Below the pieces are notes generated by a model. The model did no database searches and was not told the DNA's origin. It saw only the letters and a program-made list of their open reading frames with translations. 45,754 bases of DNA, taken from NCBI GenBank assembly GCA_030840445.1, contig JAVEEN010000238.1, positions 1 through 45,754 of the forward strand, given 5' to 3'. Positions 1-45,754 of the stretch are shown piece after piece (position 1 is the stretch's first letter; every line of letters begins with the position of its first letter). This DNA is from Pseudonocardiales bacterium (GTDB lineage Bacteria; Actinomycetota; Actinomycetes; Mycobacteriales; Jatrophihabitantaceae). Made by a program: the position numbers and the translations under genes.

Positions 1-105
1 AATCTTGATCAGCACATCGCGCGGACCGAGATCGCGCCGCTGAATCGTCGTCTTCTCAAACGGGGCCTTGGCGGCAGAGCTGGCATAGGCAGTTACAGAA
101 CGCAT
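1..105 (-). CDS. Zinc-type alcohol dehydrogenase, N-terminal 35 residues only
   Basis: The gene reads off the left edge. The visible start is MRSVTAYASS, followed by a segment ending RDLGPRDVLIKI. This is the usual opening of NAD(P)-dependent medium-chain alcohol dehydrogenases of the cinnamyl-alcohol/AdhC group, which oxidise alcohols or reduce aldehydes in the cytosol. The zinc ligands and the Rossmann fold lie outside the window. The ATG at 105 has a GGAG about 11 bases upstream on the coding strand. The family call rests on N-terminal resemblance alone; 106-199 holds nothing I recognise. Confidence 0.75.
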   Translation of the reverse strand, partial: MRSVTAYASSAAKAPFEKTTIQRRDLGPRDVLIKI

Positions 106-199
106 GGGCGAGCGATCTCCTCTGTTGCGGAAATTCCATCGCCAAGAGTCTATCGTCGTACTGTCACACGTTCGTTACGCGTGTTCACCAGCGCGGGAA

Positions 200-664
200 T
201 CAGCCCCCCATTGCCGCAGCGGCGCGCTTTTCCATCTCATCGGGGGGTACGTCTTCAACATGGGTCGCGACGAACCATTTGTGCCCGAACGGGTCGGTGA
301 ACTGGCCGGCGCGGTCACCGTAGAACTGGTTTTCGACCTTGCGTTCCTCGGTCGCACCGGCCTTCATCGCACGGTCGAACACTGCGTCGACATCTTCGAC
401 ATAGACCATCATCGTGACGGGTGTCCCACCCAGGCTCTGAGGCGTCTGGTTGCCCATGTCCGGGAACGCATCGGCGAGCATGAACACCGAAGCCCCGATC
501 TCCAACTCCGCGTGCCCGATCTTGCCCTCGGGCGTCGGCATTCGCATTCGCTCCTTCGCAGCGAAAACCTTGATGTAGAAGTCGATTGCGGCAGTCGCAC
601 CGTCGACTGTCAGGTATGGGATCAGCTGCGGGTAATCATCGGGGATCGGTTTTACGGTGGTCAT
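200..664 (-). CDS. VOC-family protein, PhnB/glyoxalase-like
   Basis: This is a 154-residue cytosolic protein with a single vicinal-oxygen-chelate module. It starts MTTVKPIPDDYPQLIPYLTV and has the typical AIDFYIKVF helix, a central GGTPVTMMVYVEDVDAVFDRA strand-helix, and the closing DPFGHKWFVATH segment. These are hallmarks of the PhnB-like branch, whose members are often annotated as glyoxalase or bleomycin-resistance proteins although most have no known substrate. The start at 664 is preceded by a GGAGG box and is preferred over an in-frame ATG 24 bases upstream. It stands alone with no obvious operon partner, so the biochemical role is open. Confidence 0.88.
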   Translation of the reverse strand: MTTVKPIPDDYPQLIPYLTVDGATAAIDFYIKVFAAKERMRMPTPEGKIGHAELEIGASVFMLADAFPDMGNQTPQSLGGTPVTMMVYVEDVDAVFDRAMKAGATEERKVENQFYGDRAGQFTDPFGHKWFVATHVEDVPPDEMEKRAAAAMGG

Positions 665-734
665 GGGTACCTCCTTCGCCGAACCCAAAGCTAGCGACCT
701 TGGGCCCCGCAGGGAAGGGGTAACGACTCACTGG

Positions 735-1352
735 TCACTGGTCGCGTTCGGCGCGGCGCCTGCGGATGACGAAGATGAGCACGGCGAGGATGACGAGGCC
801 GAGGATGACCGCGGAGGCACGGCCGGCCGCCTTCTCCACCGTGTGGTAGCTGGCGCCGGCCAGGTAGCCGAGCATTGTGTACCCCAGTGCCCACACCACA
901 CCACCGGCAGCGTTGAAGGCCAGGAACCTTGGGTACGGCATCCGGGAGGTACCGGCCAGGCCCGGCATGACGGCCCGCAGGAATGCGGTGAACCGGGCCA
1001 GGAACACCGCCTTGCCGCCGTGGCGGCGCAACGCGTCCTGCCCGTTCTCCAATCCCGCGCGGCGCTTGGCGAAAATCCGACTGGCCAGCAACCTGGTGCC
1101 GAACAGCCTGCCGATCTCGTAGCCGACGCTGTCGCCGATGATCGCGGCGAGGACGGCGACCGTCGCGATGACGGGCAGCGACACCTTGTGCTCGTGGGCC
1201 AGGACACCACCGAGGATGACCGCTGTCTCCCCGGGCAGCACGAAGCCGACGAACAGGGCCGCCTCCGCAAACGCCAAGCCGCCCACCAGGGCGTAGGCCG
1301 GGGCGCCGTGCAGTTTCAATATCTGGTCCACGACCGTGCTGACGACGCTCAC
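735..1352 (-). CDS. DedA-family membrane protein
   Basis: This 205-residue integral membrane protein matches the DedA/SNARE-associated family. Recognisable segments are the early FVLPGETAVILGG stretch (the family's pro-glu-thr re-entrant loop), GDSVGYEIGRLFG, the RFTAFLRAVMPGLAG signature and a hydrophobic C-terminal helix ending in a basic RRRRAERDQ tail. Members are membrane transporters or scramblase-like proteins important for proton-motive force and lipid-carrier recycling; which lipid this one handles is unknown. I chose a GTG start at 1352 (VSVVSTVVDQ) because the upstream in-frame extension to 1418 is arginine/glycine rich and unlike the family. The start is not certain because the ribosome site is weak. 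Confidence 0.88.
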   Translation of the reverse strand: MSVVSTVVDQILKLHGAPAYALVGGLAFAEAALFVGFVLPGETAVILGGVLAHEHKVSLPVIATVAVLAAIIGDSVGYEIGRLFGTRLLASRIFAKRRAGLENGQDALRRHGGKAVFLARFTAFLRAVMPGLAGTSRMPYPRFLAFNAAGGVVWALGYTMLGYLAGASYHTVEKAAGRASAVILGLVILAVLIFVIRRRRAERDQ

Positions 1353-1486
1353 TGGCCCGCCGCCGGGTCGAGAACCTCGCTGGCATCCTGCATGAACGCG
1401 CGCCCTTCCCGCCGGCACTCTACGACCCTGCGGCGGACGGTCAGCCAGCCGTACAGCGTCATGCGGACGTCGAGCAGTGACAATAG

Positions 1487-2497
1487 TCAGGGTATTGCAA
1501 CGAAAGACTGTCTCAGCGAGTCGAATGCCGGTCCTGATTGCGCATAGAGAAGGTAGACCCGTTTGCTGTTGTAGGCAACGACCAGCGCGGTGAGAGTCGA
1601 GCCCTTCGCGGAGGTGTACTGGGCTTGCCTTGCGGGCCGACCCTGGAAGGTCGTCGCCGTCTGGTTGTCCAGCGTCAGATCCGACGTGGTCGTCAGTGCG
1701 ACCAGAGCGCGGCGAAGGACCTGATCCATGAGGTCGCTGGGGAACGCTCGCGAGAAGTCGTCGGCTTCGACGATGGTGCGCGATGGCTGATCGGCGGCAA
1801 AGTGGGCCTTGATGTCAACGCCTTGGACGGATTGTGTCAGCGTTCCTTCGGTTGGATGTTTCGGAAATCGCGCGGCGAAGTGCCCGGCCGCGCTGCGATA
1901 TAGCACTCCACCGTCGGGTGCCGTTCCTGCGGATGGGGAATTTTGAACGGAGTTACCCGCGATCAACGCCGGGTGGGTATGCGAGGACCGAGTAGTGCGG
2001 ATGATGCTGAAGCCGATAGCCCCAGCCGCAACGAGGAGAACGGCGAAAGCGGCGATCCAGACGCCAACGCCGATGCGCTGGGGTGCCACACCTTGTTCAG
2101 GGTGCGGGTAATAGAGATTGTTGTTCGGTGGTCCGACGGGGAACTGTTGCGGGTACGGGACGGATGGATGCTGCGGATGCCCACTTGCCGGCGGCGCAGG
2201 GTATTCCGTAGTGGCGGGATAGGTGGGCGGCCCCGGGTAACCCGGTGGTGCTGGGTAGTCCGGTGGTGCTGGGTAGCCCGGTGGTGCTGGGTAGCCCGGT
2301 GGATCGGAATAGGCCACGGGTCCCGAATACGCCGGTGCCTCGGCCGGTGACGGCGGGGGCTCGGCCCGCGCCGAGGACTGGAGCGCTTGTCCAACCTCGT
2401 CCACTGGGCGCCAGCAACTGGAGCAGAACGTGGCGTCCGGGACCAGCGCGCCGCCGCAGCCGAGACACATTGACCGCTCCGGTGGCACAGTCGCCAT
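1487..2497 (-). CDS. Zinc-ribbon, proline-rich, single-pass membrane protein
   Basis: This 336-residue protein of unknown function has four visible parts. A four-cysteine zinc ribbon (CLGCGG and CSSCW, about 13 residues apart) lies at about residues 11-30. A proline/tyrosine-rich linker of PGYPAPP-type repeats covers about residues 55-110. One membrane helix (WIAAFAVLLVAAGAIGFSII) follows near 150. A C-terminal domain of about 150 residues with the ending LRQSFVAIP probably lies outside the membrane. The layout resembles actinobacterial envelope proteins with a cytosolic zinc ribbon and an exported sensor-like domain. The ATG at 2497 has GGGGTG six bases upstream; an ATG nearer the cysteines (2470) also has a plausible site. 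Confidence 0.75.
   Translation of the reverse strand: MATVPPERSMCLGCGGALVPDATFCSSCWRPVDEVGQALQSSARAEPPPSPAEAPAYSGPVAYSDPPGYPAPPGYPAPPDYPAPPGYPGPPTYPATTEYPAPPASGHPQHPSVPYPQQFPVGPPNNNLYYPHPEQGVAPQRIGVGVWIAAFAVLLVAAGAIGFSIIRTTRSSHTHPALIAGNSVQNSPSAGTAPDGGVLYRSAAGHFAARFPKHPTEGTLTQSVQGVDIKAHFAADQPSRTIVEADDFSRAFPSDLMDQVLRRALVALTTTSDLTLDNQTATTFQGRPARQAQYTSAKGSTLTALVVAYNSKRVYLLYAQSGPAFDSLRQSFVAIP
2243..2296 (-). repeat. Three 18-bp tandem repeats inside the proline-rich linker
   Basis: Units 2243-2260, 2261-2278 and 2279-2296 share the plus-strand sequence CGGTGGTGCTGGGTAGYC, with one variable base. They encode successive copies of a six-residue GYPAPP-type unit in the zinc-ribbon membrane protein. 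Because the DNA copies are almost identical, length variation by replication slippage is likely; this would change only linker length. Confidence 0.9.
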
Positions 2498-2570
2498 CAG
2501 ATCACCCCAAGCCGACCTGAACACTGACGGAAACGGCAGACCGGCGACCCCCGCGAAGGGCCCAACCTGC

Positions 2571-2915
2571 TTAGATCGTCCGCGATCGCACTATTCGGGT
2601 ACAACAGGGACGGACACGACGATAACGCGTCACGGCCAGCTGGGCCATACCGGAACGACGAGTCCAGAGAAATTTCTGCTCGAGGTCGGCGAAGAACGCC
2701 ACTGACAGTTGCTCGAACTCGGATTCCGTGAGGCCGATCCGGTCACCGATCTTCAATTTCACGACGGACAGCTCAGGGAGGTACCTGATCACGTCTCGAA
2801 TGCGCTGAGCGATGATGCGACGTCTGCGCGATGATCGCTGTGCAACAGCGTCCAGGACGCCCTGCACGGAGGTCGCCGGCACCGGCTTGATCCAGTAGCT
2901 GTCCTGCTTCAACAT
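2571..2915 (-). CDS. Small hypothetical protein
   Basis: This is an open frame of 114 residues that I do not recognise. The first 80 residues look like a genuine folded protein: MLKQDSYWIKPVPATS, an arginine-rich helix (SSRRRRIIAQRIRD), then LTESEFEQLSVAFFADLEQKFL, predicted helical. The last 30 residues (from WTRRSG) are arginine rich and of lower quality, so the 3' end may have been altered by a frameshift. An AAGG lies about 11 bases before the start. It lies in the same direction as the glycine-rich surface-protein gene, with a strong hairpin between the two. It could be a non-coding frame; the confidence reflects that. Confidence 0.45.
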   Translation of the reverse strand: MLKQDSYWIKPVPATSVQGVLDAVAQRSSRRRRIIAQRIRDVIRYLPELSVVKLKIGDRIGLTESEFEQLSVAFFADLEQKFLWTRRSGMAQLAVTRYRRVRPCCTRIVRSRTI

Positions 2916-2952
2916 CCGGGCTGAACCTTCGCCGGTCGACCGGACCGTACCG

Positions 2953-2979
2953 GCCCTGCGACCCGGAAAGTCGCAGGGC
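2953..2979 (-). terminator. Hairpin after the glycine-rich surface-protein gene
   Basis: The arms at 2953-2962 (GCCCTGCGAC) and 2970-2979 are perfectly complementary over 10 bp with a 7-base loop. The hairpin begins 11 bases after the stop of the leftward gene at 2990. No run of U follows, as is common for actinobacterial terminators, so the call rests on position and stem strength. Confidence 0.65.
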
Positions 2980-2989
2980 TCAGCGAGCC

Positions 2990-4597
2990 TCAGCCGGCGA
3001 CTTCACCCATGGATCGGGGACGAATCCTGCGCGCGCCGATCACCATCGCGAAACCCAGTGCGATCAGGATCGCACCGAAACCGGCTGCCGTTCCGTTGGA
3101 TGATCCGGTGTTCGCCAGTACGGCCGCCTGCTCGGCGGCGAGGACGACGTAGGCGGCGGCTGCCGAGGTCGAACCCAGGTAGCCGGTCGAGCCTGCATAG
3201 GCTGCCTTCAGGCTGTGGGAACCGACGGCGAGTTTCACCGACAGGGTTGCTTTGCCGTTGGAGATGCTGGCTGTTCCCAGCTTTTTCGATCCGTCCGTGA
3301 ACGTGACAACGCCGGCCGCGGGGCCACCCTGGCTGGAGGTCACCGTCGCAACCAGTGTGGTGCTGGTGCCGACAGTGATCCCGCTTGGGGGTGAAACGGT
3401 GAGCTTGGTCGCGGTGACCGCTTGGCGATAGCTGATGGTCACAACGCCGTCTCCGGTGTTGGTTGCCGTCTTCACGGCCGAGGCCTGGGCGCTCAGATAG
3501 CCCGAACCGCCGCCGCCGGCACCGACGTAGCCGCCAGTGCCATCGGTTCCGCCGCCACCACCGCCGTAGAAGCCACCGCCACCGCCGCCCGCGGTACCGA
3601 AGAAGAAGCCGGACGGGTTCTGGGCTCCGTCACCGCCTTGACCCGGCCCACCCGCGAACGTGGCCGGTCCGGTCCCAGCCGAACCCATCACGCCGGTGCC
3701 ACCGCCGAAGTTTCCAGAACTGTTGTCCGCGCCCGCGGCGCCCCCAGCGGTCTTGCTCGCTGCCCCACCGGCCAGCGGGTCAGCCGTCAGGTCCATCGCC
3801 GGTGCGGCACCGGTCGTGCCACCAGCGCCGCCGGCACCGCCGGGGCCGCTATAGGCGAGTCCACCCGCACCGCCGCCGCCGCCACCAGCGACGGCCACCA
3901 GCGTGTTGTTGTCGAAGACGAACGAACCGCCGCCGCCGGCTCCGCCGGGCCAGTTCGTTACACCCGTAATCGAGCCGGACTTGCCGCCACCGAAGTAACC
4001 GCCATCGACCGGGCTGGTGCCGGTGCCGGGCACGCCGTCCGAACCGGCTATGCCGACGAAAGCAGTCAGGCTGTGCCCGGAGATCACCGGGACGGTCGCG
4101 GTCACCTGGCCGCCCGCGCCGCCGGCGCTCAGGACAGGTGGCGGAACAGCGGCCTGCGGGCGGGCAGCACGCGCCGCGGCGGCAGCCCGGTAGGCCGCAG
4201 ACTGCTGTAAGGCGCCGTTCGCGGCTACCGGACTGCCAAGAAGGCCCTGGCCGTCCATCGCGTTGCCGCCGGAGCCTGCGGCGACCGTCAGCGTCACCGA
4301 GGAGACACCGGCCGGCACCTTCCAGCTCTGATCGGCGCCGGTGGCGGAGAAGGTTACGGTGCACAGGCCAGCAGGGCAGGCCACGGGAGTTGCCGCCGAC
4401 GCGATCTGCGGTGTGCTCAATGCCCAGAAGGACGCGGACGACAGGCTCAGAACCGCGAGGGCGGCAGCGCCCCGACGAAGCCGGTGTCCGGACACGGTCG
4501 CATGGGCGTTGCGATGAGGCTTGATAATGCCGGGCTCCGAGGCTCGAAGAATTGCCGTATCGCGGTCCTCCGAGATCGGCAACGCTGACTCTGTCAT
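2990..4597 (-). CDS. Glycine-rich surface protein with Ig-like domain and LANTG sortase signal
   Basis: This 535-residue exported protein is built in blocks. It has a long basic leader with the hydrophobic core at about residues 43-60 and a likely signal-peptidase site after IASA (68). A small strand-rich domain follows (SWKVPAGVSSVTLTV). A very glycine-rich region spans about 110-390, full of GGAGG and GGGG runs. An Ig-like (Big_3 type) domain follows (VTVGTSTTLVATV-like through YAGSTGYLGS). The end is LANTG at 494-498, a hydrophobic helix and the basic tail RRIRPRS. LAXTG is the recognition motif of class E sortases in high-GC Gram-positives, so I infer covalent attachment to the cell wall. 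No sortase gene is in the window. It is probably an adhesin or structural surface protein. It resembles PGRS-style glycine repeats in composition but lacks a PE domain. Confidence 0.85.
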   Translation of the reverse strand: MTESALPISEDRDTAILRASEPGIIKPHRNAHATVSGHRLRRGAAALAVLSLSSASFWALSTPQIASAATPVACPAGLCTVTFSATGADQSWKVPAGVSSVTLTVAAGSGGNAMDGQGLLGSPVAANGALQQSAAYRAAAAARAARPQAAVPPPVLSAGGAGGQVTATVPVISGHSLTAFVGIAGSDGVPGTGTSPVDGGYFGGGKSGSITGVTNWPGGAGGGGSFVFDNNTLVAVAGGGGGGAGGLAYSGPGGAGGAGGTTGAAPAMDLTADPLAGGAASKTAGGAAGADNSSGNFGGGTGVMGSAGTGPATFAGGPGQGGDGAQNPSGFFFGTAGGGGGGFYGGGGGGTDGTGGYVGAGGGGSGYLSAQASAVKTATNTGDGVVTISYRQAVTATKLTVSPPSGITVGTSTTLVATVTSSQGGPAAGVVTFTDGSKKLGTASISNGKATLSVKLAVGSHSLKAAYAGSTGYLGSTSAAAAYVVLAAEQAAVLANTGSSNGTAAGFGAILIALGFAMVIGARRIRPRSMGEVAG

Positions 4598-4613
4598 AGC
4601 CGGAGCTCACATG

Positions 4614-4643
4614 CCAGTCCAAACTCCGGCCAGTCCAAACTCC
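4614..4643. repeat. Direct repeat beside the surface-protein start
   Basis: CCAGTCCAAACTCC occurs at 4614-4627 and again at 4630-4643, a 16-bp period. The pair ends 17 bp from the surface-protein start codon, in what should be its 5' untranslated region. It may be a regulator site or a simple duplication. Confidence 0.7.
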
Positions 4644-4961
4644 CGCTAATTTGGTCGGCACCTCGCATTCGCCGCTGATCTCGCCAGCCAGCAGCGGCCA
4701 CTCGACCTCGGGCTCGATGCGATGAACACCCGCGACGCCGTCCTGGCATGTCCACCGGCAGCGCGCTCTGCTGCCGGTTGGGCTCGTTCCCGCCGGCCCG
4801 CGCGTCGCAAGCCGTAGGGTTCCGACCTGCCGTCAAATACCTGTCGGCCGATAGCTAGACGCTAGGAAGTGGTTGGCCTTGCAGCGAGACCGATATCTCA
4901 GCGGCCGCCGCGAGTGCGGCCGACCTCCTGCAGGTCGTTACCGCAGCCGCGGAACAGTCTG

Positions 4962-5003
4962 CCTGACCTAGACAACCTGACCTAGACAACCTGACCTAGA
5001 CAA
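4962..5003. repeat. Three perfect 14-bp tandem repeats before the SDR gene
   Basis: CCTGACCTAGACAA is repeated exactly three times (4962-4975, 4976-4989, 4990-5003) with no spacer. It runs directly into the GAGGATG ribosome-binding region and the GTG start at 5019. It lies in the promoter or leader of the SDR gene. Exact identity suggests recent slippage, so copy number may vary between strains. Confidence 0.92.
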
Positions 5004-5018
5004 GAGGATGGGCAACAC

Positions 5019-5795
5019 GTGAATCCGTTCGACCTCACCGGCCGAGTCGCGATTGTCACCGGCGCCGGCAGCCCCACCGGTATCGGCTTCGCGACCGCCG
5101 AGCTACTCGCAGAACTCGGCGCGGCGGTGCTGGTTACCTCGACCACCGACCGGGTGCAGGAGCGTGTCGCGGAGCTGCGCGGCGGCGGCGCAGAGGTGGC
5201 CGGCGTTGCCGCGGACCTCACGGAGCCGGCGGATGCTCAGCGGATCGTCGACGCTGCCGTGACCCGCTGGGGCCGGCTCGACATCCTCGTCAACAATGCC
5301 GGGATGACGTCGGTCTCGCAGCCGGTCGGCGAGGACGGCCCGTTGGAGGCGATGTCGCTGGAAACCTGGCGTGCCGGCTTGCATCGCAATCTCGACACTG
5401 CGTTCCTGGCAACCCGCGCGGCGCTGCCGGCGATGACTGCGGGCGGGGGCCGGGTTGTGATGGTGGCCAGCGTGACCGGGCCGGTCATGGCTATGCGGGC
5501 CGACCCGGTGTACGCCGCTGCCAAGGCGGGCATGGTCGGTCTCGTTCGAGCGCTCGCGCTGGACGTCACAGTGCGTGGGGTCACGGTCAATGCCGTTGCG
5601 CCGGGCTGGGTTGCTACCGGATCCCAGACACCGCACGAGCACCAGCAGGGTTTGCGGACCCCTATTGGGCGCAGTGCCACATCGGCAGAAGTCGCTGCGG
5701 CAGTGGTCTTCCTCGCCTCTCCCGCCGCGTCCTACATCACCGGCCAGTGCCTCGTGGTCGACGGGGGAAACTCCATAGCTGAAGAACGGGCCTGA
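5019..5795 (+). CDS. Short-chain dehydrogenase/reductase
   Basis: This 258-residue cytosolic oxidoreductase of the classical SDR fold carries a variant nucleotide-binding loop (GAGSPTGIG near residue 16), the NNAG motif, a catalytic serine in VASVT, YxxxK in YAAAK, and the closing ITGQCLVVDGG. It should oxidise or reduce a hydroxyl/keto group with NAD(P)H. The SPTGIG insertion in the glycine loop resembles FabG-like reductases acting on unknown substrates. The GTG start follows AGAGGA. It is a single gene, ending 11 bp from the convergent GH30 gene. The three perfect repeats upstream suggest its expression may be variable. Confidence 0.9.
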   Translation: MNPFDLTGRVAIVTGAGSPTGIGFATAELLAELGAAVLVTSTTDRVQERVAELRGGGAEVAGVAADLTEPADAQRIVDAAVTRWGRLDILVNNAGMTSVSQPVGEDGPLEAMSLETWRAGLHRNLDTAFLATRAALPAMTAGGGRVVMVASVTGPVMAMRADPVYAAAKAGMVGLVRALALDVTVRGVTVNAVAPGWVATGSQTPHEHQQGLRTPIGRSATSAEVAAAVVFLASPAASYITGQCLVVDGGNSIAEERA

Positions 5796-5806
5796 GCCGG
5801 CTCGAG

Positions 5807-7303
5807 CTACCAGTGCAGCGTCGCGATCGCTCCGGAGGGAAGCTGCACCCGAGCGGCTTGACCCTGCCATCGGACTGTGACCGGCTGGGCGGAGCCACCC
5901 TCGTTGTACAGCACGAGCGCATGAGTGCCGTCCGGGTTCCGGAACGCGACGGACTGCACTCCGGTCGGGTTGCTGTACGTGGACTGGATCCGGACTGCGC
6001 CTGGCGCGACGAACCGGCCGATATGGGCCAGCAGGTAGTACTCCACGTTGTAAGTCACCGCATGCGTGACGGGGTCGATCGTGAGCACGCCACGGCAGTT
6101 CGTGCAGCCGCCATTGGTAGGACCACCGGTCGGATCCAATGCCAAGTTGAAGAACATCACCGCCCGGGAGGCGTTGCGGAACGCTCCGATGAGCAGATGA
6201 TGGGCGTTCCAGCGCAGGTTCTGTGCGAAGTCAGCAGACCATGTTCCGCCACTGCATTCACTCATCCACACCTGCTTGCTGGGCGCGGCCGCCGCGATCG
6301 CAGCCTGCGCCGTCTCATCGCCGGCGTAGCAGTGGACGGCGGTGCCGGCGAATGCGGCAGCGTAAGGACCGGTGACTTCCGAGATCGGGTATGCGCTGTC
6401 GTCCCAGTTGCCTTCGTAACCGAGGATCCCAACACCGGACAGGCCGGCAGCGTTGAGCGCAGGCCGGAGATGGGCGCCGACGAACTCTGCTTGCTGCGTT
6501 GCGGTCATCGTCATCGATGGTGAGTAGCCGCGTGGTGATTCGGGTTCGTTCGTGACAGCGACCGTGGAGACGGGTGCGCCGGCCGCGCGGTAGGCGGTGA
6601 TCGCCTTGACGAGGTAGCGGGCATAGGCGTCCTCGAAGGCGGGGGCCAGCTGACCGTTGTGGGTATTGACATTCGTCTTCATCCAGGCTGGCGCAGTCCA
6701 CGGCGTCGCCAGGACGGTGAGGCCTGCGTTGATACCACGCGCGGCGGCCACCAGGGGAAGCAGCTGTGCCTTGTCCCGGCTGATGCTGAACTTCGCAAGT
6801 GACGGATCGGTCTGCCCCCACGGCATGTCATCGAAGGTGTAGTCCGAGCGAGCGAAGTCGCTGGCTCCCAGCGGGGTTCGGATCACGCTCAGCCCGGCAC
6901 CGGTCGCGCGGTTGAACAGCCGGTTGAGGACCTGGGTCTTCTGCGGGGCGGGTAGCCCGCCGAGCAGGACCGCGCTCGACTCGGTCATCGCGGCACCTAC
7001 GCCCTGCACCGTCTGGTACCGCACGGCATCGTTGATGTCGATCCGGCTCCAGCTGTAGTAGCTGGATAGGTCCGGGCCGAAGGTCGTGGGCGTTTGAGCC
7101 GACAGCAGCTGTCTGCGGTCGCCCGTCGTCACGACCCAGCTCACCGCCGGCCCGGCAGTTGCGGTCCCGAGGGCGGCAGATTGCAGGCCCGGCGTCAAGG
7201 TGCGGGCACGTTTGCCCGGCGCGGCACGAGCGGTGGTGAGTGCAGCACAGGTCAAGGCTGGGATGAGGACGGCGAAGACCGTGAGGCGGTGATGGATTCG
7301 CAC
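5807..7303 (-). CDS. Secreted GH30-family glycoside hydrolase
   Basis: This 498-residue protein has a Sec signal peptide (basic MRIHHR, hydrophobic core, cleavage near TARAAPG). It then has a GH30 (beta/alpha)8 barrel followed by the side beta-domain typical of the family. Visible signatures are QGVGAAMTES near 100, WTAPAWMKT near 202, the acid/base glutamate E253 in TNEPE and the nucleophile E349 in SECSGG. Known GH30 enzymes include glucosylceramidases, endo-beta-1,6-glucanases and beta-xylosidases; I favour a beta-glycosidase trimming an extracellular polysaccharide. It lies 83 bp downstream of the acyltransferase gene in the same direction, so it is probably the third gene of the exopolysaccharide operon. 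A paralogue is at 11340-12851. Confidence 0.9.
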   Translation of the reverse strand: MRIHHRLTVFAVLIPALTCAALTTARAAPGKRARTLTPGLQSAALGTATAGPAVSWVVTTGDRRQLLSAQTPTTFGPDLSSYYSWSRIDINDAVRYQTVQGVGAAMTESSAVLLGGLPAPQKTQVLNRLFNRATGAGLSVIRTPLGASDFARSDYTFDDMPWGQTDPSLAKFSISRDKAQLLPLVAAARGINAGLTVLATPWTAPAWMKTNVNTHNGQLAPAFEDAYARYLVKAITAYRAAGAPVSTVAVTNEPESPRGYSPSMTMTATQQAEFVGAHLRPALNAAGLSGVGILGYEGNWDDSAYPISEVTGPYAAAFAGTAVHCYAGDETAQAAIAAAAPSKQVWMSECSGGTWSADFAQNLRWNAHHLLIGAFRNASRAVMFFNLALDPTGGPTNGGCTNCRGVLTIDPVTHAVTYNVEYYLLAHIGRFVAPGAVRIQSTYSNPTGVQSVAFRNPDGTHALVLYNEGGSAQPVTVRWQGQAARVQLPSGAIATLHW

Positions 7304-7386
7304 AGTGGTCCAATCGGTCGAGGAAGGCGATAGCTGAGCGGGTTTAGCCGACCAGCCGGACCGAGGAACTCGCCCGGACCAGGCGG

Positions 7387-8631
7387 CTACTTGACCTCAG
7401 ACAGCTGTTCCAGCTCCGGGTAGTAGTTGCGCTTGCTGCCGTCTTTGTTGCGCAGCGAACGCAGCTTGGCGGTGGGGTACTCGATCACGCGGTAGCTGAG
7501 TGCCCCGGCTGCGAGCGAGAGCAGGAGCACCGCCGCAATGTTGTACGGCAGGGCCGACACGGAGCGATTGGTAATTCCGTGATGCTCCAGCGTCTGCATT
7601 ATCGGCTCATGCCACATGTAGGAGCTGTAGCTGATCAGGCCGACCAGGGTCAGCGGTCGCCAGGACAGCATCCGCGCCCATCGTTGGTTCTTCGGCCCCA
7701 GCACCGTACTGGCCAGCAGCAGCATCCAGCCGAGTGCGGCCAGGTCGTGGAAGCCGACCTGTCCCCAGCTGTTCGGGCGATCGATCCACGTTGCGCCGGC
7801 GACGATCGCGATGCCTGCCACGCGAAGCAGCAACGGCCAGCGCCCCTTGAAGAGCGGCTCGGATTTCCTGGCGGCCACGATCACCGCGAGCGCCATGCCG
7901 ACGGCGAAGGCACCGAAGCGGGCCTGCGGTCCGAAATACACCGGCCAATGATCGTAGGGAACGTGGAAGACGAAGTAGGACGCGGCGTTCCAGGTCACCG
8001 GGATGAGGTACAGCACGGCACAGCCCGCCAGCAGCACCGCCGTCCGCGCTCGTCGCGTCGCGATGTTGCCGCAGACGCGAACTGCGAGCGGACCGAGAAT
8101 GACCAGGATTCCGTAGAAGAGAATCTCCAGGGACATCGACCAGGTCGGCCCCAGTGTGTAGAAGATCCGCTTCTGATCGAACACCTGGGTGAACGTCAGA
8201 TGTTCCAGCAGGTCAATCCAGTCACCGGGCAGGGCCGGGTTACGTATCGACCAGACGACGGTGACCCCGATCCAGTACAACGGCAGGATCCGGACCGCAC
8301 GCCGGAACAGGAACGTGCCAGCCGTCATGGTCGAAGTCCGGTCTATCGCAGCCCGGGCGTAGGACATGGTGAGCAGGTATGCCGACAGCAGGAACAGGAT
8401 GTCGACGATCTCGAACTTCGCCAGCTGCGTGACGGTTGGGCTCGATGGTGTCGACTGAATCGCGGACTGGCTTACGTGGAACACGATGATGGACATAGCC
8501 GCGATGCCGCGATAACCCTCGAGTTCATTGGTACGGCCTCGCTGGGGCTCGCCTTCCGGCGGAGTAGCGAACGCAGTCGGCGGCTTCGGAGCTGCCGGCG
8601 GGCCGAGTCGGTCAATGGTGTCGGTGTTCAT
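7387..8631 (-). CDS. Acyltransferase-3 (OafA-type) membrane protein
   Basis: This 414-residue polytopic membrane protein of the acyltransferase-3 family usually transfers acetyl or succinyl groups to sugars of surface polysaccharides. Visible are the opening NELEGYRGIAAMSIIVFHVS (the conserved RG and histidine of the family), TLGPTWSMSLEILFYG, and the late SYSSYMWHEP motif, with about ten membrane helices. The ATG at 8631 overlaps the stop of the upstream glycosyltransferase gene as ATGA, so the two are translationally coupled. An in-frame extension to 9270 is a shadow of the glycosyltransferase gene. Inference: it decorates the polymer made by its upstream partner. Confidence 0.92.
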   Translation of the reverse strand: MNTDTIDRLGPPAAPKPPTAFATPPEGEPQRGRTNELEGYRGIAAMSIIVFHVSQSAIQSTPSSPTVTQLAKFEIVDILFLLSAYLLTMSYARAAIDRTSTMTAGTFLFRRAVRILPLYWIGVTVVWSIRNPALPGDWIDLLEHLTFTQVFDQKRIFYTLGPTWSMSLEILFYGILVILGPLAVRVCGNIATRRARTAVLLAGCAVLYLIPVTWNAASYFVFHVPYDHWPVYFGPQARFGAFAVGMALAVIVAARKSEPLFKGRWPLLLRVAGIAIVAGATWIDRPNSWGQVGFHDLAALGWMLLLASTVLGPKNQRWARMLSWRPLTLVGLISYSSYMWHEPIMQTLEHHGITNRSVSALPYNIAAVLLLSLAAGALSYRVIEYPTAKLRSLRNKDGSKRNYYPELEQLSEVK

Positions 8632-10961
8632 GCCGATACCTCCGGTGTGTTCGAGGTGCTGGTGTCGCTCCCGCCGCGCGGCGTGACATTCCACTGAGCT
8701 TCGCCTACGAGTTCTTTGACCTGTGCGACCCGGGCGATGATGTTCTTCCACTCGGTGTAGAGGATCGAGGAGGTGAACAGGTAGGTCCAGAACCAGCGAC
8801 GGTGCTTTCGCAGCTCGGGGACGGCCAGACGGTAGGCCAACAGCGTTTGCGCGGGCCCGACGGAGAGGGTGAACAGGGTGGCCAGCACCAAGGACGGGAC
8901 GACCCAGTGCAGCGGCGTGCCGCGCTGTTCGGCCTTGTAGGCCAGGACCGGGATCATCTGCAAGGACAGCCACGGGTAGATCTCCCGCCAGCCGAGCAGG
9001 AACCCCATGCCGGTCTTCTGCCGCACGCTGAGATTCTTCGAGCGGAACGTCGAGCGCAGGTGCTTGCGTGACACCTGGAACCAGCCTTGCGCCCACCGGG
9101 TCCGCTGCTTCCACAGCGCTCCGACGGTCGTCGGCGCCAGCTCCCGAGAGATGAGCGCCGGGTCCGAGGCAATCCGGGCGCCGGAGCCGAGGATCCGCAG
9201 CGTCGAATCGATGTCCTCGGTCAGCATGGAGCCACGCATGCGCGTCTCGGCGAGCAGTTGGGTACGCCAATACCCGTTCGAGCCTCCGAACAGACCGAAA
9301 TCATGCAATGCGGTACGCCCAGGGTGGCTCACCGCATAGATGGCTTCGAATTCCACCGCGACGGTCCGGGCGACCAGGGAGGCTTCACCGTTACGGATCA
9401 CGCAATGCCCCTGCACCACGTCATAGCCGTTGGACAGCCATCGCCAGGCCCGGTCGAAGGACTTCGGGTCGGGATGATGGTCGGCGTCGAACATGCCGAC
9501 GAACTCACCCTTGACGTGGCTCATTGCAGCGTTGACGTTCTGCGCCTTGGAGGTGCTGCCCTCGACCTTCAACGGCAACAGCCGCGGATCGAGCAGCGCG
9601 ATGTCCCGCAGCTCATCCTCGATGGCCATCGGCGTCGGGGTGTTGTACGCAACGATGATCTGCAGCTCCCCGGGATAGTCGATGCGCTGGAACGCTTCCA
9701 CGGTGTCCAGGATGGTGGCCGCCTCATTCGGCAGATATGCCGCGATGACAGCGGTCGCCGCAGGGTAAGGCGATCCGGGTTCCTTGGGCGGCTGTTTCGG
9801 GTCCAGGGCAAACAGTCCCTCGACCCAGATGCTGATCGCGGTGACCAGCAGCGCTGCCATCACCACCCAGTACGCGATACCGGAGACGTCCAGTCCGATG
9901 TGGCCGAGGGCCTCGTACAACGCGAACGGTGCGCCGATCCCGATGACGAAGCTGGCGAGAATCTGCGAGGGCAGCCTGACGTGATCGAGGAGGGTGCGGA
10001 CGCGGACGCCGCCGGTCGAATGCGACGTTCGGGTGCGCCGCTCCAGGGCCTGCGTCCAGGCGACGGGCAGCAGGTCGAGGTGGCTGGCGGCCGACTCGGT
10101 TGCAGTCAGTGCCTGCCCTAGCAACTCTGTGGCGTCCGCAGCGTCGGAGAACCGGGCCCACCCGGTCACCGGCGTGACCCGCACATGCTCCTCACCGATG
10201 CTGAACCGGGTCGCGGCGACCTGCGCGGCCAGATCGGCCAGGCGACGCTGGACATCCTCCGGTCGGGTCTCAGGCAGCAGGACAAGCAGCCGGCCGGAGG
10301 TGTCCAGTCCGAGACGCTCCAGCGGGAGTGGGTCCGCGCGAAGCAGATCAGCCAACTGCTCGGCCAGCTTCGTCGTCGTCCCGGGACCGAACCGGGCCAC
10401 CAGGCGCGTCATCTCCTGCAACTGCACGACTCCGAGCGAACCGGGCCGGTCCACGCGGCGGCCGCGGACAAGCTCACGGTCGGCCTCTTCCACCATCGTC
10501 TTCTGCGCTATCAGCCCGGTCCGCAGGTCCCGGGTCACCATTTCCACAGGCACCGGAGGCCGTGCGGTCTTGGCCTTCACCCGAGCCACGAGTTCGCTGA
10601 TGGACAGCGGACGGGCGACGCAGTCATCGGCACCCAGGCTCAATCCGGTAAGGACATCCTCGCCGTTGGCCGTCAGCAGGATCACGGGGACTGCGCGGTC
10701 GACATGCACCGAACGCAGCCTGCGCAGCAGCTCGAATCCCGCGCCGCCTGGCATCGACACATCAGCGACCACCACGTCAGGACGGACCTGGGCGAGCAGT
10801 TGCTCGGCGGCCGATCCGGTCGGTGAGGCGGTGACGAGGTATCCAGCCTCCTCGAGCGCGAGACGTGCAGCAGTGATGAAGGACTGGTCATCGTCGACGA
10901 GGAGCAGATTTCGGGCCGCGCGGCCGACTTGCAGCGGCGCTAAGGTCGGTGCGGAAGTCAC
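8628..10961 (-). CDS. Receiver / degenerate GGDEF / family-2 glycosyltransferase fusion
   Basis: This 777-residue protein has three modules. Residues 15-135 form a response-regulator receiver: acidic D23-D25, phospho-acceptor D67 (VVVADVSMPGG), T97, but arginine R117 where the usual lysine sits. Residues 145-305 look like a GGDEF domain that has lost its motif: it opens DLRTGL, and GLDTSGRLLVLLPE (218-231) replaces GGDEF, so diguanylate synthesis is unlikely. From about 330 there are two membrane helices, then a processive inverting glycosyltransferase core with D492-x-D494, TED (581-583) and QRTRW (619-623), then three C-terminal helices. The core matches cellulose/hyaluronan/poly-GlcNAc-type synthases. 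I infer a membrane polysaccharide synthase controlled by phosphorylation. The GTG start has GGAGG 10 bases upstream. No sensor kinase is nearby. Confidence 0.92.
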   Translation of the reverse strand: MTSAPTLAPLQVGRAARNLLLVDDDQSFITAARLALEEAGYLVTASPTGSAAEQLLAQVRPDVVVADVSMPGGAGFELLRRLRSVHVDRAVPVILLTANGEDVLTGLSLGADDCVARPLSISELVARVKAKTARPPVPVEMVTRDLRTGLIAQKTMVEEADRELVRGRRVDRPGSLGVVQLQEMTRLVARFGPGTTTKLAEQLADLLRADPLPLERLGLDTSGRLLVLLPETRPEDVQRRLADLAAQVAATRFSIGEEHVRVTPVTGWARFSDAADATELLGQALTATESAASHLDLLPVAWTQALERRTRTSHSTGGVRVRTLLDHVRLPSQILASFVIGIGAPFALYEALGHIGLDVSGIAYWVVMAALLVTAISIWVEGLFALDPKQPPKEPGSPYPAATAVIAAYLPNEAATILDTVEAFQRIDYPGELQIIVAYNTPTPMAIEDELRDIALLDPRLLPLKVEGSTSKAQNVNAAMSHVKGEFVGMFDADHHPDPKSFDRAWRWLSNGYDVVQGHCVIRNGEASLVARTVAVEFEAIYAVSHPGRTALHDFGLFGGSNGYWRTQLLAETRMRGSMLTEDIDSTLRILGSGARIASDPALISRELAPTTVGALWKQRTRWAQGWFQVSRKHLRSTFRSKNLSVRQKTGMGFLLGWREIYPWLSLQMIPVLAYKAEQRGTPLHWVVPSLVLATLFTLSVGPAQTLLAYRLAVPELRKHRRWFWTYLFTSSILYTEWKNIIARVAQVKELVGEAQWNVTPRGGSDTSTSNTPEVSA

Positions 10962-11339
10962 AGAGTCTCAACCTCCAGGTCTAGGGCGCACGGGGGCGCA
11001 CAGCGGCGCACAGCAATGACAGGCGGGTACTTCTTCGGATGACGACGATGGCTTGGCGTCGATGTCGCGGCTTGGACGCAAGCGCAACGACGCGCTATGG
11101 ACTACGTACGAAACGCTGCACCGGCAGGTTCGCCCGACCTGCGGCACGAAGGTATGGCGGCCTTCGCCTTTGAATACTCGAATACGGAGTTGCGCTACCG
11201 ATGGTAACCATTGCCCGCGTGAGAACGGTGTTTGCAACCCCGGTTGCGCAGTGGTCATGGTGGCGCGACGAAACATACGCCGCTGAAATATGGCAGTACA
11301 TGCGCCTCTCATCTGGATCCGGTAGCTATGAAAGGCGAT
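10962..11339. promoter_or_regulatory. Divergent control region between synthase and GH30 lipoprotein genes
   Basis: This 378-bp gap has no convincing gene and must hold both divergent promoters. Besides the phased GGCGCAC array I see three palindromes: GCAGGT/ACCTGC with a 7-base gap (11124-11142), ATGGTAACCAT (11201-11211), and GCAACCCCGGTTGC (11234-11247). The last resembles LacI-family operators in general form. I cannot assign a regulator. Confidence 0.5.
10985..11011. repeat. Three GGCGCAC repeats phased at 10 bp
   Basis: GGCGCAC lies at 10985-10991, 10995-11001 and 11005-11011, a spacing of exactly 10 bp, close to one helical turn. The array is 24-50 bp before the glycosyltransferase start and in the region shared with the divergent GH30 gene. 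Phased direct repeats of this kind are typical of response-regulator binding sites, but this is only a resemblance. Confidence 0.6.
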
Positions 11340-12851
11340 ATGACGTCAACGCTGGTCAGAGATCCGGCCCGAACCCCTGGGCCCCGATACCGCGGGCGAT
11401 TCACGTTTGCGCTGCTGTGCCTCGTGATCGCGCTTGTCGCAGGGTGCTCAGCTGCAACCAAGCACTCGCCGCCGCCAGCCCCGAGTGCACCATCGACTGC
11501 CGCCAAAGTCGTCCAGGTGTGGCTGACGACCGCCGACGGAAACAAAAAGTTATTCCACAGTTCACCTGTGACGATGACCTCGCGCGCGTCCGCACGTGGC
11601 GCCGACCACACCGTGACTGTCAATGGCTCCCGTCGCTACCAACAGTTCTGGGGCGTCGGGGCGTCACTGACCGGGGCATCGGCGCAGCTGATCTCTGGTC
11701 TGTCCCAGGCGCAACGCTTGCACACACTCACGTCACTGTTCAGTCGGTCCGACGGAATCGGGCTGTCGGTACTCAGGCAGCCGATCGGCCCGAACGACTT
11801 CTCCATCGGCAACAGCACGTACGACGACACCGCGGCCGGCACCGCGGACCCCGGCCTGCAACACTTCACTCTCGATCCCGAGGCGATGTCCACCATGGCG
11901 TTGCTGCGGCAGGTGCGGCAGCTCAACCCGGCGGCGACGGTGGTCGCCTCGGCATGGAGCGCCCCGGCGTGGATGAAGTCCAGCGGGTCCATCATCGGCG
12001 GCACCCTCAACGGCGAGTACTACGACGTGTATGCGAAGTATCTCGCCCGGGCCGTGCGGGCCTACACCGCTGCGGGAGTCAGCGTGGGTGGTATCACCGT
12101 GCAGAACGAGCCATCCTTCTCCCCGGCCGGCTATGCGGGAATGACGCTGTCTGTCGATCAGCAGCGGGAGCTGATAACCAGGCATGTGCGGCCGGCGCTG
12201 ACCGCTGCCGGGCTCGGGCAAGTGGGCATCTGGGCGCTGGATGACAACTATGACCGGGTCGGCGACGCTGAACAGCTGGTAGCCGATGCTGCCGTCCGGT
12301 CGGCGATAGCCGGTGTCGCCTTTCATTGCTATCACGGTGACGTTTCTGCGCTGCAGGGATTCCACGCCAAGCATCCGGACGTGCCGTTGGCCATCAGCGA
12401 ATGTAGCGGCGGCGACTGGTCGCCGAACTTCCGGGACAACCTGCGTTATGACGTCGAAACGCTTCTCATCCACGGTATCGGCAACGGCGCGTCCTGGGTG
12501 TCGAAGTGGAACGCGGCCTTGGATCCGTCGGGTGGCCCCGCCAACGGCGGCTGCACGAACTGCCGCGGAGTCATCAGCATTGATCCGCACAACGGGACGG
12601 TCTCCTACAACGAGGCCTACTACGCCTTAGGTCAGCTCGGCAAGTTCGTGATCCCGGGCGCGCAGGTCGTGTCCGCGACGGCGGCGGGCAACAGCGGCCT
12701 CGAAACGGTCGCGCTGCGCAACCCGGACGGGTCCCACGTCCTACTCGTCTTCAACTCCGCCACGCAGGATGGCACTTTCCGGGTGACCGACGGAGTGCGC
12801 TCCTTCGACGCGACCCTGCAAGCTGGATCCGTTGCCACCTACACCTGGTGA
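11340..12851 (+). CDS. GH30-family glycoside hydrolase, lipoprotein
   Basis: This 503-residue protein is a paralogue of the GH30 enzyme at 5807-7303. The N-terminus has a basic segment, a hydrophobic core and the lipobox LVAGC with the lipidated cysteine at 36, so it is tethered outside the membrane, followed by a proline/serine linker. The barrel shows WGVGASLTG, WSAPAWMKS, acid/base E257 in QNEPS and nucleophile E354 in SECSGG. The block GGCTNCRGV, with two cysteines, is shared with the other GH30 protein. I chose the ATG at 11340 for its AAAGG site; an ATG 12 bases upstream is possible. It is divergent from the synthase gene. The two enzymes probably act on the same polymer, one released and one anchored. 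Confidence 0.9.
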   Translation: MTSTLVRDPARTPGPRYRGRFTFALLCLVIALVAGCSAATKHSPPPAPSAPSTAAKVVQVWLTTADGNKKLFHSSPVTMTSRASARGADHTVTVNGSRRYQQFWGVGASLTGASAQLISGLSQAQRLHTLTSLFSRSDGIGLSVLRQPIGPNDFSIGNSTYDDTAAGTADPGLQHFTLDPEAMSTMALLRQVRQLNPAATVVASAWSAPAWMKSSGSIIGGTLNGEYYDVYAKYLARAVRAYTAAGVSVGGITVQNEPSFSPAGYAGMTLSVDQQRELITRHVRPALTAAGLGQVGIWALDDNYDRVGDAEQLVADAAVRSAIAGVAFHCYHGDVSALQGFHAKHPDVPLAISECSGGDWSPNFRDNLRYDVETLLIHGIGNGASWVSKWNAALDPSGGPANGGCTNCRGVISIDPHNGTVSYNEAYYALGQLGKFVIPGAQVVSATAAGNSGLETVALRNPDGSHVLLVFNSATQDGTFRVTDGVRSFDATLQAGSVATYTW

Positions 12852-12950
12852 ATCACACAGGCAGCGAACGATCAGGACGTAGGCTCAATCCGGACCTTGC
12901 CTCCTAGGCACTCATTCTCCTGATGCGTGCGCCGGTTGGGAGTATCTGCG

Positions 12951-14369
12951 ATGGGGCGTGCGGCATACCGAAGGATTCGGCTCGCCTCGATAGCGACACT
13001 CGGTTGCCTGCTCGTGCTTGGGGTCGTCCTCGTGTTGACGAAGGACCGACATGACATCGGCCCGGTCGCGACAGCGGACGGCGCTGTCGCCACGCTGATG
13101 CAGGACGCCTACGTCAACGCCGGCACGCCCGCTGTGAACTACGGCGCAGCTCCGACCTTGCAGCAGCAGGCATCCCGAACCACGCAGATCTCGTATCTGA
13201 GTTTCGACGTTCAGGGGATTACCGAATCTCCGGCAAGAGCGGTGTTGCGCTTGTTCTCCCGATCCACCGGCAGTACTCGCACGAGCGTGTCAGGCACCTC
13301 CAGCGGTTGGACCGAGACCGGCATTACCTGGGCCAACCGGCCTGCCCCCGGTTCGCCGATCTCGACTACCGGTGTGCTGCGCTCGGGTCAATGGACGGAG
13401 GCCGACGTCACCGCGGCGGTCACCGCAACCGGTGTGGTGTCGTTCGCCTTGACCACGAGCGCCACCGCCACCCGCCTGGCGGACAGCCGCGAAGGACCCA
13501 ACCCACCCCAGTTGGTACTCACCCCCGGCGCGGCAGGCAGCTCAGCAAACCCGAGCAATCCAATGCCGGGCGGTCATGTCACGAAGCTGCTGACCGTTGT
13601 GGTGGAAAACCATTCGCTGTCCCAGATGACTGCCGGCATGCCCTACCTCGATTCGCTGGCCCAGCGATTCGCCTACGCGAGCAACTACACGGCTATCCGC
13701 CACCCGTCGCTGCCCAACTACCTGGCCATCGTCGGTGGCTCTGCCTTCGGTGTTACCGATAACAACCCGCCGTCCAGCCATCCCATCGCGGGAGACAGTA
13801 TCTTCGATCAGGCCTTGGCACGGGACCTCACAGCCGCAACGTATGCCGAGTCGATGCCCAGCAACTGCGCGCTCACCCCCAGTGGCGCTTACGCCGTGAA
13901 ACACAATCCCTGGGCCTACTTCAGCGACCCGACTCCTCGGCGCAACTGCCAGAACGCCGATGTACCAGCGGGAACGCCCGCGAGCGGCAACCTCGCCAGT
14001 GACGCCGCGGCCGGGCGACTGCCCAACGCCGGGCTGTGGATACCCAATCTCTGCAACGACGCCCACGACTGTTCACTCAGCATCGCCGACAACTACCTCG
14101 AGAGCTGGCTACCGCAATTGATGGCCGCACCGGACTTCCAGACCGGCCGGCTTGCCATCGTCGTCACCGCCGACGAGGACAACAACACCTCGGTCAACAG
14201 GGTCCTCACCGTGGTACTGCACCGAAGCCTCGACGGCAGCCGTACCGTCGTGAACACCGCCCTGACGCATTACTCGCTCACCCGGCTGTACGACCAGGTC
14301 CTCGGTGCCGATCTATTACGCAATGCCGTCACTGCGCCAGATATGCAGGCAGCGTTCAAGCTGCCCTAA
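12951..14369 (+). CDS. Secreted DNRLRE-domain and phosphoesterase fusion
   Basis: This 472-residue protein has an N-terminal membrane helix (about residues 10-30), which is either a signal anchor or a signal peptide. A DNRLRE-type beta-sandwich (about 45-190) follows: DAYVNAGTPAVNYG, SYLSFDVQGI, GWTETGITWANRP. Such domains occur in extracellular carbohydrate-active or surface proteins. Residues 210-465 match the phosphoesterase family of acid phosphatase/phospholipase C type: VVVENHS (E219-S222), HPSLPNYLAIVGG, and DEDN near 400. The substrate is unknown; phosphorylated surface polymers or lipids are reasonable. The ATG at 12951 follows GGGAG. It is 99 bp behind the GH30 lipoprotein gene in the same direction, probably co-transcribed. 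Confidence 0.88.
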   Translation: MGRAAYRRIRLASIATLGCLLVLGVVLVLTKDRHDIGPVATADGAVATLMQDAYVNAGTPAVNYGAAPTLQQQASRTTQISYLSFDVQGITESPARAVLRLFSRSTGSTRTSVSGTSSGWTETGITWANRPAPGSPISTTGVLRSGQWTEADVTAAVTATGVVSFALTTSATATRLADSREGPNPPQLVLTPGAAGSSANPSNPMPGGHVTKLLTVVVENHSLSQMTAGMPYLDSLAQRFAYASNYTAIRHPSLPNYLAIVGGSAFGVTDNNPPSSHPIAGDSIFDQALARDLTAATYAESMPSNCALTPSGAYAVKHNPWAYFSDPTPRRNCQNADVPAGTPASGNLASDAAAGRLPNAGLWIPNLCNDAHDCSLSIADNYLESWLPQLMAAPDFQTGRLAIVVTADEDNNTSVNRVLTVVLHRSLDGSRTVVNTALTHYSLTRLYDQVLGADLLRNAVTAPDMQAAFKLP

Positions 14370-14508
14370 CAGCCGGCCCGGCCAGACAACAACCCAAGCG
14401 GGCGGTCTTCCCTTTGGCGTCAAGGTCGAAGTCGACTGCACAGCGGCAGTTCCAGTGCGGCAGTCGCGCGAGTGCAGCGCGCAGCACCGCGTCATTCGAT
14501 GCGAGACC

Positions 14509-15465
14509 TCACCTCCCGAGGGCCGATGCCGGACCGGCATCGAGGACCTCCCGCGCCAGGCTCGCGTGGGTCACCAGAACGTTGATGAGCCCGCTGCGTA
14601 ACGCGATCCGCACCGCGTCGGCCTTACCGCCACCGTAGGCGACCGCGAGCACAGTTTTGATGTCGGCCAATTGCGGTGCGGTGATGCCGATGATCCTGCG
14701 GCTGAGCGCAGTATCGACCGGCATGCCATGTGCGTCGATGAAGGCTCCGGAAATCTCGGCCACGGTGCCCTCCTGGCGCGCTTGTTCGCGCACGTCCGGC
14801 TCGACCATGTCAAAGATCGTGGATCGACCCGCGGCCCAGGCACCGATCCCCACCGCGGCCACTGTCACCTGCGAGACCATCGCTGCCGCATGGGCGACAT
14901 CTGGTTGGCGGCGAAGCGTTCGAGCCGTCGTGGCGTCGGCCGCGACAAACGGAGCGTAGAAGACGTGAGCCGCTCCGCCGCTAGAGCGCGCAACCCGCCG
15001 GACGAGCTCGAGTACGTCGCTGCCGTCCGGTCCGGTCAGGGCTCCGGTCAGCTGGACCACGGGGCATGGGGGCAGCGTCTGGACGGCTCCGCCGATGCCG
15101 CGCAGCGACCTGGCCCACGCCAAGCCGAGAACGCTGTCAGCGGTCACGAGTTCGGTCAAGGCCTCAGCGGCGGCTTCGCCCAGACGCGCTCGCAGGTAGG
15201 ACGGCTCATCGTCGGGGAGGTCGAGCACGACCGCGTGCTGCATGCCGAATTCTTCGATGAGCCGGGCGGAGAGTTCGGTGTTGACGGCACCGGGCGAGAC
15301 GATCTCGATCTTGACCAGACCATCGCGGCGAGCCGCCTCGAGTAGCCGCGCCACCCGGAACCGGCTGATGCCCAGCTCGTCCGCGAGTTCGGACTTCGAC
15401 TTGTCGGCCAGGTAGTAGCCGCGTGCGACGCGCGCGCTCAAGATCAAATCGCTGGTGCGCGTCAT
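14509..15465 (-). CDS. SorC/DeoR-type sugar-binding transcription regulator
   Basis: This 318-residue regulator has an N-terminal helix-turn-helix (KSKSELADELGISRFRVARLLEAAR, about residues 22-46, listed here in abbreviated form by its LGISRFRVARLL core) and the large SorC sugar-phosphate-binding domain with GLAWARSLRG, VAYGGGKADAVRIAL and the closing ALRSGLINVLVTHASLA. Members respond to sugar or polyol phosphates. The ATG at 15465 has GGAAGGA before it; a longer in-frame version is unlikely. It is divergent from the polyol importer operon and two near-identical palindromes lie between them, so I infer it regulates that operon and itself. Confidence 0.92.
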   Translation of the reverse strand: MTRTSDLILSARVARGYYLADKSKSELADELGISRFRVARLLEAARRDGLVKIEIVSPGAVNTELSARLIEEFGMQHAVVLDLPDDEPSYLRARLGEAAAEALTELVTADSVLGLAWARSLRGIGGAVQTLPPCPVVQLTGALTGPDGSDVLELVRRVARSSGGAAHVFYAPFVAADATTARTLRRQPDVAHAAAMVSQVTVAAVGIGAWAAGRSTIFDMVEPDVREQARQEGTVAEISGAFIDAHGMPVDTALSRRIIGITAPQLADIKTVLAVAYGGGKADAVRIALRSGLINVLVTHASLAREVLDAGPASALGR

Positions 15466-15485
15466 TCCTTCCACCCCCTCACGGC

Positions 15486-15499
15486 CGCTCGTATGAGCG
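15486..15499. promoter_or_regulatory. Palindromic operator 1, regulator-proximal
   Basis: CGCTCGTATGAGCG has perfect 5-bp arms around GTAT, 20 bp upstream of the SorC-type start. It shares the 12-base core GCTCGTWTGAGC with operator 2, exactly 100 bp away. Assignment to the adjacent regulator is inference. Confidence 0.75.
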
Positions 15500-15526
15500 C
15501 AGCGCGTAACAGTTTGGCACAGAGTA

Positions 15527-15556
15527 TTGACACTGCGGTAGCCCACGGGACATCTT
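15527..15556 (+). promoter_or_regulatory. Possible promoter of the polyol operon
   Basis: TTGACA at 15527-15532 is a full consensus -35 hexamer. An 18-bp spacer leads to CATCTT at 15551-15556, a weak -10. It lies between the two palindromes; with this start point operator 2 would be in the transcribed leader. Confidence 0.4.
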
Positions 15557-15585
15557 GGGTGGGTCATGCCATTAGAGCGTGTTGT

Positions 15586-15599
15586 TGCTCGTTTGAGCA
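15586..15599. promoter_or_regulatory. Palindromic operator 2, operon-proximal
   Basis: TGCTCGTTTGAGCA has perfect 5-bp arms around GTTT and differs from operator 1 by one base within the 12-base core. It sits 63 bp before the binding-protein start codon. Confidence 0.75.
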
Positions 15600-15662
15600 T
15601 GGCTTGGCGACTAGCGGCGCACGGTTCGTACCAGCGGATCCCAATGGGATGAGGAGAATGTC

Positions 15663-17021
15663 ATGAATAGCAGGAGAAGGCGCACCGTCGCGGGGTTGTC
15701 GTTGCCGCTGCTCGCAGTCGGTCTCGTTGCCTGCAGCGGAGCTGGAGGCGGTGGCAGCAAGAGCGGCGGAAAGTCGATCAACGTGCTGATGGTGAACAAC
15801 CCGCAGATGGTCGATCTCCAGAAGTTGACGGCGGACAACTTCACCAAGCAGAGCGGGATCAAGGTGAACTTCACCGTGCTCCCCGAGAATGACCTCCGCG
15901 ACAAGGCCAGTCAGGAATTCTCCAGCCAGGCCGGTCAATATGATGTGGCGACGCTGTCGAATTTCGAGATCCCGTTCTATTCCAAGAACGGGTGGCTCGC
16001 ACCGCTGGATTCCTTCGTCTCGGCGGACACCAGCTTCAACCAGGGTGACGTCCTCAAGCCGATGACCGAGTCACTTACCGGCGCGGATGGCAAGCTCTAC
16101 GGCGAACCGTTCTACGGCGAGTCCTCCTTCCTGATGTACCGCAAGGATGTCTTTGCCGCTAAAGGCCTTACGATGCCCGCCAAGCCGACCTGGCAGGAGG
16201 TTGCCGACCTGGCCGCGAAGCTCGACGGTGCCCAGCCAGGAATGAAGGGAATCTGCCTGCGTGGCCAGCCTGGCTGGGGTGAGGTCCTAGCGCCGCTCAC
16301 GACGGTCGTCAACACCTTCGGCGGAACCTGGTTCGACAAGGACTGGACCGCGCAGGTAACGGGCCCCGGCTTCACGGATGCGACCAACTTCTACGTCAAT
16401 CTGGTCAAGGCGCACGGTGAAGCGGGTGCCTCGCAGGCCGGTTTCACCGAATGCCTCAACAACCTCGAGCAGAGCAAGGTTGCCATGTGGTATGACGCGA
16501 CCTCGGCGGCCGGATCCCTGGACGGCACCGGCTCTCCGGTGGCGGGCAAGATCGGTTACGCACCTGCCCCCGTGGTCAAGACCGCCAATTCCGGATGGCT
16601 GTACACCTGGGCGTGGGGTGTGGAGAAGGCGAGCAAGAACGTTGACAACGCGTGGAAGTTCATCTCCTGGGCCTCGAGTAAGCAGTACGAGGAACTCGTC
16701 GGCGCCAAGCTCGGCTGGTCACGAGTTCCAGCCGGAAAGCGCACCTCGACCTATTCCAACGCGGACTACCTCAAGTCGGCGTCAGCGTTCGCCAAACCGA
16801 CGCTGAACGCAATACAGAACGCGAACCCGACCGACCCGGGTGTGCAACCCCGTCCGACGCCCGGAATCCAGTTCGTCGACATCCCGGAGTTCACCGATTT
16901 CGGGACCCAGGCATCGCAGTTCATCAGCTCCGCAATCGCCGGCAAACTCAGCGTCTCCAGCGCTCTGAGTCGATCGCAGGGTCTCGCTCAAACTGCCGGC
17001 AACAAGTACAAGGGCAAGTAA
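15663..17021 (+). CDS. Sugar/polyol ABC importer, substrate-binding lipoprotein
   Basis: This 452-residue extracellular solute-binding protein belongs to the MalE/SmoE-like group. It has a basic N-terminus (NSRRRRTVAG), hydrophobic core and lipobox LVAC, so it is anchored outside the membrane by lipid. The mature part shows KLYGEPFYGESSFLMYRKDV and the tryptophan-rich GWLYTWAWGV region typical of polyol and disaccharide binding proteins. The start has GAGGAG in front. It leads an operon with two permeases and a polyol dehydrogenase, so mannitol, sorbitol or arabinitol are the best guesses. A strong hairpin follows the gene, which probably raises its mRNA level over the permeases. Confidence 0.92.
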   Translation: MNSRRRRTVAGLSLPLLAVGLVACSGAGGGGSKSGGKSINVLMVNNPQMVDLQKLTADNFTKQSGIKVNFTVLPENDLRDKASQEFSSQAGQYDVATLSNFEIPFYSKNGWLAPLDSFVSADTSFNQGDVLKPMTESLTGADGKLYGEPFYGESSFLMYRKDVFAAKGLTMPAKPTWQEVADLAAKLDGAQPGMKGICLRGQPGWGEVLAPLTTVVNTFGGTWFDKDWTAQVTGPGFTDATNFYVNLVKAHGEAGASQAGFTECLNNLEQSKVAMWYDATSAAGSLDGTGSPVAGKIGYAPAPVVKTANSGWLYTWAWGVEKASKNVDNAWKFISWASSKQYEELVGAKLGWSRVPAGKRTSTYSNADYLKSASAFAKPTLNAIQNANPTDPGVQPRPTPGIQFVDIPEFTDFGTQASQFISSAIAGKLSVSSALSRSQGLAQTAGNKYKGK

Positions 17022-17042
17022 GAACGTGGGTTGAAGGTGAAA

Positions 17043-17086
17043 GCCGCCGGGTCGACCGTCCAGTTGCATCTGGTCGGACCGGCGGC
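17043..17086 (+). promoter_or_regulatory. Intercistronic stem-loop after the binding-protein gene
   Basis: The arms at 17043-17063 and 17070-17086 (CTGGTCGGACCGGCGGC) pair almost completely around a TTGCAT loop, with small bulges. The hairpin starts 21 bases after the stop and lies in the 177-bp gap before the permease gene. Such elements stabilise binding-protein mRNA or partly stop transcription. Confidence 0.7.
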
Positions 17087-17198
17087 GCTGAGGACCCGGC
17101 AGGCGCCCGTTGAGAAAAGTCCAGCGTTCGGCGAAGGGCCGGGCGGGCGTCGACCGCTGGCCGGTCGCGCAGAGCCAAACCACAACTGAGGAGCAACG

Positions 17199-18155
17199 AT
17201 GACGACTACGGCCGCCACATCGGTAACCGCGCCGACTTCGAAGGTTCCGACTGGGCATTCGGCGAGAAGCCAGTGGAAACGACGAGCGCCTTTGCTGCCG
17301 GCCCTGATCTTTCTGATCATCGTCACACAGCTACCGTTCGTTGCTACGCTGGTGATCTCCTTCATGCGGTGGAATGCCCTCGATCCGAACAATAAGGGCT
17401 TCGCCGGAATAGACAATTACCGCACGGTCTTCACCGATCCCACCCTGCGCAGCTCCGTGATCACCACCGTCGTGCTGACGGTGACCGTCGTCCTGGTGAG
17501 TCTGGCCATCGGCTTCGCCGTGGCCCTCTTGCTCAACCAGAGTTTCATCGGGCGCGGCATCGTGCGAACCATGATGATCGCCCCGTTCCTGATCGTGCCC
17601 GTTGCGGCCGCCCTGCTCTTCAAGCATGGCATCTACAACCCCACCTACGGGTTGCTGAACGGTTCGATCACCAGCCTGTGGGACCTGTTCGGTGCCAAGA
17701 ACCCGCCCCAACCCGACTGGATCGACAGTCACCCGAAGATCATGGTCGAAGCTGAGCTCATCTGGCAGTGGACCCCATTCATGATGTTGATCCTGCTGGC
17801 CGGCTTACAGTCCCGCGACGGGGAGATCATGGAAGCCGCTCTCGTCGACGGCGCCAATCCGTGGCAGATGTTTCGCAACATCACCTTGCCGCATATGCGT
17901 CAATACCTCGAACTCGGCGGTCTGCTCGGGAGCATCTTCATCGTCCAGAATTTCGACTCCGTCTTCACTATCACCTCCGGTGGCCTGGGAACGGCCAACC
18001 TGCCCTACACCATCTACCAGACGTTCTTCAGCGCCCATGACTACGGTCTGGCTTCGGCGCAAGGCGTCGTCGTGGTCGCCGGGTCCATCGTCATCGCCAC
18101 GTTCGCGCTACGCGTCGTGTCGTCGCTCTTCGTCGAAGAGGAGGCCGGTCGATGA
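17199..18155 (+). CDS. Sugar/polyol ABC importer permease, MalF type
   Basis: This 318-residue inner-membrane permease has about six helices and the cytoplasmic coupling loop EAALVDGANPWQMFRNITLP, which docks on the ATPase. The N-terminal soluble stretch and the first helix (LLPALIFLIIVTQLPF) are typical of MalF-type subunits in actinobacteria. The ATG follows GAGGAGCAACG. The stop overlaps the next gene as ATGA, so it is coupled to its partner permease. Confidence 0.93.
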   Translation: MTTTAATSVTAPTSKVPTGHSARSQWKRRAPLLPALIFLIIVTQLPFVATLVISFMRWNALDPNNKGFAGIDNYRTVFTDPTLRSSVITTVVLTVTVVLVSLAIGFAVALLLNQSFIGRGIVRTMMIAPFLIVPVAAALLFKHGIYNPTYGLLNGSITSLWDLFGAKNPPQPDWIDSHPKIMVEAELIWQWTPFMMLILLAGLQSRDGEIMEAALVDGANPWQMFRNITLPHMRQYLELGGLLGSIFIVQNFDSVFTITSGGLGTANLPYTIYQTFFSAHDYGLASAQGVVVVAGSIVIATFALRVVSSLFVEEEAGR

Positions 18156-19039
18156 CCGCGTCAGCAACCGTTGCCCCATCGCGTAGCACCACGACTCGCA
18201 AACGTAAATCTTCTGGAGTTCGCGCTTCTTCATTGAGTGCAGGTCTGGCTTCCTGGCTCATCGGCATCATCTTCTTCATACCCGTGGCCTGGATGGTGCT
18301 GACGTCGTTTCACAGCGAGTCCGACGCCGGAACGAATCCGCCCAAGTTCGGAGCGCCGCTCACCTTGGACGGGTACCGAGAATTCTTCGGCTCCGGAACC
18401 GGCCAAAGTCCGTGGCCGGCGCTGATCAATTCAGCGACAGCCAGCGTGGTATCGACACTCTTGGTGTTGGGGTTGTCGATCCCAGCCGCGTATGCGCTGT
18501 CCATCAAGCCGGTACGCAAGTGGACCGACGTGATGTTCTTCTTCCTCTCGACCAAGCTGCTGCCGCCCGTAGCGGGACTGTTGCCGCTGTACCTGTTCGC
18601 CCAGAACGTCGGACTGCTCGACAACATCTGGCTATTGGTTGTGCTCTACACCTCGATGAACCTGCCGATTGCGGTGTGGATGATGCGGTCCTTCCTCGTC
18701 GAGATCCCGCCCGCGATCCTCGAGGCAGCCGCCATCGACGGTGCCGGCCTCATCAACATCATGCGCAAGATCATCGCGCCGATCGCGTTGCCGGGTATCG
18801 CGGCAACCGCGCTAATCTGCTTCATCTTCAGCTGGAATGAGATGCTCTTCGCCCGAGTGCTCACCGGTGTCCTCGCCGAGACGGGGCCGGTGTTCCTCAC
18901 CAGTTTCGTAACCAGCCAAGGATTGTTCCTCGCCAAGGTATGCGCCGCTGCGACAGCCGTGTCCCTACCCGTTCTGATCGCCGGGTTCGCCGCACAGGAC
19001 AAGCTCGTCCAGGGGCTATCACTCGGCGCAGTGAAATAG
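18152..19039 (+). CDS. Sugar/polyol ABC importer permease, MalG type
   Basis: This 295-residue partner permease has six membrane helices and the coupling motif EAAAIDGAGLINIMRKIIAP in the last cytoplasmic loop. Together with the upstream subunit it forms the membrane channel. No ATP-binding subunit is encoded anywhere in the operon. By analogy with other actinobacterial sugar importers, a shared MsiK-type ATPase elsewhere in the genome probably drives it. Confidence 0.93.
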   Translation: MTASATVAPSRSTTTRKRKSSGVRASSLSAGLASWLIGIIFFIPVAWMVLTSFHSESDAGTNPPKFGAPLTLDGYREFFGSGTGQSPWPALINSATASVVSTLLVLGLSIPAAYALSIKPVRKWTDVMFFFLSTKLLPPVAGLLPLYLFAQNVGLLDNIWLLVVLYTSMNLPIAVWMMRSFLVEIPPAILEAAAIDGAGLINIMRKIIAPIALPGIAATALICFIFSWNEMLFARVLTGVLAETGPVFLTSFVTSQGLFLAKVCAAATAVSLPVLIAGFAAQDKLVQGLSLGAVK

Positions 19040-19099
19040 GCCGATGCGTATCGCCAGGACGATGGCAACGGCCACCGAAACCTGCCTACGGAGGCACCG

Positions 19100-20614
19100 A
19101 TGACCACGCCTGTGCCGCTGTCGACGGCCACCCTGACCACCCTGGACCCGCGGGTCGCCATCCCCGGCTATGACCGCTCCGCAATCGGAATCGGCATCGT
19201 GCACATCGGTGTCGGCGGATTCCACCGTGCCCACCAAGCGATGTACCTGGATCGGCTCATGAATGACGGCGAGGCCTTCGAATGGGGCATCTGCGGCGTC
19301 GGAATCCTGCCTGGCGACGCACAGATGAAGGAGGCACTCGACGCCCAGGACGATCTTTACACCCTCATCATCAAACATTCGGACGGCCGCCTCGAACCGC
19401 GGGTCATCGGCTCCATCGTGCAATACCTGCACGCTCCGGCGAATCCCGAGGCGGTCCTTGAACGCCTTACCGAAGCGGCCACTCGTATCGTCTCGCTGAC
19501 CGTCACCGAAGGCGGTTACAACATCGACCCGGTCACCGGCCAGTTCGACCGGAACAACCCCGCCGTGCTTCAGGACGCCTCCGGGTCGAGCGCACCGACG
19601 ACCGTTTTCGGCTTTGTAGTCGAGGCACTTCGACGACGGCGCGAGCGCGGTAGCGAACCGTTCACGGTGATGTGCTGTGACAACCTGCCCGGTAACGGGG
19701 ATCTGGCCAAGGCCACGTTCTCCGCCTACGCCGAACTCGTAGACCCCGAACTCGGCAACTGGATCCGCACCGCAGTCGCCTTCCCCAACTCAATGGTCGA
19801 TCGGATAACCCCGGTGACCACCGACGCCGATCGCGCCGCACTGGCTGAGGAATTCGGCGTCGCAGACCGCTGGCCGGTGGTATGCGAGGACTTCACCCAA
19901 TGGGTGATCGAGGACGACTTCCCGACCGGACGGCCACGTTGGGAGAAGGCCGGCGTGCAAGTAGTCACGAATGTCGAACCCTACGAATTGATGAAGCTCC
20001 GTCTGCTCAACGCCAGCCACCAAGCCATGTGCTACGCCGGCTACCTGTCCGGCTACCGCTTTGCCCACGAGGTTTCCAGTGACCCGGTTTTCGTCGAGTT
20101 TCTGCGCGGATATATGGACTACGAAGCCACTCCGACATTGCCCGAGATTCCCGATGTCGATCTCGATCAGTACAAGCACTCACTCATCCACCGATTCGCC
20201 AATCCGGAGGTGCGAGACACTCTCGCCCGGCTGTGCGCGGAGAGCTCGGACCGGATCCCCAAATGGCTCCTGCCGGTGATCCGTGAGAATCTTGCCAGCG
20301 GCGGCGAGATCCGTCGCTCCGCCGCGGTGGTGGCCAGCTGGGCCCGCTACGACGAGGGAGTGGACGAGCAGGGCGAACCGATCGTCATCGTCGACCGCCT
20401 GCGGGACGAACTGATGATGTTCGCCCGGCAGCAAGCCGAAAACCCGCTCGCCTTCATCGAAAACCGTGCCGTCTTCGGCGACCTCGTGGACCAGCCCGCT
20501 TTCCGCGGGGCCTACCTCGATGCGTTGACCTCCTTTCATCAAGTGGGCGCGCGTAGGACCATCGAGATGCTCAATGCCTCGCTCCGAGCAGCAGAGCCGG
20601 TGTCCACCGACTGA
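19100..20614 (+). CDS. Polyol dehydrogenase, mannitol dehydrogenase family
   Basis: This 504-residue cytosolic enzyme of the long-chain mannitol 2-dehydrogenase/arabinitol dehydrogenase family has the NAD-binding GVGGFHRAHQA near residue 37, CCDNLPGNG in the middle, and the catalytic helix ELMKLRLLNASHQ, in which lysine, asparagine and histidine are the conserved active-site residues. It oxidises a polyol to the keto sugar with NAD. It sits 60 bp behind the permease with its own GGAGG, last in the polyol operon, so it most likely acts on the imported compound. Exact substrate (mannitol, sorbitol, arabinitol) cannot be told from sequence alone. Confidence 0.93.
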   Translation: MTTPVPLSTATLTTLDPRVAIPGYDRSAIGIGIVHIGVGGFHRAHQAMYLDRLMNDGEAFEWGICGVGILPGDAQMKEALDAQDDLYTLIIKHSDGRLEPRVIGSIVQYLHAPANPEAVLERLTEAATRIVSLTVTEGGYNIDPVTGQFDRNNPAVLQDASGSSAPTTVFGFVVEALRRRRERGSEPFTVMCCDNLPGNGDLAKATFSAYAELVDPELGNWIRTAVAFPNSMVDRITPVTTDADRAALAEEFGVADRWPVVCEDFTQWVIEDDFPTGRPRWEKAGVQVVTNVEPYELMKLRLLNASHQAMCYAGYLSGYRFAHEVSSDPVFVEFLRGYMDYEATPTLPEIPDVDLDQYKHSLIHRFANPEVRDTLARLCAESSDRIPKWLLPVIRENLASGGEIRRSAAVVASWARYDEGVDEQGEPIVIVDRLRDELMMFARQQAENPLAFIENRAVFGDLVDQPAFRGAYLDALTSFHQVGARRTIEMLNASLRAAEPVSTD

Positions 20615-20620
20615 CCGATT

Positions 20621-21493
20621 TTACTGGCGGGATTCCCTGGGAAGAAGACGGAAACTGCCCGATGACTGCTCGACGGTGCCGGTCGTGCTCATGTGGTAGG
20701 CGAGCACGAGGCTGCCATCGGTCGCCGCGTTGCAGAGCAGCCGCTTGCGGGTGCGCACCGTTTCCTCGGCTGAGAAGTCCACTGCACTGACCCAGCCGGG
20801 ATGCCTGAATTGCAGCTCGTCGAGCACGGCGTCGGCCAGGAAGGTCACGCCCGAGCTGCCCGACCCGATGCGTACGACGCAATGGCCCGGCGTGTGGCCC
20901 GGGGCCGGGATCAGCTCAACACCGCGCAGGATCTCGGTCTCACCCTCAGCCAGGTCCAGAACGTCGGCCTCCAGCAGTGGCGGAAGCAGCGCGCGCGCCG
21001 GGGCGGCCAGCATCTCGGGTAGCCGGGCGAGGGTGTCCTCATCGGTCCAGAAATCCCACTCCGTGCGGGACATGATGTGCCGGGCGCGCGGAAAGGTCAG
21101 TTCGCCGTCCTGGGACAAGCCGCCGATGTGGTCGGGGTGAGCATGGCTGAGTACGACCACGTCGATGTCGTCAGCCGAGAACCCGGCGCTGGCGAGCGAG
21201 TTGAGCAGGTGGCCGGCGGGCGCGCCTGCGACCGCGGCCAGCCGGCCGAGGCCGGTGTCGATGAGCACCGTCGCGGTCGGGGTCTGCAGCAGCAGGCAAT
21301 GGTAGGGAGTTGAGAGGTTGCCTTGGTCATCGAGCCGGCCGTCGAGAGTGGGCCCCAGCGTCTCGGAGTCGACGTTGGCAAACAGGAAGCTGGGTTCATA
21401 AGCGGCCTGGCCGTCGCTGATGACGCGGCAGGCGATGTCTCCGACGGTCAACGTCGGCGTACTGACCACAGTGCCAGGCAGGTCGGTCGTCAT
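20621..21493 (-). CDS. Metallo-beta-lactamase-fold hydrolase
   Basis: This 290-residue cytosolic MBL-fold hydrolase has an intact two-zinc site: HAHPDH (H117, H119, D121, H122), GHTPGH (200-204), D221 in FLADAV and H267 in AYHM. Its layout is that of the AHL-lactonase/AttM-like and aryl-hydrolase groups, but I see nothing to fix the substrate. It could open a lactone or hydrolyse an ester. It ends 6 bp from the convergent polyol dehydrogenase gene, leaving no room for separate terminators. It lies 72 bp downstream of the LAL regulator gene in the same direction. Confidence 0.9.
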   Translation of the reverse strand: MTTDLPGTVVSTPTLTVGDIACRVISDGQAAYEPSFLFANVDSETLGPTLDGRLDDQGNLSTPYHCLLLQTPTATVLIDTGLGRLAAVAGAPAGHLLNSLASAGFSADDIDVVVLSHAHPDHIGGLSQDGELTFPRARHIMSRTEWDFWTDEDTLARLPEMLAAPARALLPPLLEADVLDLAEGETEILRGVELIPAPGHTPGHCVVRIGSGSSGVTFLADAVLDELQFRHPGWVSAVDFSAEETVRTRKRLLCNAATDGSLVLAYHMSTTGTVEQSSGSFRLLPRESRQ

Positions 21494-21565
21494 CGGCGTC
21501 TCCAGTTCCTCTGTGGCGCCCGACGCTACGCCGGGACACCGGTAGCGGCTATCGGTGAACTCCCG

Positions 21566-24415
21566 CTATCCCGCTGGTCCCGCTGGTCCCGCTCGGCCGC
21601 TCGGGCCGCCGGATAGCAGATGGGCTGCCAGTTCGGTGCGTGAGCGCAGCTCCAGCTTGCGGTAGATGCTGGACAGGTGGGCCTCGACGGTCTTTCGGCT
21701 CAGGTAGATCTCCGCCGCCACCTCTTTGTTGGATCGGCCCGCCGCGACGAGCTCGGCGATTCGCGTCTCCATCGGGGTCAGGCCAGCTGCTGACCGTCCG
21801 CGACCGGAGAGCCGGTCGAGCTCCGCAGCGGCCTTGGTCGACCACAGCTCGGCATGCATCGAACCGAATTCACCCAGCGCTTGGTCCAGCACCTCGCGCG
21901 CGTCCGATCTCCGCCGCTGCCGGCGCAGGATACTGCCGAGCGCGAGCAGGGTACGGCCCCGTTCCAACGGATCCGGAACATGCGCCGAGGCGGCCACCGA
22001 TCGGCGTAGGACAGTCTCGGCGGCCTGCAGATCGCCCGTCGCCGCCTCGATCAGGCCGCGGCAGCGCAAGGCTGCCAGGGTGGCCCAGTGGCTTCTGCTC
22101 TCCTCAGCCTGGCTGTGCAGCACCGCCAACCGCTGCTCGGCACGGGTCAGCTCACCGATCGCGATGAGCGCTTCGATGTGGTCGGCGGCGGCGCGGATGA
22201 CGCCCGGGTGGCGATAACCGAGTTCCCGCTGCAGGGTGTCGACGCGGTCGAGATGCGTAATGGCGGATTCGATGTCGCCGGTGGACAGGTCGATGAAACC
22301 GAGGACCGCCAAGGCGCGCATCTGGTGTCGGCCATCGCCCGTGCGTTCCACGATTGACAGGGACTCATGTGCCAGCTCACGGGCTCGGTCGCCGTCGCCG
22401 GCCCGGGCCGCGGCCAAGGCGAGGGGGTAGAGGAACATAGGTCGTTCATTTTCTCGTGGCGACCGCCGCTCGGTCGCGCGCGCGAGGTCGGCCAGTTCTG
22501 CGGCCTCGTCCAGCCGACCGGCCCAACATTCCAGTTCACCGAGTTGGAAGAGGGCCGGCATCAGCAGGCCATCCTCCTGGCGGTTCCAGCGGTAGATGTA
22601 GACGGTCCTGAGCAGCGCTCGAGAGGCGTCGAAGTCGTCGATCCACTTCAGCATCGCGGCCAGCAGAACCAGGCGGGATCCGCTCGGTATCCAGCGGTCC
22701 CGGCTATCGGGTAACGCCTGCAGCCGCTCGAGCCGCGCACGGAGATCCGCGGGAGCGGCATTGCCGATGACGGCCTGCAGCAGGAAGTTCGTCTCGGCGT
22801 CGGCGCATACCTCCTCATCGTCGCTACGTTCAGCGAAGGCCATTGCAACGGTCGCGTCATGGGTGGATGAGCGGACGTCACCGGATTGCATCACGACGAA
22901 CGCCAGATCGCGGTGCAGGGCCGCGAGCAGCGTGACGTCGTCGCCGGCTTCCGCGATGCCCTGAGCCAGGATGGGTGCCGCAGCCATCCACGAGTCTCGG
23001 ACCGCCGTTGCTGTCGCGAGACGGCGGAGTACGGTTGCCCGCTCGCCGCCGGGTGGGAGCTGATCCATGAGTCGGTGCAACAGCGCCACACAGCGACTGA
23101 TGTCGCCGGCATCCCACAGGTAATCCGACGCGGTGACCGCACGCCGGAACGCAGGCGCGCGGTCGCGTTCCGGAGTCAAGGCCAGTGCCCGCTCGGCCAG
23201 CGCACCTGCCGCATCCGGGGCGCCGCGGGCGTAGGCGGCGGCGGCCCCGGCTGTTACCTGGGCCGCAACGCCGGCATCCGGCAGTTCGGTCGCCGCCGAC
23301 AGCTGCCGGGCCCGTTCCTCGACGTCGACCGCCAGGGACGCCAGCAGCAGGTGCAATCGGCGACGCCGGGCTGGGTCCGCGGCAGCGTAGGTCGTCGCGG
23401 ACAGCAGCGGATGCGTGAATCTGAGATGCCCACGTTCAGTCTCGAGCAGCCCCGCGTCTATTGCGCGTTGCAGGGCAGCCAGCGCAGCATGACCGAGGGC
23501 AGCCTCAACGATGGCAACGGTCGCGTCGGCGGCTGCGGCGACCAACAGCAACACGTCCCGCGTCGGTGCGCCCAACGCTGCTATGCGACGCCCCATCAGC
23601 ACCCTCAGGCTGTTGGGAAGCGGCAGCGGAGCTCCGGTGGCCAGTGGCTTGGGCTCCTGCAACACCGCTAGTGCCAATTCGAGAGAGAACAGGGGATTAC
23701 CGCCCGAGGCGCGATGCACCTGCCCGACGAGGGGACGCAGCAAAGCCGCACCGAGCCGCACCCGGATCAGTTGATCGGTCTCGGTTTCAGTGAGCGGTCC
23801 CAGCTCCAGAACCGAAATCCGGTCACGCGGTAAGCCAGCTGTGAGAAGTTCGGACGGCGCCGAGCCGCGCTGAGCAGCGAGTACACCGATCGCGCGATCG
23901 GACAGGCGTCTCACGGCGAAACCGATGACCCGAGCCGAGGACGAATCCAGCCACTGCAGATCGTCGATGGCCAGTACCAGCGGCTGTGTCGCGGCGTTGC
24001 GCAGGGCGCCCGCCGCGGCGAGCGCGACGGTGGCGTGATCGGTGACGGTGGCGTGATCGGCGACGGTGCCGGGAATCTCCTCGTTTCGTGTCGCCTGTCG
24101 CAGCGCGTGCCGCTCCATTTCGGGCAACGACGCGATCTCGGCGTCCAGCCCGTCGAGCAGCTCCGCGAGTCCCGAATAGGAAAGCTTCGTGCCGAACTGA
24201 CCCGGACGGCAGGTGAGCACCCGAGCCGTCCGGGCTGCCTCGCGCAGCCCATGCAGCCACAGCGCGGTCTTGCCCAGGCCAGCGCCGCCAAGCAGCACGA
24301 GACCGCAGGCACCGCCGACGATCGAATCAGGGAAAAGTGCCAATGCAGTCAGCTCAGTCTGGCGCCCGACTAGCGCCTGCTGCGGCTGCTGCGGCTGTTC
24401 GCGGTACCGGCTCAT
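21566..24415 (-). CDS. Large LuxR-type (LAL) regulator with ATPase domain
   Basis: This 949-residue regulator has an AAA-type NTPase at the N-terminus (Walker A GGAGLGKTAL near residue 43; Walker B-like LVLAIDDLQWLDSS), a long helical TPR-like middle (about 350-870) and a C-terminal LuxR helix-turn-helix (LTPMETRIAELVAAGRS, then SRKTVEAHLSSIYRKL). LAL proteins act as ATP-dependent transcription activators, often for sugar use or secondary metabolism. The ATG at 24415 follows GGGGAG; an in-frame extension to 24556 would place the start on a palindrome. It is divergent from the small membrane protein gene, its most likely target. Confidence 0.93.
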   Translation of the reverse strand: MSRYREQPQQPQQALVGRQTELTALALFPDSIVGGACGLVLLGGAGLGKTALWLHGLREAARTARVLTCRPGQFGTKLSYSGLAELLDGLDAEIASLPEMERHALRQATRNEEIPGTVADHATVTDHATVALAAAGALRNAATQPLVLAIDDLQWLDSSSARVIGFAVRRLSDRAIGVLAAQRGSAPSELLTAGLPRDRISVLELGPLTETETDQLIRVRLGAALLRPLVGQVHRASGGNPLFSLELALAVLQEPKPLATGAPLPLPNSLRVLMGRRIAALGAPTRDVLLLVAAAADATVAIVEAALGHAALAALQRAIDAGLLETERGHLRFTHPLLSATTYAAADPARRRRLHLLLASLAVDVEERARQLSAATELPDAGVAAQVTAGAAAAYARGAPDAAGALAERALALTPERDRAPAFRRAVTASDYLWDAGDISRCVALLHRLMDQLPPGGERATVLRRLATATAVRDSWMAAAPILAQGIAEAGDDVTLLAALHRDLAFVVMQSGDVRSSTHDATVAMAFAERSDDEEVCADAETNFLLQAVIGNAAPADLRARLERLQALPDSRDRWIPSGSRLVLLAAMLKWIDDFDASRALLRTVYIYRWNRQEDGLLMPALFQLGELECWAGRLDEAAELADLARATERRSPRENERPMFLYPLALAAARAGDGDRARELAHESLSIVERTGDGRHQMRALAVLGFIDLSTGDIESAITHLDRVDTLQRELGYRHPGVIRAAADHIEALIAIGELTRAEQRLAVLHSQAEESRSHWATLAALRCRGLIEAATGDLQAAETVLRRSVAASAHVPDPLERGRTLLALGSILRRQRRRSDAREVLDQALGEFGSMHAELWSTKAAAELDRLSGRGRSAAGLTPMETRIAELVAAGRSNKEVAAEIYLSRKTVEAHLSSIYRKLELRSRTELAAHLLSGGPSGRAGPAGPAG

Positions 24416-24540
24416 CAGTCTCCCCGCTGAGCGGTTCTGATCAGCCAAAGCATGACCTATTGCCTGCCCGATAAACAGGGCTACCGGCCACACCATAGGG
24501 ATTCCCCGGATGCGCACCGTTCGGCGACTGCCTAGTTTCG

Positions 24541-24559
24541 GTAATGAGGTTTCCATTAC
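24541..24559. promoter_or_regulatory. Palindrome in the LAL divergent promoter region
   Basis: GTAATGAGGTTTCCATTAC has perfect 6-bp arms with a 7-base centre. It sits in the 205-bp gap between the LAL regulator and the rightward membrane-protein gene, 62 bp from the latter's start. It is a candidate operator. Confidence 0.55.
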
Positions 24560-24620
24560 GAGAGATCTGGGGCCACACGCTCCTCACCACCGATGAACCG
24601 GCCACCGTAGGAGGTCCGCC

Positions 24621-24944
24621 ATGACTGACACGCCGTACAACCCGGACCGGGCAACCCCGACCGCACTGCGTCGGGCCGTGAAGGCACTCACTGTCCTGCT
24701 CGTCTCACTCGCTGCGCTGGCCGTGGGGTCCCCGGCCGCGTTCGCGCTCAGGCCCGACCCGCCTCCCGCCTTCGACCCGACGACCCCGCAGCCAGCCGCT
24801 CCACTGTCCTACGTCGCCTCCCACGGAACGGCGATCTGGGTTTTCGTCGCCGTCGCGGCGGCGGCCGTCCTGTTCGGCGTGGCCATCACCCTCGCTGCAG
24901 TGCGGGCAAGCCACGTACGGGCCATGCACCTGTCCCACGCCTGA
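24621..24944 (+). CDS. Small two-helix membrane protein, unknown function
   Basis: This 107-residue protein has two hydrophobic segments (LTVLLVSLAALAVGSPAAFA and IWVFVAVAAAAVLFGVAITLAAV) and a proline-rich loop between them (DPPPAFDPTTPQPAAP). The first helix may be a cleavable signal, given the AFA site. It has a good GGAGG site. I do not recognise a family. The next gene, 20 bp downstream, encodes a secreted protein, so they are probably co-transcribed and under control of the divergent LAL regulator. Confidence 0.75.
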   Translation: MTDTPYNPDRATPTALRRAVKALTVLLVSLAALAVGSPAAFALRPDPPPAFDPTTPQPAAPLSYVASHGTAIWVFVAVAAAAVLFGVAITLAAVRASHVRAMHLSHA

Positions 24945-24964
24945 CTGACACGGGGTGTCTCATC

Positions 24965-25444
24965 ATGAGCCGTAACCTCGCCGGCGCGCTGGCAGTCATC
25001 GCGGCGATCCTGGCCGTCGGCACCGTCGGCACGTCCTCGTCCTCGTCCGCGACAGCGTCCTCATCGAGGGCCGAGGTGCTGCAATTACGCGCCACGAACG
25101 CGCAGTTCACGGCGGTCCCGAACCGGCCAAGCACAGCGGCCCAACAGCCCGGAGATCAACTCTTCTACGTCGCGCAGTTGACTCAGGACGGCAAGCACAT
25201 CGGCGCGTCGCCCCACCATTGCACTGCCATCACCGCTCAGTACTCACTCTGCGAGGCGGTGGCAGTCCTGCCCAACGGACTGATCACGTTCCAGACCGCG
25301 CTCGGTGGAACGAACCTGCCCCCCATCGTCAAGGTGGCCATCACCGGTGGCACCGGCGAATACCGAGCTGTGCACGGTCAGCTGAGGATCACCGCGAACT
25401 CCGACGGCACGCAGAACTGGCGGCTCGATTTCGCCGAGCGCTGA
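24965..25444 (+). CDS. Secreted allene-oxide-cyclase-barrel/dirigent-like protein
   Basis: This 159-residue protein has a Sec signal peptide (LAGALAVIAAILAVGTVG) and a serine/alanine linker. It then has one beta-barrel domain resembling the allene oxide cyclase/dirigent fold seen in plant proteins and in some actinobacterial natural-product loci: GDQLFYVAQLTQDGKHIG, CTAIT, ALPNGLITFQ-like (here VLPNGLITFQT) and the signature VAITGGTGEYRAVHGQL. Two cysteines (about 80 and 90) could form a disulphide. Function in bacteria is not established for most members; a role in binding or folding a hydrophobic compound is a guess. Confidence 0.85.
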   Translation: MSRNLAGALAVIAAILAVGTVGTSSSSSATASSSRAEVLQLRATNAQFTAVPNRPSTAAQQPGDQLFYVAQLTQDGKHIGASPHHCTAITAQYSLCEAVAVLPNGLITFQTALGGTNLPPIVKVAITGGTGEYRAVHGQLRITANSDGTQNWRLDFAER

Positions 25445-25496
25445 CCGCGACCAACCGAACACATCGGCTAGCGAGACTGCGGGGTTATGACGAAAG

Positions 25497-26309
25497 CTAA
25501 TACTGGCTGTTTCCGGCGTCGACGGTCATCGCAAGGGCGGTCACGTAGCGGGACTCATCAGAGGCCAGGAAGAGCACCGCGTTGCTGATGTCACCGACGT
25601 CGGTGAAGTCAACCGGCAGGCTGTTGGTGAACATGCCGCCCAGCCGTGGATTGGCAGCGATGGCGTCGCCGATCGTCTGCGCGCCGTCACCGCCACCCAT
25701 GGCTGTGTCCACCCCGGTCGGATGCACGCTGTTGACACGGATGTGGTGCTGAGCCAGCTCGTGCGCGAATGCCCTGGCAATGCCGGTCAATCCGTGCTTG
25801 CTGGCCACGTAGGGAACCATGAACGGGATTGCCTTGAGACCGGCTACCGAACTGGTGATGATCACCGATCCCCCGCCGCCCGCAATGAGGTGATCGGCAC
25901 TGACCATCACGGTGTTCCAGGAACCGGTCAGGTTCACATCGAGCGTGTCCTGCCAGATCTCGGGTGTCACGTCCTGCCACGCCCGCATGATGCAGATGCC
26001 GGCGTTGGCGACAACAATGTCCAGGCGACCGAATTCAGCGACTCCATCGTCGACGGCCGCTCGCAGCGCAGCGGTATCTCGGACGTCGGCCTGCCGCGCG
26101 ATGATCCGCCGTCCGGTCGCCTCGACGGCCTTTACCGTGCTGGCCAGATCCTCGGCGGTGGCGGCGGCATAGGACACGCCGCGGACCGGCGCACAGAGGT
26201 CGATCGCGATGATGTCGGCACCCTCCTCGGCCAGCCGCACGGCATGCGATCGGCCCTGCCCCCGGGCTGCGCCCGTGATGAAGGCAACCTTGTCCTGTAC
26301 CCGTCCCAT
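25497..26309 (-). CDS. Mycofactocin-coupled SDR oxidoreductase (second copy)
   Basis: This 270-residue SDR opens with the signature of the mycofactocin-dependent subfamily, GAARGQGRSHAVRLAEEGAD, followed by an insertion in the nucleotide-binding region (residues about 40-75) that in this subfamily shields a tightly held NAD. Catalytic residues are in TSSVAG and YVASK. Such enzymes re-oxidise NADH through the peptide-derived cofactor mycofactocin rather than by release. The ATG at 26309 follows GAGGAA. It lies 31 bp behind a paralogue in the same operon. No mycofactocin synthesis gene is in the window. Confidence 0.92.
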   Translation of the reverse strand: MGRVQDKVAFITGAARGQGRSHAVRLAEEGADIIAIDLCAPVRGVSYAAATAEDLASTVKAVEATGRRIIARQADVRDTAALRAAVDDGVAEFGRLDIVVANAGICIMRAWQDVTPEIWQDTLDVNLTGSWNTVMVSADHLIAGGGGSVIITSSVAGLKAIPFMVPYVASKHGLTGIARAFAHELAQHHIRVNSVHPTGVDTAMGGGDGAQTIGDAIAANPRLGGMFTNSLPVDFTDVGDISNAVLFLASDESRYVTALAMTVDAGNSQY

Positions 26310-26340
26310 CGGATTCCTCTCGATACAACTGCGAATTGCT

Positions 26341-27228
26341 TCAGCGAGCGAGTAGCCCGGCATCCACCGGCAGCGAGACTCCGGTGATGTAGCGGGCGTC
26401 CTCGGAGGCGAGAAAGATGATGGCGTTGCTGATGTCCTCGGGCTCGACCCAGGGCACCGGCAATGGGTGCATCTGCGTCATCACCGGCACCACGTCGTCC
26501 GGACCGGGATTCTCCAGGTCCGGACGGAACAAGCCCATGGTCACCTTGTTCAACACCATCGGAGTCGAGACGTTGGACGGATTGACGGTGTTCACCCTGA
26601 TGCGATGCGGACCCAGTTCGGTGGCCAGACTCTTGGCCAGGCCGATCAGGCCGTGCTTGGTGGCGCTGTAGGACGATGCTCCGGTCGTACCGCGCAGGCC
26701 CAGCACTGAGCTGATCAGCACGATGGATCCACCCCGATCCGCCTCGATCATCGAGGGGACCGCGGCCTTCACCGTATGGAACACGCCGGTCAGGTTGATA
26801 TCGATGACGTCCTGCCACTGCTGCTCGCTCAGGGTCCAGGTGTAACCGAAGTTGATGATGCCGGCGTTCGCCACCACGATGTCCAGGCGCCCGAAGGCGG
26901 CCAGCCCCGCAGCGACCGTCTCGTCCATCGCTGCCTGGTCACGAACGTCGGCCGTGCGGGCAATGATCCGGCCTCCCGCCTTCTCGACCAGTTGAACCGT
27001 CTCATCCAGCTCGCCCGGTTCGGGCATCGGGTACGGAACGGAGTCGATCGGTGCAACCAGATCCACCGCGATGATGTCGGCGCCCTCCTCGGCCAGCCGC
27101 ACGGCGTGCGACCTGCCCTGGCCCCGGGCCGCACCGGTGATCAGCGCGACCTTGCCGTCAAGCTTTCCCACGCCGCCTGTGTCCTTGCCTATGTCCCTGC
27201 CTGTGTCCATGCCTGTGTCCATGCTCAT
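26341..27228 (-). CDS. Mycofactocin-coupled SDR oxidoreductase (first copy)
   Basis: This protein of up to 295 residues has the same subfamily signature (GAARGQGRSHAVRLAEEGAD), NAG, SSVLG and YSATK. It should oxidise an alcohol with bound NAD. The start is ambiguous. ATG at 27228 has GAGGG six bases upstream and gives a leader of repeated MDTG-type units; GTG at 27171 gives VGKLDGKVAL, matching where this family normally starts, and would leave the repeats untranslated. It begins 16 bp after the flavoprotein gene and is probably co-transcribed with it. Confidence 0.9.
   Translation of the reverse strand: MSMDTGMDTGRDIGKDTGGVGKLDGKVALITGAARGQGRSHAVRLAEEGADIIAVDLVAPIDSVPYPMPEPGELDETVQLVEKAGGRIIARTADVRDQAAMDETVAAGLAAFGRLDIVVANAGIINFGYTWTLSEQQWQDVIDINLTGVFHTVKAAVPSMIEADRGGSIVLISSVLGLRGTTGASSYSATKHGLIGLAKSLATELGPHRIRVNTVNPSNVSTPMVLNKVTMGLFRPDLENPGPDDVVPVMTQMHPLPVPWVEPEDISNAIIFLASEDARYITGVSLPVDAGLLAR
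27175..27222 (-). repeat. Four 12-bp tandem repeats at the SDR start
   Basis: Units 27175-27186, 27187-27198, 27199-27210 and 27211-27222 follow plus-strand GCCTGTGTCCWT with up to three changes; the last two are identical. On the coding strand each unit contains an AGGAC or TGGAC-type stretch. They either encode a MDTG/RDIG/KDTG leader or lie in the 5' untranslated region. Confidence 0.88.
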
Positions 27229-27244
27229 GCCCGGCCCTCGCCGA

Positions 27245-28732
27245 TCAGTCGCCGGTGGCGGCGGTCTGGCCAGCCAGCCGACCGAAGAACGTACCGTCAC
27301 CGAGTGAGATTCCGCTGCAATACCCGTGCACCGCGAGCCCGGCGGACGCGCGGCCCGCGGCGAACAGGCCCGAAATCACCGAGCCGTCGACGTCCAGTAC
27401 GTGACCAGTGACGTCGGTCCGCAGACCGCCCATGGTGAACGCCGAAATCGGGAAGCTCTGATTGCGAAGGTCCAACACGGCGTAGGGAGGCTCAAGTGCT
27501 TGCAACCAGCGAGGGCCTTTGTGGAAGAGCGGATCCCTTCCCTCGGCGGCACCTCGGTTGTAGTAGGCGACGGTGTCCTGAAGCGAGCCATCAGGCAGGC
27601 CGATCTGCGTTTCAAGCTCGGCCAGCGAGTCCGATGCCCACGACGGCCGTAGCCAGGAGCTCTCCATGAAGATGTTGTCATCGACGACCAGGAAGCACTC
27701 GGAGTTCTGTCGGTACACCGTCTCCGTGCCGAGCCGGCCATAGTAGGTGTCCTCGTTGATGTATCGCCTGCCCAGCGTGTTGACGAGAATGCCCTTGATG
27801 AAGGAGATGTGCGGGGTGTTCACCAGTGTCGCGTCGGCACAGTCCAGGTGGATCGCATCGGCGCCGACCATCTGGGCCATCCGGATGCCATGACCGTCCT
27901 GGCCTCCATGTCCGAGCTTGGCAGCACCGGTAAGGACCGGCGTGCAGTACTCCGCCAGCATCTCGTCGTTGTAGATGAAGCCGCCGGTCGTGATGATGAC
28001 ACCGCGCTTGGCCCGCACCCGCACCGGCTCGCCGAAGCTGCGTCCCTCGACCCCGACAACCCGTCCGGACGAATCGACGATCAACCGCTCGACCCCGGTG
28101 TTGTAGACGCATTCGACGCCTGAGCGGGCGCCTGCCGCGAGCATGCTCTTGAGCACCGCGCCCTCGAACAGATCCTCCTGGCCGTCAGGATCACGGGGCA
28201 TGTGCCCACGCGGAACCGCATTGACCAGCTGGTTGAACGGGTATGCCTGCTCCCCACCGGTCCACACCAGTCCGCCACCGGCGTATTCCTGCGCACCGAC
28301 CTGTATGAAGCCGTCCGGATCCGGCGTCGCCAGCGGAGTTCCCTCGGTATCCGGCCCAGTGATCAAAGCGACGCCGCAATCGACCAGCCAGTTGTAGTGG
28401 TCGACACTGCGGTCGCAGTAGATCCGAAGTTTGCCCTCGTCCACTCCCGGCCCGAGTGCGGCGTGCAGGAACGTGTACATGTCATCGGCGCTGTCCGCAT
28501 GGCCCATCGCCTTCTGCATGGCCGTGCCGCCACCGAGGTAGAGGATGCCGCCACAGGTACCCTCCGAGCCACCTCCGCGCTCGAGCGCAACGACCTTCGT
28601 CTTGCCGTCGGAAGCGCCCAGGGCCGCAGAAACACCCGAGATGCTGTAACCGACCACGACCACGTCGGCTTCGATGTCCCAGTTGCCCACAGCGTCCTCA
28701 TGCAGCGGCTTTGCTGAGGCTTTCGCGGCCAT
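27245..28732 (-). CDS. FAD-binding dehydrogenase, KstD/fumarate-reductase flavoprotein family
   Basis: This 495-residue flavoprotein has an N-terminal dinucleotide fold whose glycine loop is altered (VVVVGYSISGVSAALGA). It also has ALERGGGSEGTCGGI for FAD contact, GVIITTGGFIYND in the middle, and the closing GLFAAGRASAGLAVHGYCSGISLGD-like region (VHGYCSGISLGD at the C-terminus). The family includes 3-ketosteroid dehydrogenases and urocanate/fumarate reductases; substrate is unknown here. The ATG at 28732 follows GAGGGGG. It leads the leftward operon with the two mycofactocin-type SDRs and is divergent from the P450 remnant/aldehyde dehydrogenase pair. Confidence 0.88.
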   Translation of the reverse strand: MAAKASAKPLHEDAVGNWDIEADVVVVGYSISGVSAALGASDGKTKVVALERGGGSEGTCGGILYLGGGTAMQKAMGHADSADDMYTFLHAALGPGVDEGKLRIYCDRSVDHYNWLVDCGVALITGPDTEGTPLATPDPDGFIQVGAQEYAGGGLVWTGGEQAYPFNQLVNAVPRGHMPRDPDGQEDLFEGAVLKSMLAAGARSGVECVYNTGVERLIVDSSGRVVGVEGRSFGEPVRVRAKRGVIITTGGFIYNDEMLAEYCTPVLTGAAKLGHGGQDGHGIRMAQMVGADAIHLDCADATLVNTPHISFIKGILVNTLGRRYINEDTYYGRLGTETVYRQNSECFLVVDDNIFMESSWLRPSWASDSLAELETQIGLPDGSLQDTVAYYNRGAAEGRDPLFHKGPRWLQALEPPYAVLDLRNQSFPISAFTMGGLRTDVTGHVLDVDGSVISGLFAAGRASAGLAVHGYCSGISLGDGTFFGRLAGQTAATGD

Positions 28733-28754
28733 CCGTACCCCCTCGATCGTCTGT

Positions 28755-28771
28755 GGCAGCGTCGCGCTGCC
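28755..28771. promoter_or_regulatory. Palindrome between flavoprotein and P450-remnant genes
   Basis: GGCAGCGTCGCGCTGCC has perfect 7-bp arms around TCG and lies 23 bp upstream of the flavoprotein start in the 137-bp divergent region. A second, weaker inverted repeat (CCGGC/GCCGG) is at 28819-28835. It is a plausible operator, but no local regulator gene adjoins it. Confidence 0.55.
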
Positions 28772-28869
28772 GGATATACCGTGCCACGTCTGCGCTGCGA
28801 TGGCAGAGACCGTGCCATCCGGCGGGACAAGCCGGCGATTAGCCCCAGGCAACGGCGCAGAGTGAGCAC

Positions 28870-29010
28870 ATGATGGCTGGCCTGGCTGACGCGGCGGATG
28901 TATTCAACGAGGAATTCTTCAAGGACCGGTATCCGAGCCATCACCGCCTTCGCAACGAGGACCCGATCCGCGGACTCACTGCCCTTCCGATCGACTTCAC
29001 GGGCCGGTGA
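28870..29010 (+). pseudogene. Internally deleted cytochrome P450 remnant (46 codons)
   Basis: This short frame starts ATGATG and stops with TGA overlapping the aldehyde dehydrogenase ATG (TGATG). Residues 16-32 (FFKDRYPSHHRLRNEDP) look like the N-terminal substrate-entry segment of bacterial P450s, and residues 34-43 (RGLTALPIDF) look like the usual P450 C-terminus (RGLxxLPVxF). The roughly 350 residues between, including the haem-cysteine loop, are absent; the join lies near 28966-28971. The simplest reading is an in-frame internal deletion that kept start, stop and coupling. A real small protein is the alternative. Confidence 0.6.
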
Positions 29011-30506
29011 TGGCGGTGCCGAACCTGGACACCGAGATCAAGCTCGCCGACATCGAATACCCCTACATCGACGGGGCGCGCTCGCAGCTGACCGGCGAGG
29101 GCGTCTTCCCGGCGATCGACCCGGCCACCGAGCGCATCCTGACCCAAGTGGTGCAGTCCGGTCCGCAGCACGTCGAGCAGGCCGTTCTGGCCGCCACCGC
29201 GGCACAACGCCGCTGGGCGGCGACCAGCGCCGACAGCAGGGCGCAAGCGCTGTGGCGCTGGGCCGAACTCATCTGTGAGTTTCAGGACGAACTGGCGATG
29301 CTGGACACCCTCGATATCGGCAGACCCATCCGTGACACGGTCGGCGACCCACAGGTCGCTGCCAGAGCGGCCCGGTACTGGGCCGGGATGACCGATCAGA
29401 TCCGCGGCGAGCAGCTGCCGACTATCGGCGGCCACCTGTCGTATACCGTCCGGGAGCCAGTTGGTGTGGTCGCGGTAATCCTTCCGTGGAACGGTCCCGT
29501 CGTCAGCATGCTGAACCGGGTCGCTCCGGCATTGGCATGCGGGAACGGAGTCGTGCTCAAACCCTCGGAGCTCTCGTCCATATCGGCCGGCCGGCTGGCT
29601 GAGCTCGCCGTCATTGCCGGTATCCCGGCCGGGTTGCTGAACGTACTCACTGGCGATGGCACCGTCGGTGCTGCTCTGACAAGCCATCCAGGGGTGCAGG
29701 CGATCTCCTTCACCGGCAGCGTCGGAGTCGGGCGCGAGATCGCGGGTACCGCGGCTCGCGCATTCAAGGCGCTGACCCTGGAGATGGGTGGCAAGTCCCC
29801 CAACCTCATCTTTGCCGATGCTGACCTGCCGGCGGCCGTCGCGGCCGCAACGTGGGGTGTTTTCGCCAACTCCGGTCAGGTCTGTTGCGCCGCTACCAGA
29901 CTGCTCGTGCAGCGCTCGGTCAGCGCCGAGGTCGTTGCCGCGATCTCGGCGCAGGCAGCACAGCTGCGCGTGGGCGATCCCCTGGACCGGGCGACCCAGC
30001 TCGGGCCGGTGGTGTCGGAGAGACAGCACGAGCGCGTGATGCAGTATCTCGACGAGGCGGCAGCGCAGGGAGCACAGCGAGTGGGCGAACCGTCCGGCCG
30101 GGTTCTTCCCGGCCAGGGCTACTACGTGGAGCCGCTGGTGTTACAGGGTCTGGACCCGCAATCGACCGTGGCGCGTGAGGAAATCTTCGGCCCGGTCCTG
30201 TCGGTGCTGGAGTTCGACGACGAGGACGAGGCGTTGGCCATGGCCAACGACACGCGCTATGGTCTGGCCGCCAATGTGTGGACCAGCGATGTCGGTCGAA
30301 TGCTTCGGCTCGCCGACGGACTCGAGGCCGGCACGATCTGGGGAAACAGCTCCCGGGTGATGGACCCGGCGCTGCCGTTCGGTGGTTTCAAGGACAGCGG
30401 TGTCGGAAATGCCTACGCCGACGGTGCCATCGCCGGGACGACCCGGCTCAAGCGGGTATCGATCCGGTACCGCGACGATGCCCAGCTGCCGCGCTGGGCC
30501 GGGTAG
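29010..30506 (+). CDS. NAD(P)-dependent aldehyde dehydrogenase
   Basis: This 498-residue enzyme of the aldehyde dehydrogenase superfamily shows PWNGPV and the NAD site KPSELS, FTGSVGVGREI, general base E258 in LEMGGKSPN, catalytic C292 in GQVCCAATR, and EEIFGPVLSV near 390. It oxidises an aldehyde to the acid in the cytosol. The ATG overlaps the stop of the short P450-like frame, so translation is coupled; a GTG three bases upstream could also serve. It ends one base from the stop of convergent livF. With the upstream remnant it suggests an original hydroxylase-plus-aldehyde-oxidation pair. Confidence 0.93.
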   Translation: MAVPNLDTEIKLADIEYPYIDGARSQLTGEGVFPAIDPATERILTQVVQSGPQHVEQAVLAATAAQRRWAATSADSRAQALWRWAELICEFQDELAMLDTLDIGRPIRDTVGDPQVAARAARYWAGMTDQIRGEQLPTIGGHLSYTVREPVGVVAVILPWNGPVVSMLNRVAPALACGNGVVLKPSELSSISAGRLAELAVIAGIPAGLLNVLTGDGTVGAALTSHPGVQAISFTGSVGVGREIAGTAARAFKALTLEMGGKSPNLIFADADLPAAVAAATWGVFANSGQVCCAATRLLVQRSVSAEVVAAISAQAAQLRVGDPLDRATQLGPVVSERQHERVMQYLDEAAAQGAQRVGEPSGRVLPGQGYYVEPLVLQGLDPQSTVAREEIFGPVLSVLEFDDEDEALAMANDTRYGLAANVWTSDVGRMLRLADGLEAGTIWGNSSRVMDPALPFGGFKDSGVGNAYADGAIAGTTRLKRVSIRYRDDAQLPRWAG

Positions 30507-30507
30507 T

Positions 30508-31275
30508 TCAGGCGCCGGTGTCGCCGAGATACAACCCTGACAGCTCGCTCTCCACCTCGTGCGGGCCACCGGCCATCACGATCCGGCCGGTGGTCACCAC
30601 TACGGCCGAGGACGCAATGCCGAGAATCGTGCGGGCGAATTGCTCCACCGCGACCACCGTTACGCCGTCCTGGGCGATCTGCGCGACGAGTTCGTAGAGC
30701 GTCTCCACGATTTTGGGTGCCAGCCCCATCGACAGCTCGTCGATCAACAGCAGGCCAGGCTTGGTCGCTACCGCCCGGGCCAGCGCGAGCATCTGCTGTT
30801 CTCCGCCGGACATCGTTCCGGCCAGCTGCTTGCGCCGCTCCGCCAGCCGTGGAAACTGCTCGTAGGTCCGCTGCTCGATCTCGCTCATACTCGCACCGAG
30901 GTGGCCGATCAGGCGCAGGTTCTCTTCCACCGTGAGGTTCGGAAACACCCCGCGACCCTCGGGGATCAGGCACACGCCACGCCGGGCCAGCTCGTCAGGA
31001 CGCGCCCGCACGACATCGCGGCCACCGAGCAACACCGACCCGCCGGACGGCGCATGCAGGCCGGCCACTACGCGCAACATGGTTGACTTGCCGGCACCGT
31101 TCGGCCCGAGTACGGCGAAGATTCCACCGGCGGGAACGATCATGTCCATGCCGTGCAGCACCTCGATGGCGCCGTACGATGCGTGCAGGTCGCGCAGCTC
31201 GAGGATCGGTGTGGGCGCCAGGACCGGCTCCGGTACCAGCCTTCCGGTCACCGACATCGTTGCGGAATCGGTCAT
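30508..31275 (-). CDS. livF: Branched-chain-type ABC importer ATPase, LivF
   Basis: This 255-residue ATPase has Walker A GPNGAGKST, Q-loop region PEGRGVFPNLTVEENL, signature MSGGEQQML and Walker B LLLIDELSMGL. The PEGRGVF stretch identifies LivF rather than LivG. It carries a 20-residue N-terminal extension before the domain; an internal ATG (MSVTG) could be the true start. Its start overlaps livG's stop as TGATG. It is the last gene of an operon that begins with lower meta-cleavage enzymes, so the importer probably carries an aromatic or organic acid rather than an amino acid. Confidence 0.94.
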   Translation of the reverse strand: MTDSATMSVTGRLVPEPVLAPTPILELRDLHASYGAIEVLHGMDMIVPAGGIFAVLGPNGAGKSTMLRVVAGLHAPSGGSVLLGGRDVVRARPDELARRGVCLIPEGRGVFPNLTVEENLRLIGHLGASMSEIEQRTYEQFPRLAERRKQLAGTMSGGEQQMLALARAVATKPGLLLIDELSMGLAPKIVETLYELVAQIAQDGVTVVAVEQFARTILGIASSAVVVTTGRIVMAGGPHEVESELSGLYLGDTGA

Positions 31276-32012
31276 CAGACGTTCACCTCCGCCGATCCGA
31301 GGTAGGCACTGAGCACTGCCTGGTCCTTTCGCACGTCGTCGGGCGCCGCTGTCAGCAGCACCTTTCCCAGGTTGAGTACAGTGACCACGGAGCAGATCTG
31401 CATCACCAGATCCATGTCATGTTCCACGAGCACGATAGCCAGGCCGTCGTCGGCGAGTCCGATGAGCAGCTTGCCGAGCGTGCGAGTTTCCTGCTCATTC
31501 AAACCGGCGGCCGGTTCGTCGAGCAGCAGCACCTTGGGTCGGGTGGCCAGCGCCCGGGCCACCTCGAGCAGCCTGGCGAGACCGGTCGGTAGCCGGTCGG
31601 AGCGCTCTTGCGCCATCTCCGCCAAGCCGGTTCGCTCGAGCGCCTGCAGCGCATCGGCCTTGCTGTCGCTGTGATCGCGTGCCCAGCTGCGCCTGATCTC
31701 GGCCGCGGTCAGCACATTGTCATAAACCGACAGCACGCCGAAGAGCTCCAGCTGCTGAAACGTACGCGCCATCCGCAGCCGCGCACGCTTGTACGAACCC
31801 ATCGCTGTAATGTCGGCCCCCTCCAGCAGGACCGTGCCCTGACGCGGTTGGACAAGACCGCTCGCAACGTTGAACAAAGTCGACTTGCCCGCACCGTTGG
31901 GACCGATCAGCCCATGAATCTGCCCGGCTTCGGCCGACATCGACACCTTGTCGACCGCCGTGACACCGCCGTAGACCACCGAGACCTCCCGGAACTCCAA
32001 CAGCGCGCTCAT
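31275..32012 (-). CDS. livG: Branched-chain-type ABC importer ATPase, LivG
   Basis: This 245-residue ATPase has Walker A GPNGAGKSTLF, the LivG-type RMARTFQQLELF Q-loop, and Walker B VLLLDEPAAGLNEQE. The ABC signature is unusual: LPTGLARLLEVARAL replaces the standard LSxGxQ, although the LivG family often shows LPYGxQR here. It is fused by 1-bp overlap to the permease gene upstream and to livF downstream. It pairs with LivF to power the transporter at the inner face of the membrane. Confidence 0.93.
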   Translation of the reverse strand: MSALLEFREVSVVYGGVTAVDKVSMSAEAGQIHGLIGPNGAGKSTLFNVASGLVQPRQGTVLLEGADITAMGSYKRARLRMARTFQQLELFGVLSVYDNVLTAAEIRRSWARDHSDSKADALQALERTGLAEMAQERSDRLPTGLARLLEVARALATRPKVLLLDEPAAGLNEQETRTLGKLLIGLADDGLAIVLVEHDMDLVMQICSVVTVLNLGKVLLTAAPDDVRKDQAVLSAYLGSAEVNV

Positions 32013-34039
32013 CAGCCGACCTTCAATCCGAGGGAGTCGTCGAGAATTTGCTGCTCACGCCTACTGATACGGCCGTCCATACCGAGAAACTCCCATTCGA
32101 TGCACTGCTCGTCCCAGCCCTCGGTAACCACGTCCGTCTCGACGGCGGGCACCTGCGCGCCTCGGCGCCTGACCAATGCGGACAGCCCCGCGCCGATGTC
32201 AGAGGCAACACCGTTGGGCTGGCTGCCCAAGCCGATCCCCACCAGTCCGGGCAGCAGGGATGAGCCCCGGCTGAAGAGCGAGGACATCGTTCCCAGCGTG
32301 CTGAACAGGCCGAGCGCGAGCGCGCCGAAGAAGGCGCCGCTGACCATGCCGACCCCACCGGCCATCATCAGCAACAGCAACGGAAGGCTCTGGAAGAAGG
32401 AGAACTGGTCCGGCGCAACCTGGGTGGATAGTCCCGCCAACAATGCACCACCAACACCTGCGATACCAGCCGAGAGCGAGAACACGGCAAGCTTCACGGT
32501 CGTCAATCGCAGCCCGAGCATCGCGCACGCCGCGGGGCTCTCCCGCATCGCCAGCAGCACCCGACCGTGACGCGAACGGCGCAGCGCGACGATGCCGAAA
32601 CCGATCGCACAGAAGATCACGGCGAGAACCACCAGGTAAACCCGGTCATTGGAGACGTCCACGAACGGAACCTGCAGCCGCGCGGCGGGCAGGGTGCCGT
32701 TGCCGAACAGCGGGATGTGGTGGCCGAACACGGTCACCGAGGACAATCCGAAGACGAACGTGTCGCAGAATTCGGCCAGCGCCGCGGTCGCCAGCGCCAG
32801 GTAGAGCCCGCGAAGCCTGATCGCGGGTAACGCCGTGAGCGCGCCGACAGCAGCAGCAACAACGAAGGCGACCACCAGCCCCAGCGGGCTGCCCCCGCCA
32901 GTGGCATGGGCGTACACCACGGCGCCGATACCGGCGAAGGTCATCTGGCACAGCGAGATCTGGCCACCGTAGCCGAGCAGCGGCACCAGCGACAGGCCGA
33001 CGATGCCCAGCCCCAGGCCACTGCTCATCGAGAACAGCGGCTGGGTGGACAGCAATGGCGCCAGCGCACACGCAAGCCCGACCACCACCGCCGATCCGAT
33101 CAGCGCCATCTTGTAGGTGGGAACGGGGAACGATTCGCGGCCACGGCGCCCGGTGTGGCCCCGCAGCCGTTGATGAGGCAGTACCAGCAGGGCGACGAAC
33201 AGGACGAGGATCGGGATGGTGTCCGGAACGTGCTGCATCCATTGCACGGTCGATGTCGGTAGGTAACCGACCGCGTAGCTTTGCAGCAAGCCGATGATGG
33301 CCGCTCCCAGAAACGTCAGCGGCAGGCTGCGTAGCTTGCCGATCACGGCCGCGGCGTAAGCGTTGACCACCAACAACGTCAGCGGGACAACGGACAGCTG
33401 AATGTAGGGCGCGATCAGGATTCCGGCCAGAGATGCGAGCATCGAGCCGATCGCCCAACTGAACATCGAGGCCCGATCCGGTCGGCCGCCGTTCAGAAGT
33501 ACCAATGCGCGATCGTCCACGACGGCCCGCATGTCCAGCCCGATCCTGGTGCGATAGAGCAGAACCCGCAGGCCGACGGCACACAGCGCGCCGATCCCCA
33601 CCGTGATGAGCTGATCCCAGGTCACCGGCACGCCCAGGATATCTACCTTGTTTCCCTGATAAAAGGCGGCGAACGGCCGACTCAGGTTCGGATCCCAGAT
33701 CCAGGTCGCCGCCCCCACCAGCGCGACCAGTACACCGATGGTGACCGCCAGCTTGGTGGCCTCGGTCGCATCAGTCAGGTTGCGCATGAGCGCCTTCTCC
33801 AGGCCGCACCCGAAGATCGGTGAGAGGACGAAGACGACCAGCAACAGTGCGATCCAGGCCGGCCAACCCCAGCTGAACCGTAATTGCCAGTAGATGAAGG
33901 CACCGAACATCCCGATGGCACCGTGGGCCAGGTTGAACACACCGGAGGTCGTATAGGTGACCACAAGACCGCTCGCGGCGATGGCGTAGATGGACGCGGT
34001 CACCAGGCCGAAGATGGTGTAAGCGAGAAGGTCCTGCAC
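32012..34039 (-). CDS. Fused LivH-LivM branched-chain-type ABC permease
   Basis: This 675-residue protein joins both permease subunits. The LivH-like half (about 1-290) shows GLVTASIYAIAASGLVVTY and FNLAHGAIGMFGAF. The LivM-like half (about 310-610) shows LLGYGGQISLCQMTFAGIGA, RLRGLYLALATAALAEF and GVGGALLAG. There are about 18 membrane helices. A cytosolic tail of roughly 65 residues follows (RRRGAQVPAVETDV through DDSLGLKVG), longer than a typical LivM end. The GTG start at 34039 has AGGAGG nine bases upstream. A strong hairpin lies in the gap before it, downstream of the binding-protein gene. Confidence 0.92.
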   Translation of the reverse strand: MQDLLAYTIFGLVTASIYAIAASGLVVTYTTSGVFNLAHGAIGMFGAFIYWQLRFSWGWPAWIALLLVVFVLSPIFGCGLEKALMRNLTDATEATKLAVTIGVLVALVGAATWIWDPNLSRPFAAFYQGNKVDILGVPVTWDQLITVGIGALCAVGLRVLLYRTRIGLDMRAVVDDRALVLLNGGRPDRASMFSWAIGSMLASLAGILIAPYIQLSVVPLTLLVVNAYAAAVIGKLRSLPLTFLGAAIIGLLQSYAVGYLPTSTVQWMQHVPDTIPILVLFVALLVLPHQRLRGHTGRRGRESFPVPTYKMALIGSAVVVGLACALAPLLSTQPLFSMSSGLGLGIVGLSLVPLLGYGGQISLCQMTFAGIGAVVYAHATGGGSPLGLVVAFVVAAAVGALTALPAIRLRGLYLALATAALAEFCDTFVFGLSSVTVFGHHIPLFGNGTLPAARLQVPFVDVSNDRVYLVVLAVIFCAIGFGIVALRRSRHGRVLLAMRESPAACAMLGLRLTTVKLAVFSLSAGIAGVGGALLAGLSTQVAPDQFSFFQSLPLLLLMMAGGVGMVSGAFFGALALGLFSTLGTMSSLFSRGSSLLPGLVGIGLGSQPNGVASDIGAGLSALVRRRGAQVPAVETDVVTEGWDEQCIEWEFLGMDGRISRREQQILDDSLGLKVG

Positions 34040-34071
34040 GGTGGTCAACCTCCTGAGGGGCGAGACGTGCG

Positions 34072-34103
34072 GGTCCACGCCCTCACGGGTGAGGGCGTGG
34101 ACC
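34072..34103 (-). promoter_or_regulatory. Perfect 15-bp intercistronic hairpin
   Basis: The arms at 34072-34086 (GGTCCACGCCCTCAC) and 34089-34103 are fully complementary, with two bases between. The hairpin begins 15 bp after the binding-protein stop and 33 bp before the permease start. No T-run follows. It most likely protects the binding-protein mRNA or partly stops transcription, so less permease than binding protein is made. Confidence 0.8.
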
Positions 34104-34117
34104 GGGAGATCGGGCAG

Positions 34118-35458
34118 CTACGGCGTTACCGTCGGAGCGTTCTTAGCATTGCAGTCGTACTCGCCGAGCTTCGACGGGAACGCCTGGGTGAATCCCTTGG
34201 CGTCAGCCTTCATGATGATGAAGCACTGGCTGGCCGTGTTGGACGCGGGGTCGATCGGACCCTGTAGACCCCCGCCGGTCCATTGCTTCTGGGTGGCGAC
34301 ATAGGCGGAGATGCAGTTTCGGGTCACATTCGAACCGCACGACTTGACCGCCTCAGCGAACAGCAGCCAGGCCGAGAATGCCGTGGCCCCGAAGAAGGTC
34401 TTCTTCGCCTTCGGCGCGTAGGTCTGCAGCAGGTCCAGGTACTCCTTCACTGCCGGCACCTGAGCCGCTGCCTCGAACGGCGTGGTCGGGATGTAGGTGT
34501 AGTAGTTCTTCAGGTTCTTGCCGGCAAGCGCGATGGTCGCCTCGTCGTAGAGCTGCGACGGTGAGATCTGGATTTCGGGATACCAGCCGATCGTCGCCAT
34601 TGCCTGCTCGATGCCGGCCGTGGTGGGGGCGGTGTCGTTGAGGAAGAGGAACTTGACGCCCGCCTTCTTCATCGCCTGGACGTAGGGCGTCCAGTTCGAG
34701 GTCGTCTGGGTGTACGTGGCGGTGTAGACCACCTTGCCCCCGATACTGGTGATCGCCGAGTTGTAGGTGTGCTGTTCCCGATCACCTGCAGCACCGTTGG
34801 CGTAGAGCGAACCGACAGCGGCGGCCCATTCCGGGTGTTGGTCGAAGAAGAGGTGAAAACCACCGATGGTCTGCTGGTCGGCAGGAATCGGCGTCATCGG
34901 GTACATCAGCTTGGCATTGGCGGCCTTGGACCCTACGGTCGCCGCGGTGAAGTTCAGCAGACCGCAACCCTCCCAGGCAGAGACCCCGGTGTCGTCCAGA
35001 ATGCCCATACTTCCGACGAGCGCCACGTCGACCGGGCACGCTTGCTTGACCTGCGGCAGATAGTTGGTGTACGCGGAGTCGCGCTTGTCCAGCACCAGCT
35101 TGCGGCCGTTGATGCCGCCGGCAGCGTTGCACCATCCGACGAAGGCGTCCGCCCCGTCGAAGATCGGCTGCAGCAGCCCCGGAGCAACGGTCCAGCCCAC
35201 GTCGGCGATGGTGCCGACCTTGATCGAGGTGTCGGTGACGCCGACGTCCGTCGCCCCCTTTGCGGTACCAGCACCACATACCTCACCGAGCGTGCCGAAA
35301 CTGCCGGCGGCGTTGGCGGGTGCGCTGGTCTGAGCGGCAGGGCTGGTGGAGGCGCCCGAGCTGCCCGCTGCTGTGGGGGAGGTACTGTGACCGCCACAGG
35401 CGGCGAGCGTGAGAACCGAGATGGCGACGGCTGCCGTCAACTTTGTTTGCTTTCGCAT
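34118..35458 (-). CDS. Branched-chain-type ABC substrate-binding lipoprotein
   Basis: This 446-residue periplasmic-binding-protein-fold lipoprotein (type I, LivK/Leu-Ile-Val group) has signal MRKQTKLTAAVAISV, lipobox LAAC, and a long serine/alanine/proline linker before the folded part. The folded part shows VGVTDTSIKVGTIADVG, WCNAAGGINGRKL and VALVGSMGILDD, typical of this group. AAGGAG precedes the start. It is 137 bp behind the ring-cleavage lower-pathway genes in the same direction. Members of this family in such operons bind aromatic acids or other small organic acids; the ligand here cannot be named. Confidence 0.92.
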   Translation of the reverse strand: MRKQTKLTAAVAISVLTLAACGGHSTSPTAAGSSGASTSPAAQTSAPANAAGSFGTLGEVCGAGTAKGATDVGVTDTSIKVGTIADVGWTVAPGLLQPIFDGADAFVGWCNAAGGINGRKLVLDKRDSAYTNYLPQVKQACPVDVALVGSMGILDDTGVSAWEGCGLLNFTAATVGSKAANAKLMYPMTPIPADQQTIGGFHLFFDQHPEWAAAVGSLYANGAAGDREQHTYNSAITSIGGKVVYTATYTQTTSNWTPYVQAMKKAGVKFLFLNDTAPTTAGIEQAMATIGWYPEIQISPSQLYDEATIALAGKNLKNYYTYIPTTPFEAAAQVPAVKEYLDLLQTYAPKAKKTFFGATAFSAWLLFAEAVKSCGSNVTRNCISAYVATQKQWTGGGLQGPIDPASNTASQCFIIMKADAKGFTQAFPSKLGEYDCNAKNAPTVTP

Positions 35459-35594
35459 GGCGTAAACCCCTCTCCTTCGAAGTTGACTTATGTTCTAAGG
35501 ATGTTGGTGGCGTTACATCCGTGAGTCCCACTGGATGGCATTGCAGTTGATCTGATCTGCGCAGGTCCAGCACCGAAGCGGGCCGGAAACTCCC

Positions 35595-36371
35595 TTACCG
35601 GACCAATAGCCGGGTAATGCCAAGACCGCTGAAGCTCGCCGTCACGATGTCGCCGCGCGACACCGGCATCGACGCATGCAGGGACCCGGTCATCACGACG
35701 CTGCCGGCCCTGAGCACCAGCCCGAAATCGGACAGCCGATTGGCCAACCAGGCCGCGGCCTCGGCCGGATCACCCAGTGCGGCTGACCCGAAACCGCGGG
35801 CTCGCTCGACGTCGTTGATCTGCACGACCGCCTCAACGGCCTGCAGGTCCAGTCCGGCGATCGGCACCGGTTCGCCCACGACGTAGGCACCGGAGGACGC
35901 GTTGTCGGCGACCGTATCGATCAGGCTTAGCTGCCAGTCGGCAATCCGGCTGTCGATGATTTCCAGCGACGGCTGAGCGAACGCCGTCGCGGCTCGCACG
36001 TCTGCGGCTGTTACGCCACCTCCCAGATCTGCCCCGAGCACTAGGGCGATCTCGGCCTCGATCCTCGGCTGGAGAAATGAGTCCAGCCGCATCACGCCGT
36101 CGCCGATGAGCATGTCGTCGGTCAGAGCGCCGAAATCCGGCTCTGCGACGCCCATCTGTTCCTGCATCGCCACGGAGGTGAGACCGACCTTGTAGCCGAG
36201 GATGGTTCGTCCGGAACTGAGCGCGAGTTCACGGTTGTGCGACTGGATCTGCCACGCGTCGGCGACCTCCAGTTGCGGAAACCGCCGGGTTAGCGGCTCG
36301 ATCGGGATCCGGCTGGCAGCGGCCTGCCGTAACAGCGCGGCGGCCTCGACCAAGGTTTGGGCCTCGATCAC
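35595..36371 (-). CDS. mhpD: 2-oxopent-4-enoate hydratase / 4-oxalocrotonate decarboxylase family
   Basis: This 258-residue enzyme of the MhpD/DmpE/DmpH family shows GYKVGLTS, a metal site around [22 protein letters not shown] and a late [12 protein letters not shown]. In meta-cleavage pathways these enzymes hydrate 2-hydroxypenta-2,4-dienoate to 4-hydroxy-2-oxovalerate, or decarboxylate 4-oxalocrotonate. The neighbouring aldolase and acetaldehyde dehydrogenase make the hydratase role more likely, but the two functions are hard to separate by sequence. The GTG start overlaps the aldolase stop as GTGA. A longer in-frame extension to 36935 is a shadow of the aldolase. Confidence 0.88.
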
Positions 36372-37420
36372 GGCGCCGCGACATGGTCGATGCCCGTTGG
36401 CCGTTCGGCCGCAATCTCCATCGCGATGTCGATCAGGAGGTCCTCCTGTCCGCCCACGAGCTGACGCTGGCCGGCACGCAACAGGATCTCCGGACCCGGA
36501 ACCCCGTACCGTTCGGCGGCCCGGTTGGCGTGCCGGAGAAAGCTCGAATAAACCCCGGCGTAACCCATCAGCAGCGACATCCGGTCTACCACCGGCTCGC
36601 TCTCCATCACCGGCCGAACGACGTCCTCCGCCGCATCGATCAGCGCGAAGACGTCGATACCGGTGCGGATGCCCAGACGCTCGCATACGGCGGCGAGCAC
36701 CTCGGTGGGGGTATTGCCGGCTCCGGCACCGAAAGCCCTGGTGCACCCGTCGATCTGCAATGCGCCGGCCCGGATCGCGAGCAGCGAATTGGCCACCGCC
36801 AATGAGAGGTTCTGGTGACCGTGGAACCCCACCTGTGCGTCGTCGCCGAGGATGTCGCAGAGTGCGGCGACCCGGTCGCTCACCTGCTCCATCACCAGGG
36901 CTCCGGCGGAATCGACCACATAGACACACTGACATCCCGCGTCGGCCATGATGCGACCTTGCCGTGCCAACGCCTCGGGCGCAACCGAGTGCGCCATCAT
37001 CAGAAACCCGACCGTCTCCAGACCCAGCTCCCTGGCGATGCCGAAGTGCTGCGCTGAGATGTCTGCTTCCGTCGAATGGGTCGCGACCCGCATGACCGAG
37101 ACGCCCAGATCCCGAGCGGCCCGGATGTCATCGACGGTACCGACACCCGGTAGCACCAGGCAGGCGATCTTGGACGAAGGCGCATGCTCGACCGCCAGCT
37201 TGATGAGCTTGCGCTCCGGCACCTTGCTGAAGCCATAGTTGAAGGACGAGCCACCCAGCCCGTCGCCGTGAGCCACTTCAAGAACCGGGACGCGCGCGGA
37301 GTCCAGCGCGGTGACCATGTCCCGAATGGCAGTCTCGTCGAACTGATGGGCAACGGCATGCGAGCCGTCACGCATACAGCTGTCGGTGATGCGGATGTCT
37401 AGATCTTCGGAATAGGGCAC
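36368..37420 (-). CDS. mhpE: 4-hydroxy-2-oxovalerate aldolase
   Basis: This 350-residue aldolase has the DmpG/MhpE TIM barrel. R17, D18 and H21 lie in [14 protein letters not shown]200 and H202 are in [16 protein letters not shown]18, H200 and H202 match the metal ligands of the family, and R17 and H21 match its catalytic residues. It cleaves 4-hydroxy-2-oxovalerate to pyruvate and acetaldehyde. The C-terminal domain needed for contact with the dehydrogenase partner is present ([20 protein letters not shown]). The start is GTG. The preceding gene encodes the partner, so channeling of acetaldehyde is expected. Confidence 0.95.
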
Positions 37421-37482
37421 GCCCAGTGGTCCCTTCTGAGAGTCACCGGAAGCGGTGAGGTGATATCGGTTGATAAGCGCTT

Positions 37483-38361
37483 TCAGACCGTCGAGATCAT
37501 CGCGGCACGCGCGATCTCCTCGCCCACCCTGGTCGCCGCGGCGGTCATGATGTCGAGATTTCCCGCGTACGGAGGGAAATAGTCTCCGGCCCCCTCGACC
37601 TCGACGAAGATCGCCACCCGACCGGCGTCGAATTGTGGATCGGCAGTCAGCCGATACCCAGGGACGTAGGCCTGGACCGCCGCCTCCATCCGCCGCACCG
37701 ACGCGACGATCGCGTTCTCGTCGCTGCCATGCGGGATCGCGGCGAAGATGGTGTCGCGCATGATCACGGGCGGGCTTGCAGGATTGAGCACGATGATCGC
37801 CTTGCCGACCTCGGCCCCACCCACCTTCGCCACCGCCCCGGCCGTGGTTCGGGTGAACTCGTCGACGTTGGCGCGGGTCCCCGGGCCGGCGGCGAGCGAG
37901 GCAACCGACGCCACGATCTCGGCATAGCGCACTGGGACCACCCTGGAAACGGCGGCGACCATCGGGATCGTCGCCTGACCGCCACAGGTCACCATGTTCA
38001 GGTTGTTCAAGCCGATGTGTTCGGTGAGGTTCACCGTCGGCACCACGTACGGGCCGATGGCTGCGGGCGTCAGATCTACGACCTTCAAACCATGTTCGGC
38101 GTAGCGGGGTGCGTTCACCACGTGGGCATAGGCCGACGTCGCCTCGAAGACGATGTCGGGCAGTTCAGACCGTGCCAGCAGCCAGTCCACTCCGCCGGCC
38201 GAGACCTCGAGTCCAAGGCCGGCGGCTCGGCGTAGACCGTCGCTGTCCGGGTCGACACCGACCATGTAGCGCGGGCTGATCACGTCCGAGCGGAGGAGTT
38301 TGAACAGCAGGTCGGTGGCGATGTTTCCGGAGCCAACAATCGCGGCGGTCAGCGATGGCAC
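37483..38361 (-). CDS. mhpF: Acylating acetaldehyde dehydrogenase
   Basis: This 292-residue enzyme of the MhpF/DmpF family has NAD loop GSGNIATDL (residues 11-19), catalytic C126 in [10 protein letters not shown], and DTIFAAIP near the C-terminal region. It turns acetaldehyde, NAD and CoA into acetyl-CoA. I chose GTG at 38361 with GGGAG close upstream; the in-frame extension to 38463 has no family likeness. It is first in the leftward operon and divergent from the IclR regulator gene, which is its likely regulator. Confidence 0.95.
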
Positions 38362-38605
38362 ATGGTCTCCCGCGTTAAGGCTGTACCGGTACCTGACCAC
38401 CCGGTGGCCGCCGCACAGCATCAATGGATTGCAACGTGGCAGATTGTGTCCACAGCGACCCATGCCTGCTGCTCGTGCGTGCCGTCCAGCGGGATCATTC
38501 TGTAGTTGGCGTCGGTGCGAAGATTGGAGCCTCGGCCGTGCCTGTCATCGGCGACGACACGCCAGCGTTACGAGAAGGTAACAAGGTCGCAAGATTGGCC
38601 TCGGG
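38362..38605. promoter_or_regulatory. Divergent control region, dehydrogenase and IclR genes
   Basis: This 244-bp gap has no gene. It holds a perfect palindrome GTACCGGTAC (38383-38392), near the dehydrogenase start, and GTTACGAGAAGGTAAC (38567-38582), 23 bp before the IclR start. It also has a direct repeat: AAGATTGGAGCCTCGG near 38520 and AAGATTGGCCTCGG near 38591. IclR operators are often 14-15-bp palindromes with short arms, so the second palindrome is the better candidate. Confidence 0.5.
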
Positions 38606-39412
38606 GTGACCTATGCTTCGCTCGTGTCGCAGCCCCAGCGGGAAACGCCCCAGGATTCGGTACTCCAGCGCGCAAACCTGTTGCTCGGCGCCTTCGGGCC
38701 ACGACACCGGTACCTGACTCTGTCCTCGATCGTGATGCGAACCGGACTCCCGAAGTCGACCGTGCATCGGACGGCCCAGCAGATGACCGAACTGGGCTGG
38801 ATGGTCTACGAGGAAGGCAAATACTCCCTCGGGACTCGCATCTTCGAACTCGCCGGCCACAGTTCCATGCGCCACGAGCTGCGCGAGGCAGCGATACCGT
38901 TCATGGAAGACCTCTACGAGGCAACCCACATCAACGTGCATCTCGGCGTGCGCCGTGATCTCGAGGTCCTGTACGTCGAGAAGATCAGCGGACACGACAA
39001 GATCACCGAGCTGTCCCAGGTCGGCGGCCGAATGCCCTTGTATTGCACAGGAATCGGCAAGACATTGCTTGCCTTCTCGCCCGAGACAGTGACTGCGGAC
39101 GTAATCGCCAACGGGCTGACGCCACGCACCCAGGCCACCATCACGTCACCGGCCAGGTTGCGACGCGAGCTGCAGACGATCGCCGCCAACGGCGTAGCCT
39201 TCGACCGCGAGGAGGCCAGCATAGGAATCTGCTGCGTGGCCGCCCCGGTATACGGCGTCGGCCGCCAGGTGGTCGCGGCCATCTCGGTCACCGGTCGGGT
39301 CCAGCGCAATCGGCTCGACCGGCTTGCGCCGGCGGTCATGGCTGCTGCGCTCGGTGCTTCTCGCACCTTGCTCGGTGTGAACCGGCCAGTAGGCAATCGC
39401 CGGACGAGCTGA
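38606..39412 (+). CDS. IclR-family transcription regulator
   Basis: This 268-residue regulator has an N-terminal winged helix (YLTLSSIVMRTGLPKSTVHR, then LGWMVYEEGKYSLGTRIFEL) and a C-terminal effector-binding domain with MPLYCTGIGKTLLAF and ASIGICCVAAPVYG. The family commonly controls aromatic-acid breakdown. The start is GTG at 38606, and a GTG 18 bases downstream is possible. It is divergent from the lower meta-cleavage/transport operon and convergent with the NTF2/VOC operon, so it could control both. Confidence 0.93.
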   Translation: MTYASLVSQPQRETPQDSVLQRANLLLGAFGPRHRYLTLSSIVMRTGLPKSTVHRTAQQMTELGWMVYEEGKYSLGTRIFELAGHSSMRHELREAAIPFMEDLYEATHINVHLGVRRDLEVLYVEKISGHDKITELSQVGGRMPLYCTGIGKTLLAFSPETVTADVIANGLTPRTQATITSPARLRRELQTIAANGVAFDREEASIGICCVAAPVYGVGRQVVAAISVTGRVQRNRLDRLAPAVMAAALGASRTLLGVNRPVGNRRTS

Positions 39413-39428
39413 GAGCGCTCATCCGGCG
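39398..39428. terminator. Bidirectional hairpin terminator between convergent genes
   Basis: CGCCGGACGAGC (39398-39409) pairs with GCTCATCCGGCG (39417-39428) over 12 bp with one mismatch (a wobble on one strand), loop TGAGAGC. It overlaps the stop codon of the IclR gene and is 24 bp from the end of the convergent NTF2-like gene, so it can serve both. Confidence 0.7.
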
Positions 39429-39451
39429 ACTCCGGTTAAGGAACGTGCCGG

Positions 39452-39925
39452 CTACGGCATCGGGGGTAGTGCTTCCATGTCGACTATCCGCTCGCTGAAC
39501 AGCCACCGGCCCTCATGCCGGACCAAGGTGTCGAGGTAGCGGCCGAATACCAGCACAATGGGACCGGCTTCTTTTTCGTGCAGCATGGTGAAATAGGTCC
39601 GTGCGGTCGCCCGGTCCTGCTCCAGGTCGATCGCCGGCGTGGACAGGAAGTGCTTGTGATACACCGCTGGAGCCGAGGTGTGGGTCGCGGCGAATGCGGT
39701 TAGCTGCTCGGTACCGGTGTGGCTGAACATCGGCTCGCCGCGACGCCGGACGTCGAAGAATCCGTCCGAGGTGAAGGTAGCCGCCCAGCCATTGTTGTCG
39801 CCGTAGTCCAGGCTCTCGGAGTAGCGCTGCATGGTGGCGACAATGGCTCGCTCGTCCTCGAGCCGGCCCAACCGCTCACGCAGCTCAGCCAGTTCACTGG
39901 CGGCATCGATAACGTCGCTGGTCAT
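39452..39925 (-). CDS. NTF2-like / SnoaL-type protein
   Basis: This 157-residue cytosolic protein has the small cone-shaped NTF2 fold: helix ERAIVATMQRYSESLDYGD, NNGWAATFTSDGFFDVRRRG, then a beta-sheet with ARTYFTMLHEKEAGP and RYLDTLVRHEGRWLFSERIVD. Members include scytalone dehydratase, steroid isomerase, SnoaL cyclase and dioxygenase small subunits. The YxxxxD-type residues after the first helix are present, so it may be an enzyme for dehydration or isomerisation. It overlaps the VOC gene by ATGA. Confidence 0.87.
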   Translation of the reverse strand: MTSDVIDAASELAELRERLGRLEDERAIVATMQRYSESLDYGDNNGWAATFTSDGFFDVRRRGEPMFSHTGTEQLTAFAATHTSAPAVYHKHFLSTPAIDLEQDRATARTYFTMLHEKEAGPIVLVFGRYLDTLVRHEGRWLFSERIVDMEALPPMP

Positions 39926-40335
39926 GCCGACATGAGCCCTGCGACATCGAGTAGTTCGATCCGATTACCTTCGGGATCCTCGACGAACGCGAACTTCGCG
40001 CCGGGCTGGAATTCGGTGACCGGGATAGCGATGACACAGCCATAGGCCTCGCACTCGGCGACCAGCTCGTCCAGGTTCGAGACGAACAGGCTCAGATAGC
40101 GCAGGCCGGTGGCCGGGATATCGCCGGCGGGATTCGCCTCAGCCGGGGTGGGCACCTGTTCCAGCAGCTTGACGACCGAGCCGCCAGCGGCAAAGCGCCA
40201 CATGTGGGTACCCGGAAACTCCAGGTCCCCGAGGTAGGGCAGTCCGAGCACATCCCGGTAAAAGGCAAGGGACTTCTCTGCGTCGCGAACCACGATGCCG
40301 ATCTCGATCGCATCGTTGTTGATTACAGCCACCAT
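39922..40335 (-). CDS. VOC-family protein (glyoxalase/dioxygenase-like)
   Basis: This 137-residue protein has one vicinal-oxygen-chelate module: IEIGIVVRDAEKSLAFYRDVLG, then GLRYLSLFVSNLDELVAE, FVEDPEGNRIELLDV. A glutamate in RIELLD is in the usual metal-ligand position. Too short to be a two-domain extradiol dioxygenase; it may be an isomerase or a lactoylglutathione-lyase-like enzyme. It overlaps the NTF2-like gene. A hairpin separates it from the aldo/keto reductase upstream, so its dosage may differ from the rest of the operon. Confidence 0.9.
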   Translation of the reverse strand: MVAVINNDAIEIGIVVRDAEKSLAFYRDVLGLPYLGDLEFPGTHMWRFAAGGSVVKLLEQVPTPAEANPAGDIPATGLRYLSLFVSNLDELVAECEAYGCVIAIPVTEFQPGAKFAFVEDPEGNRIELLDVAGLMSA

Positions 40336-40392
40336 GGCTTCTCCAATCGTCCTGGCCGAGTCTGGCGCCCGGCGCCATGCTGTAGAAGGCCT

Positions 40393-40411
40393 GGTCCCGA
40401 AGAGCGGGACC
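40393..40411 (-). terminator. Hairpin between aldo/keto reductase and VOC genes
   Basis: GGTCCCG (40393-40399) and CGGGACC (40405-40411) form a perfect 7-bp stem with an AAGAG loop, 7 bases after the reductase stop and 57 before the VOC start. It is a weak terminator or attenuator. Confidence 0.45.
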
Positions 40412-40418
40412 CCTGAGG

Positions 40419-41402
40419 TCAGCCGCGCGGCAGCCGCCAGCCTGCTGGGTAGCGGTCCCCTGAAACGGATTCGGCAGTAATCGCCGACTCGATGCTGGAG
40501 ATCACCTCGGCAGGTAGGTCCAGGTCCGCTGCAGCAGCGTTCTCGGCAAGATGAGCAGCACTTGTGCTGCCCGGGATCGGTACAACGGCTGGCGACCGGC
40601 TGAGCAACCAGGCCAGCGCCAGCTGCGCGGTGGTGATCGACAGCTGATCTGCAGACGCGGTCAGGGCCGCCACCAGCTCCTGGTTGCGACGCAGGTGTTC
40701 GCCACCGAACCTGGGCAGCTTGGATCGAAGATCACCCTGATCAAAGTCGCGCACCTGCTGCAGCTTGCCGGTCAGCAGGCCTTTGCCGAGCGGCGCAAAG
40801 GCCAGCAGCCCGTAGCCGAATCGGACGCAGCCGGCAAGGACGCCACCTTCGACGCCACGCTCGAAGAGCGAGTACTCGCTCTGCACGCTGACAACGGGAT
40901 GCGTCAGCATCGCCCGGCGCAACTGTTCCGGGTTGGCCTCGGACAGGCCGACGTAACGGACCTTGCCCTCGCCGACGAGTTCGGCCATCGCCCCGACGGT
41001 GTCTTCTACCGGCACCTGCGGATCTATCCGGTGCAGCTGGAACAGGTCGATCGTGTCGGTGCCCAGGCGCCGCAGTGAATCCTCCGCCCTGGAGCGCACG
41101 ATGCCCGGGCGGCCGTCGACCACCCGATCTGAGCCCGGCTCGGTCAGCAGCCCGAACTTGGTGGCCAGGAAGACCTGGTCCCGGCGACCGGTCAGTGCGT
41201 GCCCCAGCCGCCGTTCACCCTCTCCTGAACCATAGGAATCAGCAGTATCAAAAAGGTTTATCCCAAGATCCAGGGCTTGGCCGACAGCACGATCGGCCTG
41301 GTCGTCACTGACTGGGCCGTAGTAGCCGTCGACCAGCCCCATACAGCCCAGGCCGATCGCCGATACTGCGGGGCCGTCGCGGCCCAAGGCACGTTGACGC
41401 AC
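40419..41402 (-). CDS. Aldo/keto reductase
   Basis: This 327-residue TIM-barrel enzyme of the aldo/keto reductase superfamily has tetrad residues visible in FDTADSYGSGEGE (D and Y), ATKFG (K) and QLHRID (H), the NADPH-binding PLGKGLLTG and the late PIPGSTSAAHLAEN. The GTG start at 41402 adjoins the stop of the SDR gene with no gap. It reduces a ketone or aldehyde, probably with NADPH. The layout is that of the YajO/perakine-reductase-like group. Confidence 0.93.
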   Translation of the reverse strand: MRQRALGRDGPAVSAIGLGCMGLVDGYYGPVSDDQADRAVGQALDLGINLFDTADSYGSGEGERRLGHALTGRRDQVFLATKFGLLTEPGSDRVVDGRPGIVRSRAEDSLRRLGTDTIDLFQLHRIDPQVPVEDTVGAMAELVGEGKVRYVGLSEANPEQLRRAMLTHPVVSVQSEYSLFERGVEGGVLAGCVRFGYGLLAFAPLGKGLLTGKLQQVRDFDQGDLRSKLPRFGGEHLRRNQELVAALTASADQLSITTAQLALAWLLSRSPAVVPIPGSTSAAHLAENAAAADLDLPAEVISSIESAITAESVSGDRYPAGWRLPRG

Positions 41403-42158
41403 TCAGGGCCCGAAGTCGTAGGAGACCTCGCCCATGGCACCCGCCGCAAGCAGGCCCCCGTCGATCACGAAGTCCGAGCCGGTGATGAACGAGGCCTCAT
41501 CCGATGCGAGAAACGCGACAAGCGCCGCAATCTCCTCCATGGTGGCACCGCGCCGCATCGGAGTGGCCAGCCTTATTTTCTCCGTCATCTCCGACGCCCC
41601 GTCGGACATCGGTGAGACAACGAGCCCGGGATGCACCGCGTTGACGCGGACGCCCCAGCGCACAAACTCCAGCGCGGCGGTTTTGGACAGGCCGCGCAAC
41701 GCCCACTTGCTGGCGTTGTAGGCAGGCAGCGCGAACCCGTAGAAGGCCGCCGCCGACGCGGTGTTCACGATCGCTCCGCCACCGCTGTCGCGGATCGCCG
41801 GCGCGCAGGTCTGCATGCCGATCATCGCGCCGTCGAGGTTGACCGACATCACTGCCGACCAGTCCTGCTCGGTCACCGTGGCCAGATTCTCCATCACCCC
41901 GATACCGGCGTTGTTGATCAGGACATCCAGCCGCCCCTGATCGGCAAGTACCTGATCGACCACCCGTCGCCAATCCGCCCGCGACGTCACATCGAGCCTG
42001 GCGTAACTGACGCCGCCGCCGATCTCGGCGTCGGAATGTACGTCACAGCCGATCACCGTGGCACCCTCGGCGGCAAGCCTTAGCGCCTCCGCCGCACCTT
42101 GACCGCGGGCTGCGCCGGTGACCAGGGCGACCTTGCCGGCAAACCGTTTCTCGTCCAC
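41403..42158 (-). CDS. Short-chain dehydrogenase/reductase
   Basis: This 251-residue SDR has GAARGQGAAEALRL at the nucleotide loop, NNAG, NTASAAA and YNASK. The GAARGQG start resembles the mycofactocin group, but the diagnostic insertion seen in the two SDRs at 25497-27228 is missing, so this one likely uses freely exchanging NAD(H). GTG at 42158 starts VDEKRFAGKVAL with GGAG 10 bases before. The in-frame extension to 42449 is antisense-like shadow. It sits behind a KstD-like flavoprotein. Confidence 0.92.
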   Translation of the reverse strand: MDEKRFAGKVALVTGAARGQGAAEALRLAAEGATVIGCDVHSDAEIGGGVSYARLDVTSRADWRRVVDQVLADQGRLDVLINNAGIGVMENLATVTEQDWSAVMSVNLDGAMIGMQTCAPAIRDSGGGAIVNTASAAAFYGFALPAYNASKWALRGLSKTAALEFVRWGVRVNAVHPGLVVSPMSDGASEMTEKIRLATPMRRGATMEEIAALVAFLASDEASFITGSDFVIDGGLLAAGAMGEVSYDFGP

Positions 42159-42162
42159 GAAG

Positions 42163-43827
42163 CTACAGCTCCTTCGCGGTTTGGCCACTGGCGTGTACGG
42201 CTGCCCGGTACGCCCAGACAAGGGCATTCCCCAGCGTCGCGCCACCGGACCAGTACGCTCCGTGGCCGGGCGCCCCGATACAGTTTCCCGCACCATAGAG
42301 GCCGGGAATGGGCTCGCAGTCCCAGTCGATGACCTGCGCGTCTGAGTTGATCGAGGGACCCCCGTTGGTGTCGAACCCGGCTGCGCCGAGCAGCACAGCG
42401 TGATACGGCCCGCTGTCGGCGAACGGATACATGGTCCGGTTGACCCCACGCGTCAGTCCGAGCACGCTGTAACCGCGCTCGCCGGGTGCCGTGCCGCGAC
42501 CGAAGTCCTCATCGACGCCGATCTCGGCGAAGCCGTTGAACCGCCGGACCGTGTCGCTCAGGTTGTTCGCGAAACCCGGGGCAAGCCGCACGCCGCCGGT
42601 GTCGGCCGCCAGCTTCGCCAGGCGCTCGTCGATCGCATCGGCCAACTCGTCCCAGGTATTGCCTGAGACCACGAGGTCCCAGGGCTGGCCGGGATAGGGC
42701 ACCGGATACTTGACACCCATCTCCTCGTTGTTGGCCAGGGCATCGTCATAGACCTGAAAGAGGATGTTGTTCTCATAGGACTTGGTCGTCGCATCGAAGA
42801 CGGAGTGGATCCGGCCACGCTCGTTGTAGTGCGCCTTCTCGTTCACGACCCGATGGCCGTGCCGGTTGACCAGCACCATGCTGTCACCCCACAACCAGAA
42901 AGCCATGTTGTCCGAGCGATGCACGTCGCGCACCTCCTCGACTGCCATCTGGCCCCACCAGAGACTGTCGGTGTTCTCGGTCATCGCCCCGAGCGACTGC
43001 GCGATCTTGAGAAAGACGCCGGTGTTCGCCTTCGGAGCAGTCACACCCCAGACGGTGCCGCGCAACAACTGCAGGCGCATCCCTTCGTCATGGAAGAATC
43101 CGCCGCTGGCGAAGATCACGCCCTGGCGCGCCGCGACCGAGACGGATCCGGTCGCTGTGCCTGCCAGCACGCCGACCACCTCGCGACCGGCTTTGACGTA
43201 GGCCTTCTCGACGCGGTGCCCGGTCCGGACGTCGATGCCTGCGAGTTGGCTGTGCGCGAACAACAGGTCGATCGTGGACTGGCCCTGACCGGGACCGTGG
43301 ATGCCACCGGTCTCAGCCATCATGGCGCGCCCGTACTCGACCTTGTTCTCCTCGAGTTCGCTGTGGTATTCGATATGACCCGTCGGATTGAACACGGCAT
43401 CCGGAGTCACCCCGTCACTGAACACCGAGCCCATCGCGCCGATCGCGGCGAGTTCTTCGACAGCGACCGTGGCCGTGTCGTAATAGGTCTCGAACAGTTG
43501 GTATGCACGCTCGGACAGGCCGAGTGTCGGTGAGCTCGGGTTGTAGTGCGTCGGGTAGGACAACCGGGCCATCAACTTCAGGCAGTCCGCCTTCGGGTCC
43601 GGTATACCGGCCTCGCGCATCTTGGGATTGTTGGGAACCCAGTATTCGCCGGAGGAGATCCGCATCATGCCGCCGACCTCGTCGTCGGCCTCGAGCATAA
43701 TCACCTCGCTGCCCCGAGCGCGCGCGACGGCAGCCGCGACAAACGCGGCGAAGCCCGATCCGACCACGACGACATCTGTCTCGAGGTCCCAGCTCTCAGG
43801 TAGCGACGAGCTCGTTGTTTTGGACAT
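42163..43827 (-). CDS. FAD-dependent oxidoreductase, KstD-like
   Basis: This 554-residue flavoprotein has an intact N-terminal GSGFAAFVAAAVARARG dinucleotide fold, LEADDEVGGMMRISSGEYW, GVIFASGGFFHDEGMR and the closing LYGAGNCIGAPGHGAYW with GGATLGNALVWAYRA. The size and the FAD-contact segments fit 3-ketosteroid-delta-dehydrogenase and related fumarate-reductase-type enzymes. Substrate specificity cannot be read from this. The ATG at 43827 is chosen; one 21 bases upstream (MKGTLTH) is possible. It is only about 25-30% alike by eye to the flavoprotein at 27245-28732, so they are not a recent duplication. Confidence 0.9.
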   Translation of the reverse strand: MSKTTSSSLPESWDLETDVVVVGSGFAAFVAAAVARARGSEVIMLEADDEVGGMMRISSGEYWVPNNPKMREAGIPDPKADCLKLMARLSYPTHYNPSSPTLGLSERAYQLFETYYDTATVAVEELAAIGAMGSVFSDGVTPDAVFNPTGHIEYHSELEENKVEYGRAMMAETGGIHGPGQGQSTIDLLFAHSQLAGIDVRTGHRVEKAYVKAGREVVGVLAGTATGSVSVAARQGVIFASGGFFHDEGMRLQLLRGTVWGVTAPKANTGVFLKIAQSLGAMTENTDSLWWGQMAVEEVRDVHRSDNMAFWLWGDSMVLVNRHGHRVVNEKAHYNERGRIHSVFDATTKSYENNILFQVYDDALANNEEMGVKYPVPYPGQPWDLVVSGNTWDELADAIDERLAKLAADTGGVRLAPGFANNLSDTVRRFNGFAEIGVDEDFGRGTAPGERGYSVLGLTRGVNRTMYPFADSGPYHAVLLGAAGFDTNGGPSINSDAQVIDWDCEPIPGLYGAGNCIGAPGHGAYWSGGATLGNALVWAYRAAVHASGQTAKEL

Positions 43828-43884
43828 GTGGGTCAGGGTTCCTTTCATCGTCTGCTACATGAACCGAAGGGTGTACAGGTGAGT

Positions 43885-44391
43885 TCAGCCGTCGAACGTG
43901 CCGTACCTGCTCTGGAAGAACAGCAATGGTGACCGGGCCTCGGTCTCGCCCACCGATACCGGACGAGCGAGGACGATGTCGTGGTCGCCTCCGGGAAGGA
44001 CTTGGTGCAACGCACATTCCAGATGCGCGAGCGCACCGGCCAGCAGCGGCGCGCCGGTCACGCCCGGACTCCAGTCGACGCCGGCGAACTTGTCGCTGCC
44101 GGAGACCGCGAAGGCGCGGCACAGCGACCGCTGTTCGACGGCGAGGATGTTGACCGCAAACGTGCCGATCTCGCGGATCATCGGCCAGGTCGTGGAGGTC
44201 CTGGCCGGGCTGAACAGAACCAGCGGCGGATCGAGCGAGAGCGACGAGAAGGACTGACAGGTCATGCCGATGGGGCGCTTGCCGAACGCAGTGACCACAA
44301 CGATTCCGGTGGCGAAATGCCCAAGAATCCTACGGAAAACCGCAGGATCATCGAGCGTCACCTCGTCCTGTAGCTCCTGGTCGGCCGTCAT
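43885..44391 (-). CDS. Flavin reductase family protein (HpaC/HsaB-like)
   Basis: This 168-residue protein has the flavin-reductase split-barrel fold: FRRILGHFATGIVVVTAFG, GMTCQSFSSLSLDPPLVLFSP and FAVNILAVEQRSLCRAFAVSG. It supplies reduced FMN/FAD to a two-component monooxygenase. It resembles HsaB and HpaC in these segments. No partner oxygenase subunit is in the window, so the partner may lie just beyond the right edge or elsewhere. It is 9 bp behind the amidohydrolase gene. Confidence 0.92.
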   Translation of the reverse strand: MTADQELQDEVTLDDPAVFRRILGHFATGIVVVTAFGKRPIGMTCQSFSSLSLDPPLVLFSPARTSTTWPMIREIGTFAVNILAVEQRSLCRAFAVSGSDKFAGVDWSPGVTGAPLLAGALAHLECALHQVLPGGDHDIVLARPVSVGETEARSPLLFFQSRYGTFDG

Positions 44392-44400
44392 GAGACGGGG

Positions 44401-45393
44401 CTAGAACTTCGCTCGGGTGTAGAGGGTACGGGCGTTACCTTCGAAGATCTTGTACTTGTCCTCGTCGCTGAGCCACTCGATGTCGTTGACCATGCCCAGG
44501 TTGTCATCGAATTTCCGCCCGGTGAGCGGGTCGATCGCCTTGGCCGAGCCCCACATCTCGCTGGCGTACAGGATGTTGTCGACTCCCATCTTCTTGATGG
44601 TTAGTTCGATGGAGTCCTGGTCATAGGTCGACAGGTCGAAGTACAGGTTGCGCACTGCTTCCTCGAAGGGCGCCAGGCGTGACTCGATGTGGATGGCCCG
44701 CATGCGGTTCCAATGAAACGGGATTCCGCCGCCGCCATGTGGGATCACCAGCTTCAGCTCCGGAAAGTCCTTGAACACCGACGACGTGGTGAGCTCCACG
44801 ACTGCCGCGACGTCGGTGTTGACGTAGTGCGCGCCGTTCATGTGCAGATGCGGATTGAGAGTGGCGGCCGCATGGATCAGGCCGACCAGGTCCAGCTCGC
44901 ACATCTTCTCGTACAGCGGGTACCAGGACCGATCCCCCAGCGACGGGCTCAGCGGTGCGACCGTGCCCGACGGGTCCGGGTTCAGCTGCAGGCTGACGAA
45001 TCCCATCGCGGCGCAGCGCTCGATCTCCGGGATGCTCTTGGCCGGTTCGACGCCGGGGCTCTGCGGGAGCTGAAAGGCCGGTATGAACAGGTCTGGATAC
45101 ATCTCCACCGACCGCGCGATCAGGTCGTTGTTCACCTCGGTCCAGTACCGGCTGATCCATTCGGTGCCGAATTCATGCCCCATCAGGCCGGCCCGGGGGC
45201 CGAAGATGATCTTGTCGATACCTCGGCCACGGGTCTCGGTCACATGCGGTTGCAGATGCTCACGCAGATTGTCGTCGGAGATGCCGGGATTGCCCTTGCC
45301 GCGGTCCCGCGAGAGCGTCATGATCTGGCGGCCTCGGTAAGCATCGAGCTCGGTCGGGATCTGGGTGAAGTGCCCATGCGTGTCGATGATCAT
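44401..45393 (-). CDS. Amidohydrolase-2, LigJ (4-oxalomesaconate hydratase)-like
   Basis: This 330-residue TIM-barrel metal enzyme has H6 and H8 in DTHGHF, H174 in LIHAAA, H219 in IPHGGGG, and E279 in YASEMWG. The glutamate in place of the usual aspartate, PQSPGVEP, LNPDPSG, GAHYVNTD and FEGNARTLY recall LigJ, the hydratase of the protocatechuate 4,5-cleavage pathway, as I remember that protein. The ATG at 45393 follows GAGGTG and overlaps the aldolase stop as ATGA. A decarboxylase function (ACMSD-like) is the alternative. Confidence 0.85.
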   Translation of the reverse strand: MIIDTHGHFTQIPTELDAYRGRQIMTLSRDRGKGNPGISDDNLREHLQPHVTETRGRGIDKIIFGPRAGLMGHEFGTEWISRYWTEVNNDLIARSVEMYPDLFIPAFQLPQSPGVEPAKSIPEIERCAAMGFVSLQLNPDPSGTVAPLSPSLGDRSWYPLYEKMCELDLVGLIHAAATLNPHLHMNGAHYVNTDVAAVVELTTSSVFKDFPELKLVIPHGGGGIPFHWNRMRAIHIESRLAPFEEAVRNLYFDLSTYDQDSIELTIKKMGVDNILYASEMWGSAKAIDPLTGRKFDDNLGMVNDIEWLSDEDKYKIFEGNARTLYTRAKF

Positions 45394-45754
45394 GCGTTCA
45401 CCTCGGTCTTCGCCCGGGCAGCGAGCCACTCTCGGCCGAGGTCGACAGCGCGGTTGACCCTCACCGGATTGGGCATCAGCCATTGAAATCCCTGTTCGAG
45501 CCGCTGCTCGACGTTTCCCGGCGTGACGTGCGGGATGCCGGCCGGAACGCCGGCGTCGGCGCAGATCGCCAATACGTCGGCGATCGCCGCCTCGAGATCG
45601 GGGTGATCGTACTGACGGGGATGCCCGAGGTCCTGCGAGAGATCCCCTTCACCGATGAGTACGAGACCGATGCCAGGTACCTCCGACAGCATCTGCGGAA
45701 GGTTGCGGATGGCCTTGACCTCCTCGCACATGATGACCGTGAGGACATCGCCGT
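45390..45754 (-). CDS. HpcH/HpaI aldolase family protein, C-terminal part
   Basis: The gene enters from the right edge; 120 residues of its end are seen. Features are VIMCEEVKAIRNLPQML, the metal/substrate loop IGEGDLSQDLGHP and a closing region MPNPVRVNRAVDLG. These match class II aldolases of the HpcH/HpaI family that split 4-hydroxy-2-oxo acids into pyruvate or oxaloacetate and an aldehyde. It is first of the visible genes in the leftward operon and overlaps the LigJ-like gene by 4 bp. The product of the LigJ-like hydratase, a 4-carboxy-4-hydroxy-2-oxoadipate-type acid, would be a chemically fitting substrate. Confidence 0.88.
   Translation of the reverse strand, partial: GDVLTVIMCEEVKAIRNLPQMLSEVPGIGLVLIGEGDLSQDLGHPRQYDHPDLEAAIADVLAICADAGVPAGIPHVTPGNVEQRLEQGFQWLMPNPVRVNRAVDLGREWLAARAKTEVNA

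Follow-up and report, generated by a model that had tools for sequence, protein, structure and literature searches.

A single gene in the window (the whole 45,754-nucleotide stretch that was analysed) encodes a polymer synthase fused to its own response-regulator receiver. The results below suggest a model whereby this protein belongs to a family of two-component systems whose response regulator doubles as the synthase, the window copy being a derived member that would have lost its kinase gene. We put the probability of this reading at about 0.6.

The gene (8628..10961, minus strand) is one uninterrupted open reading frame of 777 codons, with a GTG start codon and a GGAGG 10 bases upstream. 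It encodes a single protein in which a receiver (REC) is followed by a degenerate GGDEF fold and then by a BcsA-like family 2 glycosyltransferase (GT2). The original prediction had described exactly such a polypeptide, and the reading frame, Pfam and predicted fold confirm it. Pfam recognised both Response_reg and GT2 models, and the AlphaFold model of the whole protein (mean pLDDT 86.7, pTM 0.77) contained a receiver fold and the topology of a GGDEF domain. A Foldseek search with this model gave as its best hit DgcR, a REC-GGDEF cyclase (6zxb, E 5.1e-17), followed by BcsA (4p00). The residues singled out beforehand, namely D67, R117, DxD, TED and QRTRW, all lie where they had been placed. Could the fusion be a frameshift or a chimaera? 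This was ruled out by a same-genus copy, lying on two contigs (98% identity over residues 1-527 and 97% over residues 487-777), together with relatives in Actinobacteria, Chloroflexota and Acidobacteriota that have the same domain order.

The receiver (residues 20-129; 10575..10904, minus strand) is well defined by Pfam, alignment and model, matching PF00072 with an E value of 9.6e-22 (77.7 bits, cut-off 30.2). It retains the acidic pair D23 and D24, the phospho-acceptor D67, and T97. However, it lacks the complete set of receiver residues, since the conserved Lys is replaced by R117, and C114 and L119 stand in place of the usual Tyr and Phe; in most relatives these positions hold K, Y and F. 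The complete D-D-D-T-K set is present in 24 of the 35 rows that have residues in the receiver columns. Within the window clade, neither D67 nor the acidic pair survives in L042, whereas L039 and L041 retain everything, and because two of the four members keep the Lys, receiver erosion across the clade is not uniform. The earlier caution that R117 might signify an altered or phosphorylation-independent switch was thus well placed.

The middle domain (about residues 140-300; 10062..10544, minus strand) was assigned from Pfam matches in relatives, the model, Foldseek and alignment. Pfam GGDEF was unmatched at E 0.1 in the window protein's own middle domain, but PF00990 matched 27 of 43 aligned family members at that threshold, and Foldseek aligned the domain to a lone GGDEF domain (3ign) with a target TM score of 0.89 and an rmsd of 2.2 Å over 165 columns. 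As anticipated, the active-site motif is missing: GG[DE][DE]F occurs in none of 81 family rows, some of which are truncated. The RxxD I-site is also lost from the window protein, which has L212 and E215 instead, and both its R and D are present in only 6 of 72 family rows.

The remainder of the protein has the features of a BcsA-like processive synthase, i.e. a GT2 fold, DxD, TED and QxxRW motifs and membrane helices. Two predicted N-terminal membrane helices (residues 319-384; 9810..10007, minus strand; model helices 319-354 and 360-384, hydropathy peaks from 330) precede the catalytic domain (residues 396-630; 9072..9776, minus strand), in which Pfam and motif searches find DAD (492-494), TED (581-583) and QRTRW (619-623) intact. 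Pfam GT2 models cover residues 401-694. The C-terminal helix region (residues 646-751; 8709..9026, minus strand) consists in part of predicted membrane helices, judging from hydropathy and the model. Control by c-di-GMP through a PilZ domain or a canonical I-site was unsupported: Pfam found no PilZ match in the synthase, nor was there one in the window's genome (92% complete), and the I-site is replaced as described above.

The prediction that the family is controlled by phosphorylation is well supported by its gene neighbourhoods. A same-strand adjacent histidine kinase gene accompanies the synthase in 14 of the 24 loci whose REC is canonical, compared with 0 of 50 in which REC is absent or decayed (Fisher p 4e-9), and 2 of 5 in which the state of REC is undetermined. 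The association persists when at least 1000 bases downstream are required (14/22 versus 0/44) and when three near-identical Cryobacterium rows are dropped (11/21 versus 0/50), this being the only correction for kinship. Eight later loci behaved similarly, with the kinase adjacent in 3 of 5 canonical and 0 of 3 absent or decayed cases. Moreover, in 9 of 13 loci a candidate start codon of the kinase frame lies over the synthase stop in a four-base NTGA overlap. Profiles built for this analysis were used to identify the kinase, acyltransferase and GH30 genes next to the synthase in relatives, and locus counts were made without greedy gene calling, which is unreliable at the given GC content. Pfam detected both HisKA and HATPase_c in 9 of the 10 kinase open reading frames scanned, and kinases from five other loci can be aligned with about 495-510 of the 520 residues of the L055 kinase. 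The same-strand adjacent kinase is missing from 10 of the 24 canonical loci, of which only L048 and L059 have fewer than 300 bases downstream. Kinases on the opposite strand were also seen: 950 bases away in L046, and adjacent to the synthase in the decayed-receiver loci L066 and L074.

No kinase gene lies near the window synthase. The overlapping slot is occupied by an acyltransferase family 3 gene (7387..8631, minus strand; Pfam), a recurrent neighbour in relatives, whose probable ATG start codon overlaps the stop codon of the synthase in the sequence ATGA (8631-8628). An acyltransferase is adjacent downstream in 31 of 50 absent or decayed loci versus 2 of 24 canonical loci, and both of the latter are window-clade rows (L039 and L041). 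The next same-strand gene encodes a GH30 glycoside hydrolase (5807..7303, minus strand; Pfam), and a second GH30 gene is divergent from the synthase (11232..12851, plus strand; start uncertain, scanned from 11343). A scan of 5700-11500 for sigma-70-type promoters and terminators gave nothing exceeding shuffles.

The window clade (support 100/100) branches between the kinase-linked and the REC-less synthases, although the deeper forks that place it have moderate support (96/91 and 95/82). On this tree the receiver of its sister branch is absent in the alignment. Pfam found no receiver in two Frankia rows. The idea that the Frankia N-terminus is a receiver relic was unsupported by profile comparison (probability 0.1%), by Pfam (2 of 3 rows) or by a poor three-sequence model (pLDDT 51.9). 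The ratio of receiver to GT divergence was 2.0-3.4 for six window-clade pairs and 3.5 for the near-identical window protein and L040. It was 1.5-2.8 for 11 pairs classed as kinase-linked (although no kinase was seen for one row of the L044/L048 pair), 1.9-2.5 for further canonical pairs and 2.5-3.2 for three decayed pairs. Since these ranges overlap, they give only a hint that the receiver may be changing faster in the window clade.

How might such a synthase work? Ancestrally, a histidine kinase of the GAF/PAS type, whose gene lay beside that of the synthase and often overlapped it, would phosphorylate the receiver, a step suggested by gene linkage in the relatives. The receiver would then dimerise and reposition the dead GGDEF domain, which would serve as a transmission and dimerisation module and gate the GT2 domain, and so polymer synthesis, via the two membrane helices. 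The GGDEF domains of PleD and DgcR act as modules of this kind. In the window member, the kinase gene would have been lost and the acyltransferase coupled to the synthase in its place, leaving a receiver with its acidic pocket and D67 but an altered Lys and switch aromatic. On balance, we lean towards direct control by the coupled kinase through the dead GGDEF domain, without transcription or c-di-GMP, with the window clade caught in the act of losing that control.

The original prediction of a directly signal-gated synthase is partly borne out. Adjacent kinase genes, to which that prediction had no access, support it strongly for the family; support is weaker for the window protein, in which the kinase is not adjacent, R117, C114 and L119 are changed, and a clade member has lost D67. 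Phosphorylation control of the window copy is uncertain; most likely it either answers in trans to a kinase with weakened control or carries a structural receiver in a nearly constitutive synthase. That the receiver is a relic heading for loss, i.e. a spacer without signalling in a constitutive synthase, is a real possibility that we nevertheless consider the lesser one. The three substitutions, the missing kinase neighbour, the state of L042, the receiver-less sister branch and the two Frankia rows would all be expected of a relic, but D23, D24, D67 and T97 are all retained, the set is complete in L039 and L041, and the receiver still looks constrained between the window protein and L040 (pN/pS 0.13, from only 3 and 9 differences). 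Normal control in trans, with the signal coming from a kinase encoded elsewhere or from a small phosphodonor, seems rather unlikely. Orphan response regulators are common, and the window's genome holds 22 matches to the L055 kinase (the best, C33, at 35% over residues 172-508); however, none is full-length in this 92% complete genome, and the Lys and switch positions are altered.

A nucleotide, c-di-GMP or another, might instead control the synthase through the degenerate GGDEF domain, with the receiver only modulating. PelD and PssE have degenerate GGDEF domains described as binding c-di-GMP (PMC7112168, PMC4125290), 8 GGDEF matches occur in the window's genome, and six family members, L049 and L058 among them, retain the I-site R and D. 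We consider this improbable given how rare those residues are in the family, their replacement in the window protein, and a middle domain that diverges faster than GT2 in most pairs compared. The earlier statement that known systems rely on a separate c-di-GMP-binding domain fits the PilZ domain of BcsA, Alg44 and PelD as described (PMC8461298), but a degenerate GGDEF domain can itself be such a binder, as in PelD and PssE.

The first ~300 residues share domain order and fold with PleD and DgcR. These are diguanylate cyclases, whereas the window protein has lost the catalytic and inhibitory sites and has GT2 attached. BcsA and PgaC/IcaA resemble it in the GT2 core, motifs and flanking membrane helices but lack its N-terminal regulatory module; BcsA carries a C-terminal PilZ domain, and the window protein scores 77 bits against TIGR03937 (PgaC_IcaA), below the cut-off of 422.3. 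PelD, PssE and BcsE likewise tie a dead GGDEF domain to polysaccharide synthesis (PMC7112168, PMC4125290, PMC8461298), but are described as separate proteins, and the RxxD I-site is retained in PelD and PssE. EpsW-EpsZ of Myxococcus is close to our proposal in that a polysaccharide enzyme is switched on post-translationally by a receiver in its phosphorylated state; there, two separate proteins are involved and the enzyme is a phosphoglycosyl transferase of a Wzx/Wzy pathway (PMC12802240). REC-GT2 fusions are already on record in archaea. The MTH_548-type proteins of three genera of Methanobacteriaceae, classed as response regulators with enzymatic output, join one or two receivers to a BcsA-like PF13641 domain, as the window protein joins REC to PF13641; they are compared here by a description that does not mention GGDEF (PMC5847659). 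We recognised no report of the bacterial REC-pseudoGGDEF-GT2 family in the literature searched.

Synthase-dependent polymers are described as being under frequent post-translational control by c-di-GMP (PMC12802240). If our model is correct, signals would also reach the matrix polymer by a second and direct path, through a synthase acting as its own response regulator. The family could also reveal whether a catalytically dead GGDEF domain may persist as a mechanical relay, and its members grade naturally from synthases linked to a kinase to those with no receiver. Kinase–synthase pairs occur in cultured species, e.g. Cellulomonas aerilata, a Demequina and a Cryobacterium.

The synthase is encoded on the reverse strand (8628-10961) by one reading frame of 777 residues, in agreement with the original prediction of a single polypeptide. 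Pfam places a receiver at residues 20-129 and GT2 models across residues 401-694. The receiver has the predicted D67, with arginine (R117) at the lysine position, and D23, D24 and T97 are also kept. The DxD, TED and QRTRW motifs reported for the glycosyltransferase are intact (DAD 492-494, TED 581-583, QRTRW 619-623), and each of their key residues is shared by at least 90%, if not all, of the 43 aligned members. The structure prediction bears out both N-terminal modules: an AlphaFold model (43-row alignment, mean pLDDT 86.7, pTM 0.77) contains a receiver with five strands between residues 17 and 116 and a middle domain of GGDEF topology, from helix 153 to helix 294, after which come a pair of long helices (319-384), the GT2 fold and, at the C-terminus, further helices. 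In Foldseek searches of the PDB, the REC-GGDEF cyclase DgcR ranked first and cellulose synthase second; a lone GGDEF domain was also matched (target TM 0.89, 165 columns). Target TM-scores of the multi-domain matches (ranks 1-19) were low, at most 0.52, a result that differing domain orientations would produce.

A dead GGDEF domain forms the middle of the protein. Pfam gave no GGDEF match for the window sequence alone, and GG[DE][DE]F occurs in none of the 81 aligned rows, some of which are incomplete. The I-site columns hold L212 and E215 in the window; of the 72 rows with residues at these columns, 6 have both Arg and Asp. Eight GGDEF matches and no PilZ match were found in the window's genome, which is 92% complete. 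Four Acidimicrobiia members (L063, L066, L074 and L077) combine I-site Arg and Asp with loss of the receiver Asp, and in these, nucleotide control may take the receiver's place. PMC7112168, PMC4125290, PMC8461298 and PMC10333796 deal with c-di-GMP control and with degenerate GGDEF receptors.

The same modules recur in other genomes, the receiver model matching 29 of 43 members and PF00990 matching 27 of 43 at E 0.1. A scan of genome contigs gave 92 relatives, 80 of them retained; the alignment (81 rows including the window) gained two loci from a same-genus search and leaves out the duplicates L009-L011 and the C-terminal fragments L068 and L109. Receiver columns are filled in 35 of 81 rows. 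The full Asp-Asp-Asp-Thr-Lys set is present in 24, with records from Cellulomonas, Demequina, Cryobacterium, Mycolicibacterium, Anaerolineae bins and an Acidobacteriota bin among them; the window and its same-genus copy (L040) lack only the Lys, and nine other filled rows, including some without a Pfam receiver, lack more. With or without a receiver, such synthases are sparse. At E 1e-60, with the centre included, they were found in 6/396 genomes sampled in the window's phylum, 4/301 in the phylum of L044 and 8/396 in the order of L043; in the window's own genus, one of eight other genomes, some of these incomplete, has the synthase.

An intact receiver tends to go together with a neighbouring kinase gene. 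Using a profile made from one neighbour kinase, and with the window and L040 excluded, we found a same-strand adjoining histidine kinase at 14/24 loci with a canonical receiver versus 0/50 with an absent or decayed one (Fisher p 4e-9, loci taken as independent and kinship ignored), and at 2/5 loci whose receiver was not classifiable. Dropping three near-identical Cryobacterium rows left 11/21 versus 0/50 (p 1e-7, remaining kinship ignored). Two decayed-receiver loci have an adjoining kinase on the opposite strand. Eight later-sampled loci gave 3/5 versus 0/3, although these three are not fully independent, since two closely resemble Demequina rows, and in one of the five (L141) the acidic pair lies outside the open frame. 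Of ten kinase ORFs put through Pfam, nine have both HisKA and HATPase_c, and most also carry GAF or PAS domains; the ninth, from L041, lies 3 kb off and is a hybrid with SpoIIE, and the L044 ORF has HisKA alone. No hydropathy above 1.6 over a 19-residue window was seen in 14 kinase ORFs, five of them cut to their last 530-560 residues. At 9/13 loci, four of them Cryobacterium, a candidate in-frame kinase start codon lies in a four-base overlap with the synthase stop, a usual mark of translational coupling; at two it follows one base after the stop, and at two none is so close.

A profile search of the window locus found no kinase adjoining the synthase. The slot that the kinase fills in linked loci is taken by an acyltransferase family 3 gene, whose likely ATG lies on the ATGA ending the synthase. 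Since some linked loci have the order synthase, kinase, acyltransferase (L043, L055, L069 and, later, L147 and L148), simple kinase loss could yield the window arrangement. An acyltransferase lies directly downstream at 31/50 absent or decayed loci versus 2/24 canonical ones, and both of the latter (L039 and L041) belong to the window's clade. That clade (window, L039, L041 and L042) has support of 100/100 in a GT2 tree of 79 of the 81 aligned rows. It branches between a kinase-linked Cellulomonas-Demequina group and Frankia, Lentzea, Gordonia and Nocardioides rows with no receiver seen in the alignment, the deeper forks having support of 96/91 and 95/82. Because receivers are also missing or decayed on other branches (Acidimicrobiia, Sphingomonas, Patulibacter, Tengunoibacter), loss probably occurred more than once.

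In linked members, by analogy with PleD and DgcR and from the AlphaFold model, we infer that the kinase would sense a cue and phosphorylate the receiver, whose dimerisation would gate the GT2 site by moving the dead GGDEF domains together with the membrane helices attached to them. In the window the same protein body persists without an adjoining kinase; the receiver may be phosphorylated in trans, exert weakened control, or play a structural role. The best match to the L055 kinase in the window's genome covers residues 172-508 at 35%. Within the clade the usual GADDY...KPF stretch has become GADDC with KPL, RPL or RSV; in L042, D67 is gone, as is the acidic pair. Compared with that of L040, the window's receiver differs by 3 non-synonymous and 9 synonymous changes (pN/pS 0.13, against 0.05 and 0.06 for two GT2 stretches), which suggests that it is still constrained, perhaps a little relaxed. 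PMC5847659 describes REC fused to a BcsA-like GT2 in Methanobacteriaceae and multiple instances of REC attached to standard metabolic enzymes in bacteria, and PMC12802240 a separate phosphorylated receiver that stimulates a phosphoglycosyl transferase. In searches of open-access papers we recognised no description of REC-GGDEF-GT2 with a coupled kinase, though one may exist.

The window GT2 falls far below the PgaC/IcaA cut-off. The nearby acyltransferase and GH30 genes suggest an acylated polymer, possibly trimmed by GH30 enzymes. GH30 genes recur near the synthase in distant genera (window, L040, L041, L042, L043, L064, L067, L068, L072, L076, L085 and L091), hinting at a shared polymer linkage. 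Downstream of the window's divergent GH30 gene, Pfam identifies a CBM96 fused to a phosphoesterase-family domain (12927-14369, forward strand); matches to these profiles adjoin the synthase in L105 and lie near it in L040. The product of 2990-4597 (reverse strand), rich in glycine and with a Big_3_5 Ig-like domain by Pfam, has at its C-terminus LANTG and a hydrophobic tail that resemble a sortase signal. Short tandem arrays lie at 2235-2302 (18 bases x 3.8) and 4962-5003 (14 bases x 3), and AT skew is strong at 32000-34000 (0.21-0.43 in 500-base windows), unlike the rest of the window.
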